Part shown: piece after piece, positions 1 to 61,110 of the stretch | Layout of the letters: each line of letters begins with the position of its first letter | How positions within the stretch are numbered: position 1 is the stretch's first letter | Origin: Candidatus Tanganyikabacteria bacterium | GTDB taxonomy: Bacteria; Cyanobacteriota; Sericytochromatia; S15B-MN24; VGJW01 | Direction of reading: 5' to 3' | Assembly: GCA_016867235.1 (NCBI GenBank) | Contig: VGJY01000005.1 | Location: 1-61,110 of the forward strand | DNA length: 61,110 nucleotides | Position numbers and translations under genes: made by a program | The notes under the pieces: generated by a model | What the model was told of the DNA's origin: nothing | What the model saw: only the letters and a program-made list of their open reading frames with translations | Databases searched by the model: none

Positions 1-72
1 ATCAGCCATCTGCCGGATGAGACCAGCGATCTCCGGCGGAAGGGCGGCGAGCAGCTCCGGGCGAATCTCCAC
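1..72 (-). CDS. Partial CDS running off the left edge, possibly a transposase N-terminus
   Basis: The minus strand reads about 24 codons from a GTG at 72 to the window edge (EIRPELLAALPPEIAGLIRQ is visible), with an in-frame stop just upstream of the GTG. The leucine/proline-rich opening resembles the first residues of IS66-type transposases, but so short a piece cannot be assigned. Its neighbour is a decayed transposase, which supports a mobile-element setting. Confidence 0.3.
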   Translation of the reverse strand, partial: MEIRPELLAALPPEIAGLIRQMAD

Positions 73-99
73 GGAGCAATTGTAAACATGGAGATCAGA

Positions 100-560
100 T
101 CAGACAAGCTCTCGGTGAGCAGTTACCTTCGGCTTAGGTCTTGGGAGGTTTCCATTTCGAGCAGTTCGAAAAGTCGGGCTGCTGATCACAGAAGCAGATC
201 GACGTGCTATGACGAGCCTCTCGATGCCGAAGAGCTCGCGCAGGTAGCCGACCTGCTCGATGAGCGTGGTCGAGTCAATCGTGTTGCCAGGATAGACCGT
301 GACGCCAACAGGGCAGCCGCGGCTGTCGGCCAGCAGGCCGAACATGACCTGCCGGGTGCCCCTCTTTCCGTCGCGACTGTGCCCCAGGGCGGCGAGCGGG
401 CACTTCTCGCGTCGATGTCAGGTCGTAGAGCACCAAGCTCCCCGGATCGAGATGGCGCTTGGCAGCTTCTTCTCGATCCGACGATGCTCATCAGCCCGGA
501 GCGTGGCCGAGCCTTCGATCTACTCCGGACGATCAACGCGTAGCCAGAAACCCAAAGACT
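100..560 (-). pseudogene. Decayed IS1634-like DDE transposase fragment
   Basis: In one minus-strand frame the peptide contains CPLAALGHSRDGKRGTRQVM, FGLLADSRGCPVGVTVYPGN and LRELFGIERLVI, which match the central region of IS1634-type transposases. Just upstream in another frame lies SLVLYDLTST, which normally precedes this region directly, so the gene has at least one frameshift. After FGIERLVI the conserved sequence is lost and no catalytic C-terminus follows. The N-terminal half is also missing. This is an inactive remnant. From about 560 to 762 I see no gene, only a short inverted repeat (GGCCCTG/CAGGGCC around 563-589). Confidence 0.7.
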
Positions 561-762
561 CGGCCCTGGCTGTAGTAACGGCAGGGCCTTGCTTACAGGT
601 CGATTTCAGCCTTGGAACTTCGGGTTAGGCGACGGCGAGTCATGGGCAATCACACCCACACCGGGCGCGCGTGCGGCCCGGGGGGCGACCTGGTGATCAT
701 CCTCGGGCTCGGGGTCCCCGGCGGCGCGGAACCGCGATTCGCCGTCGGCGCCGACCACCTAC

Positions 763-2793
763 CTACTTGCTCGCCAGCTGGTGCCGCTTGCTGACCAGCG
801 ACATCGCCCGCTGGGCGATGTGCTCGGCCGTGAGGCCCAGCTTGCGCATGAGCTCCCACGGGCCTCCCGACTCGCCGAAGCGATCGTCCACGCCGATCAT
901 GTCGAAAATGAGCGGCATGCGGAAGTCGCGGTCGCAGGACAGCGCCGTCGCCACGATGCCGCCGAAGCCGCCGCGCTGGTGCTCCTCGGCCGTCAGGACG
1001 ACGCCGGTTTCGCGGGCTGCCCGCAGCAGGGCCTCGCGATCGAGGGGCTTTACCGTGTGCACGTTTAAAACGCGCGTCTCGAGGCTCGCCTCCTCCTTGA
1101 GCAGCCACGCGGCGCGCATGGCCTCGGGCACCATGGGACCGCACGCCACGATGGTCAGGTCCTCGCCCTCGCCCCTGTACTCCGAGGCCAGGACGGTCTC
1201 GAACGCGTCGGCGAAGCGGCGGGCACGGCCGCGGAAGCGGATGACATTGGCCTGGCCGAACACGAGGGGCGTGTCGGCGCTGGTCACCACGGGAGTGGCC
1301 TCGCGGGCGAACCGCGCGTAGACCGGGCCCTTGATGCCCAGGAAAGCCACTTCGCACAGCCTGTCGGTCTCGACCGAGTCGCAGGGCACGATCACCGTCA
1401 TGTTCGGCAGGATGGCCATCAGGGAGATCTCCTCGAGGGCCTGGTGGGTGGCGCCGTCGGGCCCGACCGAAATCCCGCCGTGCGCGCCGCCGATCTTGAC
1501 GTTGAGGCTGTCGTAGCAGATGGTCGTGCGGATCTGGTCCCACGGCCGGCCGGACGCGAATACGCCGTACGTGCCGGTGATCGGGATCTTGCCCGCCAGG
1601 GCGAGGCCCGCGGCGACCTGCATCATGTTCTGCTCGGCGATGCCGACCGAGAAGACGCGATCCAGGCGCTCCGGGTGGCCGGCCTCGAAGTCGGAGATCT
1701 TGATGGAGCCCGAAATGTCGGCGTGAATGGTGCAGACTCGCGGGTCCTCGCCGATGCGGGACAGGCAGGAGCCAAAACCGAAGCGGGTGGGCTCCATCTC
1801 GACCTTCATGTCTTCCAGGTCGTTCCACCAGTAGCCGATGCTGAACTTGGGATGCGCCGCGTCGACCGCGACGATGTTGGCGCTCTGGAAGGCCGCGGCC
1901 GCCGAGAGCAACTGCTCCACCCGCACGTTGTCCAGGGCCGGGCACGCGATGTCGGCCAGGGCCTGCCGCAGTTGGGCATCGTCCTTGGTGGGCACCCCGT
2001 GCCATGACGCCTGGTTCTCCATGAAGGACACGCCCTTGCCTTTGACCGTGTCGGCCAGGATCACCGTGGGCTTGCCGGAGGTGTGGCGCGCCTCGTTGAA
2101 TGCGTTCAGGATCTTGCGCATGTCGTGGCCGTCGATGCGGATGACGTGCCAGCCGAACGCCTTGTACTTCTCTTCCAGCGGTTCGACGGTCATCACGTCC
2201 TTGACCCAGCCGTCGATCTGCAACCTGTTGCAGTCCACGATGCCGCACAGGTTGTCCAGCTTGAACTGGGCGGCGCTCATCACGCCCTCCCAGATGCTCC
2301 CTTCCTGCTGCTCGCCGTCGCCCATCACGCAGTAGATGCGGGTGTCCCGCCTGTCGAGGCGCGCCGCCAGGGCCGCCCCGACCGCGACGCCCAGCCCCTG
2401 GCCCAGCGACCCGGACGAGACCTCGACGCCGGCCAGGCCGGGCGCGTGCGGGTGGCCCTGGAACGGGCTGCCCACCTTGCGGAGCGTCACGACCTCCTCG
2501 TAGGAAAAATAGCCGGCCTTGGCGAGGGCGACGTACAGCGTGGGCGCCTTGTGGCCGGCCGAGAAGAAGATCTTGTCGCGGCCGTCCCAGCCCGGATCGC
2601 GCGGATCCAGGCGCGCCTCGTTGAGGAACAGGGCGGCCGCCACGTCCATGATGGACAGGGTGCCCCCGGGATGGCCCGATCGCGCCGCATGGATGGCCAG
2701 GAGGTTCAGGGCGCGCATCTCGCGCGCTGCCTCCACCAGTTGATCGGCGTCGTAACGCTCTTCGAGGCCGGTGCGGGAATCGACGATGGGCAT
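763..2793 (-). CDS. tkt: Transketolase
   Basis: A 676-residue thiamine-diphosphate enzyme that moves two-carbon ketol units between sugar phosphates in the pentose phosphate pathway. The N-terminal ThDP domain has GHKAPTLY and the metal/ThDP motif GDGEQQEG (GDG at 158-160, Asn at about 189). The middle pyrimidine domain carries the catalytic-Glu region VGIAEQNMM and the C-terminal domain has GGFGGIVATALS. Length is normal for a full transketolase; sequence style resembles the archaeal/deep-bacterial branch that also occurs as split subunits. An AGGAGA site precedes the ATG. It lies 13 nt after the aminotransferase gene and is probably co-transcribed with it. Confidence 0.93.
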   Translation of the reverse strand: MPIVDSRTGLEERYDADQLVEAAREMRALNLLAIHAARSGHPGGTLSIMDVAAALFLNEARLDPRDPGWDGRDKIFFSAGHKAPTLYVALAKAGYFSYEEVVTLRKVGSPFQGHPHAPGLAGVEVSSGSLGQGLGVAVGAALAARLDRRDTRIYCVMGDGEQQEGSIWEGVMSAAQFKLDNLCGIVDCNRLQIDGWVKDVMTVEPLEEKYKAFGWHVIRIDGHDMRKILNAFNEARHTSGKPTVILADTVKGKGVSFMENQASWHGVPTKDDAQLRQALADIACPALDNVRVEQLLSAAAAFQSANIVAVDAAHPKFSIGYWWNDLEDMKVEMEPTRFGFGSCLSRIGEDPRVCTIHADISGSIKISDFEAGHPERLDRVFSVGIAEQNMMQVAAGLALAGKIPITGTYGVFASGRPWDQIRTTICYDSLNVKIGGAHGGISVGPDGATHQALEEISLMAILPNMTVIVPCDSVETDRLCEVAFLGIKGPVYARFAREATPVVTSADTPLVFGQANVIRFRGRARRFADAFETVLASEYRGEGEDLTIVACGPMVPEAMRAAWLLKEEASLETRVLNVHTVKPLDREALLRAARETGVVLTAEEHQRGGFGGIVATALSCDRDFRMPLIFDMIGVDDRFGESGGPWELMRKLGLTAEHIAQRAMSLVSKRHQLASK

Positions 2794-2806
2794 TTCTGTT
2801 GCTCTC

Positions 2807-4024
2807 CTAACGCGCCAGGAAGGAGCGGAACCCTTCCAGGCCTTCTTCTATCTGGTCCGCGTCGATGCCCGAATAGGCGAAGCGGATGAAGCGGCGCGAC
2901 TCTCCGGGCAGTGCCCGCCCGAAATGCAGCCGCGTGCAGAACGAAACCCCGGTGGCCTCCAGGGCCGCCAGCCGGAACCGATCGTAATCGTCCAGGCCCA
3001 GGTTGGCCATGGCCTCGGTGACGTCAGGGAATAGGTAGAACGTGGTGTTGGCGGCGAAGCAGCTGACGCCGGGCGTCCCGGCCAGGATGGCGAGGGCCTT
3101 GTCGCGCCGCTCCCGCAAGACGTCCAGCAGGCCCTGGGCGCCGGACTGGTCGCCCTGCAGGGCTTCCAGGGCCCCGTACTGGATGAACGTGTTGGAGCAA
3201 GACTCGTCATTGACGTTTAGTCGGGCGATGGCGGCGATCCAGTCGGCGGGCCCCACCGCGGCGCCCAGCCGCCAGCCGGTCATCGCGAACTTCTTGGAGA
3301 ACGTGTAGAGGATGACGGCGCGTTCGGCCACGCCCGGGAACGACACGAGGGACTCCGACTCGCCCGAGTAGCGGATGTCGAAGTACGCCTCGTCGCACAG
3401 GACCTTGAGATCGTGGCGCACCACCAGTTCGGCCAGGCGCGCCAGTTCCTCGTGGGAGGACTCGGCGCCGGTGGGGTTCTGGAGGTTGTTGAACACCAGG
3501 AAGCGCGTGCGCGGCGTGATTTTCTTCTCCATCCCCGCGAAGTCTATCTCGAAGTTGTCCTTGCCCTGGACGAACCCGTAAGGCACCGCGACGCCGCCGT
3601 GGAACTCGATTTGCGACTCGTAGATCGGGTAGCCCGGATTCGGGTACAGGACCTCGTCGCCGGGATTCATCAGCGCGAGGAAGAACTTGCCGATGACCGG
3701 CTTGCCGCCTGGCTGGATCGCCACGTTGGACCCTGTGTACGTCGTGCCGTGCGTCTTGTTGAGATCGGCCGCCAGGGCCTCCCGTAGCTGCCCGATGCCG
3801 GCCGGCGGCGCGTAGCGCGTCATGCCGTCGCGCATGGCCCTGATCGTCGCCTCGACGATGTTTGGCGGCGTCGCGAGGTTCATGTCGCCCAGGTGGAAGG
3901 GATAGACTTTGTGGCCCTTGGCGGCGTGCGCCGCGGCCTCGGCCGAGACGGAGAACGCCGTCTCGGTGCCCAGGCGGGCAAGACGTTCGGCGAGGACGGC
4001 CTTCGGAGCTTGCAGCAAAGTCAT
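2807..4024 (-). CDS. Class I/II PLP-dependent aminotransferase
   Basis: A 405-residue fold-type I aminotransferase of the aspartate/aromatic family. Visible landmarks are NPTG (Asn183), CDEAY (Asp212) and the PLP-lysine motif SK-x5-GWRLG (Lys244), followed by a C-terminal small domain. Substrate specificity cannot be read from sequence; aromatic or aspartate/alanine types are all possible. I chose ATG 4024 because AGGA lies 7 nt upstream; an in-frame GTG at 4042 would add six residues. It is the first gene of a two-gene unit with transketolase, so erythrose-4-phosphate supply and aromatic amino-acid metabolism may be linked here (inference). Confidence 0.85.
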   Translation of the reverse strand: MTLLQAPKAVLAERLARLGTETAFSVSAEAAAHAAKGHKVYPFHLGDMNLATPPNIVEATIRAMRDGMTRYAPPAGIGQLREALAADLNKTHGTTYTGSNVAIQPGGKPVIGKFFLALMNPGDEVLYPNPGYPIYESQIEFHGGVAVPYGFVQGKDNFEIDFAGMEKKITPRTRFLVFNNLQNPTGAESSHEELARLAELVVRHDLKVLCDEAYFDIRYSGESESLVSFPGVAERAVILYTFSKKFAMTGWRLGAAVGPADWIAAIARLNVNDESCSNTFIQYGALEALQGDQSGAQGLLDVLRERRDKALAILAGTPGVSCFAANTTFYLFPDVTEAMANLGLDDYDRFRLAALEATGVSFCTRLHFGRALPGESRRFIRFAYSGIDADQIEEGLEGFRSFLAR

Positions 4025-4070
4025 CCCATGATCCTGAACCACCGGTCGGCGGTCCGGTTCCGTACGTACT

Positions 4071-4086
4071 ACGGGCTTAGGCCCGT
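4071..4086. terminator. Short GC-rich hairpin between two minus-strand genes
   Basis: ACGGGC-TTAG-GCCCGT forms a perfect 6-bp stem with a 4-nt loop in the gap between the DHOR gene and the aminotransferase gene. There is no long T-tract on either side, so termination is only a possibility. Confidence 0.35.
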
Positions 4087-4122
4087 TTCAGCTTGATCTG
4101 ATGCGGCTTACGTCCTCGCAGC

Positions 4123-4184
4123 CCCGCCTCGCGTACGACACTGGTACGCCACGGCGGGCCTGCTGCGGGCGCGCTCGCATCACG
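4123..4184. repeat. Structured intergenic repeat, copy 1 (GTACG stem-loop)
   Basis: CCCGCC-TC-GCGTAC-7 nt-GTACGC-CAC-GGCGGG forms a two-tier stem-loop with an internal loop. It is followed by CCTG, then a GCGC-rich stretch, then CTCGCAT. The same architecture and the same trailing sequence occur at 20582-20646. Both copies are intergenic. Confidence 0.55.
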
Positions 4185-4202
4185 AGTCAAGCTGCAACAG
4201 GC

Positions 4203-5441
4203 CTAGATACTCATCAGAAACGCCTTGATCGCGTCGCGGCTCGCGGCGTCGAGGGCGTTGTAGGCGGCCGTGACCTTGGCTCCCTCGCCGCCGTGGTTGC
4301 GGATGGCGTCGTCGAGCGAATCGGTTCGCCCGTCGTGCAGGAACACCTTCCGGAAGCGCAAGCCCCACAGCGGCGTCGTGCGCCACTCCGTGCCCTTGGC
4401 GGCGCCCTGCCACTTGATGCCATCGTCCATCAGCGGGCCCATGTCGTGCAGCAGGAGGTCCGAGTAGAGGTTGGCGGTGACGCCCTCGGGGATGCCGATG
4501 GCGTTCTTGGCCGTCTTGAACGACGGCACATGGCACTCGGCGCAGCCGATGCGCGTGAACGCCTCCTTGCCCATCGCGGCCTGCACCGTGAGCGGCAGGG
4601 GCGGCGGGGGCGCCTGGAAGCGCTGGAAGAAAGTCATGTCGTCTACCTGCGCGGGGGTCAGATCCAGCGACGCCGACGCGGCGCCCCGGGAGTCGAAGAA
4701 CGCCTTCACGAACGGGTAGCTGGCGCTCGCATATAGCGGGGGGGCGGCGATCGCCTGCGGCAGCACGTTCGGGAAGAACTCGTAGGGGCGCTCCTTGGAG
4801 GTCAGGCCCATCTCGAAGTTGGCCGCCGTCACCGTGAAGTTGCGCATGTTGCCGGTCTGGTTCTTCCAGCCCAGGCGCCCGAGTTCGGGGCCGTCGTAGT
4901 TGGCCTTCCCGACTATGCCCAGCTCCTGCCGCCGGGCGCTCTGCCCCAGGTTCGCGAGGATGTCGGCCGTGGCGATCGCCTCGATGAGGCCCGTGCCGTA
5001 GGTGATCGGCGAGATGCGCTTGGAAATGGCTGTCGTGCCCACCGGGAACTGCTCCTGGGGGATGCCGTGCAGCGCCCGGTCGGAGATGACCGGCCCCCCT
5101 TGCTCCTTGAGGGTGACCGGCGCGTCCCCCTGCACACCGGCGATCAGGATCAGGAGTTCCTTCGAGCCGCCGCCCGAGTCCGGGAAGCCGTGGCACATCT
5201 TGCAACTGGTGTTGTTGAAGAGCGGCCCGAGGCCTTCCGCGGGCGTGAACGTCTTGTCGAACAGGGCGCGCCCGCGGTTGAACTGCTCGAGTTGTTTCTG
5301 GGTCAGGCCGGGCAACGGCTTGACGAACACGTCGCTCGACGTGGCGGCCAGGAAGTCGCGTGGCGGGCAACCGGTGAGGAGGGCGACCGCGACAGCTGCG
5401 CCGGCCGCCAGGGCGGGCCGGATCCGGACGTTCTGGTTCAT
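4203..5441 (-). CDS. Di-haem oxidoreductase-like c-type cytochrome lipoprotein (DHOR/DUF1111)
   Basis: A 412-residue protein with a lipobox signal peptide (LLTGC, Cys25) and two c-haem motifs, CKMCH (Cys80-Cys83-His84) and CAECH (Cys300-Cys303-His304). The spacing and FNNTSCKMCHGFP context match the family annotated as putative thiol oxidoreductase/di-haem peroxidase (PF06537). It should sit in the periplasm on a membrane lipid anchor and accept or donate electrons. The reaction is not established for the family; members often lie beside metal-uptake lipoproteins. It is second in a minus-strand pair, 10 nt after the lipoprotein gene at 5452-6453, so the two probably form one operon and one assembly. 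Confidence 0.8.
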   Translation of the reverse strand: MNQNVRIRPALAAGAAVAVALLTGCPPRDFLAATSSDVFVKPLPGLTQKQLEQFNRGRALFDKTFTPAEGLGPLFNNTSCKMCHGFPDSGGGSKELLILIAGVQGDAPVTLKEQGGPVISDRALHGIPQEQFPVGTTAISKRISPITYGTGLIEAIATADILANLGQSARRQELGIVGKANYDGPELGRLGWKNQTGNMRNFTVTAANFEMGLTSKERPYEFFPNVLPQAIAAPPLYASASYPFVKAFFDSRGAASASLDLTPAQVDDMTFFQRFQAPPPPLPLTVQAAMGKEAFTRIGCAECHVPSFKTAKNAIGIPEGVTANLYSDLLLHDMGPLMDDGIKWQGAAKGTEWRTTPLWGLRFRKVFLHDGRTDSLDDAIRNHGGEGAKVTAAYNALDAASRDAIKAFLMSI

Positions 5442-5451
5442 CGCCTCGCTC

Positions 5452-6453
5452 CTACTGGATCTCGGCCTTGCCCGACGGAATGCCCTTGGCCGCGACGTTT
5501 TGCAGCGCCTCCATCAGGTTCTGCGACGTGGAGGCCGGCACGGTGCCCTCCAGCACCCGGATAGGCCCGGGATACTGGTCCTCGTTGTTGAGGGCGGCGT
5601 TGTCGATCGCCACGATCACCCGACTGCCCGCCAGGTCGGGCTTGTTGGAGTCGGTGGCGACCTTGGGATCGAGCGAGCCGGTGTCCACGCCCGCGGGCAG
5701 GTTGACGTTGAAATCCTCGCCGGGCATCGGCGGGCCGGGGAAATTGACCGGCAGCGACACGCTGTTGAGTCCCGTATAGCCCGCCCAGTCGTCGTTGTCG
5801 GCCGGATCGCGGAACTTCCCCGTCCGCAACGGGATGCCGCCGGGAAGGATGACCCAGCCGGAGTACGCCCAGCCCTGCGGCAGGGGCGGAAGATCCAGGC
5901 CCGGGCTGCGCCGGGTGATGTTGCCCGCGGAGTCGCGGGCGAGCTTCTCGAACCACAGGCCGTTCCAGAGGTTGGGCCACTTGGGCAGGAAGGCCGGGTT
6001 ATCCAGCACGAAGGTGCCGTTGGCCGCCGCGAAGTCCTCGTAGGTGATCGGCGCCGCCAGGTAGGCGGTGCCGGGCTTGACGGCGCCCAGCGCCCCCTTC
6101 ATGAACACCTGCTTGCTCGGCGCCGTGCCGGTCGCGCCGGGCAACTCCTGGGTCAGCCAGATCTCGCTGATGGCGGCGAGACCCACCGCGGCCGTCCAGC
6201 TTGGGGTGAACTTGCCCGCGAGGTCCGTGGGATTTCCGTCGGGACCGACAAGGAAGCGGCCGATCAGCGTGGCTTCTCCGCCGGTCCCCATGGCCCAGGC
6301 GGCGTAATGGCCGTATTTCTTGTCGATCTGCGCCAGGTTGGCGACCGACAGGTTCACACTCGTGGACGTCGCGAAGTACGCGAAGGGGTTGGTCTGGCAG
6401 CCGGAAAGGACAGCGAGGGTACCAGCGAGGAACACCGACCTGGGATTGACCAT
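5452..6453 (-). CDS. Lipoprotein of unknown function, partner of the DHOR cytochrome
   Basis: A 333-residue protein with a clear lipobox (AVLSGC, Cys19). No catalytic motif is recognisable. The chain is rich in Gly, Pro and Trp and reads as a beta-rich secreted domain, with a stretch at about 270-315 (SRVIVAIDNAALNNEDQYPG) that looks like the sandwich domain of small secreted stress or anti-sigma-like proteins. It precedes the c-haem gene by 10 nt on the same strand and is presumably transcribed with it. I infer an exported redox or binding partner; no specific ligand is suggested by the sequence. Confidence 0.65.
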   Translation of the reverse strand: MVNPRSVFLAGTLAVLSGCQTNPFAYFATSTSVNLSVANLAQIDKKYGHYAAWAMGTGGEATLIGRFLVGPDGNPTDLAGKFTPSWTAAVGLAAISEIWLTQELPGATGTAPSKQVFMKGALGAVKPGTAYLAAPITYEDFAAANGTFVLDNPAFLPKWPNLWNGLWFEKLARDSAGNITRRSPGLDLPPLPQGWAYSGWVILPGGIPLRTGKFRDPADNDDWAGYTGLNSVSLPVNFPGPPMPGEDFNVNLPAGVDTGSLDPKVATDSNKPDLAGSRVIVAIDNAALNNEDQYPGPIRVLEGTVPASTSQNLMEALQNVAAKGIPSGKAEIQ

Positions 6454-6478
6454 GGATTCGACTCCGTTTCGTTCGGGA

Positions 6479-6955
6479 TCAAGTTCGTGGGGCGGCCGCG
6501 AGCCGGCGGCGCCCGGCTTCCCGGTGCCAGGCCGACGCCTTGGCGAGAGACAGGATGAAGAACACGCCGCCGCCGGCCGGCGCCACCCAGGCGATGCCCC
6601 CGAGCGGCAGCGCCAGATGGACGGCGGCCGCCAGCCCGATGCCGGCGAAAACCCCGGCCATGCCGAGGTGGAACTGCGTCAGGCCGCTAGCCGCCGTGAC
6701 CCCGGCCGCCGGCCCGCCTTCGGGTGTGGCGGCAAGATCGAGGGCCATCCCGATCCGGTTGCGGCAGACGTACAAGCCGCCCGCACCGGCGATGAGGCAG
6801 GCAACCGCCAGCATGCCCAGGATGGCGCCCATGCCGGAAAGCCGGGCGCACTGGGCCAGGACCGAGGCGGCGGCGACCACCGTGATGACGGCGGTAATGC
6901 CGGCGGTGGACGCGAGGCTGGTTCCGTGGGGAGGAGTGAGCGGCGGAAACTTCAT
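6479..6955 (-). CDS. Small multipass membrane protein, function unknown
   Basis: 158 residues with about four hydrophobic segments (roughly 16-37, 42-65, 98-117 and 121-140) joined by short loops, and a basic Arg-rich tail (HREAGRRRLAAAPRT). No family is recognised. It starts 13 nt upstream of the cysteine desulfurase stop codon on the same strand, so it may be the last gene of that unit. No strong ribosome-binding site precedes the ATG. Confidence 0.55.
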   Translation of the reverse strand: MKFPPLTPPHGTSLASTAGITAVITVVAAASVLAQCARLSGMGAILGMLAVACLIAGAGGLYVCRNRIGMALDLAATPEGGPAAGVTAASGLTQFHLGMAGVFAGIGLAAAVHLALPLGGIAWVAPAGGGVFFILSLAKASAWHREAGRRRLAAAPRT

Positions 6956-6968
6956 GTCTGCAACTTCT

Positions 6969-8366
6969 TCAAACGGCGCTTGGCCGGCACCCCCCGCTCG
7001 GAACGGGGATGCCGAGCCACCTGGCGAGTGTCGCCAGCCCCTGCGGGTAAAGGCGATCGACCTGGGCGCCCGGGCCGAGCACCCGGGACAGGTAGCGTTT
7101 TCCCGGGAGGATGCTCTCCCGGCTGTGGAAGTCGTAAACGGCCTCGGCGGCCGAGAGGTGCGCGGGCGTGAGCACGAGGCCGGCTTCCGCGGCCTTGGCC
7201 TCCAGGGGGCCGCGGCGCCGGGCGAACGGCGACAGGGTCTCTAGATCCGCGATTGCCGCCAGGATCCGCGGTATTGCCGCCGCGAGGTCCTGCGCGGTGG
7301 TGGACCAGCCGAGCGACATGCGCAGGACGCCAGTCTCCTCGGGAAGGCCGATCGCCGCCATCACGTGCGAGCGTGCGTCGCCCAGGCACGCCGCCGACGA
7401 CGAGGCCTGGACGCCTTGCTGGTCCAGAACCCACACGAGTTCGTCGCCCTGGAAGCCCGGGAAGCCCAGGGTCAGCACGTGCGGCAGGGCCAGGTCGGGC
7501 CGGTCGGCCCAGCAGCCCAGCGGCCGCGCCGCGGGAAAGCGCGCCCGGATGGCGGCCGCGAGCCGATCGCGAAGATCGGCCAGGCGCTTCGCCTCGGCGG
7601 TCCGATCGGCGACCACCGCGGCGGCCGCCGCGCCGAAACCGGCGCACAGGGCGACCGCGACCGTCCCCGGCCTGATCCCGCCTTCCTGGGCGCCGCCCAC
7701 GATCAGCGGGCCGACGTGGATGTCCCCGCGGACCACCAGGGCGCCGACGCCCATCGGCCCGCCCAGCTTGTGGGCCGAGAGCGACAGGAGATCCCAGGGC
7801 ACGGCCGAAAGGTCGCGGGTGCCGGCCGCCTGCACGCCGTCCACGTGGAACAGCGCGCCGCGGCGATGGGCCAGGTCGGCCAGGTCGGCGAGGCGCTGCA
7901 CCGTCCCCAGCTCGTTGTGGCCGCCGATGACCGACAGGAGCTTGGTTTCGGCCGTGAACGCGTCCTCGGCCCGCGCGGGATCCAGCAGGCCACCGGAATC
8001 CGGAGCGAGCAGGGAGACGCTCCAGCCTTCGGTCGCCAGGGCCTCGAAGGCGCGCCGGCTGGCGGAGTGCTCGATGCGGCTGGAGACGGCGTGCCCGCCG
8101 CGGCCGGGCAGGACGCGGGCCAGCCCGCGGATGGCCAGGTTCGAGGCCTCGGTCGCGCCCGACGTGAAGACCACCTGATCGGCCCGGGCGCCCACCAGGG
8201 CCGCCACCTGCTCGCGGGCCGCCCATAGGCGCGCGCGGGCCGCGCGGCCGGCCGAATGCGAACTGCCGGTGTTCTGGGGGCCCAGATCCCAGCACGCCAG
8301 CACCGCGTCCCGCGCCGCGGGTCGGATCGGCGACGTCGCGGCGTGGTCGAGGTAGATCGAGGTCAA
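6969..8366 (-). CDS. NifS/IscS-family cysteine desulfurase-like enzyme with C-terminal extension
   Basis: A 465-residue fold-type I PLP enzyme starting YLDHAATSP. It has the PLP lysine in SAHKLGGPMGVGAL (Lys200) and a catalytic-loop cysteine in SSSAACLGDAR (Cys327), the features needed to take sulfur from cysteine as a persulfide. It is 60-80 residues longer than typical IscS, with a tail ending in Pro/Gly-rich sequence. The start is TTG 8366, in a TTGA overlap with the stop of the DUF169 gene, implying translational coupling. Being last in a HemW-like/DUF169/NifS trio suggests it supplies sulfur for an Fe-S or sulfurated product of that operon (inference). Confidence 0.85.
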   Translation of the reverse strand: MTSIYLDHAATSPIRPAARDAVLACWDLGPQNTGSSHSAGRAARARLWAAREQVAALVGARADQVVFTSGATEASNLAIRGLARVLPGRGGHAVSSRIEHSASRRAFEALATEGWSVSLLAPDSGGLLDPARAEDAFTAETKLLSVIGGHNELGTVQRLADLADLAHRRGALFHVDGVQAAGTRDLSAVPWDLLSLSAHKLGGPMGVGALVVRGDIHVGPLIVGGAQEGGIRPGTVAVALCAGFGAAAAAVVADRTAEAKRLADLRDRLAAAIRARFPAARPLGCWADRPDLALPHVLTLGFPGFQGDELVWVLDQQGVQASSSAACLGDARSHVMAAIGLPEETGVLRMSLGWSTTAQDLAAAIPRILAAIADLETLSPFARRRGPLEAKAAEAGLVLTPAHLSAAEAVYDFHSRESILPGKRYLSRVLGPGAQVDRLYPQGLATLARWLGIPVPSGGCRPSAV

Positions 8367-9196
8367 CCGGGGTACCTGGGGAACGGGTAGCCCGTGGCGG
8401 AGGCCTCCATGCCCGCGACGGCCGACTGGAAGTAGCTCCACGGCAGTCCCAGCCCGTTGAGGCCGCCTTCCCAGCGCGCCACCACGCGGGCCCCCACGCA
8501 GAGGAAACTGGCATTGGGCTTGCCGGTGACGTACGGATAGCTGGTGAGATCGACCGAGAAGCCGCCCACGCCCAGCGTGGAGGATTCGAAGCGCTCGCCG
8601 GTCTGGAAGGTGAGGCCCTGGATGGTGCGCAGGGTCTCGCGCGGGGTGAGCGCGAGGATCACCACGTCCGGTTCGATTGTCGCCAGTTCGGGATCGGGCG
8701 GGAACGCCACGACGGCCGCGGTCGTCGCCGGCTGCACCTTGGGCATACCCTGGTAGGCCTTCTTCGCTGCGTCCACGGACAGGTAGCGCCCGACGTCGTC
8801 GGCGCCGTAGAGCGCCAGGTCCTGGCGCCCGGCCGCCGCGCAGCCGAACACCAGGCCCTCCCGGTAGTCGCGGGGCGTGGGCGGCGTGCCCATGTTCTGG
8901 CTGTACTGCCGCCAGCCCGGCAGGGGATCGGGATCCTGCTCGTCGATGAGCCCCAATGCGATGCCGGCCATCATGCAGCCGATGGTCTCCTTGGTGACCA
9001 GCGGCACCTCGCCCTTGGCGGCCTGCTTGAGCGCGTAGCACCAGGTGTAGGCCATGTCGAGCGGCGCGGCCTGCGGCGGCGCGGCGTCGCCGTGCTTCAC
9101 GAACTTGACGCCGACCGCGGCGATTTCGGGCAGGTCGGGCGTGCCGAAGGCCGCCATGTAGCGCCGGTAGAGTTCCGGAAAAGTGGCAGTGCTCAT
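8363..9196 (-). CDS. DUF169 family protein
   Basis: 277 residues matching the uncharacterised DUF169 family (PF02596): the ending ARVVARWEGGLNGLGLPWSY, several conserved cysteines, and the central EPDVVILALTP block. The biochemical role of the family is unknown; many members are found in anaerobes. The ATG at 9196 lies in an ATGA overlap with the upstream radical SAM gene and its stop lies in a TTGA overlap with the downstream cysteine desulfurase, so it is translated as the middle gene of a tightly coupled trio. Confidence 0.75.
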   Translation of the reverse strand: MSTATFPELYRRYMAAFGTPDLPEIAAVGVKFVKHGDAAPPQAAPLDMAYTWCYALKQAAKGEVPLVTKETIGCMMAGIALGLIDEQDPDPLPGWRQYSQNMGTPPTPRDYREGLVFGCAAAGRQDLALYGADDVGRYLSVDAAKKAYQGMPKVQPATTAAVVAFPPDPELATIEPDVVILALTPRETLRTIQGLTFQTGERFESSTLGVGGFSVDLTSYPYVTGKPNASFLCVGARVVARWEGGLNGLGLPWSYFQSAVAGMEASATGYPFPRYPG

Positions 9197-10512
9197 GCGG
9201 TCCTCCCTCCCTGCCGGGACTCCTGCGCGGCTCGCGCCTCGGGGCTGATGAACATGTCCGCGATCACGTGCTGGCGGGCCGCGCCCTGCCTGGTGAGGTG
9301 ATACTCGCGCCCGGCCTCGACGATCTCGCCGAGTTCGACCAGGGCCCCGAGTTCGGCCCCGAAGCGGTCCGCGAGTTCTTCCCCGAACTTCTCGGCGTAG
9401 ACGTCCTTGTTGAGAAAGCCCATCTTCCATGCCTCGACCGCATACTTGTGAGGCCGTTCGGTGGCCGGGACGGCGCAGCTCGTCAGCACCGGCAGCTTTC
9501 CGGCCGCCAGGGCCGCCCGGTAGCCGGCGCGCGACATCTGGTTGAGGTAGGTGTAGCCGGGCACCGAACCATAGGCCCCCATCCCGAGGCCGACGAGCGG
9601 CAGGGCCGCCAGGACGTGCTGGCGGTGCACGTTTAAACCGAACTTGTACGGAATCCGGCTGAAGGTCGAGCAACCGTAGTGGTCCTGGTGGAAGCCCGCC
9701 GCCTTCAGGCGCTCGAATGCCGCGTGGTACATGTCCCGCACGGTCTGGCGGTTGCAGAACGCCGCGCCGATCTCCGTGAAGCGCGCCCGCGTGTCGGGCA
9801 CGAAGGTCGTCACGTACACCGAAATGCTCGGCACGCCGGCGCCGACCATCGCATCGACCGTCTCGAGCCAGGTTTCCATGGTCTGGCTGGGCAGGCCGTA
9901 CAGGATGTCGACGTTGACGTCGCCGAAGCCCGCGGCCAGGAGGCGCTCCAGCGCGGGGAGCGTCTCGTCGCGCTGCGGGTTGCGGTTGATCTGATCCAGC
10001 AACTCGGGATCGAGCGTCTGGACGCCCAGGCTCACGCGATCGACGCCCGCCTCTCGCCACGCGGCGATGCGCTTGTCGTTGGCGAAGCATGGGTGGGTCT
10101 CCAGCGTGGCCGTCGCACCCTCGGGCCACAAGGAGCGGATGGCGCGGACCATGCGGCGGAACGCGTCGGGCGACAGGAGCCCGGGGGTGCCGCCGCCGAA
10201 GTAGATGGAGCTGAACCGGTAGTCGGCCAGGGAATCCCGGGCCAGCGCGACCTCTTGTTCCAGCTCCGAGAGGTAGGCGTCGATATCGTCCGCCCCGAGC
10301 CCTATCTGGGACACGAAGAAGCAGTAGGTGCACCGCGTCTGGCAGTAGGGGATGTGCAGGTACAGGCTGGCCTCGCCTCCGCCGGAGAAGAGATCCGGCG
10401 GCGCGCCGGGCCGCGGCGGCGTCGGCAGGGGGTAGAAGTGGCCCGGCCGGGGCTGCTTGAGCAATCTGGCGAACAGCTCCTTTGCGTCCGCGCTACCTAC
10501 CAGCAATTTCAA
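9193..10512 (-). CDS. HemW/HemN-like radical SAM protein
   Basis: 439 residues. The N-terminal part has the HemW-type signature LHIPYCQTRCTYC, giving the 4Fe-4S/SAM cluster cysteines Cys57, Cys61 and Cys64, followed by the SAM-contacting FGGGTPGLL. The C-terminal half has the HemN_C-like GLGMGAYG and a winged-helix-like end. HemW proteins bind haem and act as haem chaperones; true coproporphyrinogen oxidases need additional N-terminal residues that are not obvious here. It is first in an operon with DUF169 and a NifS-like enzyme. Whether the substrate is a tetrapyrrole cannot be decided. Confidence 0.82.
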   Translation of the reverse strand: MKLLVGSADAKELFARLLKQPRPGHFYPLPTPPRPGAPPDLFSGGGEASLYLHIPYCQTRCTYCFFVSQIGLGADDIDAYLSELEQEVALARDSLADYRFSSIYFGGGTPGLLSPDAFRRMVRAIRSLWPEGATATLETHPCFANDKRIAAWREAGVDRVSLGVQTLDPELLDQINRNPQRDETLPALERLLAAGFGDVNVDILYGLPSQTMETWLETVDAMVGAGVPSISVYVTTFVPDTRARFTEIGAAFCNRQTVRDMYHAAFERLKAAGFHQDHYGCSTFSRIPYKFGLNVHRQHVLAALPLVGLGMGAYGSVPGYTYLNQMSRAGYRAALAAGKLPVLTSCAVPATERPHKYAVEAWKMGFLNKDVYAEKFGEELADRFGAELGALVELGEIVEAGREYHLTRQGAARQHVIADMFISPEARAAQESRQGGRTA

Positions 10513-10592
10513 CCACCTCTTTCATGCACCAATCCACAATCGCAGTCTCTACGGAAGTAGTGATCAGAGAAAAACCCGCGTCGGCGCGCCCG

Positions 10593-11354
10593 CTACTCGG
10601 CCTCGTAGGCAAAGTCGATGTACGAGGCACGATCGCTGTGCGGGAAGATGCGCAGCCGGTAGTCGCCGGCGTTGGACATGTCGCCGACCAGGGTCGTGGC
10701 CTTGTAGAGGCCGGGAGTCCCCGGATCGGCCGAGAACGTGCCGCCCGAGAGCCAACCGCACGCATCCGTGAACTCGAAGCGATACGGGGCGGGCGGATCG
10801 GCCGGTTGGCCGCCGGCCGAGCGCCCCCGGAGGCTCAGGACCGCCGACTGGCTGGCCCGCCCCAGGCTGGGATCGGCCGTGAACTCTATCCGCAGGCCGC
10901 CCCAGTCGCGCGTCATCGGCCGGACGGGGGGGAGGTCGTACGACCGGGACTCCGCCTTGCCGGCGGTCGTGTTCCAGCCGACCGTGAGCTTGTAGCCCTC
11001 GCCCGGATCGTAGAAGCGCACCTTGGCGCGGTAGGTCCGGGTGGTCGGAATGTAGATCGGCGCCGACATGGTGGGCGGGCGCAAGCCCGCGGGCGGCAAC
11101 ACCCGGATCTCGGTGCCGATCGGATCGGGCCAGGCGTCGCCCACCGAGAGCCAGAGCGCCCGCTTCATGTCGTAGGTTTCCAGGGCCGCGTCCAGGATGC
11201 TGGCCGACGGGCCGACATGGAGCGCGAACGCGCCGTCCCCCGCGGCGCCGGACTTTGCGCCGGATCCCGGGTTCCCGGGAGGGGGCACGATGGCGGCACA
11301 CGCCGCCAGGGTGGCGGCGGCAAACAGGCCGGCAAGCAGGTCGCGGTGGTACAT
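10593..11354 (-). CDS. Lipoprotein of unknown function
   Basis: 253 residues with a lipobox signal peptide (ATLAAC, Cys19). The mature part is beta-rich and has no recognised catalytic motif. The ATG at 11354 was chosen because GGAGG precedes it by about 8 nt; an upstream in-frame TTG would add five residues. It is a single gene, divergent from the thioredoxin promoter, and ends 80 nt before the HemW-like gene starts on the same strand. Confidence 0.65.
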   Translation of the reverse strand: MYHRDLLAGLFAAATLAACAAIVPPPGNPGSGAKSGAAGDGAFALHVGPSASILDAALETYDMKRALWLSVGDAWPDPIGTEIRVLPPAGLRPPTMSAPIYIPTTRTYRAKVRFYDPGEGYKLTVGWNTTAGKAESRSYDLPPVRPMTRDWGGLRIEFTADPSLGRASQSAVLSLRGRSAGGQPADPPAPYRFEFTDACGWLSGGTFSADPGTPGLYKATTLVGDMSNAGDYRLRIFPHSDRASYIDFAYEAE

Positions 11355-11426
11355 GACCCTGCCTCCCAACCTCCATCCGGCCTGCCCCCCGGCACGTCAG
11401 TAGAAAACACCGAAGCCCGCCTCGCC

Positions 11427-11456
11427 TTGACAGACCGGCCAAGAGGCCGCTATAAT
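11427..11456 (+). promoter_or_regulatory. Consensus sigma-70 promoter of the thioredoxin operon
   Basis: TTGACA (11427-11432) and TATAAT (11451-11456) are separated by 18 nt. Both hexamers are perfect. The spacer contains GGCC-AAGA-GGCC. It points to the thioredoxin start at 11512. Confidence 0.9.
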
Positions 11457-11470
11457 TTGCTAGTAACAAA

Positions 11471-11487
11471 GGTTGCCGATGGCAACC
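11471..11487 (+). promoter_or_regulatory. Hairpin in the trxA leader
   Basis: GGTTGCC-GAT-GGCAACC is a perfect 7-bp stem with a 3-nt loop, about 8 nt after the expected transcription start. It could be an operator or a 5' mRNA-stabilising hairpin. Confidence 0.55.
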
Positions 11488-11511
11488 TGGATCGCCGAGA
11501 GGAGATTCGTC

Positions 11512-11838
11512 ATGTCCAAGCCGGTCGCCGTGACGGCCGCGAGGTTCGAGGCTGAGGTACTCGAGGCCGACAGGCCCGTGCTGGTTGACTTCTGGGCCGC
11601 GTGGTGCGGGCCCTGCCGCATGATCGCTCCGGTCCTCGACGAGATTGCCGCCGAGCACGCCGCCAAGCTGAAGGTGGCCAAGGTGGACGTCGACGCCCAT
11701 CCGCAGATCGCCCAGCAGTACGGCGTGCGCGGCATCCCCACGCTGATCCTGTTCAAGGACGGCGTGCCGGCCGACCGCTTCATCGGGTTCGTCCCCAAGG
11801 GCCAGCTCGTTTCCGAACTCATGAGGAAGCTGTCATGA
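11512..11838 (+). CDS. trxA: Thioredoxin
   Basis: A 108-residue classical thioredoxin with the active site WCGPC (Cys32, Cys35), the cis-proline loop GIPTLILFKDG and the usual length. It reduces protein disulfides in the cytoplasm with electrons from thioredoxin reductase. The start is ATG 11512, preceded by GAGAGGAGA. The stop overlaps the ATG of the DUF302 gene (ATGA), so the two are translationally coupled. The promoter has perfect -35 and -10 hexamers, implying strong constitutive expression. Confidence 0.95.
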   Translation: MSKPVAVTAARFEAEVLEADRPVLVDFWAAWCGPCRMIAPVLDEIAAEHAAKLKVAKVDVDAHPQIAQQYGVRGIPTLILFKDGVPADRFIGFVPKGQLVSELMRKLS

Positions 11839-12236
11839 CAGGCACGGTAGCCACCAGGCTCGCTTACACCGTCGAGAGCGATCGCCCGTTCGACGACGCC
11901 GTTGCGGCCGTCGAGGCCGAGGCCGCCGCCGCCGGCTTCCGGGTCCTGCACGTGCACGACGTGGCCGCCACTCTCGCTTCCAAGGGGTTCGACCGCGAGC
12001 CGTACAAGATCGTCGAGGTCTGCCAGGCCGCCGCCGCCCACGAGGCCCTGGGCAAGGAGCCCCTGGTGGGGTTGCTGATGCCGTGCAAGATCAACGCGTG
12101 GACCCACGGCGGCAAGACCGTCCTGTCCGCCATCCGGCCCGCATTGCTGGCGGAGTTCTTCCCCGAGCACGACCTGGGGGATCTGGCCGCGCGGGTCGAG
12201 CGCCAAATCGTGGGGATCGTCGACCGGGCCAGGTAG
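11835..12236 (+). CDS. DUF302 family protein
   Basis: 133 residues matching the DUF302 family (PF03625): N-terminal Arg/Tyr-rich strand (LAYTVESDRPFDDAVAAVEA), the central FRVLHVHDV, the block EVCQAAAAHEAL and the MPCKINAW motif with a conserved cysteine. DUF302 proteins are small alpha/beta proteins of unknown activity, often near redox proteins. Its coupling to thioredoxin through a 4-nt overlap suggests a thiol-linked role, possibly as a substrate or partner (inference). Confidence 0.78.
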   Translation: MTGTVATRLAYTVESDRPFDDAVAAVEAEAAAAGFRVLHVHDVAATLASKGFDREPYKIVEVCQAAAAHEALGKEPLVGLLMPCKINAWTHGGKTVLSAIRPALLAEFFPEHDLGDLAARVERQIVGIVDRAR

Positions 12237-12250
12237 GCCGGTAGGGCGCC

Positions 12251-12278
12251 GGGGACCGTCTTTGCCTGGACGGTCCCC
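12251..12278 (+). terminator. Hairpin terminator of the trxA-DUF302 unit
   Basis: GGGGACCGTC and GACGGTCCCC form a perfect 10-bp stem with an 8-nt loop, 14 nt after the DUF302 stop. The following tract (actcccgtatttt) is only modestly T-rich. Confidence 0.75.
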
Positions 12279-12332
12279 ACTCCCGTATTTTCCCCGAGGT
12301 CAGCGCATCGCCGTATCTTGCACACTCGATCC

Positions 12333-13787
12333 ATGACGATGACAGAGCCCGGCTCCACCCGGCCCGCGAGCAAGTTTGCGGGCCCGCGCAACAAGGTGCC
12401 GGAGTTGCCCGTCGCCGAGCGCATGCGCAGCTTCCGGGAGGTGCAGCTCGGCTACACTCCGGGACTGGCGCAGGCCGAAGCTTCGCGCTGCATCCTTTGT
12501 GCCGACGAACCCAGCTGCGAGGTGTCCGGGTGCCCGCTCCACGGCCGCATTCGCGACTGGCTGAAGCTCACGGCCGAAGGCAAGTTCCTGGAGGCGGCGC
12601 TGCTCTCGCGCACCACGGGCAACATCCCCGGCATCTGCGGGCGCATCTGTCCCCAGGAGCGGCTCTGCGAGGGCGCCTGCGTCGTGGGCGCCCAGAGCGA
12701 TCCGGTCGCCATCGGTGCGATCGAGACCTTCCTGGCCGACTACCTGGCCGACCACCTCGATCGCGGCGGGAAGTTGCCGGCGGATCTCGTGCCGCGCAAG
12801 GCCGCGCCCACCGGCAAGCGCATCGCCGTGGTCGGCGGCGGGCCCGCGGGCATCTCCTGCGCCGAGCAACTGCTCATGCTAGGCCACAAGGTCACAGTCT
12901 TCGACCGCTGGCCGCGCCTGGGCGGCCTGCTGCGCTACGGCATCCCGGCATTCAAGCTTTCCCCCGCGATCGTCGACCGCAAGGAGAAGGAACTGGCGGC
13001 GCTGGGCCTGGAGTTTGCGGGCAACACGGAGGTGGGCACCAGTCCCACGCTCCAGGAACTGCTCGCGCGCGGCTTCGACGCCGTCTTCATCGGCGTGGGC
13101 GCGCCGGTCGATACGAGCCTGAGCGCCCCGGGGGCGGGTCTCGAAGGTATCGTCACGGCGACCAGTTTCCTGGTGCGCGGCAACGTCCCGCGGCAGGACC
13201 TCCCGTCGTCGTGGCGCGATCCGCTGGATGTCAAGGACCAGGAGGTGGTAGTGCTGGGAGGCGGCGACACCGCGATGGACTGCCTGCGGACGGCTCTGCG
13301 CCTGCAGGCCCGGAAGGTCACCTGCGTCTATCGGCGGGACGAGGCCAGCATGCCGGGCGCGAGGCGGGAGCAGCGGATGGCCAGGGAGGAGGGCGTCGAG
13401 TTCGTCTTCCTGGCCTCCCCCCACCGGTTCCACGGGGCCGGCGGGCGGATACTCGCGGTGGAGTGCCAGCGCATGGAACTGGGCGCCCCCGACGCCTCCG
13501 GCCGGAGAGCACCGGTCCCCATCCAGGGCGAGACATTCCGGGTCAACGCCGACACGGTCGTGCTGGCGCTGGGTTACGACGTCGAGGACACCATCCCGTC
13601 CGGCACACCGGGCCTGCAGTACGACAAGCGCTTCCGCATCCAGATCGACCACGGGTCGGGCGCCACGTCGCTGCCCGGGGTCTTCGCCGGCGGCGACGTC
13701 ACGTCCGGAGCGGATCTGCTGGTCAACGCGGTGATGGCCGGCCGCAACGCCGCCGCCGGCATCCACGCATACGTGACGCGCCGGTAG
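12333..13787 (+). CDS. GltD-like NAD(P)-dependent Fe-S flavoprotein oxidoreductase
   Basis: 484 residues. The N-terminal 120 residues carry paired cysteine clusters (CILCADEPSC..GCPLHG and CGRICPQERLCEGAC) that bind 4Fe-4S centres. Then come the FAD motif VVGGGPAGISCAEQL and the NAD(P) motif VVLGGGDTAMDC, and the C-terminal GVFAGGDVTSGADLLVNAV. This is the architecture of the glutamate synthase small subunit and of related electron-transfer partners such as NfnB and dihydropyrimidine dehydrogenase N-terminal regions. No large GltB partner is nearby, so it may serve another catalytic subunit. Two ATGs (12333, 12339) are possible starts. Confidence 0.85.
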   Translation: MTMTEPGSTRPASKFAGPRNKVPELPVAERMRSFREVQLGYTPGLAQAEASRCILCADEPSCEVSGCPLHGRIRDWLKLTAEGKFLEAALLSRTTGNIPGICGRICPQERLCEGACVVGAQSDPVAIGAIETFLADYLADHLDRGGKLPADLVPRKAAPTGKRIAVVGGGPAGISCAEQLLMLGHKVTVFDRWPRLGGLLRYGIPAFKLSPAIVDRKEKELAALGLEFAGNTEVGTSPTLQELLARGFDAVFIGVGAPVDTSLSAPGAGLEGIVTATSFLVRGNVPRQDLPSSWRDPLDVKDQEVVVLGGGDTAMDCLRTALRLQARKVTCVYRRDEASMPGARREQRMAREEGVEFVFLASPHRFHGAGGRILAVECQRMELGAPDASGRRAPVPIQGETFRVNADTVVLALGYDVEDTIPSGTPGLQYDKRFRIQIDHGSGATSLPGVFAGGDVTSGADLLVNAVMAGRNAAAGIHAYVTRR

Positions 13788-13823
13788 ATCTATGCGATGA
13801 AACCTTCTGCATCCGTGGTATAA

Positions 13824-13915
13824 CGGAGGCGGCGGGATTCGAACCCGCGAATGACCCGGTGGGATTCATTACCCGATTCGCAGTCGGGCGCCTTAAACCA
13901 CTCGGCCACGCCTCC
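13824..13915 (-). tRNA. Class II tRNA of serine type with anticodon GCG
   Basis: Read on the minus strand: acceptor stem GGAGGCG/CGCCTCC (7 bp) with discriminator G73; D-arm TGGCCGAGTGGTTTAAGGC typical of tRNA-Ser; anticodon stem CCCGA/TCGGG with loop CTGCGAA; a long variable arm (AATGA/TCATT plus CCC/GGG); T-arm GCGGG-TTCGAAT-CCCGC. CCA is not encoded. The loop puts G34-C35-G36 after U33, so the anticodon is GCG (13879-13881), which would read arginine CGC/CGU. Serine AGC/AGU tRNAs have CTGCTAA here, one base different. Body features (long arm, G73) are serine features. Confidence 0.88.
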
Positions 13916-13988
13916 GTTGCAGCCGGGTGGTTAAGGCTTCATGGGCCGCCCGGCCGCCATGATTAGAACATGTGGTCGTGGCAAGTTG

Positions 13989-16844
<2,856 letters not shown>

Positions 16845-16930
16845 TCATTATCGGGCGCAAGCGCACGGTGTGGAAATCGCGAGAATACCCTGATGGCGGG
16901 CTTCCTTGACAGGCACAGACTCGATAGCGA

Positions 16931-17008
16931 AGAGGAGCCGCATCTAGTAGGCGCGGGGCCGTGAGACCCATCGTGCTGCGGACCGACGAGCTCGGGAGCG
17001 GCTCCTCT
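16931..17008. repeat. 11-bp inverted repeat upstream of the 17053 gene
   Basis: AGAGGAGCCGC (16931-16941) and GCGGCTCCTCT (16998-17008) are perfect inverted repeats 56 nt apart, in the divergent gap between tnaA and the next plus-strand gene. A TTGACA at 16908 has no good -10 partner. Confidence 0.5.
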
Positions 17009-17052
17009 AGTTCACTAGCCTGGGACGCGTTGCAGAGACAAGGGGGGTAACT

Positions 17053-17916
17053 ATGTCCGGCGTAGGAGCCACAGGTCCCAATCCCTACACCTCGACCGGC
17101 ACGGGTCTGGTCGGTGCCGATGGCAAACCTCGCGAAGGCTGGGGCCTGGTCGACGCCCCGGAAGTGAAGCCGACAACGCCGGGTGAAGGCCTCGAGATGC
17201 CGAAATTCGGCGACGTCGAGGCGCCCCCCAAGAGCGACGGCGTGCCCTCCGAGATCAAGCCGGCCACCGAGACCATCAAGAAGTACGATTCGGTCCCGGG
17301 CCAGAAGGTCGACGAGGTCAAGTACACCGAGCCGCCGCCGCCGCCACCTTCGCCGCGCACCATCGAAGTCGCCGGCACCGGCATGGGCGCCTCCAAGAAG
17401 TTCACGATGCTGGAGAGCGAGGCCCTGGCGGTGTACCGGACGCTCCGGGACAACAAGGGCGGTATGAAGCCCGAGGAGCTAGCGGCCAAGCTCAAGGAGA
17501 AGTACGGCATCGACGCCGAGGTCACCACGATCGACGGCAAGAAGGCCGTGGTCAACAAGGCCACCGGCAACACCATCGCCTGGGACGGCAACGGCAACGG
17601 CTCCCTGGACATGTCCGACATGAAGTTCAAGGAAGCCCTCGAGGCCGCGGGCATCGACCCGGACTTCCAGGCCAACCCCAAGGTCTTCGACCTGGCCACC
17701 AAGGTCATCGCGCAGTCCATCGAGGCGTCCGAGAAGCGCCGCAAGGACGAAGAGGCGGCCTACCAGAAGACGCTTGCGGGCAAGAAGGCGGACGAGGCCG
17801 TCGTGACCGGCGGCACCACGGGTGGCACGCCGGGCACCCCGGCACCCACTCCGGCGGCTCCCGCCACGACCGGGGCGGCTCCCGCCACCGGTGCGGCGAC
17901 GCCCGGAGCCAAGTAA
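17053..17916 (+). CDS. Proline-rich orphan protein with an EF-hand-like loop
   Basis: 287 residues, unrecognised. Residues 1-100 are low-complexity and Pro/Lys/Glu-rich with a run of PPPPPPSP; 110-235 look folded and contain DGNGNGSLDMSDMKF, a calcium-loop-like DxNxNGxxD motif; 235-287 are Thr/Pro/Ala repeats. There is no signal peptide, although the ends resemble extracellular linkers. AAGGGGGG precedes the ATG. It is the first gene of a plus-strand run with a 91-residue protein and a radical SAM enzyme, separated from the former by 1 nt. Base composition is like its neighbours. Confidence 0.6.
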   Translation: MSGVGATGPNPYTSTGTGLVGADGKPREGWGLVDAPEVKPTTPGEGLEMPKFGDVEAPPKSDGVPSEIKPATETIKKYDSVPGQKVDEVKYTEPPPPPPSPRTIEVAGTGMGASKKFTMLESEALAVYRTLRDNKGGMKPEELAAKLKEKYGIDAEVTTIDGKKAVVNKATGNTIAWDGNGNGSLDMSDMKFKEALEAAGIDPDFQANPKVFDLATKVIAQSIEASEKRRKDEEAAYQKTLAGKKADEAVVTGGTTGGTPGTPAPTPAAPATTGAAPATGAATPGAK

Positions 17917-17917
17917 G

Positions 17918-18193
17918 GTGACGGGCGACAAACCCCTCCTCACCCACGAGGAGGTCATGGATCGCGCTCGGCGCTTTCACGACCTGGTGGCGCGTGAGCG
18001 CGAGCTTCAGGAATTCCTCCTCAAGCTCAAGTTCCGGGGCCGGGTGGAACAGGTGCTGGAGCAGAAGCGGTTGCACGACGAGGCCCTGGCCGAGATAGAC
18101 CGCATCCGCTTCCAGGAAATCGTGCCCATCGTGGCCGAACTCAACGCGTTCTTGAAGGCCATCGAAACGCAAAACGGCCACAGCAAGAAGTGA
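17918..18193 (+). CDS. Small helical protein coupled to a radical SAM gene
   Basis: 91 residues from a GTG that follows the upstream stop by 1 nt, with GGAG about 10 nt before. The chain is charged and alpha-helical (ERELQEFLLKLKFRGRVEQV) and ends in Lys. No cysteine, no signal peptide, no recognised family. Its TGA overlaps the GTG start of the radical SAM gene (GTGA), indicating coupled translation and perhaps a complex. An internal ATG at 17957 is the alternative start. Confidence 0.55.
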   Translation: MTGDKPLLTHEEVMDRARRFHDLVARERELQEFLLKLKFRGRVEQVLEQKRLHDEALAEIDRIRFQEIVPIVAELNAFLKAIETQNGHSKK

Positions 18194-20046
18194 TCGCGCC
18201 GAGGATCGAGCCAGGACCGAGGGCGCTCCTGGTTTTCCCCCCGCAATGGGCCGTGCACGGGCCCCACTTCGCCCTGCGCGGCCTGGCGGGGCATCTCCGC
18301 TCGCGCGGCATCACCGTCGCGGTGCGCGATCTCAACATCGAGTACTTCGACGCCATGCTCACGCCCGAAGCGCTGCAACTCGCGATCGGTCGCCTCAAGC
18401 TCATCGAGGACTACACCGGCACGCAGTACGCCCTCGAGAGCAAGCTGGGCGGCGCGACGCGCCAGACCAAAATCGACCTGCAGCGCCACCGCGCCTGGCT
18501 GGCCTGGCAAAGCGTCAATCCCGGCCTGGCCGCCGCGCTGCCGCGAACCATTCTCGACGCCAAGGAAACCTTCCGCGATCCCCGGCGCTTCTATAATCCC
18601 GACCTGCTGGCCGAAGCCTTCGCGGTGCTGGACTCGGCACTGGAGCTTCTCAGCATGCCGTACCATCCGGCGCGCATCTCGCTGAATTCCTACGATCAGC
18701 CCGACTGCGACTTCGACGTGGCGAGCCTGATCGAGTTCACCGCCGACCTGCCCAACAACCCGTTCGCCGAGTTCTTCGCCGACTGCGTGCCGGGAATGCT
18801 CGCCGAGCAACCGCATTACATCGGCATCTCGATCAACGCGTTCTCCCAGGTGATCCCGGGCCTCACCATCGCCCGCATGCTCAAGGAGGCGGGCGCGCCG
18901 CACGTGGGCATCGGCGGCAACTTCTTCGAGCGAGTGGCCGACACGCTGTCCGAGCGGCCGCACTTCTTCGAGGCATTCGCCGACAGCCTGGCCGTGGGCG
19001 AGGGCGAGCGCACGGTCGAGTACCTTGTCCAGGCTCTGGCGGCGGGGACCTCGCTCGCCGAGGTGCCCAACATCCTCTACTACGACCGCGACGAGCAGGT
19101 CGTGCGCGTGACCCCGACCGCGCCGCCGCCGCCCATGGACGAAGTAGGCATCCAGGATCTCGCCGGGCTCCCCCTCGACCTCTACCTGGCGCCGGATCTG
19201 GTGCTCACCATCCAGGCGGGCAAGGGCTGCTACTGGGGCCGGTGCACGTTCTGCGACTCGTACGTGGGCGTGACGCCGGACGAAAAGGGAATCGACCGGC
19301 TGATCCGGGAAATCACCCACCTGCGCGACACTTACGGCGTGCGGCACTACCAGTTCATCGACGAGGCCATCAGCCCCGACCGGTTGCGCCTCATCGCCGA
19401 TCGCTTCATGGAAGCCGATCTCGACATCGAATGGTTCTGCAACGGCAGGCTGGAAAATCGCTTCACTCCCGGTCTCATGCAGGTCCTGCACGCCGCCGGC
19501 CTGCGCATGGTGCTCTGGGGCGTCGAGACGGGATCCAAGCGCATCTTCAAGCTCATCCGCAAGGGCGTTGACTTCGAGAAGCGCATCCCCCTGCTGCGGG
19601 GGAGCGCCGATGCCGGCGTCTGGAACTTCGCGTACATCTTCTTCGGCTTCCCGAGCGAGACCTACGACGAGGCCCTCGAGACCGTGGAGATGATCTGCGC
19701 CAACACCGACGTGATCCACTCTTACGGCAAGTCGATCTTTACGCTGGGCAAGCACGCGCCGCTGTTCAGGGACGCCGCTAAGCTGGGCCTGGTGGACATG
19801 TACGAGAACCGCGAAGAACTCTCGACCAACCTCCACTACCGCGACACCCGCGGCATGAGCGACGAGGAGCTGAATCGTGCCTCGGGGATGTGCACGCGCC
19901 TCTGCGCCCAGGCCTACGATCGGGGCGTTTGGTTCCTCCTGCGCTACCGGGAGTTCATCCACCTGTACCTGTGCCACTTCGGGCGCGACGCGGTGGCCCA
20001 GATGAAGATGCCCACTTACAAGACGCCCACCGAGCAGTACTTCTGA
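18190..20046 (+). CDS. Radical SAM protein with B12-binding-like N-terminal domain
   Basis: 618 residues. Residues 1-300 have the alternating strand/helix pattern of cobalamin-binding-type domains (LLVFPPQW.., GISINAFSQV.., GIGGNFF) but no DxHxxG cobalamin-ligand motif is visible. The radical SAM core starts near 338 with KGCYWGRCTFCDSY: the cluster cysteines are Cys347, Cys352 and Cys355, giving CX4CX2C rather than CX3CX2C. GVETGSKRIFKLIRKG and FFGFPSETYDEA are further core motifs. The substrate is unknown; related enzymes modify peptides, lipids or cofactors. The GTG start overlaps the upstream stop. Confidence 0.8.
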   Translation: MIAPRIEPGPRALLVFPPQWAVHGPHFALRGLAGHLRSRGITVAVRDLNIEYFDAMLTPEALQLAIGRLKLIEDYTGTQYALESKLGGATRQTKIDLQRHRAWLAWQSVNPGLAAALPRTILDAKETFRDPRRFYNPDLLAEAFAVLDSALELLSMPYHPARISLNSYDQPDCDFDVASLIEFTADLPNNPFAEFFADCVPGMLAEQPHYIGISINAFSQVIPGLTIARMLKEAGAPHVGIGGNFFERVADTLSERPHFFEAFADSLAVGEGERTVEYLVQALAAGTSLAEVPNILYYDRDEQVVRVTPTAPPPPMDEVGIQDLAGLPLDLYLAPDLVLTIQAGKGCYWGRCTFCDSYVGVTPDEKGIDRLIREITHLRDTYGVRHYQFIDEAISPDRLRLIADRFMEADLDIEWFCNGRLENRFTPGLMQVLHAAGLRMVLWGVETGSKRIFKLIRKGVDFEKRIPLLRGSADAGVWNFAYIFFGFPSETYDEALETVEMICANTDVIHSYGKSIFTLGKHAPLFRDAAKLGLVDMYENREELSTNLHYRDTRGMSDEELNRASGMCTRLCAQAYDRGVWFLLRYREFIHLYLCHFGRDAVAQMKMPTYKTPTEQYF

Positions 20047-20147
20047 GTCGGGCTTAACCCAATCATCAGGTAAGGTTAGCGACTCCTCTCCGGATCTAGA
20101 TCGCTAGATGCGAGCCGTCGGGTTCGCGCGTAGGAGGAGAGAGAGCT

Positions 20148-20537
20148 ATGCCCCCTGTCATCGGTGATCGCCTGGTCAAGGAATCGTCCCGGAAGTACCT
20201 GAATGAAGTCATGGCGCACATGCGCCGGGCCTTCGACACGCAGGGCCGCCGCGACGCCGAGCACACCGTCGGCAAGATGTTCGAGGACGTCCTGGTGCGG
20301 TCCGAGTCGCTCGAGCACGCCCTGGCCAAGGCCCAGGCCGAGCACGGACTGTCCGGCCAGCAGCTCCAGACCGTGCGCGACGGCCTGCGCGGCATCATCA
20401 ACGACAACCGCGGCCGCATCGCCGACTGGGAGCACAACGTCCGCCATCGCAGCAGCGCCGGGCGCGAGGACTTCCTCTGGAAGACCTGGGACTGGCTCAG
20501 CCAGAGCCTGACCTGGCTCGAATCCAAGGTCGGCTAA
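20148..20537 (+). CDS. Orphan helical protein
   Basis: 129 residues, mostly helical and charged, with a Trp-rich C-terminus (FLWKTWDWLSQSLTWLESKV) that could lie on a membrane surface or mediate oligomerisation. No family or motif is recognised and there is no signal peptide. A strong AGGAGGAGAG site precedes the ATG. It stands alone after the radical SAM gene, 101 nt downstream. Confidence 0.6.
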   Translation: MPPVIGDRLVKESSRKYLNEVMAHMRRAFDTQGRRDAEHTVGKMFEDVLVRSESLEHALAKAQAEHGLSGQQLQTVRDGLRGIINDNRGRIADWEHNVRHRSSAGREDFLWKTWDWLSQSLTWLESKVG

Positions 20538-20697
20538 CCAGGGACGGCCAGCCCGCCCGCCTGCTTCGTTGCGCCGAGGCCGACCGGCCCTCACGTACCG
20601 CCCGTGTACGCTTCGGGCCGGTCAGCCTGACGCGCGCCTCGCATTCGGGCCGCCTGGCCATGCCCTGGGGGCCAGGGACGGCCAGCCCGCCCGCCTG
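20538..20697. repeat. Pair of identical 26-bp direct repeats flanking a structured element
   Basis: The 26 bp at 20538-20563 (starting CCAGGGACGGCCAG) recur without change at 20672-20697. The start-to-start distance is 134 bp. Between them lies copy 2 of the GTACG stem-loop repeat. The whole gap before the Nudix gene is taken up by this arrangement. Confidence 0.75.
20582..20646. repeat. Structured intergenic repeat, copy 2 (GTACG stem-loop)
   Basis: GACCGGCCC-TCA-CGTAC-7 nt-GTACG-CTTC-GGGCCGGTC makes a 9-bp outer and 5-bp inner stem with an internal loop and a 7-nt apical loop. It is followed by GCCTG and a GCGC-rich stretch ending CTCGCAT, as in copy 1 at 4123-4184. Confidence 0.55.
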
Positions 20698-20734
20698 ACC
20701 TGGCCGGGAGAGTGATCGGGTTATCCTGGGGGCG

Positions 20735-21268
20735 ATGGACTACACCGTCTGGCTAGACGCCTATCGCCCCTGGGATGAGCTGGAGGCGGCGCACCTGGCC
20801 GTGCATCGCGAGTGCTGGGCCACGCGCCGCATCGGCCCCGAGGTCCCCGATCGCCACCTCACGGCGTCGTGCTTCCTCGCCCACCCGGGCGGCGACATGG
20901 TCCTCGTGCACTGGCACGCCAAGCTGCAGCGCTGGCTGCAGCCGGGCGGGCACCTCGATCCGGGCGAGACGCCGCTGGAAGCCTGCTTGCGCGAACTGCG
21001 CGAGGAGGCCGGTCTGGTGGCCGCCGAGCCGTCATTTCTCTTCGACCTGGACGTCCACCGCGTGGGCCCTACGCGGGTGATCGGCCCGCACGACCACGTG
21101 GACGCGCGGTTCCTGCTGCGGGCCGCCTCGGCCGACGTGCCGATCTCGCCCGAGGGAGCCGAGTTCCGCTGGATGACCTGGGAGGAGCTCGCGGAATCCG
21201 ACCCGGCCGACACCGGCTTGCGCCGGGTGGCGGCGAAGGTTACAGCGCGATCTCGTCGAGGTTCTTGA
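20735..21268 (+). CDS. Nudix hydrolase
   Basis: 177 residues with a complete Nudix box at 72-94 (G-x5-E-x7-REL-R-EE-A-G-L), which binds the metal for hydrolysis of a nucleoside diphosphate linked to another group. The substrate cannot be predicted. The N-terminal part (LAVHRECWATRRI.. LTASCFLAHP) resembles the larger cytosolic Nudix proteins that act as housekeepers. The 3' end overlaps the end of the convergent gene at 21240 by 29 bp, so the two C-termini share DNA. Confidence 0.88.
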   Translation: MDYTVWLDAYRPWDELEAAHLAVHRECWATRRIGPEVPDRHLTASCFLAHPGGDMVLVHWHAKLQRWLQPGGHLDPGETPLEACLRELREEAGLVAAEPSFLFDLDVHRVGPTRVIGPHDHVDARFLLRAASADVPISPEGAEFRWMTWEELAESDPADTGLRRVAAKVTARSRRGS

Positions 21269-21680
21269 CAGTCCAGTCCCGATCCTCGGGATCCTTGATG
21301 CCCGCTACGGCCTCGCGGGCAAGGTCGAGATACCGGGCTGCCTCGGCCTTGTCGCCGCCGACCCGGTAGCCGCGGGCAAGCGCCTCGTAGGCGAAAGCCA
21401 GGTCGAAGTCGCCGATGCCGTTTGCCTGGCAGATCTCGAGCGAACGCCGGCCGTGGAAGACCGCCGGCTCCGACCGGCCCAGTACGGCGTAGACCCGCGA
21501 AACCTGCCACTCGCCGCGTGCGAAGTTGATCGGCTCGCCCACCTCGCCCCAGTGGAAGCGCGACGCATGCGCCATGTGGAGCATGCGATCGTCGTCGGCC
21601 CGGGAGCGGTCCTGCTTTTCCAGCAGATCCCAGGTACCGTTGAAGTAGTCGACTCCGAGGGCCTTGTGATCGGTGCTCAT
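21240..21680 (-). CDS. Small TPR-like helical protein
   Basis: 146 residues, helical, with DLAFAYEALARGYRVGGDKAEA forming a TPR-like helix pair. Composition suggests a cytoplasmic protein; close relatives annotated as hypothetical tetratricopeptide proteins are expected. An in-frame ATG at 21689 would add three residues. It is divergent from the phosphotransferase-like gene with only 27 nt between the two starts, so their promoters must overlap. Confidence 0.6.
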   Translation of the reverse strand: MSTDHKALGVDYFNGTWDLLEKQDRSRADDDRMLHMAHASRFHWGEVGEPINFARGEWQVSRVYAVLGRSEPAVFHGRRSLEICQANGIGDFDLAFAYEALARGYRVGGDKAEAARYLDLAREAVAGIKDPEDRDWTVKNLDEIAL

Positions 21681-21707
21681 GGCCCTCATTAAACCAGAGG
21701 AGCGGAT

Positions 21708-24203
21708 ATGGAGGTAGTGGACCTGGCGGGCCTCTCGGGCGCCGGCTACGGAGGCAAGGCGGCTGGCCTCGCGCGCCTGATTGGCCTGGGCGCCGCGGTG
21801 CCTCCCGGTTTCGCCGTGTCGGCTTCCGACCTGTCGCCCGCCGACTGGCCGGCGGCCACGCGGGAAGCCTTTGAAGCCCGGTGCGCGGACCTCCTGGACC
21901 ACGGGCCCGTCGCCGTGCGCTCTTCGGCCATCGGAGAGGACGGGGCGGAGCGCTCGTTCGCCGGCCAGTTCGAGACCGTGCTCGGCGTCTCCGACGTCGC
22001 GGGGGCATGGGAGGCCGCCGCACGCTGCGTCGCGTCGGGCGGGGCGGAGCGCGTCCTGGCGTACGCGGGACTGAGCGCGCCCGTCCAGGTCGGCACGATC
22101 GTGCAGCGGATGGTGCCAGCGCGGGCCGCCGGAGTACTTTTCACCGTGGACCCGGCCGGCGCGGATCCCGGCCTCGTGGTCGAGGCGGTGGCGGGAACCG
22201 GCGAGAAGCTGGTAGGCGGGCGCGTCGCGCCCGAGCGCTGGCGGGCGTATCGGGCCGGCACCGGAGCGATCGAGGTGCACCCCGACCCGGCCGGCCGGCC
22301 GGGCGCGGCCCTGACAGCCTCCGAGGTCGCCAAGATTGCGGCCGAAGCGTGGAAGCTGGCCGGCGCCTGGGGAGCCGACCTCGACCTGGAGTGGGCCCTC
22401 GACGAGCAGGGGCGCGTCCACTGGCTGCAGGCCCGCCCGATCACCGCCCGCAAGCCCTGGGCGCCGCCCGACATCGTGCGCTCGGTGCCGGATGCCGAAG
22501 ACGGTCCCGTGACGGTGTGGGCCAACTGGAACGTCCGGGAGACGATGCCCGACCCGATGGCGCCGCTCACGTGGTCCATCTGGTCCGAGAGCATCATGCC
22601 GGCGCTCACGCGAGACGTCTTGGGCCTCCCCGAGGGCTCGATCGCCGCGGCCAAGGGCACGCCCCTCGACCTGGTCAACGGGCGGGTCTACTTCAACATG
22701 AACGCGATGCTCGCGAGCCCCATCATGCGGCGGGGCGGGCTGGAGCGCCTTTTGTCGTTCATCGACGAGCGGGCGGCGCGGACCTCGGCCGGTCTCGTCG
22801 CCTCCGGCGTGCTCCGCGGCAGGCGCCTGCCCGGGCATCCGCTCGAGCACGCCCGGTCCTTGCTGGGGACGTCGCTCGGGGGCTTTCGCCGCATGCGCAA
22901 GGTGCTCTCGCCGGTGAGCACTCTGGCAGGGCTCGAGCGGTCGGCCTCGCTGACCGTCGCCGGCCCGCCTGTGGCGGACCTGTCGGATGCCGGCCTCCTG
23001 GAAGCCCTGGGCCTGATGGCCAGCCCGCAAGCCGGGGAGCTGCGCGACGGCGTGGCCATGGCCAACGCGGCCTTCTTCATGTGGCTGGCGGCCGACCGCG
23101 CCTTCGCTCCCTGGCCTGCCGCGAGACGCCTCCTGGCCGCGGGCGTCGACAACAACCCGACGACCGCGATCTCGGTGGCCATCGACGACCTGGCCGGCGC
23201 TGCCCCGGCCGCGGTGTCGGCCAACGCATCCCTCGACGCCCTGCGCGCGCTGGGACCCGCCGACCCCGAGGTGGCTTCCTGGCTCGAGCGCCTCGCCGCC
23301 TTCCTGCGGGACTTCGGCCAGCGCGGACCCCGCGAGTTCGACCTGCTGGCGCCGCGCTGGGCCGACGAACCCGGCGCCGTCCTCGAACTGGTGCGGGCGC
23401 GCCTTGCCAGCCCCCAGCGCCAGCACGTACGCGACCGGCTCCGGGCGCTGCGGGCGGAGCGCGACCGCGAAGTCGCGGCGGCGCTCGCCCAGGCGCCGGT
23501 CTGGCGGCGGCCGCTGATGCGCATGCTGGCCGGCGCCGTGCCGTACTTCATGCCTTTGCGGGAAGCGCCCAAGCATCATGCGATGCGCGTCTTCCACCGC
23601 ATCCGGCAAGCCGCGCAAGAACTGGGCCTGCGCCTGGTGGCGGCGGGCCGTCTCGCGGAGCCGGCCGACGTGTTCTTCCTCGAGAAGGGCGAAGTCGCGA
23701 TCTTGCTCGCCGGCGAGCCGCTCGCCGCCGATCCGGCCGCGCTGGTCGCCGGCCGGCGGGCCGCCTACGAGGCGTACCGAGGCCGGCGAGCGCCGTCTTT
23801 CGTGAGATCGGACGGCGTGCCGGTCCCCGAGGATGCGCCGCCGCCCTCCGTGGATGGCGTGCTCCGGGGCGTCGGGATCGGCACCGGCCAGGGTGCCGGC
23901 CCGGTGGTCGTGCTGGCCGAACCCGATCCGGCCCGGTTCCGCGACGGCGCGGTGCTGGTCGTGGAGTTTGCCGATCCCGGCTGGACGCCGCTCTTCCCCC
24001 GGGCGGCCGCCATCGTGATGGAAGTGGGCGGGGAGATGTGCCACGCTGCGGTGATCGCAAGGGAACTCGGGATTCCCGCGGTCTTCGGCGTACCTGGCGC
24101 GACCCGCTTGCTGTTCGACGGCCAGGAAGTACGGGTGGACGGCATCGCCGGCACGGTGGCAAGGGTGTCGGGCGACGCCGCGGAGGGCGCCCGAAAGGCC
24201 TGA
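21708..24203 (+). CDS. PEP-synthase/rifampin-phosphotransferase-like enzyme
   Basis: 831 residues. The N-terminal ATP-grasp domain (1-250) has GGKAAGLARLIGLGAAVPPGF, VAVRSSAIGEDG..SFAGQF and WLQARPIT, as in PEP synthase and rifampin phosphotransferase. A central helical region of about 400 residues is divergent and ends with the DVFFL element. The C-terminal swivelling domain has GGEMCHAAVIARELGIPAVFGV with the phosphohistidine at His779. There is no PEP/pyruvate TIM barrel, so it belongs with the rifampin-phosphotransferase type, which moves a phosphate from ATP through His onto a small molecule. The acceptor here is unknown. It uses an AGAGGAGCGG ribosome-binding site. Confidence 0.8.
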   Translation: MEVVDLAGLSGAGYGGKAAGLARLIGLGAAVPPGFAVSASDLSPADWPAATREAFEARCADLLDHGPVAVRSSAIGEDGAERSFAGQFETVLGVSDVAGAWEAAARCVASGGAERVLAYAGLSAPVQVGTIVQRMVPARAAGVLFTVDPAGADPGLVVEAVAGTGEKLVGGRVAPERWRAYRAGTGAIEVHPDPAGRPGAALTASEVAKIAAEAWKLAGAWGADLDLEWALDEQGRVHWLQARPITARKPWAPPDIVRSVPDAEDGPVTVWANWNVRETMPDPMAPLTWSIWSESIMPALTRDVLGLPEGSIAAAKGTPLDLVNGRVYFNMNAMLASPIMRRGGLERLLSFIDERAARTSAGLVASGVLRGRRLPGHPLEHARSLLGTSLGGFRRMRKVLSPVSTLAGLERSASLTVAGPPVADLSDAGLLEALGLMASPQAGELRDGVAMANAAFFMWLAADRAFAPWPAARRLLAAGVDNNPTTAISVAIDDLAGAAPAAVSANASLDALRALGPADPEVASWLERLAAFLRDFGQRGPREFDLLAPRWADEPGAVLELVRARLASPQRQHVRDRLRALRAERDREVAAALAQAPVWRRPLMRMLAGAVPYFMPLREAPKHHAMRVFHRIRQAAQELGLRLVAAGRLAEPADVFFLEKGEVAILLAGEPLAADPAALVAGRRAAYEAYRGRRAPSFVRSDGVPVPEDAPPPSVDGVLRGVGIGTGQGAGPVVVLAEPDPARFRDGAVLVVEFADPGWTPLFPRAAAIVMEVGGEMCHAAVIARELGIPAVFGVPGATRLLFDGQEVRVDGIAGTVARVSGDAAEGARKA

Positions 24204-24283
24204 GCGGCACGCTCGTTATGGAATCCCGTATCCTGGGCAGTACACCCTTGGAACCGACCGTCTCGCGGGGGAGATGATTCCAG

Positions 24284-24505
24284 ATGGGCGAGGTTGCCTG
24301 CCCGGACCTCAAGCGCATCAGCGCTCTGGTCGCCGAGTCCGAGTGGCTCGTGGCCGACGATCGCTGGACCGAAGAGGAGTTCCTGCGGCTCTGGAGAGCT
24401 GCCTGGCAGGCTTCGGCCGGCCAGCGCGACGCCCTCGAGCCGCTGCTGGCGGCGGCCGATCCGGCCTGGCGCGACAAGGTCCTGCAAGCGCGAACCGGCG
24501 GCTGA
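24284..24505 (+). CDS. Small orphan protein
   Basis: 73 residues, acidic and helical (SEWLVADDRWTEEEFLRLWR), with a predicted ribosome-binding site GGGGGAG about 12 nt upstream. No family is recognised. It lies between the phosphotransferase-like enzyme and the DUF2231 gene on the same strand. Confidence 0.5.
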   Translation: MGEVACPDLKRISALVAESEWLVADDRWTEEEFLRLWRAAWQASAGQRDALEPLLAAADPAWRDKVLQARTGG

Positions 24506-24648
24506 AAGCCGTCACGCTGCGCGAGGGACAACCCTGGCCCGAGTGGCGCTTCCGAGCGCGTGCGGCGCTATACTTCCCGCGCGCGTGGGCCTGGAATCCG
24601 CCGAGCAAGCGCCGGCGGTCCGGAGGCCCCGCTCCGGGGGGTACGTTC

Positions 24649-25173
24649 ATGAAGAGCAGCGTGATCGTCGCGAATCATCCCCTCCATCCCATGCTGATTC
24701 CCATCCCGCTGACCAGTTTCCCGCTGGCCCTGGTCGGCGACGTCATCTACCTCGTCATCGGAGGGCCTTTCTGGTACGACTTCGCCCGCGTCATGCTCGG
24801 CGTGGGAGTGGCTGGCGCCCTGCTCGCCGCTTTGCCGGGCCTCGTCGATTACCTGCGCGTCATTCCGCGGGCGCCGGTGCAGGCCCGCGACGACGCTACC
24901 CTGCATCTGGTCTGCAACCTCTCGCTGGTAGGCGTCTTCCTGGTCGACTTCGTCCTGCGCATGGCGACCGATGCCTCGACCGGGCCCCTGCTGGCCCTGG
25001 CGATCGCCCTCGGCGTCGTGGGAAACGGTCTGCTGATCTACGCGGGATGGCTGGGCGGCAACCTGGTCTACCGCCACCGCATAGGCGTCGAGGAGCCCGC
25101 TCCCGAACTCCTGCGGGTCACGATGTCGCCCGCAGAGCGGGCGGCGATGCGCAATCCCGGGGACGAGTCGTAG
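24649..25173 (+). CDS. DUF2231 membrane protein
   Basis: 174 residues with four hydrophobic segments (about 18-38, 45-66, 90-110, 115-137) and the family start NHPLHPMLIPIPLTSFPLAL of DUF2231 (PF09990). Members are integral membrane proteins, sometimes with haem or redox partners, of unknown function. The ATG at 24649 is preceded by GGGGGGT. Its stop is joined directly to the start of a 43-residue membrane protein. Confidence 0.8.
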   Translation: MKSSVIVANHPLHPMLIPIPLTSFPLALVGDVIYLVIGGPFWYDFARVMLGVGVAGALLAALPGLVDYLRVIPRAPVQARDDATLHLVCNLSLVGVFLVDFVLRMATDASTGPLLALAIALGVVGNGLLIYAGWLGGNLVYRHRIGVEEPAPELLRVTMSPAERAAMRNPGDES

Positions 25174-25305
25174 ATGGAGACCATCATCGTCTTCGGGCTC
25201 GCGTTCGGCGGGCTCGCGCTCATCGCGGCCATCGCGGCCTACCGGTTGCTGCGTGGGCCCGAGGGAGTGTTCCGCTCCTCCGAACCGCCCGAGAGGCGGG
25301 ACTGA
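25174..25305 (+). CDS. 43-residue single-pass membrane protein
   Basis: Begins with ATG immediately after the TAG of the DUF2231 gene. One hydrophobic helix (IIVFGLAFGGLALIAAIAAY) is followed by a basic, Pro/Glu-rich cytoplasmic tail. The zero-gap arrangement suggests a small accessory subunit of the DUF2231 protein. Its last 67 nt overlap the end of the convergent TPR gene. Confidence 0.55.
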   Translation: METIIVFGLAFGGLALIAAIAAYRLLRGPEGVFRSSEPPERRD

Positions 25306-27092
25306 ATCGGCACCTCGTCGCGCATCTTGGCCACCTCGCGCCGGGCGCCCAGGCGTTCGAAGTAGGCCAGTGCGGCCTGCGCCCACTCCTCGCGCTTGCC
25401 GGGGCGGGCCAGTCGCGCCAGCACCGCCAGCGTCCGGGCGTGCTCCAGCGGCATGCCCGCCGGCCGCAGCGCCCGCTCGGACCGCAAGGCCAGTTCGAAG
25501 GCCTCCTCCTTGCGTCCGCTGCTTTCGGCCAGTTCGGCCAGGGCGCGGTCGACGACGCCCAGGTATGCCACGTGCCCTTGCGCGGTCGCGAGGTAGCGCG
25601 CCCGATCGTGCTCGCGCCGCGCTTCCGAGACGTTTCCCAGTAGCTGGAAGGCGCGGCCGCGGTAGAAATGCACCTCCGTGGCATAGAAAGACCGGCCGGT
25701 CCGCTCGATCAGGCGCAGGCATTGGTCGAGCGCTTCCAGCGCCTGGGCCGGGGCGTTGCGAGCCAGGTACACCGCCGCCAGGTTGCCCACGATGACCGTC
25801 TCGGCCTCGGAGTCACCCGTGCGTACCGCGATCTCGAGGCCTTCGAGCAAGCGCCGCTCCGCCTCGGCATCGTCGCCCCGGGCGAGCAGCAACTCGCCCA
25901 GGTTGCCCAGCACGATCGCGACGGCCCGGAACTCGCCCGTGCGCCGCGCCAGCGCCAGGCTGCGGAGGTAGTACTGCTGGGCGCCCTGCCAGCGCCCCAG
26001 GGACGCCGACAGGATGGCCAGGTTGTTGAGGCTGGTGGCGATGCCCGGCACGTCGCCGATGCGCTCGCGGATGGCCAGGGCGGCTTCGTGCTCCAGTTGC
26101 GCCAGCTCCCACTCGCCCAGGCGCTGGTAGCAGTTGCCTGCCAGACCATGAGCCGAGGCGGCGTCCACCGGCCGGCCCAGGGCCTCGAAACCGACCAGGG
26201 CACGCCTTGCCAGCGAGATCGCGTCCCGGTGATCGCCCTGGGCCTGCCGCGCGGCCGCCTCCGCCAGCAGGGCCTGCAAGGCCGTCTCCGGCGCGGCGGG
26301 GTCGGCGGCTTGCGCCGATGCGAAATCCGCCGCGCCGTGCGGGTCGGCCGATACCGCCGATCCGGCCGGGTCCGCGGCCTCCGCGGGAGGGGCGGCTTCC
26401 GGCTGTTCGGCGGGTTCGGCGCCGCCCAGGGCGATCGTCAGGATCTCCAGGTCGCCCCCGGGCCGGGCCGGAAAGGCCGGCAGCGGCCGGGTCGTGGCCA
26501 GCGCGAGCAGGAGGCGTACGGACTGGTCCTCGGCGGCCAGGCGGTGGACCATTCGGGAAAACCAGTCGAACGTAGCGGGCGCCGCCCACTGCATGCCGGC
26601 GAGGACCGCCACGACCGGGGCCTCATGGGCGGCCTCCACGAGCAGATCGCCCAGGGCGAGCGAAGCGCCCTGGCCGAGCCGCGCGGCATCCATCCCGTTC
26701 AGGTCGGGCACGCTGATCGGGAAGCCGAGCAGATGCTGAAAGTAGCCGGCCGCCGGGCGCGCCGCGAACACCGAGCCCGGCATGATGCCCGGCGCCACGC
26801 CGGCGGCGATGTCCGCGAGCCGGCCCGCCGCGTCGGTGCGGTCTCCCGGGAGTCCCATGACGGCCCCGGCCAGCCGCCCCAGGGCGGCGAAGGGGGTGTC
26901 GCGGTCGGTGGGCTCGCCCGGCACGAACCAGGCGGTCGCGCCCGCATCGCGCGCTCCCGAGAGGATGGCGGCGGCGGCCACATCCAGGCGATCCTGGGAT
27001 CCGATCAGCGCCACGATGCGCGGCTTGCCGCGCAGGGCGGCAATCAGCGCCCCGGACAGCCGGGGATCGAGACCGGGGTCTGGAGGGACCAC
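25239..27092 (-). CDS. TPR protein with degenerate STAND-type ATPase domain
   Basis: 617 residues. Residues 1-220 have the order of an AfsR/MalT-type NTPase (IVALIGSQD at the P-loop position, VVAVLAGMQWA at Walker B, LLLALATTRPLP sensor), but the P-loop lacks the GxxGxGKT signature, so nucleotide hydrolysis is doubtful. A low-complexity Ala/Pro linker (230-280) leads to about eight TPRs (290-590, e.g. GNCYQRLGEWELAQLEHEAA). It follows the winged-helix TPR gene by 9 nt. Together they look like one transcriptional activator split into two proteins. Confidence 0.75.
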   Translation of the reverse strand: MVPPDPGLDPRLSGALIAALRGKPRIVALIGSQDRLDVAAAAILSGARDAGATAWFVPGEPTDRDTPFAALGRLAGAVMGLPGDRTDAAGRLADIAAGVAPGIMPGSVFAARPAAGYFQHLLGFPISVPDLNGMDAARLGQGASLALGDLLVEAAHEAPVVAVLAGMQWAAPATFDWFSRMVHRLAAEDQSVRLLLALATTRPLPAFPARPGGDLEILTIALGGAEPAEQPEAAPPAEAADPAGSAVSADPHGAADFASAQAADPAAPETALQALLAEAAARQAQGDHRDAISLARRALVGFEALGRPVDAASAHGLAGNCYQRLGEWELAQLEHEAALAIRERIGDVPGIATSLNNLAILSASLGRWQGAQQYYLRSLALARRTGEFRAVAIVLGNLGELLLARGDDAEAERRLLEGLEIAVRTGDSEAETVIVGNLAAVYLARNAPAQALEALDQCLRLIERTGRSFYATEVHFYRGRAFQLLGNVSEARREHDRARYLATAQGHVAYLGVVDRALAELAESSGRKEEAFELALRSERALRPAGMPLEHARTLAVLARLARPGKREEWAQAALAYFERLGARREVAKMRDEVPIQSRLSGGSEERNTPSGPRSNR

Positions 27093-27101
27093 CCGGCTAT
27101 C

Positions 27102-28724
27102 TTAGCGGTTGGTACGGCCCTTCGCCGGGCTGGCGGCAGGCGCTTCCCGCAGGAACGTGATCACCGGACCGCTCGCATCCTTGGTCTCGACCGTGCGCTC
27201 CCAGGCCCACCGCAGCGCGCCGTGCTCGGTGACGATGAACGCGCCGCCGGCGTCCTGATCGAGCGGATCCAGGTAGCGCTTGAGGATGCCCAGCGTCTTG
27301 TAGAGCATGCTCATGTCGTTGCGGGGCCAGAGTTCGTCCATGATGCGTTCCTTGTGCAGCGCATCGCGGCGGCTGACCAGGCAGTGGAAGAGCATGCGGG
27401 CGCCGTTGCGGCCCCAGGCGATGGGGATGCGCACGCCGGCCATCATCAGGCGCAGATCCGCCAGGTCGTCGTCGTGGAAGACCACCTCGACCCGGCGGTG
27501 CTCTACCGGGAAGAGGAAATCGACCACCGGCCGGAGTTCCGCCCGCGCCTCGTCGGACAGCGCGAGCAGTTGCTCGAGCACGTCGCGGGCATCGCCGCTC
27601 TCGCGGACGTATTCCAGCAATTCGGCCGAGCCGGCGACCAGCTTGGCCAGCCGCGCCGCGTAGCGCAGTCGCCGGGTCTTGCTGCCGACCGCCACGAGCT
27701 TGAGGCAGGCGCGCACCTCGAGGAAGAGGAAGCCGTGGTCCTTGGCAAGCTCGGCGGCGATGACGAGGTGCTTCTCGTCCATCAGGAGCAGCGCCTCGGC
27801 CATTTCCTGCGGGTCGTTGGTGCAGGCGAGCGCCTCGGTGGCATAGGTCTCGGAGCCGTAGCACTTGGCCAGGCCGTAGTACCCGAAGTATGTGTACTCG
27901 GGGCCGCCCTGCTCGAGGCCGAAATCGACGGCCTTGCGGAAGAACGTCTCGGCGACGGCCCTCTCGCCGCGGGACAGGTGCCACAGACCGCGGCGGTACC
28001 AGCGCTGCGCCAGCGCGAGCGGCCGATCCTGCGCCGAGGTCTCGTCGCCGACGTGCCGCTCGACTTCGGGCCCGGGCAGGCTGGCCGCGACGTGCTCGGC
28101 GAGGATCAGGTAGTCCCACGCCATGTTCGTGGGCTGGCCGAACTCCCGCAGGCACTGCGCGGTGAGGCTCTCGGACTTGCGGAGATTGCCGAGCAGGTAG
28201 TGGATCTTCGCCAGGTTGGCACGGGCGTGCCACCGATAGTAAGCGCTCTTCTCGGGAGCCATTGGCAGGGGCTCGTCGAGGATCGCCTGGTAGTAGGAAA
28301 TCCCGTGCTTGGGATGCTTGTCGTAGTAGGTATGGAAGTCGCCCAGCAGCAGGAGCCGCAGCAGGCGAAGCTCGGGATCGGCCGGCCGGACCTCGCGGAT
28401 GGTGGGCAGCAGGCGTTCGAAGAACTTGATGTCGCGCCGCTTGTGCAGGAGATCGCGCCCGAGGGCCAGCACGACGCGGTGGTAATCGGCGACCTCTGGG
28501 CTCTCGCGGAAGAGATCCAGCGCGGTCTGGGAAGCTTCGTTGAAGAGCTCATGGCCCATCGTGCGCGAGAACAGGAGCATCCGCAGCACGAAGTACCAGG
28601 GATCTGCCTCCATCTCGGCGAGGCTCCGCGTGGTGACGAGCTGATCGAACAGGGCGACCACCTCGTCCTTGGAGTGCTCGGGATCGTCGAGCAACCTCAA
28701 GCAGGATTGTTTGAGCTCGGACAT
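27102..28724 (-). CDS. TPR regulator with C-terminal SARP/OmpR-like winged helix
   Basis: 540 residues. The first 420 are helical repeats of TPR type (HARANLAKIHYLLGNLRKSE, WYRRGLWHLSRGERAVAETF). Residues about 430-505 hold GVRIPIAWGRNGARMLFHCL, DALHKERIMDELWP and LYKTLGILKRYL, which match the DNA-binding domain of SARP/BTAD activators, with the unusual C-terminal placement. It should bind DNA and sense a ligand or peptide through its TPRs. A tiny signal-peptide gene ends 12 nt before its ATG and a second TPR gene starts 9 nt after its stop, so three genes form a unit. Confidence 0.78.
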   Translation of the reverse strand: MSELKQSCLRLLDDPEHSKDEVVALFDQLVTTRSLAEMEADPWYFVLRMLLFSRTMGHELFNEASQTALDLFRESPEVADYHRVVLALGRDLLHKRRDIKFFERLLPTIREVRPADPELRLLRLLLLGDFHTYYDKHPKHGISYYQAILDEPLPMAPEKSAYYRWHARANLAKIHYLLGNLRKSESLTAQCLREFGQPTNMAWDYLILAEHVAASLPGPEVERHVGDETSAQDRPLALAQRWYRRGLWHLSRGERAVAETFFRKAVDFGLEQGGPEYTYFGYYGLAKCYGSETYATEALACTNDPQEMAEALLLMDEKHLVIAAELAKDHGFLFLEVRACLKLVAVGSKTRRLRYAARLAKLVAGSAELLEYVRESGDARDVLEQLLALSDEARAELRPVVDFLFPVEHRRVEVVFHDDDLADLRLMMAGVRIPIAWGRNGARMLFHCLVSRRDALHKERIMDELWPRNDMSMLYKTLGILKRYLDPLDQDAGGAFIVTEHGALRWAWERTVETKDASGPVITFLREAPAASPAKGRTNR

Positions 28725-28736
28725 CCGGCCTGCCCC

Positions 28737-28895
28737 CTACGCCTTCACGATCGGCGCGCCGGGCCGGCCCTTGCCGCCTCCTGGCTCTGTCGGGTGGGTC
28801 GGTCCGCTAAAGAGCGTACCGTCGGGGCACGTGTTGACGACGGCCGAGACGACCGCCACCACGCTCACCAGCACCAGCAAAGCCCGCTTGATCAA
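28737..28895 (-). CDS. Small secreted peptide with GPTHPTEP motif
   Basis: 52 residues from a TTG at 28895, chosen because AGGTG lies 7 nt upstream; an in-frame GTG at 28928 would give 63. It starts with a positive residue and a long hydrophobic segment (LIKRALLVLVSVVAVVSAVV) typical of a signal peptide, followed by NTCPDGTLFSGPTHPTEPGG and a basic tail. The GPTHPxEP stretch recurs in the divergent 38-residue peptide at 29156. It is the first gene of an operon with the two TPR regulators, an arrangement seen in peptide-signalling loci. Confidence 0.6.
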   Translation of the reverse strand: MIKRALLVLVSVVAVVSAVVNTCPDGTLFSGPTHPTEPGGGKGRPGAPIVKA

Positions 28896-28933
28896 AGTCT
28901 TGCACCTATCAATAACAAGCACGCACACCCGTA

Positions 28934-28945
28934 GGTAGGCCTACC
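28934..28945. promoter_or_regulatory. 12-bp palindrome at the expected transcription start of the peptide operon
   Basis: GGTAGGCCTACC is fully self-complementary. It overlaps the -10 and start region of the minus-strand promoter described next, a position typical for a dimeric repressor site. Confidence 0.5.
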
Positions 28946-28971
28946 ATAGCACCTTCTTTAACAAGAGACAA
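28943..28971 (-). promoter_or_regulatory. Candidate sigma-70 promoter for the peptide-TPR operon
   Basis: On the minus strand TTGTCT (28971-28966) and TATGGT (28948-28943) are 17 nt apart, in an AT-rich patch that stands out in this GC-rich window. Each hexamer matches four of six consensus bases. Confidence 0.45.
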
Positions 28972-29155
28972 CAATACCTTAACTCCATCCTAACACTCCC
29001 GGGCTTTTGTAACGCAATCCTAAGCGCGGGGGCCTTGGGGGCACGGATCGCCCGCCATGCCGGTTTCGGGCGTTTGTTGCGAATCGTAAAGGCGCGGCCG
29101 CCCGGGAGCCCACATCGGCATTTCCGGGGCCGGGAGCCCGGTTCATACTCTAACC

Positions 29156-29272
29156 ATGCGCTCGAACGTCTTCGCTCTCCTGTTTGCCGCGATGGTCCTG
29201 GTCGGCCACGCCGCGCCGCCCGTCATCCTGGATGGCCCGACGCATCCGGTCGAGCCCAAGCCCCGGCGCTAG
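29156..29272 (+). CDS. 38-residue secreted peptide with GPTHPVEP motif
   Basis: Reads MRSNVFALLFAAMVLVGHAA, a compact signal peptide ending in a likely AxA cleavage site, then PPVILDGPTHPVEPKPRR. The GPTHPxEP core matches the peptide encoded at 28737-28895 on the other strand. There is no clear ribosome-binding site; CATACT six nt before the ATG could be a -10 element of a leaderless message. Its stop overlaps the stop of the convergent prephenate dehydratase gene by 3 bp. The predicted mature peptide would be about 18 residues. Confidence 0.55.
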   Translation: MRSNVFALLFAAMVLVGHAAPPVILDGPTHPVEPKPRR

Positions 29273-30102
29273 TCAAGGGCGCGGGCGTAGGAGCCGAGGA
29301 CCTTCATGAAGCGCGAATGGAACGCGAGGTCCTCGAGGGCCCGGCGCACGGGCGCTTCCTCGGGATCGCCCTCGAAATCCAGGTAGAAGACGTATTCCCA
29401 GGGCGTCTGGCGACTGGGCCGGGACTCGATCTTCGTCATGTTCAGCCCGCGGGTGGCCACGGCACCCAGGGCGCGAAAGAGGGCGCCGGCCTCGTGCGGC
29501 AGGCCGAAGACGATGCTGGTCTTGTCCGGGCGCCGCTCGGCGAATCCCGCGGGCCAGGTCGCATGGCGCCGCTTCAGCACGAAAAACCGCGTGAAATTGT
29601 CCTTGACCGTCTGGATGCCCTCGACCAGCACTTCCAGCTTGTAGATGGCGCCGGCCCGGGCGGAGGCGATCGCCGCGACGCCCACCAGTTTCTCCACCGC
29701 AACCATCCGGGCCGCACCGGCGGTATCGTAGGCGGCCACGGGCGCCGCGCCCAGATCGTCCACGAAGCTGCCGCACTGCGCCAGGGCCTGCGGGTGGCTC
29801 AGGACTTCCTTGATGTCCTCCAGGGACTGCCCCGGCAACGCCAGCAGGCAGTGCTGGACCGGCACCCGCACCTCGCCGACGACCTCCACGTCTCGCGCCA
29901 TCAGGAGGTCATACACTTCGAGCACGCTGCCGGCCTGGCTGTTCTCTATGGGCAGGACCGCGATGTCGGCTTCCTCCTGGTCCAGGGCGTCGAATGCCGC
30001 GGCGAACGACGCGCACGGTAGTACCTGGGTAGTCTCACCGAAGGCGGCGCGGACGGCGTCCTCGCTGTAGGCGCCCCGCTCGCCCTGGAATGCGACGAGC
30101 AC
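29269..30102 (-). CDS. pheA: Prephenate dehydratase
   Basis: 277 residues, a monofunctional enzyme of phenylalanine synthesis that converts prephenate to phenylpyruvate. The catalytic domain (1-180) starts VAFQGERGAYSEDAV and has VLPIENSQAGSV and SHPQALAQC. The catalytic Thr-containing TRFFVL lies at about 188. The C-terminal ACT domain (200-272) has GALFRALGAVATRGLNMTKI and ESRPSR, the phenylalanine-binding signatures, so feedback inhibition is expected. The start is GTG 30102; no ATG is close. Confidence 0.9.
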   Translation of the reverse strand: MLVAFQGERGAYSEDAVRAAFGETTQVLPCASFAAAFDALDQEEADIAVLPIENSQAGSVLEVYDLLMARDVEVVGEVRVPVQHCLLALPGQSLEDIKEVLSHPQALAQCGSFVDDLGAAPVAAYDTAGAARMVAVEKLVGVAAIASARAGAIYKLEVLVEGIQTVKDNFTRFFVLKRRHATWPAGFAERRPDKTSIVFGLPHEAGALFRALGAVATRGLNMTKIESRPSRQTPWEYVFYLDFEGDPEEAPVRRALEDLAFHSRFMKVLGSYARALD

Positions 30103-30163
30103 GGCTATGCCCCCGGCAGGGCCGGTGCCCCGGCCGGCTTTGGCAGCGTCCCGGCCGGACGGG

Positions 30164-30571
30164 TCATTTCTTCCAAGGCAGCTTCGACTTCTTCCCTGAC
30201 GGCGGGGGCGGCGCCGGCGGCGGCGATTCGGGCACGGCGGTCGGTTCCAGCCGGGCGGTCGCGCTGCGGGCCTTCGCGACGACGTCCGACAGATCCGACC
30301 GGGCCGTCTCGCCCAGGAAGGGCCCCTCCACGAAGCCGTCGTCGAGCATGTCCTCGGCCGCAAGCTTTCCCGCCGGCGTCCCCTCGAAGACCACCACCCG
30401 CATGCGGCTGGCATCCAGCCACTTGTGCAGGAGGATGCCGTGCGAGACCCCCTCGCTGGCCGCGCGCACCTTCAGCTCCTGGATGAGCCTGAGGAACCGC
30501 TGGCCGTCCGCCACGTCGGTGCGGTCGAACGTCTCGTCGAAGAGCGGGAGGGTCGGCTTCGTCCCTTTCAT
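30164..30571 (-). CDS. Orphan protein with proline-rich tail
   Basis: 135 residues. The first 105 look like a small alpha/beta cytoplasmic domain (QRFLRLIQELKVRAASEGVS, RVVVFEGTPAGKL); the last 30 are a Pro run followed by a Lys-rich end. No family is recognised. It lies 61 nt upstream of pheA on the same strand and is divergent from the SDR gene. Confidence 0.55.
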   Translation of the reverse strand: MKGTKPTLPLFDETFDRTDVADGQRFLRLIQELKVRAASEGVSHGILLHKWLDASRMRVVVFEGTPAGKLAAEDMLDDGFVEGPFLGETARSDLSDVVAKARSATARLEPTAVPESPPPAPPPPSGKKSKLPWKK

Positions 30572-30607
30572 GCTAGAAATTAGATTCCCCGGCTGGAGGC
30601 AAAATCA

Positions 30608-31405
30608 ATGGCACAAGGCACCGCACTGGTCACCGGCGCATCCGCGGGCATCGGCGAGGTCTTCGCCCGCGGCCTGGCGCGGCGCAACTGGGACGTTGTC
30701 CTGGTCGCGAGGCGCCTCGACCGCCTGGAGGCGATCGCCGCGGCCCTGGCCGAGACGTATCAGGTGCGCGCCGAGGCGATCCAGGCCGACCTGGCCGATC
30801 CCGCCGCGGTGGACCAGATAGCGAAGCGCCTGGCCGAACTGGACCTCCGGGTCGACTACCTGGTCAACAACGCGGGCTTCGGAATCTCCGGGGCCTTCGC
30901 GACGACCGAGTACCAGCGCATCGAGTCGATGCTCCGGGTCAACGTCGACGCCGTCACGCGCCTCACCCACTCCTTCCTGCCGGGTATGCTCGAGCGGCGC
31001 CGCGGCCACATCCTGAACGTCGCTTCGATGGGCGGGTTCCAGCCGGTGCCGTACTTCTCGGCGTATGCCGCCACCAAGGCCTTCGTCCTGAGTTTCACGG
31101 AGGGCCTCTCCGAGGAACTGGCGGGCACCGGCGTGACGGCCACCGTCCTTTGCCCCGGCGCGACCTCGACCGAGTTCAACTCCGTCGCCGGCGTGGATGG
31201 CGAGATGTTCAAGTTCGCCTACCAGACGCCCGAGGAGGTCGTGGACACCGCCCTGGTCGCGGTGGAGCGCGGCGAGGTCACCGTGATACCCGGCGCGCTC
31301 AACGCCCTCCAGTACGCGTCCTCGCGCCTCGCGCCGCGCGGCCTGACGCGCAAGCTGGCCGGCTTCATCTACTCGCGCGTGATGAGACCGCACGGGCCGA
31401 CTTAA
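30608..31405 (+). CDS. Short-chain dehydrogenase/reductase
   Basis: 265 residues of the classical SDR type: NAD(P)-binding TGASAGIG (9-16), NNAG, and catalytic Tyr153/Lys157 in YAATK, with the Ser about 14 residues before. The arginine pair after the second strand (VARRLDRL) suggests NADP preference. The C-terminal part resembles DltE/SadH-type SDRs acting on lipids or ketones; the substrate is not determinable. It has no operon partners. Confidence 0.88.
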   Translation: MAQGTALVTGASAGIGEVFARGLARRNWDVVLVARRLDRLEAIAAALAETYQVRAEAIQADLADPAAVDQIAKRLAELDLRVDYLVNNAGFGISGAFATTEYQRIESMLRVNVDAVTRLTHSFLPGMLERRRGHILNVASMGGFQPVPYFSAYAATKAFVLSFTEGLSEELAGTGVTATVLCPGATSTEFNSVAGVDGEMFKFAYQTPEEVVDTALVAVERGEVTVIPGALNALQYASSRLAPRGLTRKLAGFIYSRVMRPHGPT

Positions 31406-31473
31406 ACAAACCTTCAAGCAATCCTGGCCTCCCCACAACGATAATCATGTCGGTTCGTCCCACCGGAGGAGGC

Positions 31474-32943
31474 ATGGCACAGCGCGGTCGATTCATACTC
31501 CAGCTCGCAGTCGCAACGACGGTGCTCGCGGGCTGCGGCCTCGGCGTCGCGGCCCCGCCGGCGCGAATCCAGACCGGTACGGACGCCAAGGCATTCGCCC
31601 GCTCGGCAGCGTCCGACATCGCGCGCCAGACGGGCGCCGACGCCGGCGACCTTGAGGCGTACATCGAGAGCCAGCAAGCCGAACTCACCGATCTCGCCAG
31701 GCGCCGCACCGCGCTGCCGGCCGGCGGGGGGGAACCGGGCGCCGAACCGGGCGCCGGCCCGCTCACGCTGCCGCCGTCCGCGCAGGCGACCGTCAACGCG
31801 GTCGACACGCTGATCAACGCGGATCGCATCTTCGCGGCGATCGAGGAGAGCGTGCGCGGCGCGCGCAAGCGGATCCAGCTAGATCTGTTCATGCTGGGCG
31901 GCCGGTACGGCAGCCGTCTCGCGCAGGCGATCGAGGATCGCCGGCAGGCCGGCGTCGATGTCCGTATCGTGCTCGACGGCCACTTCGCCGCCATGGGCCC
32001 GGCGCACCAGCAGGCCATGAGCACCGCGACGTTCCTGCGCGACCACCAGATGCCCGTGCGGACGTTTCCGCTCGATTCCCTGATCGCGCCCAAGGGCCTC
32101 GCCAAGGCCTCGCTCATCGACCACAACAAGATCGTCATCGCCGACGACACGGCCTACATCGGCGGCGCCAACCTGATCGACGTGGCGGATACGAATCACG
32201 ACCTGATGTTCCGTATCCACGGCCCGGTCGCGGCCGAGATCAGCCAGTGGGTGGACGCCACCTTCGACAAGTCGACGTATCCGGCGATCTGGAGCACCGG
32301 CAAGGCCGCCAAGGCCCCGCCGGCGCTGCCCGCGCCCACCTACCGGCCAGCGACCGCCGTGCCGGCCGGCGCCAACTCTCGCGTCGCCCTGACCCGCACC
32401 GACCGTACCGAGCACAGCACCTACGATCGGCTCCTGGCGCGCATCAAGACCTCGGCGAAAATCGACGTCGGCGTCTTCGAACTCGACGACGAGACCCTCA
32501 AGGCCGAACTCATCAATGCCAAGAAGCGCGGCGCCCAGGTGCGGATCCTGCTCGACCGGCACCAGATGGACCACAAGTACACCGGAAAGAAGGCGCCCGC
32601 GGGCATCCCCAACTGGCTCGCCGTCCGCGACTTCCTGGCCGCCGGCCTGCCCGTCCACTGGTACGACCCGTCGCTGCCGTTCGAGGAGATGCACCTCAAG
32701 ATGGCGATTTTCGACGACCGGGTCTCGGTGGTCGGTTCGACGAACTTCACCACCCGCGCGTTCCTGAACTACCGCGAGACCGGCATCGAAGTGGAGGGCG
32801 GGCAGGCGGTCGCCGACCTTGTCGCCATGTTCGAGGCCGACTGGCGCTCGCACTCGACGCCGGTCACGACCCTCACCGCGCAGCAACGCGCCCTCGCCGC
32901 CACCATCGCCTTCCTCAACAAGGGCGGTATCGGTTGGTGGTAG
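31474..32943 (+). CDS. Phospholipase D-like lipoprotein
   Basis: 489 residues with a lipobox (TVLAGC, Cys21) and two complete HKD motifs, HNKIVIAD (His217) and HLKMAIFD (His407). Two HKD motifs in one chain form a single active site that works through a phosphohistidine intermediate; relatives include phospholipase D, cardiolipin synthase and nucleases. Export and lipid anchoring suggest an extracytoplasmic phosphodiesterase or transphosphatidylase. GGAGGAGGC just before ATG 31474 decides this start over the ATG at 31447. Confidence 0.85.
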   Translation: MAQRGRFILQLAVATTVLAGCGLGVAAPPARIQTGTDAKAFARSAASDIARQTGADAGDLEAYIESQQAELTDLARRRTALPAGGGEPGAEPGAGPLTLPPSAQATVNAVDTLINADRIFAAIEESVRGARKRIQLDLFMLGGRYGSRLAQAIEDRRQAGVDVRIVLDGHFAAMGPAHQQAMSTATFLRDHQMPVRTFPLDSLIAPKGLAKASLIDHNKIVIADDTAYIGGANLIDVADTNHDLMFRIHGPVAAEISQWVDATFDKSTYPAIWSTGKAAKAPPALPAPTYRPATAVPAGANSRVALTRTDRTEHSTYDRLLARIKTSAKIDVGVFELDDETLKAELINAKKRGAQVRILLDRHQMDHKYTGKKAPAGIPNWLAVRDFLAAGLPVHWYDPSLPFEEMHLKMAIFDDRVSVVGSTNFTTRAFLNYRETGIEVEGGQAVADLVAMFEADWRSHSTPVTTLTAQQRALAATIAFLNKGGIGWW

Positions 32944-33097
32944 GCTAGGCGGCGGGATACAGCCGCCGCCGGGGCCAAGCGGCCAGCACCGCCGCCCACG
33001 GGCACCTCCGCGCCCCCAGCCCAGGAATCGGGCCATGGCCCACATGACAACCCTCCTCATAGCGCGGCTCTGATGACTTCGCTCCGGCATCGCGGCC

Positions 33098-33148
33098 GGC
33101 ACGGAGGCCGGCCCCACCCGTTGCATCGGTGGCGCAGGCCTCCGTGCC
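33098..33148. repeat. 12-bp inverted repeat around the left end of the 80-bp repeat
   Basis: GGCACGGAGGCC (33098-33109) and GGCCTCCGTGCC (33137-33148) are perfect inverted repeats with a 27-nt loop. The right arm lies inside the 80-bp repeat; a sequence like the left arm (GGCCGGCACGGGGGCCGG) occurs near 57415. Confidence 0.65.
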
Positions 33149-33185
33149 TGCGTCCGATAGGCGCCAGGTCATTTGAGCGCCGCTA

Positions 33186-33187
<2 letters not shown>
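33108..33187. repeat. 80-bp dispersed repeat, intergenic copy
   Basis: Matches 50684-50763 at 71 of 80 positions without gaps. This copy lies mainly between the phospholipase-like gene and the end of the histidine kinase gene. On the minus strand it can be read as WRLSDAGTEACATDA, as in the coding copy. Confidence 0.85.
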
Positions 33188-34892
<1,705 letters not shown>

Positions 34893-34947
34893 GTCGCGAC
34901 GTTATCACGTCGCGACGCCGGAACCAGCCTGCCGTGGGAGAGAAAAG

Positions 34948-36249
34948 TTACGGAATCATGCCAGGCGTGGTGGGGATGCCCAGCACTTCCAGCAGCCCGA
35001 GCGCCAGCTTGTCGTAGTAGGTCACTGCGAGCAGGACCACCCCGGTGGCGATCAGGAACGGATAGGTCGACTTGTACAGCGAGAGGATGGGTTTCTGGAA
35101 CCGGAAGGAGGCCACGAAGAGGTTCAGGCCCATCGGCGGCAGACTGTAGCCGATCTCCAGGTTGATCAGGAAGATGATGCCCAGGTGGACCGGGTTGACG
35201 TCGTACTGGGCGGCGATCGGCAGGATGAGCGGCAGCACGACCAGGATGGCCGAGAACACGTCGAGCAGGGCCGCGGCGACCAGCAAGAAGACGTTCAGCA
35301 GCAGCAGGAAGGTGATCTTGTCCTTGATGATCGGCTGCATGGCCCGGAACATCGCGTCGGGAATCTCCTGGTCGACCAGGAGATTGGTGAGGCCCAGGGC
35401 CGCGCCGATGATGATGAAGATGCCGCCGACCAGGATCATGCTTTCCCGGGTCACCCGCGGGACGTCGCGCACCAGGTTGAGATCGCGGTAGATGAAGACC
35501 TCGACGATGAAGACGTAGAGGGCCACCGCGACGGCCGCGTCGGCCGCCGTGAGGAAGCCGCCGTAGATGCCGCCGAAGATGATGACGGGGATGGGCAGCT
35601 CCCAGGCCATCTCCTTGGTCGCCACCCAGGCGGCCCGGGGATCGAAGGGCACGCGTGGCACCTTGGCCTTGTTGCCCAGCCAGATGCACAGGCCCATGGT
35701 GACGAGCAGGTCGAGTGCGCCCGGGATGACGCCGGCGATGAAGAGCTTGTTGATGTCCACCTGGGCGATGACGCCGTAGATGATGATGGGCAGCGACGGC
35801 GGGAAGAGCATCCCGCGGCTGCCGCCGGTGGTCAGCAGGCCCAGCGTGAACTTCTCGGGGTAGCCTTCCTTGATGAGGGCGGGCAACAGGAGGCCGCCCA
35901 GGGCGATGACGGTCACGCCCGACACGCCCGTGAACACTGTGAAGAACGCGCACGCCAGCAGGGCCACCACCGCGATGCCGCCCGGCATCCAGCCCACCAG
36001 GGCCCGTGTCAGGTTGATCAGGCGCGTGCTCGTCTTGGCCTCTGCCATCAGGTAGCCGGCGAAGGTGAACAGCGGAATGGCGATGAACATCGGCTGCTCG
36101 GCGATCTTGTACATCTCGCCCATGAAGATCAGGCCTGCTTCCTGGCCGGTGGCCAGGAAGCCGATGATCGTGATCAGCGCGAGGATGATGAAGAGCGGCG
36201 CGCCGACCAGGGTGAGGGCGGTGATGCCGGCGGTGATGGCTGCGGTCAT
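34948..36249 (-). CDS. dctM: TRAP transporter large permease (DctM)
   Basis: 433 residues with about 11-12 hydrophobic helices (MTAAITAGITALTLVGAPLF at the start, GIIFLINLEIGYSLPPMGLN in the middle), typical of the ion-coupled transport subunit of tripartite ATP-independent periplasmic transporters. It imports an organic acid or similar solute with sodium. The ATG overlaps the stop of the DctQ gene (ATGA). It is the last gene of a TatT-P-Q-M unit. Confidence 0.9.
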   Translation of the reverse strand: MTAAITAGITALTLVGAPLFIILALITIIGFLATGQEAGLIFMGEMYKIAEQPMFIAIPLFTFAGYLMAEAKTSTRLINLTRALVGWMPGGIAVVALLACAFFTVFTGVSGVTVIALGGLLLPALIKEGYPEKFTLGLLTTGGSRGMLFPPSLPIIIYGVIAQVDINKLFIAGVIPGALDLLVTMGLCIWLGNKAKVPRVPFDPRAAWVATKEMAWELPIPVIIFGGIYGGFLTAADAAVAVALYVFIVEVFIYRDLNLVRDVPRVTRESMILVGGIFIIIGAALGLTNLLVDQEIPDAMFRAMQPIIKDKITFLLLLNVFLLVAAALLDVFSAILVVLPLILPIAAQYDVNPVHLGIIFLINLEIGYSLPPMGLNLFVASFRFQKPILSLYKSTYPFLIATGVVLLAVTYYDKLALGLLEVLGIPTTPGMIP

Positions 36250-36851
36250 AGGGCCTTCGGTTCGTGAGAAGGCACCTCGCGGGTGCCGAGCAGGCCGTCC
36301 ACGAAGAACAGGAGGAAGCGGAACGCCATCACCCCGAACGAGATCGGGAAGATGATCTGGACTTGCCAGGCCTGGAGGCCGAAGGCGATCTCGTGGCCCT
36401 GCGCGGTCATCTCGTCCCGCACGAACTGGACCGCGAGCACCGTGAGGTATACGCAGGTCGCCCCGGAGACCAGATTGACGATCACATCCACCCAGCGGCG
36501 GGCGCCCTCGGGCATGACGCGGGCCAGGGCGTCCATGTTGAGGTGCCGGCCGGCTTCGGTGGCGACCATCGCGCCGACCATGCCCGTCACCAGCACCAGG
36601 TGGCGCAGCAGCGGATCCGCCCAGGGCAGGCCCTTGTCGAACAATTCGCGCATGATCACCTGGTACGAGCCCAAAAGAATCATCGCGAAGACGAGCAGGA
36701 TCAGCACCGCTCGTTCGGCAAAGCCGATGGCCTTGTCCACCGCGTGCAGCGGTGCGAGCAGGGGCGCCTCGGCCGGGATGCCGTGCTGCTCGAACGCCTG
36801 CAGCTCACCCGAGGGCGTCGGCTGGTGGGACGGGATGGGAGCGGTGCTCAT
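36246..36851 (-). CDS. dctQ: TRAP transporter small permease (DctQ)
   Basis: 201 residues with four hydrophobic segments (52-70, 93-112, 138-155, 170-190) after a 40-residue cytoplasmic N-terminus. EAGRHLNMDAL is the conserved DctQ motif. It partners DctM in the membrane complex. It is separated from the upstream dctP gene by a 54-bp tandem repeat. Confidence 0.85.
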   Translation of the reverse strand: MSTAPIPSHQPTPSGELQAFEQHGIPAEAPLLAPLHAVDKAIGFAERAVLILLVFAMILLGSYQVIMRELFDKGLPWADPLLRHLVLVTGMVGAMVATEAGRHLNMDALARVMPEGARRWVDVIVNLVSGATCVYLTVLAVQFVRDEMTAQGHEIAFGLQAWQVQIIFPISFGVMAFRFLLFFVDGLLGTREVPSHEPKAL

Positions 36852-36853
36852 CG

Positions 36854-36959
36854 TGGGTCGCCCTCGTCGGCTTGCAAGCGGCGCCGCCTAGTGGGCCCCA
36901 CTCTCGATGGGTCGCCCTCGTCGGCTTGCAAGCGGCGCCGACTCGTGGGCCCCACTCTC
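36854..36959. repeat. 54-bp unit repeated twice in tandem, between dctP and dctQ
   Basis: Two near-identical units (starting TGGGTCGCCCTCGTCGG at 36854 and 36908) each contain the perfect palindrome GCTTGCAAGC and a GTGGGCCCCAC near-palindrome. Only a few bases differ. The unit fills the intercistronic gap and runs up to the dctP stop. Confidence 0.85.
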
Positions 36960-37941
36960 ATTGCCCAACCCCTGCCCGCACCTCCTTGAGGGCGTCGCCG
37001 GAGAAGAGCTCGCCCACCAGCTCGCCGGACACCTTGTCAGCGGCGTGCTTCACCTTCTTGAGCTCGGGAGCCGAGATGTCGGTGACCACGATGCCCTGCT
37101 TGCGGAGCGCCGCGAGGGCCCGCTGGTTGTCCTTGCGCCCCTCTTCGACGATTTGCCGGCTGTACTTCTCGCCGGCCGCCTTGAGCACGGTCTGCTCGTC
37201 GGGCGCGAGCTTGTCCCACGCCTTCTTGGTGACGATCAAGGCGCCGATCGACTGCGTGATGCGCAGGTCGAGCATGTACTTGACCTTGCCGTTCCACTGC
37301 AGCGCGAGCAGGCCCTGGGGCGCGTTGTAGACCCCGTCGATCATGCCGGTCTGCAGGCTGGTGAGGACCTGCGTGATGGCCAGCGGCGTCGGGATGAGCT
37401 TGAGCTCCTTGAAGATGGCCTCGGCCAGCTTGTCGCCTTCCCACATCCACATCTTCACGCCCTGCATGTCGGCCATGGTGCGGATGGGCTTGTTGGTGAA
37501 GAGGTACACCGGGCCCACCTCGGCCCAGCCGAGGAGCACGTAGCCGGCGTCGCCTAGCTTCTTGTTGAGGCGGGGCTCGAGCCGGCTGGTGGCCTTGTCC
37601 ACGTCGGCGTCCGTCTTGTAGAGGAGCGGAACCTCCAGGACCCGCACCTCCTTCTCGATGAGGCCCAAGCCCATGCCGGTGAGCGCGGCGCCCTGCAACT
37701 GCCCGGCACGCATCTTGCGCACCTCGTCGGGCTCGTCGCCCATGACGCCGCCGCCGATGAAGCGGACGCGCAGCTTCCCGCCGGTCTTCTCGCCGACCTC
37801 CTTGGCCATGTCCTGGAAGATCTGATCCCACTTGGAGCCGGGGGGCGCAAGGAACGCGATCTTGAGGGTCGCCGCGATGGCCGGCGCCGCCACCGCCAGC
37901 GACAGCGCCGCGGCCAGGGCGAAGGTCTTGAGGGCTTTCAT
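36958..37941 (-). CDS. dctP: TRAP transporter solute-binding protein (DctP)
   Basis: 327 residues with a cleavable Sec signal (ALAAALSLAVAAPAIAA) and the DctP fold (family 7 extracytoplasmic solute receptor). VKMWMWEGDKLAEAIFKEL and LTSLQTGMIDGVYNAP are conserved regions; the usual ligand-binding arginine region lies around 150-175. It captures the solute in the periplasm for DctQM. The gene starts 1 nt after the TatT stop. The ligand is unknown. Confidence 0.88.
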   Translation of the reverse strand: MKALKTFALAAALSLAVAAPAIAATLKIAFLAPPGSKWDQIFQDMAKEVGEKTGGKLRVRFIGGGVMGDEPDEVRKMRAGQLQGAALTGMGLGLIEKEVRVLEVPLLYKTDADVDKATSRLEPRLNKKLGDAGYVLLGWAEVGPVYLFTNKPIRTMADMQGVKMWMWEGDKLAEAIFKELKLIPTPLAITQVLTSLQTGMIDGVYNAPQGLLALQWNGKVKYMLDLRITQSIGALIVTKKAWDKLAPDEQTVLKAAGEKYSRQIVEEGRKDNQRALAALRKQGIVVTDISAPELKKVKHAADKVSGELVGELFSGDALKEVRAGVGQ

Positions 37942-37942
37942 G

Positions 37943-38875
37943 CTATTGGTCCTCCTCCTCGAGATCCGGGAAGAAATCGGTGATCTTGGCGAGCAGCACC
38001 TGCGCCCGGCGCTTGGCGATGACGTTGGCCAGCCGCGCTGCGGGCAGCACGTCGGCCGGGGTTTCCAGGACCCTGGTCAGGGTCTTGCGGAACAGGTCGG
38101 CATCCTGGACCTGCACCGCGTAGAACTGCGCGAACATCACGTCGTGCGTCATGAACCTGGCGGGGCCCTCGGGGCCGACGAGGCCGTCCACCGCGATCGC
38201 CTTCGCGTGGGCGGCCCTGGCCACCTCCGGCTGGCCGCCCAGCAATTGCGGCCGCGACGCGGCGTTGACCATCTCGAACGCATGGGCGCCGCCGTGGTAG
38301 TACCCGGCGTCGAGTTGCTTGACGCGATCGATCAGGGCCAGGACGCGCGGGAGTTCGGCCACCAGTTCGGGCTCGTCCTTGGAGAGCATGACTAGCTGGC
38401 CCCAGTTGTAGGCGGTCCAGAAGAGGCCGGGCACGTCGTCCTTGCCGAATTCGCCCAGGGCGGCGCCGAACTGCTCGATGTCGGCGCCCTCCGCCGCGGC
38501 AAACGCTGGGAGACGGCGCAGCGCCCGCAGCCCCGCTTCGCGCCCCTTGCGGTACCACGCCTTGGCCTTCGCGACGGCCTCCTTGTCGGGAGGATCCAGG
38601 GGACCGGCCACGGGCTCGACGAAACCGAATGCGTAGCCGCCGAAATTCTTGGCCGCGATGGCGTGCATGTCGGCGTGATCGCCCACGAAGCCCATCGCCA
38701 TGTCGAGGCCCGACAGGTCGCCGGGCGCCTTGCGGGCCGCCGCCTCGTAGTCGCCCATCTCTTCGAAGGCGGCCCCCATGCCCTCGACCGGGCCGGCGAG
38801 GAGGCTGCCCAGCGCGGCGCACCCCGAGAGCAAGGCCCCAGCGACGATGAATGCGGCGAAACGTGCGGCTTGCAT
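37943..38875 (-). CDS. TRAP transporter TatT component, lipoprotein
   Basis: 310 residues with a lipobox (LLSGC, Cys19) and a helical TPR-like fold. Segments such as WTAYNWGQLVMLSKDEPELV, YYHGGAHAFE and the C-terminal NVIAKRRAQVLLAKITDFF match the TatT family (PF16811), first seen in Treponema. TatT trimers bind the solute receptor TatP and are thought to pass hydrophobic ligands to it. It is the first gene of the tatT-dctP-dctQ-dctM unit, with a GGAGGAGGACC site at its 3' end serving dctP. Confidence 0.82.
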   Translation of the reverse strand: MQAARFAAFIVAGALLSGCAALGSLLAGPVEGMGAAFEEMGDYEAAARKAPGDLSGLDMAMGFVGDHADMHAIAAKNFGGYAFGFVEPVAGPLDPPDKEAVAKAKAWYRKGREAGLRALRRLPAFAAAEGADIEQFGAALGEFGKDDVPGLFWTAYNWGQLVMLSKDEPELVAELPRVLALIDRVKQLDAGYYHGGAHAFEMVNAASRPQLLGGQPEVARAAHAKAIAVDGLVGPEGPARFMTHDVMFAQFYAVQVQDADLFRKTLTRVLETPADVLPAARLANVIAKRRAQVLLAKITDFFPDLEEEDQ

Positions 38876-38901
38876 CGCCCCAAAGGGTAGTGCAACGGCC
38901 T

Positions 38902-38935
38902 GAAGTTGTCCACCGCCCCTGCCGGAGACAACTTC
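38902..38935. promoter_or_regulatory. 9-bp inverted repeat between divergent genes
   Basis: GAAGTTGTC and GACAACTTC are perfect inverted repeats 16 nt apart in the gap between tatT and the coiled-coil gene. This could be an operator for either promoter. An AT-rich stretch (GGCTTATAAG) follows near 38953. Confidence 0.45.
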
Positions 38936-39021
38936 TAAGCTAACCTTTACCGGCTTATAAGAAATTTTCCCCAGCCTTCTCGCGATAACCCGGAGCAGGT
39001 ACGAGGAGGAGGATCAACGTC

Positions 39022-40782
39022 ATGGCTGAACCCGTAAAGGCTTCCGTCCGGTTGCTGCGGCGCGTCCCGACCGCACCCCGGCCGTCCGGCGAGCAGCCCG
39101 TCGCGCCGCCCAAGCCCACGACGCCGCCTCCGGTCATCAAGCCCGATACCGTCGAGGTGGACGCCAACGCCGGCCGCGCCCGCGGCGAGGTGGTCAAGGA
39201 CCAGGTCATGGTCATCGACCGCAACCAGGCGGAATTGCGCGCCCAGATCAAGGCCGTGACCACCTTGATAGGCAAGCTCGAAACGACGCAGACCGAGCTG
39301 AAGGCCTCGGTCGCGCAGAAGAAGAAAGAACTCGCGGAACTCGAAGCCCGCGGCGGCGTGCTCGAAAACGTGCGCCAGAAGTACGAGTCCGAGATAGCCA
39401 AGGACGAGGCGACGCTGGCCGCCCTCGAAGGCAAGCTCGCGGCCCTGCGGGCCGAGGCGCGGCGCCTGGAATCCGAGTCGAAGCAGCTTGGCGAGAAGCA
39501 CCGCAGCACCTTCGACACCGCCACCGACGCCGAGAATTATCTGAAGTACCTCGAGTCGCTGGGCGGCGACGCCGTTCCCGACGCCGAGAAAACCAAGGCC
39601 GAGAAGCAGGCCAAGTCCGAAGAGGCGCAGACCGCCCGCGGCTTGCTGTCGCAACTCGAGAAGGACATCGCCGCCAACAAGGGCGCCCGCAAGGACAACG
39701 CCCGGGCGACCGGCACCGTCCTCAAGGACGTCGCCGCCACGCAGCGCACCATCACCGACGAGAAGGAAGCGCTCGCGGCCGCCGAGAAGGAACTGGCCGA
39801 CGTCAACTCCAAGAGCCGCGACCTGGCTGCCAAGACCCAGGCGCAACTCGGCATGATCGAGGCCAACGAGCGGGCGCTGCGGGCTGCCAAGAGCCGCATC
39901 TCGTCCATCAATGGCGAGATCGACAAGCTCGAGGCCAAGCGCAAGGCGCTGATCAACGCCGCCCTGGATGCCAACAACAAGGACATCGACGGCATCCTCA
40001 AGCAACTGGACGGCCTCGACAAGGATGCCGCCCGGCTGCGCAAGGAACTGCTCGGCGCCCAGGGCGACATGGAAGAGGCCATCGCCCACCGCGAGATCCT
40101 CGAAGCCGGCAAGAAGGCGCTCGAGAGCGACATGGCCGAGTTGCAGGCGCGGCTGGCCAAGCTCATGCGCGACAAGAACATCGCACAGTCGGATCTCTCG
40201 GGCGCATCCAAAGACCTGGCGTCCGCCAAGGCCGACATCGGCACGATGAACCAGAAGGACCAGCTCCTGGTGCGGCACGGCAACGGCCTGTCCGACGAGC
40301 GCTACAAGCTTCTCGAGGAGCAGAAGGCCCTGGAAGCCCTCGCCCAGCTCCCGCCCGAGAAGCTCTCGGAGGCAGACAAGAAGCGGCTGGCCGGCCGGTC
40401 GGACCTGTCGGGGCAAATAGACGAGCTGACCAAGCGCATCCAGGAATCCAACACCAAGCGGGCCGCCCTGGCCAGGGAACTCGAGAAGCGCATGGCCGAC
40501 ATCAAGGATGCCACCGGGCGCATCGACAAGGCCAAGGTCAAGCTCACCGAAATCGAGCTGGACATCACCGAGGATCGCAAGAGCCAGGAGATCACCGAAG
40601 GCGAACTCCGCCAGACCGAGCGCGACCTCCGCAAGGCCGCGTCGGACATCGACACCGCCCTGGCCGAGCAGAAGGTCATCCGCGACGCCCTCGCGAAACT
40701 CGACGCCGAGCAGCAACTGCTCAAGAGCAAGCGCCAGGAACTCGAGAAGGACAACGCGGAGCTCCGCAAGCTCGACCGGTAG
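39022..40782 (+). CDS. Long coiled-coil protein
   Basis: 586 residues. After a Pro-rich head (1-45, PSGEQPVAPPKPTTPPP) the chain is almost entirely heptad coiled coil from about 55 to 586, rich in Lys, Glu, Ala and Leu, with a few breaks near 175 and 440. No signal peptide or membrane segment is seen. It resembles SMC-arm or myosin-like repeats but has no ATPase heads. It may be a cytoskeletal or scaffolding protein (inference). GAGGAGGATC precedes the ATG. The Pro-rich head recalls the orphan at 17053. Confidence 0.7.
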   Translation: MAEPVKASVRLLRRVPTAPRPSGEQPVAPPKPTTPPPVIKPDTVEVDANAGRARGEVVKDQVMVIDRNQAELRAQIKAVTTLIGKLETTQTELKASVAQKKKELAELEARGGVLENVRQKYESEIAKDEATLAALEGKLAALRAEARRLESESKQLGEKHRSTFDTATDAENYLKYLESLGGDAVPDAEKTKAEKQAKSEEAQTARGLLSQLEKDIAANKGARKDNARATGTVLKDVAATQRTITDEKEALAAAEKELADVNSKSRDLAAKTQAQLGMIEANERALRAAKSRISSINGEIDKLEAKRKALINAALDANNKDIDGILKQLDGLDKDAARLRKELLGAQGDMEEAIAHREILEAGKKALESDMAELQARLAKLMRDKNIAQSDLSGASKDLASAKADIGTMNQKDQLLVRHGNGLSDERYKLLEEQKALEALAQLPPEKLSEADKKRLAGRSDLSGQIDELTKRIQESNTKRAALARELEKRMADIKDATGRIDKAKVKLTEIELDITEDRKSQEITEGELRQTERDLRKAASDIDTALAEQKVIRDALAKLDAEQQLLKSKRQELEKDNAELRKLDR

Positions 40783-40852
40783 GCAGTCAGAGAGCTAGTG
40801 TCCCGCCGCCCGGGGTCGCAGTGCCTCGGGCGGCGACGCGCGGCTCTCGACG

Positions 40853-42160
40853 CTACGGCCCCAGCAATGCTGCCGGCACGACCGCAACGCCGTCTTCGCG
40901 CCGGTACGCGTATGCGCCCGTGCCAATCACGACCATGTCGAGCAAGCCGTCGCCGAGCCGGTCCTTCAGCCAGTGCAGGTGCCGTACGTCGTGGTCGTCG
41001 GGCACGGCGGAGAGCTTCACCTCGATGGCCACGATCCGGCCGTCGTCGCGCTCTACGATCAGGTCGATCTCGCGGTCTCCGCTTGCGGTGCGCAGATGCC
41101 CCACACGCGCCTCGGCAGCCTGGGCATACACCCGAACATCGATCGTCACCAGCGACTCGAACAACCCGCCGAGCAGCATGCCGCCGCGCTGAATCGGCGG
41201 CTGGACGGGGACGCGCTCTTGCTGCAGCAACGCGCCCGCGCCGACGCCCAGCAGCCTTGCGGCCAGCGCCGGGTCGACGAGCTGGTGCTTCGGCGGGTAC
41301 GAGAGCCGGCGCAGGTGGCTGCGCGTCGGTGCCCAGGCGGGTAAGGGATCGAGCACCCACAGTCGCTCGAGCGCGTCGCGGTAGGCACCGACCGTCTTCT
41401 TCGCCGGCTTCTCATCCTGGCCAGCGCTGGCGGCGTCGCGGATCTTCTCGAAGGAGGTCGTCGTCGAAGATGCTGCGGCATACGCGGCGAGCCAGCGACG
41501 CAGTGCGGCGGGGTTGCGGATGTTCACGCCGAGCTGCGGGAACTCGCGCTCGACGATCCGGTCGAGGTAGCCGTCGAGCTGGGCCCGCAGCGGCCGACCG
41601 GTCAGCCCACGAAGTCCCGGGAACCCCGACGCCAGGATCTCGTCGACGTAGTCGGCGAGCCGCACCGCCGTGCGGCCGGCGATCTCGAGACCCGCTCCTT
41701 GAAGGAGGCCGGCCAGGCTGACGGTCGGCCTGGCGACGCCTCGCTCGAGCAGTGTCATCGGACGCATCCGGACGGTGACGATGCGGCCAGCACCCGAGTG
41801 CAGGTTTGCCTCCGGCGCGGCCGACGCGGAGCCCGTCAGGATGAAAGAGCCCGCTGGCGTCCGGCGATCGTCGACTGCCCGGCGTACCACGTCCCACGAG
41901 GACGGCATCCGCTGCCACTCGTCGACGAGGATGGGCGGTTCTCCTTGCAGCAGCCGAGAGCTGTCAGCTTTGATCAACAATCTCTGCTCGTCTTGGTCGA
42001 GCCGGTAGACGGTCCGTGCGCGCTCGGCCGCAGTTGCGGTCTTGCCGACGGCCTTGGCCCCCTCGATGGCCACGGCCGCAAGGCTCGGCAACAGGTCATC
42101 GAGTTCGCCATCCACGACCCGGCGGATGTATTCCTGGGGCTGGAGATCGGCCGCACTCAC
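40853..42160 (-). CDS. DUF4143-type AAA ATPase
   Basis: 435 residues from a GTG at 42160. The N-terminal ATPase domain has Walker A GAKAVGKTA and Walker B ILVDEWQRMP; GSFILTGSASA is the sensor. The C-terminal DUF4143 part has a nuclease-like core EIDLIVERDDGRIVAIEVKL (a PD-(D/E)xK-like DxnExK arrangement). These ATPases are common on genomic islands and spread by horizontal transfer; their role is uncertain. Codon use is plainer than that of its neighbours, and a damaged lipoprotein gene lies just upstream. Confidence 0.78.
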   Translation of the reverse strand: MSAADLQPQEYIRRVVDGELDDLLPSLAAVAIEGAKAVGKTATAAERARTVYRLDQDEQRLLIKADSSRLLQGEPPILVDEWQRMPSSWDVVRRAVDDRRTPAGSFILTGSASAAPEANLHSGAGRIVTVRMRPMTLLERGVARPTVSLAGLLQGAGLEIAGRTAVRLADYVDEILASGFPGLRGLTGRPLRAQLDGYLDRIVEREFPQLGVNIRNPAALRRWLAAYAAASSTTTSFEKIRDAASAGQDEKPAKKTVGAYRDALERLWVLDPLPAWAPTRSHLRRLSYPPKHQLVDPALAARLLGVGAGALLQQERVPVQPPIQRGGMLLGGLFESLVTIDVRVYAQAAEARVGHLRTASGDREIDLIVERDDGRIVAIEVKLSAVPDDHDVRHLHWLKDRLGDGLLDMVVIGTGAYAYRREDGVAVVPAALLGP

Positions 42161-42165
42161 AGTCC

Positions 42166-42650
42166 TCAGGGTACCATTCTGACGCCCCTTACGAAACCGT
42201 TTTGACGAAATTCGGAGAACCGTTTTGCCAGCGATGCTCGTCGTCCCGGGCAGCGGGCCAGGCATCGCAACATCTCGTACCCAGTCGCGCCGGCCGCCAC
42301 CAGCGCGGCGATGGCTTCGGCACTTGCGGCAAGCTGCTGGTCGGCAGCCGCGGCACTCACGAGATCCCAGATCGTGGCGCTGGGAGAAGAGGCGCGATGC
42401 GCCGCGATCGCTGCGGCGGCCTGGTCAAGCGCTTCTTCCTGAATCCCGCCGGCCTGCCCGTTCAGGAAGGGACGCCAGTTGTCCCCGCCAAATATGTCGA
42501 CGCCAGCCGACACGAGAAACTGCCCCAGGCCCGTATCGCAACGACTGCGTCGAGCATAGCGGCGGTCCCCTGGTATGGGCCGGTCAACTGGCAGCCCGCA
42601 AGTGCCACCAGAATCGAGATCGAGGCCTCTGGCGCCTGCAGCACCGGCCT
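42166..42650 (-). pseudogene. Frameshifted lipoprotein-like gene
   Basis: In one minus-strand frame a lipobox-like start (LVALAGCQLTGPYQGTAAML) runs to about 42530. In a frame shifted by one base the sequence continues as SAGVDIFGGDNWRPFLNGQA and ATIWDLVSAAAADQQLAASA, which has good coding character. The two halves join naturally around IRAWG/GQFLV, so a single-base frameshift near 42530 has broken the gene. The 3' end runs towards the DUF4143 gene. No function is known. Confidence 0.5.
42195..42227. repeat. 10-bp direct repeat upstream of the DUF4143 gene
   Basis: AACCGTTTTG occurs at 42195-42204 and 42218-42227, a 23-bp period or about two helical turns, 35 nt upstream of the ATPase start. 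This could be a regulator binding site. Confidence 0.4.
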
Positions 42651-42748
42651 GGACTCTCACCGGATGCGTGCTGTGGCTGGCTGGTCCTGCGGGGGCACGA
42701 TCGAAATTTCCCGGCAATCCGGACGCAACGAATCGAGCCGATAGAACT

Positions 42749-42773
42749 AGCGGGGAACCACCGGTTCCCCGCT
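42749..42773. terminator. 11-bp stem hairpin upstream of the S8 protease
   Basis: AGCGGGGAACC-ACC-GGTTCCCCGCT is a perfect stem with a 3-nt loop, followed by TATAGT on the plus strand. It could be a terminator or an operator next to a promoter -10 element. Confidence 0.55.
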
Positions 42774-42806
42774 ATAGTCTTGGATAGCAGGGAATACAGC
42801 TTCCGG

Positions 42807-44168
42807 ATGCAGCTTGAAAAGGTGTTGCTTGGCCTCGCCATCGCCGCGATGGCCGGCTGCGCGCCGGGCGTGGTGGCTCCGACGGGCCAGGAAGCGCTTC
42901 CCGGCGAGCTGATCGTACGCTTCCGGGACGGGACGCCCGTCGCCGCCCGGCAGGCGCTGCGCATGCGCTTCGGGGCCGACGCCGAGGCCGGAGCGCTGCC
43001 CGATACCGAGAAATGGCGTCTGCCCGAGGGGCGCGACCCTGGTGCGGTGATGGCGGTCGTGTCCGGAGAGCCCGAGATCAAGTACGCCACGCGCAACTAC
43101 GTGCGCCGGGTGCTGGGCTTCCGGGCCGCCGAACTCAAGACGATCTACCCGTCCGGCCTGTGGGCGCTGGAGCAGATCAAGGCGCCCGAGGCCTGGGACA
43201 CGTACTTCTCGGCCGATAATCCGCCCGGCAAGGGCGTGCTGGTGGCGGTCGTGGATTCGGGCGTGGACGTTCGGCACCCCGACCTCTCGGCAAACATCGC
43301 CAGGGACGGGCAGGGTAATCCGCTCTACGTGGACGTCCTGCGCGACGCGTCGAGCAGCTACGACGTCTGTCGCGGCTACTACTACGACTGGGTCACGGCA
43401 TACCGGGACGTCACGCACCTCGGGCCGGACGGCCACGGGCACGGCACCCACGTCGCGGGCATCATCGCCGCGCAGGCCGGCAATCCGGCCTACGGTTACG
43501 AGAACATCGTCGGGGTCGCGCCAGCGGCGCAGATCCTGCCGGTCAAGACGATGGACTGCCGCGGCGACGGGCAGGACTGGAACATCGCCTACGGCATCAA
43601 GGCCGCCGCCGACATGGGAGCCCGGGTGCTGAACCTCTCGATCGGCGGACCCGAGCCCAGTTCGCTGCTCGAGGATGCCCTCGGCTACGCGATCGCCAAG
43701 GGCACCCTGATCGTCGTGGCGGCCGGCAACGGCAGCGGTTCGCCGGTCTTCTACCCGGCGGCCTATCCGGGCGTCATCGCGGTGGGCGCGGTCAATCGCG
43801 ACGACGTCTACCAGAGCTTCTCGAACATCGGGCCCGAGATGGCCCTGGTCGCTCCGGGCGGCACCATCAACCAGACCGTCGAGGGGATCCTGTCGACCGT
43901 TCCGACCTATATCACCGAGATGGACAAGACCGGGAAGCACGGCTTCGCCCGGGTCTCGGGCACCTCGCAGGCCTCGCCCTTCGTGGCCGGCGCCGCCGCG
44001 CTCATCTGGTCGCGCGAACCCTCGCTTACGGCCGATCAGGTGCGCGAACGGCTCTACGCCTCGGCCGCCGACCTTGGCACCCGCGGCTTCGACACGAAAC
44101 ACGGCTGGGGGCGCCTGGACGTCGCCGCCGCCTTGGCTCTGGGCGATCACCGGTACGCCGCGCCATGA
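42807..44168 (+). CDS. S8 subtilisin-like serine protease lipoprotein
   Basis: 453 residues with a lipobox (AAMAGC, Cys18) and an I9-like propeptide region (ELIVRFRDGTPVAARQALRM). The catalytic triad is complete: Asp150 in VVDSGVD, His212 in HGTHVAG and Ser387 in GTSQASP. The oxyanion Asn lies in AAGNGSG. Two free cysteines (around Cys192 and Cys248) may form a disulfide. It is a secreted, lipid-anchored peptidase. The stop overlaps the start of the next lipoprotein gene (ATGA). The ATG at 42807 was chosen for its signal-peptide fit. Confidence 0.88.
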   Translation: MQLEKVLLGLAIAAMAGCAPGVVAPTGQEALPGELIVRFRDGTPVAARQALRMRFGADAEAGALPDTEKWRLPEGRDPGAVMAVVSGEPEIKYATRNYVRRVLGFRAAELKTIYPSGLWALEQIKAPEAWDTYFSADNPPGKGVLVAVVDSGVDVRHPDLSANIARDGQGNPLYVDVLRDASSSYDVCRGYYYDWVTAYRDVTHLGPDGHGHGTHVAGIIAAQAGNPAYGYENIVGVAPAAQILPVKTMDCRGDGQDWNIAYGIKAAADMGARVLNLSIGGPEPSSLLEDALGYAIAKGTLIVVAAGNGSGSPVFYPAAYPGVIAVGAVNRDDVYQSFSNIGPEMALVAPGGTINQTVEGILSTVPTYITEMDKTGKHGFARVSGTSQASPFVAGAAALIWSREPSLTADQVRERLYASAADLGTRGFDTKHGWGRLDVAAALALGDHRYAAP

Positions 44169-45442
44169 ACGCGCGTAAAGCGCTCTGGCCCCTGGCGCTG
44201 GGCCTGGTCATGCTGCTCGCCGGCTGCCCGCCGGCCGAAAGCCCCATCTCGCTGGACGACGGCGTCACGCGGCCCGTCGTCAGGCCGGCGGCCACCGCGC
44301 CGCCCGGGGTCGACCGCACGCCGCAGGCGAATCCCGGCGAGTTCTATCCCCTGGGCGGGGCGCGCCTCTACGTGGAGGCCCGTACGGCCGGCGGCGGGGC
44401 GCCCCTGCCGGGAGCAGAGATCAGCGCCATCGGGCCGGGCCTGGGTTTCGGGACGGCCAGCGCGACCGGCGACCTCACGCTGGGCCCCCTGCCCCTGGGC
44501 ACCTACGAATTGCGCGTGGAGGCCGACGGGCGGGTGGTGTTCGCCCGGACGGTGCAGCTCACCGTGCCGCGGTCGCGCGTGGAGGTCAAGGCCGAACTCG
44601 CGCAGGCCGCGCGCACCGTGGTGGGCCACGTGACCGACTCTTCGGGGGTCGCGGTGCAGCATGCCCGCGTGGCCCTGGGCAAGGCATGGACGTACACCGA
44701 CGGAGCGGGCGACTACTCGCTGGCCACCGCGGACGCCGGCGACGTCACCATCGTCAAGACCGGCTTCCAGCCGCTGGCCAGCGCCGGCGGCGACGCCGCG
44801 CTCACCCGGGCCGCGCCGAGGGTTTCGTTCGAGAACGACCCGTTCGGCTCGCCCAGCCAGACCGCATTCGCGACGTTGCGGGGCGCGATAGGGGCCATGG
44901 GCTGGACCGTGGCCGACCGCGACGCCACGTCCCAGATCCGCATCTGGGCCGCCCCGAATGCGGTCAGCGACGCGCAGGCGAAGGATGCGGCGGCCTTCGT
45001 GGCCGCGGGCGGCAAGCTGCTCGTACTGGCCGACTGGGGCGGCGCTTCGGCCTACAGCCCCGAGGCCGCCAAGCGCCTCCTGGTGCCGCTGGGCCTGCAG
45101 GTCAACGCGGATCTCGTCCGCGTCCCCGGCAGCCTCCTGGGCCGGCCGGAATGGTTCAATCCTGCCGTGGCCGCGGCCACGCCGGCGGCCATCGGCAACC
45201 CGACCGTGGCGCTACTGGGCGCCTGCTCGATCCTCGCGGCTCCGCCCGGCGCGCGCATCCTCACGGCGCCCTCCGACGGCTACCGCGTCCAGGCGGCTGG
45301 CTCCAGCGGCCTGGCTGTCGCGGCGGTGCGTCAGATCTCGACCGGGCTGGCGATGGTCATCGGCGACACCTCGGCCTGGCTGGACCCCGACATCGGCCGC
45401 CAGGACAACCTGAGCTTCATCCGGAACGTGCTGGCCTGGTGA
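44165..45442 (+). CDS. Lipoprotein with carboxypeptidase-like repeats and a DUF4350-like end
   Basis: 425 residues with a lipobox (LLAGC, Cys21). Two carboxypeptidase-regulatory-like beta-sandwich domains are visible (about 68-140 and 142-200, with TSATGDLTLGPLPLGTYELR-type strands). The C-terminal 200 residues look like a DUF4350/GATase-like domain (AAFVAAGGKLLVLADWGG..IGDTSAWLDPDIGRQDN). It is coupled to the S8 protease by a 4-nt overlap and is likely its surface partner. The last 35 codons recur, degenerate, at 47206-47310. Confidence 0.7.
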   Translation: MNARKALWPLALGLVMLLAGCPPAESPISLDDGVTRPVVRPAATAPPGVDRTPQANPGEFYPLGGARLYVEARTAGGGAPLPGAEISAIGPGLGFGTASATGDLTLGPLPLGTYELRVEADGRVVFARTVQLTVPRSRVEVKAELAQAARTVVGHVTDSSGVAVQHARVALGKAWTYTDGAGDYSLATADAGDVTIVKTGFQPLASAGGDAALTRAAPRVSFENDPFGSPSQTAFATLRGAIGAMGWTVADRDATSQIRIWAAPNAVSDAQAKDAAAFVAAGGKLLVLADWGGASAYSPEAAKRLLVPLGLQVNADLVRVPGSLLGRPEWFNPAVAAATPAAIGNPTVALLGACSILAAPPGARILTAPSDGYRVQAAGSSGLAVAAVRQISTGLAMVIGDTSAWLDPDIGRQDNLSFIRNVLAW

Positions 45443-45491
45443 GGCCGGGCGACCGGATTGAATCGCCGGTGCCCAGCGGTATTTTGATCGT

Positions 45492-45794
45492 ATGCGAGCG
45501 CGTGTCCCTCTCGACACCGCCTGGCTGGCGGACTTCTGCGAGCGCTGGCGGATTTCGGAGCTCTCGTTGTTCGGCTCGGCGTTGCGAGACGATTTCGGGC
45601 CGGACAGCGACATCGACATCCTGGTCGAGTTCGAGGCGCACGCGGGCATCGGCTACTTCGCTCTCTCGCGCATCGAAGACGACCTGGCGGTTCACTTCGG
45701 AAGAAACGTGGACGTCGTCCCGAAGCGAGCGCTCAGGCCGCAAATTCGGGACGAGATACTCGCGAGCCGCGAGGTCGTGATTGCAGCGGCCTGA
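45492..45794 (+). CDS. mntA: MntA-type nucleotidyltransferase antitoxin
   Basis: 100 residues of the minimal nucleotidyltransferase fold with GS-x10-DxD (Gly28-Ser29, Asp40, Asp42), which is intact for catalysis. In characterised MntA/HepT systems this enzyme adds AMP to a tyrosine of HepT and so neutralises it. Its 3' end overlaps the start of hepT by 14 nt. A likely mobile defence or persistence module. Confidence 0.85.
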   Translation: MRARVPLDTAWLADFCERWRISELSLFGSALRDDFGPDSDIDILVEFEAHAGIGYFALSRIEDDLAVHFGRNVDVVPKRALRPQIRDEILASREVVIAAA

Positions 45795-46113
45795 TCACCT
45801 CGGCCTCGGGGACATTCGGGAAGCCATCGGGGCTATCGAGCGATTTCTTACCGGTGTAGACCTGTACCGCTTCCTCGAGTCGGAGATCATTCGGCACGCG
45901 GTGTTGCTGAACTTGATCGTGATCGGGGAAGCCGCTACCTCGCTATCGGATGCTTTCAAGGGCCACAATTCGCACATCTCGTGGCGCGAACCGATCCGGC
46001 TCAGAAACCGCCTGGTGCATGGCTACTTCGCCGTGGACTGGGAAATGGTTTGGGACACGGCCACACGGGACGTCCCGGCCTTGGCGAGGGACCTCGCCTC
46101 GGTTTCCTCCTGA
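45781..46113 (+). CDS. hepT: HepT-like ribonuclease toxin (DUF86)
   Basis: 110 residues, helical HEPN fold with the RX4HXY motif (Arg75, His80, Tyr82 in RNRLVHGY), which holds the RNase active site and the tyrosine that MntA modifies. It starts at TTG 45781 inside the end of mntA, the usual overlapping arrangement. The IS630 element begins immediately after its stop. Confidence 0.85.
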   Translation: MQRPDHLGLGDIREAIGAIERFLTGVDLYRFLESEIIRHAVLLNLIVIGEAATSLSDAFKGHNSHISWREPIRLRNRLVHGYFAVDWEMVWDTATRDVPALARDLASVSS

Positions 46114-46192
46114 CTGAGAGCGCAGCCCGGATGACTTGCCTCTCTTGACTGGAGAAGAGACAGGTGATCTCCTGCCAAGCAGGAGGTGGCCA

Positions 46193-46582
46193 ATGGCGCA
46201 AGGTGTAGCGTGGTCCTTGGATCTGCGTATTCGGGCGGTCGAAGCCTACAACAACGGCGAAGGTACGCTTAGTGAGGTCGCTGAGCGGTTCAACATCGGC
46301 AGGAGAACGCTCTCCCTGCTGCTCCTGCGGGAGCGAGAGACCGGTACGGTAGAACCGTCCAAGAACAGGGGGAGACCACCCCGGCGCGTGGACGATGCTG
46401 GGCGGGATCGAATTCGGTCGTTGGTGCAAGCCCGGCCTGATGCGACGCTTGATGAGCTGACTGATGCGTACAACAGTGGCGCCACGCCAGAATCCAGGAT
46501 CAGCCGGCAGACGTTGGGCCGGGAGGTCCGCCGCCTGGATTTGACACAAAAAAAAGACCCTGACTGCGTCGGAGAGGGATGA
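46193..46582 (+). CDS. IS630 transposase, N-terminal reading frame (OrfA)
   Basis: 129 residues with a helix-turn-helix domain (YNNGEGTLSEVAERFNIGRR) and a second HTH (DATLDELTDAYN). The frame ends soon after an A8 run at 46548-46555. The second frame, which continues the protein, is reached by a +1 shift (or loss of one A in the transcript). A GGAGGTGGCC site precedes the ATG at 46193. Confidence 0.85.
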   Translation: MAQGVAWSLDLRIRAVEAYNNGEGTLSEVAERFNIGRRTLSLLLLRERETGTVEPSKNRGRPPRRVDDAGRDRIRSLVQARPDATLDELTDAYNSGATPESRISRQTLGREVRRLDLTQKKDPDCVGEG

Positions 46583-47153
46583 CGAGCGCATCCAGATGCT
46601 TCGGGACGAGTTTGCAGCCTGGGTCGAAGGCGCGGATCCAGATAAGCTGGTGTTCCTGGACGAGGCCGGGTCGAACATCTCGATGACACGGGACTATGCG
46701 CGATCCGAAAGCGGGGAACGTGCGCACGATAAAGTTCCCCGAAACCGCGGCACCGTCACGTCTATGCTTGGGGCGCTCTCGCTCCAAGGGCTCACGGCCA
46801 TGATGACGGTGGCTGGCGGCACGAGCGCCGAGGTCTTCCAAGTTTTCGCCGAGCAGGTGCTGATACCCGCCCTTCCGCCAGGAGCCATCGTGGTCATGGA
46901 CAATGCGGGAGCCCACAAGGCCGCGCCAGTCCTTGACACCTTCGCAGCTGCAAACGTCGAGGTCCGCTTCCTGCCACCCTATAGCCCGGACCTCAACCCG
47001 ATCGAGCTGGCTTGGGCCAAGCTCAAGCGGCTCCTGAAGGAAGCGAAGGCGCGTACCCGCGATGCCTTGGACGCAGCCATAGGCGTAATCCTCGATGCCA
47101 TAACCCCTTTCGACGCAGGCGGCTGGTTCCGGCACTGCGGCTACCGGAGCTAA
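46557..47153 (+). CDS. IS630 transposase, C-terminal reading frame (OrfB)
   Basis: Continues the transposase in the next frame without a stop from the A8 run; an independent ATG lies at 46596. The DDE catalytic residues are in VFLDEAGSN, VVMDNAGAHKA and YSPDLNPIELAWAKLK, typical of the IS630/mariner superfamily. It is probably made as an OrfAB fusion through slippage on A8. All three acidic residues are present, so it may be active. Confidence 0.85.
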   Translation, partial: TLTASERDDERIQMLRDEFAAWVEGADPDKLVFLDEAGSNISMTRDYARSESGERAHDKVPRNRGTVTSMLGALSLQGLTAMMTVAGGTSAEVFQVFAEQVLIPALPPGAIVVMDNAGAHKAAPVLDTFAAANVEVRFLPPYSPDLNPIELAWAKLKRLLKEAKARTRDALDAAIGVILDAITPFDAGGWFRHCGYRS

Positions 47154-47205
47154 GTCAATGGAGCGGCGCAATGAGAGCCGGAGCGCGCTGAAGACCCTCT
47201 AGGCC

Positions 47206-47323
47206 TTGACCGGATACGCGATTCTTGGGGCCGCCAGCTCGGCCTGGCTGGAAGCCTCCGCCGGCCGCCAGGGAAACCGTAGCTTCAGCCGGAACGTACC
47301 GACCTGGTGAGGCCGCGCGACGG
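47206..47323 (+). pseudogene. Degenerate duplicate of the 3' end of the lipoprotein gene at 44165
   Basis: Translates to LTGYAILGAASSAWLEASAG and on to RQGNRSFSRNVPTW-stop, which aligns without gaps over 34 residues to the end of the 44165-45442 protein (SAWLDPDIGRQDNLSFIRNV). The DNA match continues past the stop to about 47323. The offset between copies is 1868 bp throughout. The rest of the gene is absent. Confidence 0.7.
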
Positions 47324-47585
47324 GTTCGCGCGCGTCGAGGATCGTATCGATGAGCCGAGGCAACTCGGCCGTGCTTGCACGGAGTAGATTGCGGCGAGAC
47401 ATACTTTGGTTATCCGCCGGTTAACAGCTGGCCTTGCCCCGAGAAGAACCCCGGCTACCCGGTTCCTCGATCCTTTACCTGTCCTTAACTAAATCCTCGC
47501 CGGCGAAGACGAGCTGCATGGCCGCTGATCCAGTCCGGACGGGGATCGACACGGGGTGGGCGCCTGAACGAAAGCTCTAACAAGC
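47324..47585. other. Gap without recognisable gene
   Basis: No convincing ORF. A short AT-rich patch lies around 47400-47490. I see no tRNA, promoter with both hexamers or repeat here. Confidence 0.5.
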
Positions 47586-47605
47586 AGGGCCGGCCGGCCG
47601 GCCCT
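47586..47605. repeat. 20-bp perfect palindrome at a gene end
   Basis: AGGGCCGGCCGGCCGGCCCT is fully self-complementary and overlaps the stop codon of the minus-strand gene at 47604. It may work as a terminator stem. Confidence 0.6.
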
Positions 47606-47834
47606 ACCCGATGGTCTTGCCCTCGAACTGCGCGCGGTAGCGGTAGAGCACGATCGGGACCACCTTGCCCTGCGGGGCCAGGCGTGGGGCTTCCAGGGCC
47701 GTCCAGGCGTACACCAGGTCTATCAGCGCGTTCATCTGCGTGCAGTAGGCCCGCAGGGGCAGGTACGCGAGACCTTCCGACCAGGCACGAGCCCGTGCGC
47801 GTTCGAAGGGATCCAGGTCTTCCCATGAGTTCAT
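47604..47834 (-). CDS. Small orphan protein
   Basis: 76 residues, helical, starting MNSWEDLDPFERARARAWSE. No family or motif is recognised. It is divergent from nothing nearby and precedes the amylase gene only by strand orientation (both minus, amylase ends at 47911 upstream). Composition is typical of a cytoplasmic protein. Confidence 0.5.
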   Translation of the reverse strand: MNSWEDLDPFERARARAWSEGLAYLPLRAYCTQMNALIDLVYAWTALEAPRLAPQGKVVPIVLYRYRAQFEGKTIG

Positions 47835-47910
47835 GGGGCCAAGCTTAGGCGGGGAGGATTCTCCTGTAAAGTGCCGAAATCACGCCACTTTCAGGCCGCA
47901 AGCCCGGAGA

Positions 47911-49470
47911 TCAGCGCCTGCCTCCCTTGGCGGGATCGGCCACCAGGATCGCGCCGCCCGGGGCCACGCCTCCGAGGACCACCTGGCCGCCGGAAGCCTG
48001 GTAGGTCTTGCCCGAGAGCAGATCGACCAGCCGGGTGCCATCGGCGAACTTGGTCTCCTTGAGCGGGACCGCGACATCCTGGGCGCCGGAGCCTGCATTC
48101 ATCACCACCAGCACCCGGTCGCCGCCGTCGCGCTCGCGGTAGTAGGCCCAGAGGCGCTTGTCGTTGTGGCGCATGACGGTGTGGAACCAGCCGTCGCGCA
48201 GCGCGGGATGCGCCTTGCGGATGTTGATCAACTTCTGGTACCAGGCCAGCATCGGCCGATCCCACGAGGAGCCCGACCAGTCGAAGCAACGCCGGTCGTC
48301 GGGGTCCTTGCCGCCTTCCATGCCCACCTCGTCGCCGTAGTAGACGACCGGGGCGCCCGGGTAGGTCATCTGGATGAGCGCCGCCACGCGCTGGTTGGCG
48401 CCGCTGCCTACCAGGGTGCGCAAGCGCTCCACGTCGTGGCTGCCCAGGATGTTGAACATCCCGTTGGTCGCGGTGCCCTGGTTGCCGCGCTGGCCGGCCA
48501 GGTAGGTGTCCAGCTGATCCACGCTGATGCGCCGCTCGCCCACGTAGGTGAGGATGTCCTTGCGGAACGGGTAGTTCATCGTGGCGTCGAACTTGTCGCC
48601 CTGGATCCACGGGCTCGGATCGTCCCAGATCTCGCCCACGATGTAGGCCTCCGGGTTGATCGCCCGCACCCTGGCGCGGAAGCGCTCCCAGAAGCCGGGC
48701 AGGTTGACCTCGTTGGGCACGTCGAGTCGCCAGCCGTCGATGCCCTGGCGGCCCCAGAAGTCCACGACCTTGTCCAGCACGTAATTCGGGACGGCGGGGT
48801 TGTTGAAATTCAGCTTGGGCAGCGAGCCGAAGCCCCACCAGGAATCGTAGTTGGGCTTGGGCTTGTAGACGACCGGGTAGCCGTAGATGTTGTAGTGGTG
48901 CCAGTAGGGCGAGACCTTGCCGCTCGCCGAGGCATCCTGGAACCAGTGGTGCGCGTCGCCGGTGTGGTTGAAGACGCCGTCGAGTAGCAACCGCATCTTG
49001 CGCTTCTTGAGGTCGGCGACCAGATCGCGGAAATCCTGCATGGTGCCGAAGCCGGGATCGATCTGCATGTAGTCGCGCGTGTCGTACTTGTGGTTGGAGT
49101 TGGCCGCGAAGATGGGATTGAGGTAGAGGGCCGTCACGCCCAGCGACTGCAGGTAGTCGAGATTCTGGCGGATACCCTTGAGATCGCCGCCCATGAAGTT
49201 GTCGTAGGTGGGCTTGCTGCCCCAGGGCTCGCTGCCGGGCGGATCGTTGCGCTTGTCGCCATTTGCGAAGCGCTCGGGGAAGATCTGGTAGAAGACCGCG
49301 TCCTTGGCCCACTGCGGCGGATCCACGTAGCGCGGCTTGAGGGCGCTTGCCGCCTGCGGCCCGCCCGCGTCGCCGCGCAGGCCGGGGATCGCCAGCGCCC
49401 CGCAGCCAGCCACGACGGTCACCACCGTTGCCAAGGCGACGCTCTGCCCCACGAATGACCGCATACGCAC
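47911..49470 (-). CDS. GH13 alpha-amylase-family lipoprotein
   Basis: 519 residues with a lipobox (VVAGC, Cys23). The (beta/alpha)8 barrel starts at VFYQIFPERFANGD, a start typical of cyclomaltodextrinase/neopullulanase-like GH13 enzymes. Catalytic residues are Asp250 (GWRLDVPNE), Glu280 (VGEIWDD) and Asp346 (LGSHDVER). A C-terminal beta domain follows from about 440. It should hydrolyse alpha-1,4 or alpha-1,6 glucans outside the cytoplasm. It has no linked transport genes. Confidence 0.9.
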   Translation of the reverse strand: MRMRSFVGQSVALATVVTVVAGCGALAIPGLRGDAGGPQAASALKPRYVDPPQWAKDAVFYQIFPERFANGDKRNDPPGSEPWGSKPTYDNFMGGDLKGIRQNLDYLQSLGVTALYLNPIFAANSNHKYDTRDYMQIDPGFGTMQDFRDLVADLKKRKMRLLLDGVFNHTGDAHHWFQDASASGKVSPYWHHYNIYGYPVVYKPKPNYDSWWGFGSLPKLNFNNPAVPNYVLDKVVDFWGRQGIDGWRLDVPNEVNLPGFWERFRARVRAINPEAYIVGEIWDDPSPWIQGDKFDATMNYPFRKDILTYVGERRISVDQLDTYLAGQRGNQGTATNGMFNILGSHDVERLRTLVGSGANQRVAALIQMTYPGAPVVYYGDEVGMEGGKDPDDRRCFDWSGSSWDRPMLAWYQKLINIRKAHPALRDGWFHTVMRHNDKRLWAYYRERDGGDRVLVVMNAGSGAQDVAVPLKETKFADGTRLVDLLSGKTYQASGGQVVLGGVAPGGAILVADPAKGGRR

Positions 49471-49536
49471 TCCCGAGATTAAGGGAATCCTAACGCTACT
49501 TTAAATCTTTATAGTCGGGAGATCCAGTAAACTTTC

Positions 49537-49743
49537 ATGGTGAATTTCGAGGAAGTCCGGAAAGCGCTCGAAGAAGCCCTCCGCGCCGGGTATCGGGAGC
49601 AGATAGACCTGGTGGGCGCGGTCGACGCGACCTATGAGTTCCTGGAAGCCTGCGCCGAGGACCTCAGCGACGACCAGGTGCTGACGCTGCGCGTCATGCT
49701 GGCCCAGGCCGAGACGCAACTCGGCCGCTACTTCGGGATGTGA
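49537..49743 (+). CDS. Small acidic orphan protein
   Basis: 68 residues, helical and acidic, with a sequence ending VMLAQAETQLGRYFG. No family is recognised. A TATAGT -10-like hexamer lies at 49510-49515, but no matching -35 is seen. Its stop is 3 nt from the convergent selenoprotein stop. Confidence 0.5.
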   Translation: MVNFEEVRKALEEALRAGYREQIDLVGAVDATYEFLEACAEDLSDDQVLTLRVMLAQAETQLGRYFGM

Positions 49744-49746
49744 CCG

Positions 49747-50325
49747 TCAGAAGCTCTTGAGGAGCAGATCCACGGGCGGGCGGTCGCTCGCGTCCTTGCC
49801 GATGTACGCGAAGCGGATCTTGCCGACCTTGTCGACGATGAAGGCCGCCGGCTTGGAGTACGTGTTGTTCTTCTCGCGGCCTCCGTACCGATCGATCGCC
49901 TTGTACTGCGGATCGGCCAGCAACGGGAACGGGAGGTGCAATTCGTCCTTGAAGCGCTTCTGGGTGATGGCGTCCTCGTAGCTGATGGCCACGGTCTCGC
50001 CGCGGGCCTGGATCTTCGGGTGGGCATCACGCAACTGCGTGAGATGATGCTGGCAATGCCCTCAGGTGTGGGTACGGAAGAAGACCAGCATGACCTCGCG
50101 GCCCCGGTGATCCGCGAGCCGGAAGGGCGCCCCGTCGGAGCTCTCCAGGGTGAAGTCCGGGGCGACGTCGCCCACCTGGGGCGGCCCCGTCCGGACGGGC
50201 GTGCTGGGTGAAGCGATCAACCATGTGATGCCGGCACCCACCAGGGCCACCAATCCGATCGCTACGGGCATGACTGGCGAGCGGCGCGGCTTGTCGGCTG
50301 GCGCCACGGAAGGGTCATTGGACAT
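49747..50325 (-). CDS. Peroxiredoxin-like protein, probable selenoprotein (UGA = Sec88)
   Basis: Two minus-strand reading frames, 50325-50065 and 50061-49747, are in the same frame and are separated by a single TGA at 50062-50064. Read through, they give a 192-residue protein: an N-terminal membrane anchor (AIGLVALVGAGITWLIA), then the thioredoxin-fold core GDVAPDFTLESSDG, VMLVFFRTHT-U-GHCQHHLTQL and the C-terminal RFKDELHLPFPLLADP and PAAFIVDKVGKIRF. The TGA occupies the peroxidatic cysteine position (FFR..UxxC), with Cys91 as the second residue. A hairpin follows directly. It probably reduces peroxides or disulfides outside the cytoplasmic membrane. Confidence 0.8.
50022..50061 (-). promoter_or_regulatory. 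SECIS-like hairpin downstream of the in-frame UGA
   Basis: On the minus strand, directly after UGA, an apical stem TCACGC/GCGTGA with an AGTT loop starts 19 nt downstream, and GGGCA pairs with TGCCC at the base. Loop distance (25 nt), a G within the first two loop bases and a 6-bp upper stem agree with bacterial SECIS rules. Confidence 0.65.
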
Positions 50326-50370
50326 GCGGCCATTTTAGGTCGCGCCGCGCGCATCCGCCATGGCCACCTG

Positions 50371-51621
50371 TCACCGGATCGGCTGCGATGACCTACCCAC
50401 CGCGAAGCGCGAAGCGCCGAACCTCGCGAGATCGCGGCCCGTGCCGCCCGCTTCCGCGAGTTCGACCAGCAACTTGCCCACCAGGATGCTGAACTTGAAG
50501 CCGTGGCCGGAGCAGGCCGAGGCGAACCAGGCGCCGGCCAGGTGCGGCACGCGGTCGATCACGAAGTCATGGTCGGGCGTCATGGTATACAGGCAGGTGC
50601 TCCGCGCGACGATCTGCCCGGCGCCCAGGTCCGGCAGGCGATGCCGCAGGTAGCCCGTGAGCGCCGCCACGTGCTCGGCCTCCCCGGCCCCACTCGCTGC
50701 ATCGGTGGCGCAGGCCTCCGTGCCTGCGTCCTGGAGGCGCCAGGCCGTTCGACCGCCGCTATCGGGCGCGTCGGGATCCACTTCGGGACCCGCCTCGTGC
50801 AGGGCGACTTTCACGCCCGGCGCCCCGGGGTGCGACGGGAAGCCGTACATCGCCCGCTCCGGATCGTGCCCGGCGATGGCCGGCACGGCGTCGATCCACA
50901 CGGGGAAACGACCGAGGGCGAAGCGCGACGGCCCCGGCCGCGAGGCGGGCCGCACGTAGATCACGCGCTGCAACGTCGGGCGCAGCGGCAGGCCGAGGTC
51001 GGCGAGCAATTGCGGGGTCCAGGCGCCGGCGGCAAACAGGACCCGGTCGAAGCTGCCCTGCTCCCCGTCCTCCGCCACGACGCGCAGGCCGCCCTCGATC
51101 GGCCGCACCTCGCGCACCCGCGCGCCCTCGCACAGGCGCGCCCCGTGGGCGCGTGTCACCCGCATCTGCGCCCGCACGCACTCGGAGGCCCGCAGGATGC
51201 CCGCATCGTCCTGGTAGACGACGCAATCGTCGTCCTTGAAGGCGAATGCCGGAAACAGTTCGGTGGCCTCCGCCGGCGCCAGCACGTCGTAGGGCACGCC
51301 GCAGTCTTCCAGGGCCTTCAGGGTGCCCGCCAGGTGGAGATGATCGGCCGGCCCGAAGTAGATGCCGCCGGTGCGGATGCGCAACTCGGCGTTCGCTTCG
51401 ACCTCGAGATCGTCCCAGAGGGCGTAGGCCTCGCCCATGAGTTCCGTGTAGAGCCGATCGGGGTAGGTCCGGCGGATGATCCGCGACGGCCCGTGGGAGC
51501 TGCCGCGATCGTGATCCAGGCCGAACTGCTCGAAGACCGTCACCCGGTGCCCCGCCCTGGCGGCGAAGCGCGCCGCGGCCGTACCGACCGCGCCAGCACC
51601 CAGGATGGCGATGTTGAGCAT
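50371..51621 (-). CDS. FAD-dependent amine oxidase, sarcosine/N-methyltryptophan oxidase-like
   Basis: 416 residues. The FAD Rossmann motif GAGAVGTAAARFAARAG opens the protein, and SSHGPSRIIRRTYPD, FAAGAWTPQLLADLGL and TPDHDFVIDR are typical of monomeric sarcosine oxidase/SolA enzymes, which oxidise N-methyl amino acids with oxygen. The covalent-FAD cysteine region CSGHGFKFS is present near the C-terminus. Between about residues 287 and 313 the chain contains an extra stretch (AWRLQDAGTEACATDAASGA) that is encoded by the 80-bp repeat and has no counterpart in the family. It is a gene with an in-frame insertion that stays open. Confidence 0.85.
   Translation of the reverse strand: MLNIAILGAGAVGTAAARFAARAGHRVTVFEQFGLDHDRGSSHGPSRIIRRTYPDRLYTELMGEAYALWDDLEVEANAELRIRTGGIYFGPADHLHLAGTLKALEDCGVPYDVLAPAEATELFPAFAFKDDDCVVYQDDAGILRASECVRAQMRVTRAHGARLCEGARVREVRPIEGGLRVVAEDGEQGSFDRVLFAAGAWTPQLLADLGLPLRPTLQRVIYVRPASRPGPSRFALGRFPVWIDAVPAIAGHDPERAMYGFPSHPGAPGVKVALHEAGPEVDPDAPDSGGRTAWRLQDAGTEACATDAASGAGEAEHVAALTGYLRHRLPDLGAGQIVARSTCLYTMTPDHDFVIDRVPHLAGAWFASACSGHGFKFSILVGKLLVELAEAGGTGRDLARFGASRFAVGRSSQPIR
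50684..50763. repeat. 80-bp dispersed repeat, coding copy inside the FAD oxidase
   Basis: Same sequence as 33108-33187 at 71 of 80 positions, no gaps. In the minus-strand gene it is read in frame as about 27 residues and adds no stop. CGCAGGC/GCCTGCG and TGGCGC/GCGCCA form internal inverted repeats. Confidence 0.85.
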
Positions 51622-51633
51622 GCGTGACCTCTG

Positions 51634-53610
51634 CTAGGGGAGTGCGACGTAGCGGATGCGCGAGTTGCTGTAGTCCGCGATGAACAGGTTGCCGGCCCGA
51701 TCGGCGGCCACGCCGCTCGTCCGGAAGAACGCCGCCGCCTTGGGATCGCCGCCGTCGCCCGAGAAGCCGTCGGCGCCGCTCCCCGCGACCAGGGTGATCG
51801 CCTTGGTGGTGGCGTCCACGCGGTAGATCTGGTTCGATCCCGGCCCCCAGGTGGGGAAGAAGACGTTGCCCGCCGCGTCGACCCACAGGTCCTGCCACGG
51901 AGCCGGGGAGTGGGTGACGTAGGTGGTGACCTGCTTCGTGACGGGATCGAGGCGGGCGATGCTGCCGTTGTCGATGTACAGGTACCCGTCGGGGCCGAAG
52001 CGCACGCCGACGCACCCCACGACCGCCACCGTGTCGATGATGCCTGTCGTGGGGTCTATCTTGCGGATACGGCCGTTGTAGTAATCGCAGAAGTAGACGA
52101 CGCCGTTGCGATCGACCGACAAGCCATGAGGGCCGCCCACGATCGCGTTTTTCGCGAGGCCACCGTCGCCTCCCAGGCCGCGCGTCCCGTTGCCCGCCGC
52201 GGTGCTGATCACGCCGCTCTTGTCGACCTTGCGGATGTAGTTGCTGCCGTACTCGGCAATCCACAGGTTGCCCTGGGGATCGTAGTCGATGCCCACGGGC
52301 CCGGAGAGCTGCGCGGCCGTTGCGGAGCCGCCATCGCCGGCGTGCCCGCCGCCGCCGTTGCCGGCCAGGGTGCGCACCACGCCCGTGCGGCGTTCCCAGC
52401 GCCGCACCTGGTTGTGGCCGAGGTCGCCCCAGTAAGGGTTGTCCTGGGCGTCCACCGCCAGGAAGTACGGCAGTCCGAGGTTGGTACGGTCGCCGGGGAG
52501 GCTGTCGCCGTTCTGGGACGTGCGGCCGGTGCCAACGACGGTGGCGACCGTCCCGACGATGCCGTAGAGGTTCGAAACCGGGTAGGTCTCTAGGCCGCGC
52601 CTATACACGACCGCGCCCGACGCCGCCCTGGCGGGGACCGTGACCTGCAGTCGCCGGCGATCGGCCGAGAGCGAGCCGGTCGCCGCCAGGACGCCCACCC
52701 GCGCGATATCGGAGTCCACCGACCCCGCAAACGCGGTGAACCAGACCTCCGCGTCGCCCGACAGGTTGCGGCCGACCAGGGTGATCTGCTGGCCGCGGGC
52801 GGCCTTGGGTTCGGCGAACCCGAGGATCGCGGTCGGCGCCGGCGAGCGCTGGTAGGCCGCGTCGGCGGTGGCTCCGGCCGGATCGCGGAACACCGCCGCG
52901 ATGGGATCGGCGTCGTCGGCCAGCGCGACTGATACCAGGCCGAACACCCGCCTGAACTCGGCGACCGAGACGGCGGGCGTCGCGGTGAAACGGGCATTGA
53001 CGGCGACGCTCCGGCCCTCGACCACCACGTCGCCGTCTGCCGTACCTTGCTCCAGCTTCCCGAAGAGGCTCGAGATGGGCTGCCCCGCGTCGGCATCCTT
53101 GAGGCCCTTGAGACCGGCGAGCGCCGTCACGGCGGTCGTGGCGGCCGTGATGTTGGCGTTGCTGTCGCTGGTGAGGCCGCCCCAGGTTCCGGCGAACCGC
53201 GCGAAGGTCCGCACGCGCACCACCGCCGATCCCGGGGCGTTGAACCCGGCGTCGTCCTTGAGGCCCTTGACGGCTTCGAGGATGTATACCTTGCCGGCAG
53301 ACGGCACGAAGCCGCCGCTGAACGTCAGGAGGAAGCGGCCGCCCGCATCGGTCACGGTGCTCGCGATCGTGAAGCCGGTGGCCGGTTCGATGAGGCTCAC
53401 CGTGGCGCCGGGCGCCACGTCGTCCACGATCGTCGCCTGCACCCTGTAGGTCGGGAAGCGCACGCTCCCCGCGAGGTCGCCGACGGCCACGGCCACCCCG
53501 GGCGCCGGCGCGGCCTCCTGGCGCGCGGCCGGCAAGCCCGCCGGGAAACAACCGGCCACGCCCAGCAGGCCGGCCAGGGCGATCGCGAGTGTCTGGCGCG
53601 CCATCGTCAC
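51634..53610 (-). CDS. NHL-repeat lipoprotein with IPT domain
   Basis: 658 residues with a lipobox (GVAGC, Cys21). A carboxypeptidase-like sandwich (60-115) is followed by a region of uncertain fold, an IPT/TIG-like domain (256-340, GQQITLVGRNLSGDAEVWF) and a C-terminal NHL beta-propeller (370-655) with repeats such as GPVGIDYDPQGNLWIAEYGS. It should be surface-anchored and bind ligands or partners. The start is GTG 53610, overlapping the upstream stop (GTGA). It is the third of a three-gene unit of related lipoproteins. Confidence 0.8.
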   Translation of the reverse strand: MTMARQTLAIALAGLLGVAGCFPAGLPAARQEAAPAPGVAVAVGDLAGSVRFPTYRVQATIVDDVAPGATVSLIEPATGFTIASTVTDAGGRFLLTFSGGFVPSAGKVYILEAVKGLKDDAGFNAPGSAVVRVRTFARFAGTWGGLTSDSNANITAATTAVTALAGLKGLKDADAGQPISSLFGKLEQGTADGDVVVEGRSVAVNARFTATPAVSVAEFRRVFGLVSVALADDADPIAAVFRDPAGATADAAYQRSPAPTAILGFAEPKAARGQQITLVGRNLSGDAEVWFTAFAGSVDSDIARVGVLAATGSLSADRRRLQVTVPARAASGAVVYRRGLETYPVSNLYGIVGTVATVVGTGRTSQNGDSLPGDRTNLGLPYFLAVDAQDNPYWGDLGHNQVRRWERRTGVVRTLAGNGGGGHAGDGGSATAAQLSGPVGIDYDPQGNLWIAEYGSNYIRKVDKSGVISTAAGNGTRGLGGDGGLAKNAIVGGPHGLSVDRNGVVYFCDYYNGRIRKIDPTTGIIDTVAVVGCVGVRFGPDGYLYIDNGSIARLDPVTKQVTTYVTHSPAPWQDLWVDAAGNVFFPTWGPGSNQIYRVDATTKAITLVAGSGADGFSGDGGDPKAAAFFRTSGVAADRAGNLFIADYSNSRIRYVALP

Positions 53611-54809
53611 GACCCCGTATACAGCCGGCGCACGGCCTTGCCGGCCGGGTCGGTCGCGAAGACCTTGCGGCGATCGTCAGGATCGGTGGCCAGACCGCCC
53701 GGCACCCAGGTCTCGGTGCGCGGGTACCGCCTCGCCTGCAGGACGTCTCCGGGCATCGTCTCGATCAGGTACAGGGCCTTGTCGGTGAGGGCCCAGGCCT
53801 TGCCGAGTCCGCCGCTCGCCACCGCGTGGGCGACTTCGCCGGCGCCCAGATCGACCGACCGCGTCGCCCCGGGAGCCACGTGCATGAGCCGTGGCGTGGC
53901 GGCCTTCACGAGCGCCCACGCGCCGCCGCCGTCGGCCGACGCGAGCGCGCCGAGATCGCCACCGAGGGCGATCGCCGCCGACGGGGCGGAAGCCGGCGGG
54001 GCGTACTTGCGGATGGACCCGGAGGCATCGGCGGCCCACACGGCTCCGCCGTCCGCCGCCAGGCCGGCCGGCTTCTCGGCGAAGGCGACGCTCGCGGTGG
54101 CCCCTCCCGAAAGGGTGTAGGCCAGGCCCTCTCCGCCGGTGCCCGCCACCCAGGCCCGGGTGGCGTCCGCCGCGAGCAGGGCGGGCTGGAAGCCAAGCGC
54201 CACCCTGGTGCCGGCGGCGAGCGCCGCACCCGTCAGGCGCTGCAGATCCCGGCTGGTCGCCCCGACCACCCACAAGCCGCCGGCAGCGTCGGGCGAAAGG
54301 GCCACCAGGCCGGTGACTCCGGCCGCATAGGTGAACGCGCCGCCGGGACCCACCGACGGGAACTCGCCGAGCTTGTCATTGGCCAGGATCGCGTAGCCGC
54401 GCCCGGCGGCCGCGAATGCCAGCCGCGAGGTGGCGACGCCGTAGTCGATGGGGGCGCCGTCGCTGTCGCCGTACTTGCGAGGCACCTCGGTCGGCAGCGG
54501 GGTCGCGGTGCCCAGCGGCGTGGGCGTGGGAAGCCGGTCGGTCGCCAGGTCGAGACCACCGGTCACGTCGCCGGATGTCGAGGTGGCGGGCGACGGCGTG
54601 CCCGCCGGCGCGCTGGCGCTGGCGGCCGGACTGGTGGTCCCTTCGGTCGGCGCCGGTGTCCGGCTGGCGGCGGCGCTCCTGGTCGTGCCGGCGCGGCTGC
54701 CGGTGCCGGGATCACCCGTGCAGGACAGCGCGAGCGGAGCAAGCAGGGCGGCCAGCGCCGCGACCGGCACCCGGCGCGCGCGGGCGAAGGCGCTAGCGCG
54801 TCGCGGCAT
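53607..54809 (-). CDS. Secreted beta-propeller-like lipoprotein
   Basis: 400 residues with a lipobox-like site (PLALSC, Cys30). A Ser/Thr/Pro/Ala-rich linker (31-110) precedes about seven short blade-like repeats (LVALSPDAAGGLWVVGATSR, GLAADGGAVWAADASGSIRK), similar to Vgb-type propellers. It lies between two NHL lipoprotein genes and overlaps the end of the upstream one by 17 nt and the start of the downstream one by 4 nt. Function unknown; the three are likely made together. Confidence 0.7.
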   Translation of the reverse strand: MPRRASAFARARRVPVAALAALLAPLALSCTGDPGTGSRAGTTRSAAASRTPAPTEGTTSPAASASAPAGTPSPATSTSGDVTGGLDLATDRLPTPTPLGTATPLPTEVPRKYGDSDGAPIDYGVATSRLAFAAAGRGYAILANDKLGEFPSVGPGGAFTYAAGVTGLVALSPDAAGGLWVVGATSRDLQRLTGAALAAGTRVALGFQPALLAADATRAWVAGTGGEGLAYTLSGGATASVAFAEKPAGLAADGGAVWAADASGSIRKYAPPASAPSAAIALGGDLGALASADGGGAWALVKAATPRLMHVAPGATRSVDLGAGEVAHAVASGGLGKAWALTDKALYLIETMPGDVLQARRYPRTETWVPGGLATDPDDRRKVFATDPAGKAVRRLYTGS

Positions 54810-56970
54810 ACACCACCCGGTTGTTGTAGAAGTCCGCCACGTAGAGGCCGCCGGCGGGGTCCATGGCCACGCTGTACGGCGTGTTGAGGGGGGCGGTGCC
54901 CGCCGCCTGGCCCGGCGCGGCCGCGCCAGGATTTCCGGTTCCGAGGAAGGTGTAGACGTAGCCCTTGCGGGTACTCGGGCCCGTCACGACCGCGCCGGCC
55001 GCGCCTCGCACGTCGGTCTGGATGCTCCCGTCCTGGGCGGCGACGACGCGGACCCGATGGTTGACCGCATCGGCAAGCCACAGATTTCCGGCCGCATCGT
55101 TCGCGAGGCCCGAGTAGTTGTTGAGACCGGCTGCCACGGCCGGCCCGCCGTCGCCGCCGTAGGTGCACGGGCCCGTCCCGACGATCGGCGTGAGAATCCT
55201 GGCCGGGATGCTGGTCCCGTAGAAGGTGCCGGCGGTCGGCGCCAGAATCTGGATCTGGCAACCCACCGCGACCAGGAGGTTGCCGTCCTTGTCGATGTGG
55301 AAGGTATTGGCGCTGCCGATGTTGCCGGTCAGGTCGTAGGCCGTGCCGGCGGTCATGGCCTGCCCCCAGTAGGTGCCCGACGCCTTCGGGACGAAGCGGG
55401 CGATCCGGTCGCCCCAGTCGAGGTAGTAGAGGTTGCCCTGCGGATCGAACGTCAAGCCGCGCGCCCCCCAGGAGCCACGGCGGAGGTTCAGGGTGGTCAC
55501 CTTGTTGGCGGCCACCGCCGTGCCGTACAGGTTGCCGTCCGCGCGGGCGGCGACGCGGAAGAGGGCGCCGGCGTCGTAATCCGTGATGTAGAGGTTCTCG
55601 GCGGGATCGAGCGCAATCGACCAGGGCAAAGACAGGTTCGTCTCGAGGACGCCCAGTCCGTCGCCGTTGTAGCGCGACGCCCGCGGCAGGTCCCAGCCGT
55701 AGCCGGTCCCGACGACGGTGGCGACGTTACCCGCTTGGACCGCCTGGCCCCAGTACGTGCCGGTGCGGTTGGCCAGCATGCGGATCCGGTTGCCGAACCA
55801 GTGCTCGGCGACGAAGACATTGCCCGAGGAATCGACCTTGACGTCGCTCGGGCCGTAGAACTTGGCGCGCTCGAACGGCCCCTCCCGCCAGGATCCCCCC
55901 GCGGCCGCGTCCCCCGCGAGGACCGCCACCACGCCCTTGCGGACGGCCGGGCGCGCGATCGCCGCAGGCACCTCGTACAGCGTCTGGCCGGTCCCGGTCG
56001 GATGCCGCACCTCGATCGCGTAGCGCGCCAGCGGCCCGGGTACCGGCAGGCCGGCCGGAGCCGCGAAGCGCGCCCAGGTGCCGTCCGCGCCGACCGCCTC
56101 GGAGCTGATCAATGCGGCGGGTTCCGTCGTGAACGGCTGCACCCACAAGACGTTCTCGGCGGCCGTCCGCGAGAAGCCGCGCCCGTAAAAGGTGATGGTG
56201 GCGCCGGGTTCGAGCGATGCGGGCGCCGCGCGGGAGACCGCCAGCGGCGGGCCCGTGCGGCCAAGGACTGCTCCCGCCTGCGAGGCGGCCGGCAACGCCA
56301 CGGCGGCGACCGGATCCTGGCCGGCCGCCAGGGCGTCCCGCACCGCCGCCCACGCCTCGTCGAAGGCGGTCGCGGTCATGCCCGCGGGCATTCCGGGCGG
56401 CAACGAGAGGGCGTCCCCGGCGCCGAGGCTCCCGACCAGGCCGGCCTGCGCCGCGGCGGACATTCCCGCGGCGCGCACCATGATCGCCAGCGCGGTCGTG
56501 CCGATGGAGATGCTGATGGGCCCGGGAGAGGCGTTGCGGAAGCTCGTCCAGCCGGTCGAAAAGACGATGAGCGTGCGCAGGCGGGCAGCGGCGGCGCCGG
56601 GCACGTTGGGATCGCCGTCATCGCGCATCTTGAGGCCCTTGACCGCTTCCAGGATGTAGGGCTGGCCTGGCGTCGGCGCGAAACTCCCGCTGAAGTGCAG
56701 GCTGAACGCGCCCTTGTCGTTGGAGACGGCGCTGGACACGGTCTGGCCGTTGTCGCTGCGAATCAAGCTGACGGTGGCGCCCTTGGCTATTTCCTGCATC
56801 CGGTCGGAGGCGGCGTCCTGGATGCGGTAGGCGGCCATATCGACCCGGCCGGCCAGCGACGGCGCCAGGACCGCTTCCGCGGCCGGCGGCACCGGCAGGG
56901 AACCGCTGCACGCACCGAGCAGCAGCGAGCCGATCAGGATCGCCAGGAGCCGGAACCTTCCCTCCGCCAC
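54793..56970 (-). CDS. NHL-repeat lipoprotein with IPT domain and GTYWGQA motifs
   Basis: 725 residues with a lipobox (LLLGAC, Cys21). Its N-terminal sandwich (48-115) is similar to that of the 51634 protein (YILEAVKGLK in both), followed by an IPT-like domain (240-320) and an NHL propeller (370-725). The loops carry a recurring G-T-Y/F-W/Y-G-Q/T motif with following A/G (GTYWGQAVQAG, GTYWGQAMTAG, GTFYGTSIPA), a repeat signature. GTG 56970 is the start. First gene of the three-lipoprotein unit. Function is probably extracellular binding. Confidence 0.8.
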   Translation of the reverse strand: MAEGRFRLLAILIGSLLLGACSGSLPVPPAAEAVLAPSLAGRVDMAAYRIQDAASDRMQEIAKGATVSLIRSDNGQTVSSAVSNDKGAFSLHFSGSFAPTPGQPYILEAVKGLKMRDDGDPNVPGAAAARLRTLIVFSTGWTSFRNASPGPISISIGTTALAIMVRAAGMSAAAQAGLVGSLGAGDALSLPPGMPAGMTATAFDEAWAAVRDALAAGQDPVAAVALPAASQAGAVLGRTGPPLAVSRAAPASLEPGATITFYGRGFSRTAAENVLWVQPFTTEPAALISSEAVGADGTWARFAAPAGLPVPGPLARYAIEVRHPTGTGQTLYEVPAAIARPAVRKGVVAVLAGDAAAGGSWREGPFERAKFYGPSDVKVDSSGNVFVAEHWFGNRIRMLANRTGTYWGQAVQAGNVATVVGTGYGWDLPRASRYNGDGLGVLETNLSLPWSIALDPAENLYITDYDAGALFRVAARADGNLYGTAVAANKVTTLNLRRGSWGARGLTFDPQGNLYYLDWGDRIARFVPKASGTYWGQAMTAGTAYDLTGNIGSANTFHIDKDGNLLVAVGCQIQILAPTAGTFYGTSIPARILTPIVGTGPCTYGGDGGPAVAAGLNNYSGLANDAAGNLWLADAVNHRVRVVAAQDGSIQTDVRGAAGAVVTGPSTRKGYVYTFLGTGNPGAAAPGQAAGTAPLNTPYSVAMDPAGGLYVADFYNNRVVYAATR

Positions 56971-57107
56971 GAGGGCTACCTACCCACGGGAGACACTCCA
57001 GCCATCCGGAGAACATACTCCAGCAAACTCCGTATGCGAAAAACCTACTTACGGGCCAGGAAAGGCCCCAGGGCAGGAAAGCCGCACGAAGCGGAGGGGC
57101 TTCAAAA

Positions 57108-57392
57108 ATGCGTATCGGGAATTCGGCGGCGCATGCCGCCAGCTACGCCAAGGACGGACTTGCGCAGGCGAAGGCCGCTACCCAGAAGGCCGATCCGGGG
57201 CCCAAGGCGAGCGCACAGGCCGCGCCGGCCGCGGTCGCGCAGATCTCCAGCAAGGGCCAGGCCGCCGCCGCCAAGGCCGCCTCGGAGAGCCAGGTCGAGA
57301 AGGCCAACCGGGATGCCGCCGGAGCGAACGCCGCCCGCGCCGCGCAGGCCGGCAACATGCTGCGGGCGCAGATGGCCCGCGCCACCGCGTAG
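57108..57392 (+). CDS. Alanine-rich small orphan protein
   Basis: 94 residues, about 40% alanine, with Lys, Gln and Gly; composition recalls a disordered or DNA-associated protein, or a coiled helix. GGAGGGG lies about 10 nt before the ATG. It has no recognised family. Confidence 0.5.
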   Translation: MRIGNSAAHAASYAKDGLAQAKAATQKADPGPKASAQAAPAAVAQISSKGQAAAAKAASESQVEKANRDAAGANAARAAQAGNMLRAQMARATA

Positions 57393-57435
57393 ACCGGTCG
57401 TCGCTTACCGGCGGCCGGCACGGGGGCCGGTCCGG

Positions 57436-58191
57436 CTAGGTTTGCGGTTCCCGCTTCCAGCCGAACATCCCGCCTAGCACCTTGGCCAGCGGATCGTAGT
57501 ACTCGCCGACCACCCGCTCCTTGAGCGGGATGATGCCGTTGTCGGTGATGTGGATGTGCTCGGGGCAGACCTCGGTGCAGCACTTGGTGATGTTGCAGTA
57601 GCCGATGCCCAGCTCGCCTTTCAAGGCCTCGAGCCGGTTTCCGGTGTCCAGGGGGTTCATTTCGAGTTGCGCCGCGTGGATCATGAAGCGCGGCCCCGCG
57701 AAGGCGAATTCCTTGTGGTCGCGCAGCACGTGGCAGACGTCCTGGCACAGGTAGCACTCGATGCACTTGCGGAATTCCTGGACGCGGTCGGCGTCGTACT
57801 GCTGCATGCGCAAGGTGCCGTCCGGCTCGGGGGTCTTCGGCTTGAAGGGCGCGATGCGCTTCTTGACCTCGAAATTCCACGACACGTCGGTGACCAGATC
57901 CCGGATGATCGGGAAGGTGCGGATCGGCTCGACCTGCACCTGGCCGTCCACGACCGCGTCCTCGAGGCGCGTCATGCACATCAGGCGCGGCCGGCCGTTG
58001 ATTTCGGCGCTGCACGAGCCGCACTTGCCGGCCTTGCAGTTCCAGCGGCAAGCCAGGTCGTTCTTCGCGTTGGCCTGGATCCAGTGGATGGCGTCCAGCA
58101 CCACCCACCCCTCGGTGACCGGCACCGAGAAGGTTTGGTATTCGCCGCCCTCGTTGTTGCCGATGAAGACCTTGAACTTGACGTTGTTCAT
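57436..58191 (-). CDS. sdhB: Succinate dehydrogenase/fumarate reductase iron-sulfur subunit
   Basis: 251 residues. The N-terminal 2Fe-2S ferredoxin-like domain has CRWNCKAGKCGSC; the C-terminal domain has CIECYLCQDVC for 4Fe-4S and CNITKCCTEVC for 3Fe-4S. It passes electrons from SdhA flavin to quinone in the membrane. It starts 8 nt after the sdhA stop and is the last gene of the sdhC-sdhA-sdhB unit. Confidence 0.93.
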   Translation of the reverse strand: MNNVKFKVFIGNNEGGEYQTFSVPVTEGWVVLDAIHWIQANAKNDLACRWNCKAGKCGSCSAEINGRPRLMCMTRLEDAVVDGQVQVEPIRTFPIIRDLVTDVSWNFEVKKRIAPFKPKTPEPDGTLRMQQYDADRVQEFRKCIECYLCQDVCHVLRDHKEFAFAGPRFMIHAAQLEMNPLDTGNRLEALKGELGIGYCNITKCCTEVCPEHIHITDNGIIPLKERVVGEYYDPLAKVLGGMFGWKREPQT

Positions 58192-58199
58192 CGAATCTA

Positions 58200-60029
58200 T
58201 CAGTCCTCGAAGAGCCTGGCGAGTTCGGGGGGCATTTCGGGCAGCGGTTCCTCGACGACCTGCATCTGACCGTCGGAGCCTTGCCGGATGACCAGGTTGA
58301 CCTTGCCCCAGTGATCCTTGTCGGTGGCGGGGAAATCGTTGCGCGTGTGGCCGCCGCGGCTCTCCTCGCGGGTGAGGGCCGCGCGGGCGCAGGCTTCGGA
58401 CACGGTGAGCATGTTCTGCATGTCGATGGCCAGGTGCCAGCCGGGGTTGAACTCCCGGTTGCCCACGACGCGGACCTTCCGGTAGTCGGCCGCGATCTCC
58501 CCGAGGATGGAGAGGCCCTTCTCGAGATCCGCGGCGACGCGGATGATGCCCACGTTTTCTTCCATCGAGGCTTGCAGCCTGGCGGCCAGGTCGTAGGGGC
58601 TCGGGCCGTCGGTCCGGTCGAAGAACGCCAGGGCACCGGCGATGAGGGAGTCGACCTTCGCGGCATCCAGCGCCGCCTGGCCGGAAGAGGCCTTGGCGTA
58701 CTCGGCCGCTCCCAGGCCCGCCCGCCGGCCGAAGACCAGCAGATCCGACAGGGAATTGCCGCCCAGGCGATTGGCGCCGTGCAGGCCCCCGGCGCATTCG
58801 CCGGCGGCGAACAGGCCGGGCACCGACGACATCTGGGTGTCGGCGTCGACGCGGATGCCGCCCATCACGTAATGGCACGTGGGGCCGATCTCCATGGCCT
58901 CCCTCGTGATGTCCACGCCGGCCAGTTCCTTGAACTGGTGGTACATCGACGGGAGCTTGCGCCTGATCTCCTCGGGGGTGCGGCGAGTGGCCACGTCGAG
59001 GAAGACGCCGCCGTGCGGGCTGCCACGGCCGGCCTTGACCTCGGCGTGAATGGCGCGGGCGACCTCGTCGCGGGGCAGCAACTCGGGCGGGCGCCGCGCC
59101 GCCTTGGCCGGGTCCGGCCGCGTCGCGGCCGACTGCTCCACCAGCCAGCGGTTGGCCTCGTCCTCGGTGTCGGAGGTCTCCTTGCGGAACAGTTCCGGGA
59201 TGTACTCGAACATGAAGCGCTCGCCCTGGCTGTTGCGCAGGACGCCGCCCTCGCCGCGGACCGACTCGGTCACCAGGATGCCGCGCACGCTGGGCGGCCA
59301 GACCATGCCGGTGGGGTGGAACTGCACGAACTCCATGTCGACCAGGTCGGCGCCGGCGCGATACGCCATCGCGTGGCCGTCCCCCGTGTACTCCCACGAA
59401 TTCGACGTGATGCGCCAGGCCTTGCCGATGCCGCCGGTGGCCAGGACCACCGCCTTGCCGCGGTAGACCTTGAAGCGGCCCTTCTCGCGGTCGTAGGCCA
59501 CGCAGCCCACGACCCGACCGTCCGTCTTCAGCAGGCCGATGACGGTGTGCTCCATGTAGACGTCGATACCCATGTGGACGCCCTTGTCCTGGAGCGTGCG
59601 GATGATTTCGAGGCCCGTGCGGTCGCCCACGTGCGCGAGGCGCGGAAAACGGTGCCCGCCGAAATTGCGCTGCAAGATGCGGCCGTCCTTGGTGCGATCG
59701 AAGACCGCGCCCCACCGCTCGAGTTCCAGGATGCGGTCCGGCGACTCCTTGGCGTGCAACTCGGCCATCCGGTAGTTGTTCAGGAACTTGCCGCCGCGCA
59801 TCGTGTCGCGGAAATGCACCTGCCAGTTGTCGTTGGGATCCACGTTGCCCATGGCGGCCGCCGCGCCGCCCTCGGCCATGACAGTGTGGGCCTTGCCCAG
59901 CAGGCTCTTGCAGATGAGGGCGGTGGTGCACCCCTGCGCGCTGCTCTCGATGGCGGCCCGGAGGCCCGCCCCGCCCGCGCCGATGACGACGACGTCGTGT
60001 TCGAAGGTCTGGTAATCGTAGTTGGCCAT
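58200..60029 (-). CDS. sdhA: Succinate dehydrogenase/fumarate reductase flavoprotein subunit
   Basis: 609 residues. FAD-binding VVIGAGGAGLRAAI, the covalent-FAD histidine in GKAHTVMAEGG, and catalytic EFVQFHPTG and RGEGGVLRN are all present. The C-terminal domain ends near the usual length. It oxidises succinate to fumarate (or the reverse) at the cytoplasmic face. Sequence style resembles the actinobacterial Sdh1-type complex. It lies between sdhC and sdhB. Confidence 0.94.
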   Translation of the reverse strand: MANYDYQTFEHDVVVIGAGGAGLRAAIESSAQGCTTALICKSLLGKAHTVMAEGGAAAAMGNVDPNDNWQVHFRDTMRGGKFLNNYRMAELHAKESPDRILELERWGAVFDRTKDGRILQRNFGGHRFPRLAHVGDRTGLEIIRTLQDKGVHMGIDVYMEHTVIGLLKTDGRVVGCVAYDREKGRFKVYRGKAVVLATGGIGKAWRITSNSWEYTGDGHAMAYRAGADLVDMEFVQFHPTGMVWPPSVRGILVTESVRGEGGVLRNSQGERFMFEYIPELFRKETSDTEDEANRWLVEQSAATRPDPAKAARRPPELLPRDEVARAIHAEVKAGRGSPHGGVFLDVATRRTPEEIRRKLPSMYHQFKELAGVDITREAMEIGPTCHYVMGGIRVDADTQMSSVPGLFAAGECAGGLHGANRLGGNSLSDLLVFGRRAGLGAAEYAKASSGQAALDAAKVDSLIAGALAFFDRTDGPSPYDLAARLQASMEENVGIIRVAADLEKGLSILGEIAADYRKVRVVGNREFNPGWHLAIDMQNMLTVSEACARAALTREESRGGHTRNDFPATDKDHWGKVNLVIRQGSDGQMQVVEEPLPEMPPELARLFED

Positions 60030-60065
60030 TTTCTTGCTGCGGTTTCTATGCGAGGGGCCCGGGGC

Positions 60066-60938
60066 CTAGAGCCAGGGCTTGAAGGGCACGTTCAGCAGGA
60101 CGAGCATGCGCACGTACAGGTCGGTGAGGCCGACGACGATCATGCTGACCCACGCCCAGAACATGTGGTGCTCGTTGAGCCGGGTGACGATCGTCCAGAG
60201 CTTGTGGCGCGTCTTGCCGAACTTCGTGCAGCTCCAGCAGTCGATGTTGCCGCCCACCAGATGGCGCAGGGCGTGGCACCCGAAGGTGTAGAACGACAGG
60301 AACGCGGCGTTGAGGAGCATGATCGCGTTGCCGATGCCGAAGTGGAAGCCGGCGCTCACTTCGCCGCCGGCCGCCTTGATGGCCGCGGCGGCGTCGGCCG
60401 GGATCCACAGCGCGCGCAGGGCGTCGAACCACAGCACCGCGACCACGTAAATGGCCAGGTACAGGAACCAGCGGTGCGCGTTTTGCAGGATCCAGGGGAA
60501 GGCGGTCTCGCCGGCGTACTTGTGGCCCTTGTGGTCGCCGACCGCGCAGCCGGGCGGATCCATGAAGTACGTGCGGTAGTACATCTTCCGGTAGTAGTAG
60601 CAGGTGGCCCGGAAACCCAGCGGCATCCACAGCACCAGGATGGCCGGCGAGTACTTCCACCAGGAGCCGCCGAACTCCGGCGAGAAGAACGGCGACAGGT
60701 AGACCCAGCCGTGGGAGCCGTGCTCGCCGGCCGGCACCGGCGGCCACTTGTAGGTCATCACCTGGCCCAGGTCCCCGACGGGGAGTTCCGGGGTGAACGT
60801 GACCCAGAGCGAGTAGATCACGAACGTCGTGAAGCCGATGAAGTTGAGCAGCGGCTCCACCCACCAGTTGTCGCGCCTGCTGGTGGCGCCGAACGGGATC
60901 TGCGAGGAGGGGCTAGTCGGTGAAGGGAGCGCGCTCAT
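60066..60938 (-). CDS. sdhC: Succinate dehydrogenase membrane anchor, Sdh1-type
   Basis: 290 residues with about five or six hydrophobic segments and several histidines (HRWFLY, CHALRH, NEHHMFWAW) that could ligate haem b. The size and the sequence around CYYYRKMYYRTYFMDPPGC resemble the single large membrane subunit of mycobacterial Sdh1 rather than separate SdhC and SdhD. It anchors SdhAB and carries the quinone site. First gene of the unit. Confidence 0.8.
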   Translation of the reverse strand: MSALPSPTSPSSQIPFGATSRRDNWWVEPLLNFIGFTTFVIYSLWVTFTPELPVGDLGQVMTYKWPPVPAGEHGSHGWVYLSPFFSPEFGGSWWKYSPAILVLWMPLGFRATCYYYRKMYYRTYFMDPPGCAVGDHKGHKYAGETAFPWILQNAHRWFLYLAIYVVAVLWFDALRALWIPADAAAAIKAAGGEVSAGFHFGIGNAIMLLNAAFLSFYTFGCHALRHLVGGNIDCWSCTKFGKTRHKLWTIVTRLNEHHMFWAWVSMIVVGLTDLYVRMLVLLNVPFKPWL

Positions 60939-61044
60939 GGTGCGAGCATCCTACCCTCATGGTTGCTCGTACCGCAAACGATTACTTAGCACCGATTTTC
61001 GCAGGGCCTTTCAGCGACGACATGCCATAACGATCGACCCAGTG

Positions 61045-61110
61045 TCATAGGAACCTGAAGGCGAGGGGCGCACCGTCCAGGCCCGCGAGCTTGAGATGCT
61101 GGTGATCCCA
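61045..61110 (-). CDS. C-terminal end of a gene running off the right edge
   Basis: The last 21 codons of a minus-strand frame end WDHQHLKLAGLDGAPLAFRF plus Leu-stop. This reads like a genuine protein end but is too short to name. The gap from 60939 to 61044 holds no clear gene. Confidence 0.3.
   Translation of the reverse strand, partial: WDHQHLKLAGLDGAPLAFRFL

Follow-up and report, generated by a model that had tools for sequence, protein, structure and literature searches.

A serine-type class II tRNA gene with the arginine anticodon GCG lies in the window (the whole stretch of 61,110 nucleotides that was analysed), and a sister gene with the same type of body and the isoleucine anticodon GAU was found on another contig of the source genome. 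Judging from their sequences, we lean towards the reading that both tRNAs are charged with serine and misread arginine and isoleucine codons under low or conditional expression. The GAU paralogue, a conserved leader hairpin and a complementarity between leader and D-arm were absent from the earlier note on this DNA. The two genes, and the anticodon of the window copy, are as follows:

13824 to 13915, minus strand: serine-type class II tRNA with anticodon GCG, which would read CGC/CGU (Arg); ARAGORN and Rfam RF00005
13879 to 13881, minus strand: anticodon G34 C35 G36 in the loop CTGCGAA, with U33, A37 and A38 present; sequence, ARAGORN and Rfam
C256:5906-5996, minus strand: serine-type paralogue with anticodon GAU (Ile), from a DNA search of the genome; body 86% identical to that of the GCG tRNA

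The description of the window gene as a serine-type class II tRNA, made earlier from the letters alone, is borne out by ARAGORN and by a full-length match to Rfam RF00005 (63.4 bits, gathering threshold 29). The gene has the body features of tRNA-Ser, namely a long variable arm (23 nt), G73 and a GGAG acceptor with G1-C72, G2-C71 and A3-U70. Its main stems are completely paired (7/7, 3/3, 5/5 and 5/5), and it shows neither the broken stems nor the truncation of a pseudogene or fragment. When the anticodon was masked, the closest matches apart from the paralogue were tRNA-Ser (score 102, against 90 for Tyr, 79 for Gln and 69 for Leu). The long variable arm and G73 had been counted as serine marks together with the D-arm. 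The first two stood, whereas the D-arm (GGCCGAGTGG..AAGGC) was found also in the tRNA-Tyr of relatives and therefore does not by itself prove serine identity; the putative identity rests on G73 and the GGAG acceptor together with variable-arm length. The anticodon GCG was confirmed, with G34 at 13881, C35 at 13880 and G36 at 13879, as was the single base at 13879 that separates it from GCU. In neither copy does the anticodon belong to a serine codon, being GCG in the window and GAU in the paralogue. A second tRNA-Arg(gcg) call made by ARAGORN, at 8069-8160, lies inside a coding region without Rfam support and was taken as a false positive.

ArgRS recognises A20, C35 and G/U36, and GAU is the main element recognised by IleRS. 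The C35 and G36 of the window copy and the GAU of the paralogue would thus suit a switch of identity, in which ArgRS charges the former and IleRS the latter so that both decode correctly. Nevertheless the GCG tRNA lacks the class I body and the A20 of a tRNA-Arg, having its 23-nt variable arm and U at position 20, where the genome's own Arg tRNAs carry A20. Moreover the GAU copy has G73 against A73 in tRNA-Ile, variable arms of 22-23 nt are foreign to Arg and Ile tRNAs, and ordinary tRNAs for both amino acids exist in the genome. We give a change of charging enzyme very little probability.

The acceptor, D, anticodon and T stems of the two copies are identical in 20/20 base pairs. All differences between them are three substitutions in the D-loop, six in the variable arm and one in the T-loop, one indel and two anticodon bases; the chance that the ten non-anticodon substitutions all miss the 40 stem positions is 0.0014. 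Pairing within the variable arm (22-23 nt) is kept through a compensated change. The GAU copy scores 60.3 Rfam bits, the genome's Ser(GCU) 57.3. Each odd anticodon is one base from GCU and the two are two steps apart from each other, which suggests a duplicated ancestor of the Ser(GCU) type.

The source genome is a MAG of 6.12 Mb in 514 contigs, rated 100% complete with 2.26% contamination, and the GCG tRNA is on its contig C5. PsaA/PsaB were absent from this genome and from three tested relatives of its class, which is non-photosynthetic, and present in six of seven tested Cyanobacteriota genomes from other classes. A draft MAG with some contamination, and an anticodon one base from GCU, could raise the thought of a sequencing, assembly or binning artefact, and the earlier note had indeed considered a sequencing error. 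This no longer fits, as the GAU paralogue, on a different contig, is preceded by the same promoter-like element and leader. The two loci lie on separate contigs and differ in their anticodons and at 10 more positions; in composition both contigs match the bin (tetranucleotide r of 0.991 and 0.975 with the pool of the genome's other loci), so that an assembly error is unlikely. In addition, the GH57 gene adjoining the GAU copy is 81% identical to that of a same-family genome. An artefact is the least probable of the explanations weighed here, and extremely so.

The likeness of the two loci extends beyond the tRNA itself. Around the window copy the following elements were found:

13962 to 13992, minus strand: promoter-like element, TTGACA (13987-13992), 18 nt and TTCTAAT (13962-13968), conserved with the GAU paralogue
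13919 to 13957, minus strand: leader hairpin with arms 13946-13957 and 13919-13930, common to the GAU paralogue; fold, alignment and inverted repeat
13817 to 13823, minus strand: TTATACC, adjoining the 3' end of the tRNA and unchanged in the GAU paralogue

Both genes are preceded by TTGACA-N18-TTCTAATCATGG and then by a hairpin that ends beside the tRNA. In the window TTGACA and the stop codon of the lyase gene upstream overlap. A consensus promoter scan did not call the promoter-like element, the spacing of which is off consensus. The odd tRNAs have in common a leader hairpin of 45 nt (leader sequence TTGACANNNTGCCNNGNNCNNATGTTCTAATCATGG); its fold has an energy of -21.9 kcal/mol (z -2.28) in the GCG copy, and the GAU copy has a z of -4.47. 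A similar leader is absent from every other tRNA gene of the source genome, most of which have a TATAAT-like box about ten bases ahead of the gene. No further copy was found in the 18 genomes of the class sample, and no Rfam regulatory family matched within 13780-14020 up to an E of 1. The TTATACC that follows both tRNAs is GGTATAA on the other strand, and the window copy forms TGGTATAAC, which is like an extended -10 element; an antisense transcript start at 13817-13823 is possible.

Upstream of the two copies 57/79 bases are identical (BLAST E 1e-7). The flanks beyond the unit reach best identities of 0.38 and 0.40, where shuffled sequences average 0.35 and reach 0.42 at most, and neutral sites therefore look saturated. 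This bears on the proposal that the genes are neutral duplicates in decay, by chance still intact. Such a history would agree with their being lineage-specific and absent from relatives, and with anticodon changes of a single step each. Against it, the flanks of the two copies are no more alike than background, yet conservation persists in the promoter-like element, the leader, the stems and TTATACC; both copies score higher in Rfam than the genome's Ser(GCU), and compensatory changes are seen in the leader and the variable arm. We consider neutral decay improbable. As only one genome has the pair, selection is read from two paralogues only.

An inverted-repeat scan revealed that the leader also contains the D-arm of its own tRNA in inverted form:

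13890 to 13906, minus strand: D-arm stretch GCCGAGTGGTTTAAGGC, complementary to the leader; scores and shuffles as further evidence
13922 to 13937, minus strand: leader stretch GCCTTAACCACCCGGC ('anti-D'), the inverted copy of the D-arm

The anti-D comprises the loop and 3' arm of the leader hairpin, in the same arrangement in the GAU copy. For two of the three positions at which the D-loops differ between the copies, the leaders carry a compensatory change: D-loop T to A (GAGTGG/GAGAGG) and A to T (AAGGC/ATGGC) correspond to leader A to T and T to A. The second matched leader change falls in the hairpin loop and is not explained by the leader hairpin. Leader/D-arm duplexes have energies of -26.4 and -23.3 kcal/mol with their own partners and of -17.4 and -18.2 when crossed, so that own partners are better by 5-9 kcal/mol; in a null model that gave the GCG leader one insertion and three substitutions at random, the real GAU energy was reached with P = 0.005. 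The pairing was spotted after the fact. Among 122 tRNA genes ranked by leader/gene complementarity the odd pair came second and third (shuffle fractions 0.002 and 0.0125), and the gene ahead of them is a spurious tRNA call within GC-rich coding sequence. These values come from local alignment taking in the hairpin loop, which gave a clearer result than whole-leader RNAduplex, the energies of which are less telling against shuffles because long internal loops are allowed. For the anti-D arm alone RNAduplex gave only 0.077 and 0.293 against shuffles. The leader hairpin shows one clean double change between the copies (G-C to U-A), and one C.A mismatch is replaced by A-U. Two clean double changes were counted in the leader/D-arm helix, against an A.C mismatch found in the GAU copy and a C.A mismatch present in both copies.

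The two arrangements suggest mutually exclusive folds, a proposal drawn from two sequences only. When the 3' half of the leader pairs with its 5' half the tRNA would be free to fold, and when it pairs with the tRNA's own D-arm the tRNA would be blocked. The predicted energies of leader hairpin plus cloverleaf (-60.6 and -59.6) lie above those of the forced leader/D-arm fold (-65.8 and -63.6), in a calculation that leaves out tRNA modifications and tertiary contacts. With the 5' part of the leader removed, the blocked fold was the minimum for both copies in one calculation, and a GCG transcript one base longer gave a different minimum of nearly the same energy. The GCG leader is also predicted to pair well with the D-arm of the normal Ser(GCU) (-26.5). 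It is conceivable, if doubtful, that the pair forms a riboregulated missense module, in which bistable leaders with a D-arm mimic and anti-D control tRNA folding and a signal switches serine misincorporation at Arg and Ile codons.

The genome gave 49 Rfam tRNA matches in addition to the ARAGORN list. Ordinary genes are present for Ser (GCU, UGA, GGA and CGA), for Arg (ACG, CCG, UCU and two genes for CCU) and for Ile (GAU), so that neither odd tRNA fills a gap. The idea, raised earlier, of an only-copy Ser(GCU) slot must be given up, as separate Ser(GCU) and Arg(ACG) genes exist. Missing among the 49 matches are tRNA-Asp(GUC) and Gly(GCC), despite the completeness rating, and these were probably lost in contig gaps. 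One further tRNA of the source genome (L057, G000:C35:22235-22308) is class I with a UAA anticodon, a 5-nt variable loop and a Leu-like D-loop. This short UAA tRNA is kept in same-family and same-order genomes (also L091, L092 and L093, 80-91%). Neither a class II Leu(UAA) nor a group I intron was found in the source genome, and UUA is extremely rare in the window set (4/17,150 codons).

SerRS recognises its tRNA by the acceptor, G73 and the long arm and not by the anticodon (PMC7609411, PMC11415595), and on this ground both odd tRNAs should carry serine. The genome has a single SerRS, on a contig other than that of the GCG tRNA. A dedicated SerRS paralogue was rejected, the second weak match reaching only 24.7 bits in a 714-aa frame. 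Once charged with serine, the GCG copy would read the Arg codons CGC/CGU and the GAU copy the Ile codons AUC/AUU on the ribosome. The earlier remark that CGC is very common here holds: in a rough gene set of the window CGC makes up ~40 and AUC ~36 per thousand codons, and CGC/CGU with AUC/AUU together account for ~8% of codons. Unregulated activity of the odd tRNAs should therefore be costly, and they must be weak, rare or conditional. Under the preferred reading both genes would go back to a single Ser-type gene that was duplicated, the tRNA would have been kept as one unit with its promoter and structured leader, and low or conditional expression would place serine at part of the Arg and Ile codons. 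The possibilities listed at the outset for the GCG gene (mistranslation, an inactive tRNA or special regulation) all stand up.

The same codon numbers could favour a role outside translation, since use on the ribosome would affect ~8% of codons. The tRNAs might act as small RNAs, or carry serine for instance for a metabolite pathway or for the aminoacylation of lipids or the cell wall, with an anticodon free to drift from GCU; the anticodons do differ between the copies while the stems are kept, and the leader is distinctive, unlike those of the genome's other tRNAs. However, U33, G34, A37 and A38 are kept in both tRNAs, and G18G19 and the T-loop are intact. A37 and the loops CTGATAA and CTGCGAA are compatible with decoding, CTGATAA being identical to the loop of the genome's own tRNA-Ile. 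Moreover an aminoacyl-transferase gene is absent beside either odd tRNA. A non-translational role is in our view unlikely.

The genes closest to the window copy are:

12318 to 13787, plus strand: GltD-like pyridine nucleotide-disulphide oxidoreductase with Fer4_20 (Pfam), context only
13989 to 15380, minus strand: beta-eliminating lyase of the tryptophanase/tyrosine phenol-lyase family (Pfam PF01212), on the same strand as the GCG tRNA

The stretch 13989-16834 holds two adjoining lyase genes of this family, on the strand of the tRNA. Across both odd loci the neighbours are these lyases, the GltD-like enzyme, a GH57 branching enzyme and a cytosine/purine permease; they suggest no partner enzyme, and no synthetase gene is among the near neighbours. 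Arg tRNAs are known targets of nucleases such as colicin D, and class II bodies with Arg and Ile anticodons could act as decoys that spare the essential tRNAs from anticodon nucleases or other tRNA-targeting toxins. One scaffold with a common leader and two anticodons would suit decoys, whereas the near neighbourhood holds no toxin, phage or mobile genes and the phage and plasmid collections gave no matches. Decoys are quite improbable.

A strict GCG/Ser pattern had no match in the 17 relatives compared within the class. Among 84,980 species it gave 12 matches, a lower bound given how restrictive the pattern is; one was a tRNA call (L079, Bradyrhizobium) and the rest were chance matches. The Bradyrhizobium tRNA (L079:5338-5426), which is Ser-type with a GCG anticodon, has mismatches in its acceptor stem and may be a partial copy at an integration site. 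Among 386 genomes of the phylum, only the source genome has a Ser body with GAU; the 385 others lack it. An origin from phage or plasmid was rejected, as the GCG tRNA had no match in phage and plasmid collections and the leader is absent from viral contigs. In the relatives the orthologous GH57 gene has no tRNA next to it, and GltD-like genes have no odd one; within the genomes sampled, both tRNAs therefore look like acquisitions of this lineage.

Few natural bacterial tRNAs combine a wrong anticodon with an intact body. The present pair would read two of the commonest sense codons with a canonical fold, no special synthetase and an unusual common leader, and would make controlled mistranslation open to direct test on a small scale. 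The literature searched held no earlier report of such tRNAs from Cyanobacteriota.

The nearest known systems are the allo-tRNAs, among which GCG (Arg) and UAU (Ile) are some of the most frequent anticodons (Mukai et al. 2017, via PMC7609411). According to that review these are defined by an 8/4 or 9/3 acceptor/T-stem, come from Clostridia, Proteobacteria and Acidobacteria and not from the phylum Cyanobacteriota, and some put serine at non-Ser codons in E. coli. Like the GCG/GAU pair they have a Ser-type body with a non-Ser anticodon. However, the odd pair is canonical 7/5, with base 8 a U opposite C, and an 8/4 or 9/3 fold was rejected for the GCG tRNA. Moreover the odd pair has a leader complementary to the D-arm, a feature not described in the section of PMC7609411 consulted. 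Several IMG/VR viral contigs (L094, L096, L097, L099 and L106) carry Ser-type class II tRNAs with a GAU anticodon. They share body type and anticodon with the paralogue, although their bodies are not close to the odd pair; some have mismatched acceptor ends and none has leader complementarity. The unusual 5' end ACGGGGGTGGC recurs in L094, L097 and L106, where the uppermost part of the acceptor stem contains mismatches.

The tRNA-ProX of Streptomyces and Kitasatospora, with its ProRSx, gave missense incorporation when tested in E. coli (PMC11415595, PMC10365949). As in the odd pair, one body bears several foreign anticodons alongside normal tRNAs, but the body is Pro with A33 and A34, against Ser with U33 and G34, and the synthetase is dedicated, against the single ordinary SerRS here. 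The tRNA-Ser(CAG) of CUG-clade yeasts is likewise a Ser tRNA with the anticodon of another amino acid, possible since SerRS ignores the anticodon, and in some species it decodes ambiguously beside a normal tRNA (PMC11415595). That system is eukaryotic and concerns one codon en route to reassignment, whereas here two very common codon boxes are concerned, with no sign of reassignment. Since the odd pair has neither the allo-tRNA fold nor the A33/A34 and synthetase of tRNA-ProX, it would be a natural missense tRNA variant, a member of neither family, and by analogy it is best read as a putative functional counterpart, in a 7/5 fold, of both allo-tRNAs and tRNA-ProX.

What the first reader, a model, noticed from the sequence alone, without database searches (positions are those of the whole stretch)
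25239..29272. Peptide-plus-TPR-regulator locus resembling a cell-signalling system
A small signal-peptide gene lies 12 nt upstream of a TPR protein with a SARP-like winged helix, which is followed by a second TPR protein with a degenerate ATPase. A second tiny secreted peptide lies on the opposite strand, 261 nt from the first. The two peptides share GPTHPxEP. Small exported peptides beside TPR DNA-binding proteins are the pattern of RRNPP quorum sensing, but here with unrelated protein families.
Basis: partly seen in the sequence, partly recalled or inferred. Interest (0 to 1): 0.8.

Follow-up and report, generated by a model that had tools for sequence, protein, structure and literature searches.

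The report
Two secreted peptides beside TPR regulator
A bacterial operon begins with a tiny secreted peptide followed by two repeat-containing regulatory proteins, and a second tiny peptide with the same eight-residue core lies opposite; it looks like a possible cell-signalling unit, but no related genome keeps the peptides, so the signalling idea cannot be confirmed by comparison.

Summary
The anatomy is real. Pep1 (28737-28895, minus) ends 12 nt before a 540-aa TPR-like protein with a C-terminal AfsR/SARP-type winged helix; 9 nt later comes a 617-aa protein with a dead P-loop and TPRs. Pep2 (29156-29272, plus) is divergent. Both peptides have signal-like N-termini and gene-like codon use, and share GPTHPxEP. 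That motif occurs nowhere else in the 6.12-Mb genome, in none of 385 other genomes of the phylum, and (narrower pattern) in no small secreted ORF among 26 hits from about 85,000 species.

The RRNPP reading is neither confirmed nor refuted. The 540-aa protein has no full-length relative anywhere searched, so peptide-receptor conservation cannot be tested. Of 20 sibling loci here and about 17 in relatives, one has an adjacent secreted small ORF, an unrelated lipoprotein. RRNPP membership fails on receptor length and on HTH type and position.

Most likely this is a regulator pair, perhaps from a split AfsR/MalT-like protein, controlling its own operon and two related secreted peptides. Return of the peptides as ligands is possible but undemonstrated.

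The parts
28737..28895 (-). pep1: 52-aa small secreted or membrane-anchored peptide, TTG start, MIKRALLVLVSVVAVVSAVVNTCPDGTLFSGPTHPTEPGGGKGRPGAPIVKA
   Evidence: Codon score positive only in this frame, GC3 0.87; Shine-Dalgarno-like AGGTG 7 nt upstream; hydrophobic N-terminus
29156..29272 (+). pep2: 38-aa small secreted peptide, MRSNVFALLFAAMVLVGHAAPPVILDGPTHPVEPKPRR
   Evidence: Codon score +19.9 only in this frame, GC3 0.89; no clear Shine-Dalgarno; TACTCT just before the ATG would allow a leaderless start (inference from sequence)
28783..28805 (-). GPTHPTEP core of pep1
   Evidence: One of two matches in the whole genome, control 0
29234..29256 (+). GPTHPVEP core of pep2
   Evidence: One of two matches in the whole genome, control 0
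27102..28724 (-). 540-aa orphan regulator: N-terminal helical-repeat (TPR-like) region, C-terminal AfsR/SARP-type winged helix (about residues 405-500)
   Evidence: Winged helix by BLAST, alignment A1 and AfsR hits; helical repeats from a single-sequence model, pLDDT 59
25239..27092 (-). 617-aa protein: degenerate P-loop (STAND/AAA_16-like) region plus TPRs; relatives are cyclase-AAA_16-TPR proteins
   Evidence: TPR_12 1.7e-22; 33 matches in own genome; domain make-up of relatives; P-loop alignment
28980..29023 (-). Two direct repeats TTAGGANNNNGTTA, 30 bp apart, in the region between the two peptides; possible operator
   Evidence: modest significance, 10 of 300 shuffles as good; four other genomic copies beside unrelated genes

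Best explanation
A locus-specific regulatory operon: secreted peptide pep1, a DNA-binding TPR-like protein (540 aa) and a TPR partner with a dead ATPase (617 aa), with a divergent paralogous peptide pep2. The winged helix of the 540-aa protein binds the divergent region and controls both transcripts; the 617-aa protein holds it in check or relays a signal through TPR contacts, as the NOD/TPR part of AfsR does within one chain. The peptides are co-regulated secreted products whose shared core GPTHPxEP binds a common partner. Shown: gene layout, coding character, shared core, winged helix, degenerate P-loop. Inferred: co-transcription, autoregulation, complex formation between the two TPR proteins, secretion, and what the peptides bind.
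For: Gaps of 12 and 9 nt on one strand. Winged helix related to AfsR/PhoB types. In AfsR the TPR and NOD parts inhibit the DNA-binding part, and SARP sites are direct repeats over the -35 region (PMC10936776). Direct repeats lie in the divergent region. Only these two small secreted ORFs share the core.
Against: The direct repeats are only modestly significant, and no 11-bp SARP-like periodicity stands out (0.18 of shuffles as good). The 540-aa protein has no BTAD, and its winged helix is C-terminal rather than N-terminal as in AfsR. No sigma-70 promoter was found by consensus. No comparative support: the operon is known from one genome.
Confidence: 0.45

Rival explanations
1. RRNPP-like peptide signalling by convergence: the peptides are exported, trimmed around GPTHPxEP, re-imported by an oligopeptide permease and bound by the TPR groove of the 540- or 617-aa protein, switching DNA binding.
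For: Small exported peptide directly beside a TPR-like DNA-binding protein; two peptides with one conserved core and diverged flanks; six oligopeptide-binding (SBP_bac_5) matches in the genome; the TPR-like model resembles peptide-binding TPRs, LGN first and Rap lower down.
Against: No such peptide beside the sibling regulators; no relatives to show peptide-receptor co-conservation; permease proteins are widespread (11 of 14 control genomes); the fold matches are generic from a low-confidence model; the core is internal in pep1, not at the C-terminus as usual for RRNPP pheromones.
Confidence: 0.27
2. Pep1 is a leader peptide: its translation sets expression of the operon by coupling or attenuation, and its sequence is secondary.
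For: 12-nt gap, with the likely ribosome-binding site of the 540-aa gene overlapping the pep1 stop codon.
Against: Does not explain a divergent second peptide with the same core; no Rfam match and no terminator-like hairpin.
Confidence: 0.1
3. One or both small ORFs are not functional genes, and the shared core is coincidence.
For: No homologue of either peptide anywhere searched; 5 of 5,222 neighbouring short-ORF pairs share a 7/8 window.
Against: Codon use matches real genes only in these frames; both lie outside other genes and are the strongest signal-like small ORFs in 61 kb; no other 7/8 pair was picked out as two signal-like ORFs outside genes.
Confidence: 0.15

Closest known systems
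RRNPP/RRNPPA peptide quorum-sensing systems (Rap, Rgg, NprR, PlcR, PrgX, AimR)
   Same: Small exported peptide gene directly beside a TPR-type protein with a DNA-binding domain
   Different: Winged helix is C-terminal and OmpR/SARP-type, not an N-terminal HTH; receptor 540 aa, outside 250-500; a second TPR/dead-ATPase protein; not Bacillota; no sequence relation found
AfsR and large SARP regulators
   Same: OmpR-type winged helix, nucleotide-binding and TPR parts; a profile with this winged helix hits AfsR
   Different: Parts divided over two proteins, winged helix after a TPR-like region, no BTAD in the 540-aa protein, P-loop lost, secreted peptides attached
Class III cyclase-AAA_16-TPR proteins of the same genome and relatives
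   Same: TPR region up to 41% identical to that of the 617-aa protein
   Different: 617-aa protein lacks zinc ribbon and cyclase domain and has a degenerate P-loop

Membership tests
RRNPP (five criteria of PMC10075063) | Propeptide 10-100 aa | tested here: met
   52 and 38 aa
RRNPP (five criteria of PMC10075063) | Propeptide secreted by Sec (SignalP) | tested here: inconclusive
   Basic then hydrophobic N-terminus by simple rule; SignalP not available
RRNPP (five criteria of PMC10075063) | Receptor of 250-500 aa | tested here: not met
   540 and 617 aa
RRNPP (five criteria of PMC10075063) | Receptor matches TPR profiles | tested here: inconclusive
   Adjacent 540-aa protein only E 0.047, below cut-off; 617-aa protein clear but not adjacent to the peptide
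RRNPP (five criteria of PMC10075063) | Receptor and propeptide are direct neighbours | tested here: met
   12 nt apart
RRNPP (five criteria of PMC10075063) | DNA-binding members carry an N-terminal HTH | tested here: not met
   C-terminal winged helix, residues about 405-500
RRNPP (five criteria of PMC10075063) | Re-imported peptide binds receptor TPRs | not testable with these tools
   SBP_bac_5 proteins exist in the genome, but binding needs experiment
SARP/AfsR | OmpR-type winged helix of SARP type | tested here: met
SARP/AfsR | BTAD following the winged helix | tested here: not met
   No Pfam BTAD in the 540-aa protein, which ends about 40 residues after the winged helix; the paralogue on C130 has it

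The most novel reading that the evidence does not exclude
A peptide-sensing system outside Bacillota, built from a split AfsR/STAND-type regulator, in which two divergently encoded secreted peptides with the core GPTHPxEP are returned as ligands of the TPR proteins.
Probability: 0.2. Interest if true: 0.8.

Novelty: new variant of a known kind. Interest (0 to 1): 0.4.

Why it matters
If the peptides are ligands, peptide sensing by TPR proteins would have arisen independently in another phylum from AfsR/STAND-type parts. If not, the locus is still an example of an orphan regulator pair with co-encoded small secreted proteins.

Tried and rejected
Homologues of the 540-aa protein: relatives, genome contigs, viral contigs, plasmids, phages; none full length. 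Peptide homologues by tblastn and by motif: apparent short hits were arbitrary frames. Motif with two mismatches: not enriched over control. GPTHP alone: 8 places against 6 control; one follows the lipobox-like cysteine of a protein in a 441-aa frame on C58, judged chance. Direct repeat as a regulon motif: the other copies lie by unrelated genes. 11-bp SARP periodicity: not significant. Winged-helix fold from a single sequence: pLDDT 38, not used. Third-position differences between the two core codings were dropped as evidence of selection, because choosing the motif by amino acids makes the argument circular. Papers on peptide signalling of this kind in this lineage: none found. The comparison of neighbouring short ORFs by alignment score showed that a plain BLOSUM score is a poor test here.

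Full report
Setting. The window is the whole of contig C5 of a 6.12-Mb, 514-contig genome with no other genome of its genus held.

Observation. Reading on the minus strand: pep1, 12 nt, a 540-aa ORF, 9 nt, a 617-aa ORF; pep2 diverges on the plus strand 260 nt from the pep1 start. Pep1 most likely starts at TTG 28895 behind AGGTG, giving MIKRALLVLVSVVAVVSAVVNTCPDGTLFSGPTHPTEPGGGKGRPGAPIVKA. Pep2 is MRSNVFALLFAAMVLVGHAAPPVILDGPTHPVEPKPRR. Only these frames have gene-like codon use. In 258 kb of this genome, few small ORFs outside genes have a signal-like start, and these two are among the strongest.

Shared core. GPTHPxEP, written as degenerate DNA, occurs only in these two places in the genome with 0 control hits, and in none of 385 other genomes of the phylum. 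A narrower pattern over about 85,000 species genomes found 26 places, none in a small signal-like ORF. Chance estimates: 4 of 50,000 shuffles, or 5 of 5,222 neighbouring short-ORF pairs at 7/8 identity. A plain alignment score is not discriminating.

The 540-aa protein. No Pfam domain passes and no full-length relative was found in 58 relatives, GTDB contigs, viral contigs, plasmids or phages. Its C-terminus matches the winged helix of roughly 1,100-aa regulators; one such paralogue on C130 is AAA-TPR-winged helix-BTAD. A profile with this domain hits AfsR and PhoB-type structures. The N-terminal 400 residues model as paired helices (mean pLDDT of the whole model 59), resembling TPR solenoids generically.

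The 617-aa protein. It has 33 matches in the genome, itself included, and its TPR region is up to 41% identical to others. Most relatives scanned are zinc ribbon-class III cyclase-AAA_16-TPR proteins. It lacks the cyclase and has lost the P-loop lysine/serine.

Comparative test. Of 20 sibling regulator loci in this genome, only C114 has a convincing small secreted ORF next to its regulator, a different lipoprotein. About 17 regulators in related genomes have none that qualifies; one 96-aa candidate beside a regulator on G001:C56 looks like a shadow ORF.

Divergent region. Two TTAGGANNNNGTTA repeats lie 30 bp apart. About 3% of shuffles of the region do as well. The pattern was derived from the copies, so the zero expectation is post hoc. 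Four more copies elsewhere are beside unrelated genes.

Mechanism. I favour a regulator pair controlling its own operon and two related secreted peptides, by analogy with AfsR, where TPR and NOD parts restrain the DNA-binding part (PMC10936776). Peptide return as ligand (RRNPP-like) is a live rival but has no comparative or physical evidence. Measured against published RRNPP criteria (PMC10075063), it meets peptide size and adjacency, fails receptor length and HTH position, and is unresolved on Sec prediction and TPR profile. It may still work like an RRNPP system without belonging to that family.

Noticed in passing
L120 6339-6539 (genome contig C114): A 66-aa lipoprotein-like small ORF (LPGC) lies about 10 nt after a 1317-aa zinc-ribbon/cyclase/AAA_16/TPR protein; the only sibling regulator with a convincing small secreted neighbour.
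   Followed up: partly
Genome-wide, e.g. L107, L115, L119, L120: Large paralogous set of zinc ribbon-class III cyclase-AAA_16-TPR proteins (33 matches to the 617-aa protein).
   Followed up: partly
window 49747-50307 (-): A redoxin-like gene appears split into two ORFs, possibly a frameshift (recognised by eye).
   Followed up: no
window 45492-46113 (+): Two overlapping small genes that look like a MNT nucleotidyltransferase/HEPN toxin-antitoxin pair (recognised by eye).
   Followed up: no
window 46596-47153 (+): IS630-like transposase fragment (recognised by eye).
   Followed up: no
window 28934-28945: Perfect 12-nt palindrome GGTAGGCCTACC upstream of pep1, possible operator.
   Followed up: no
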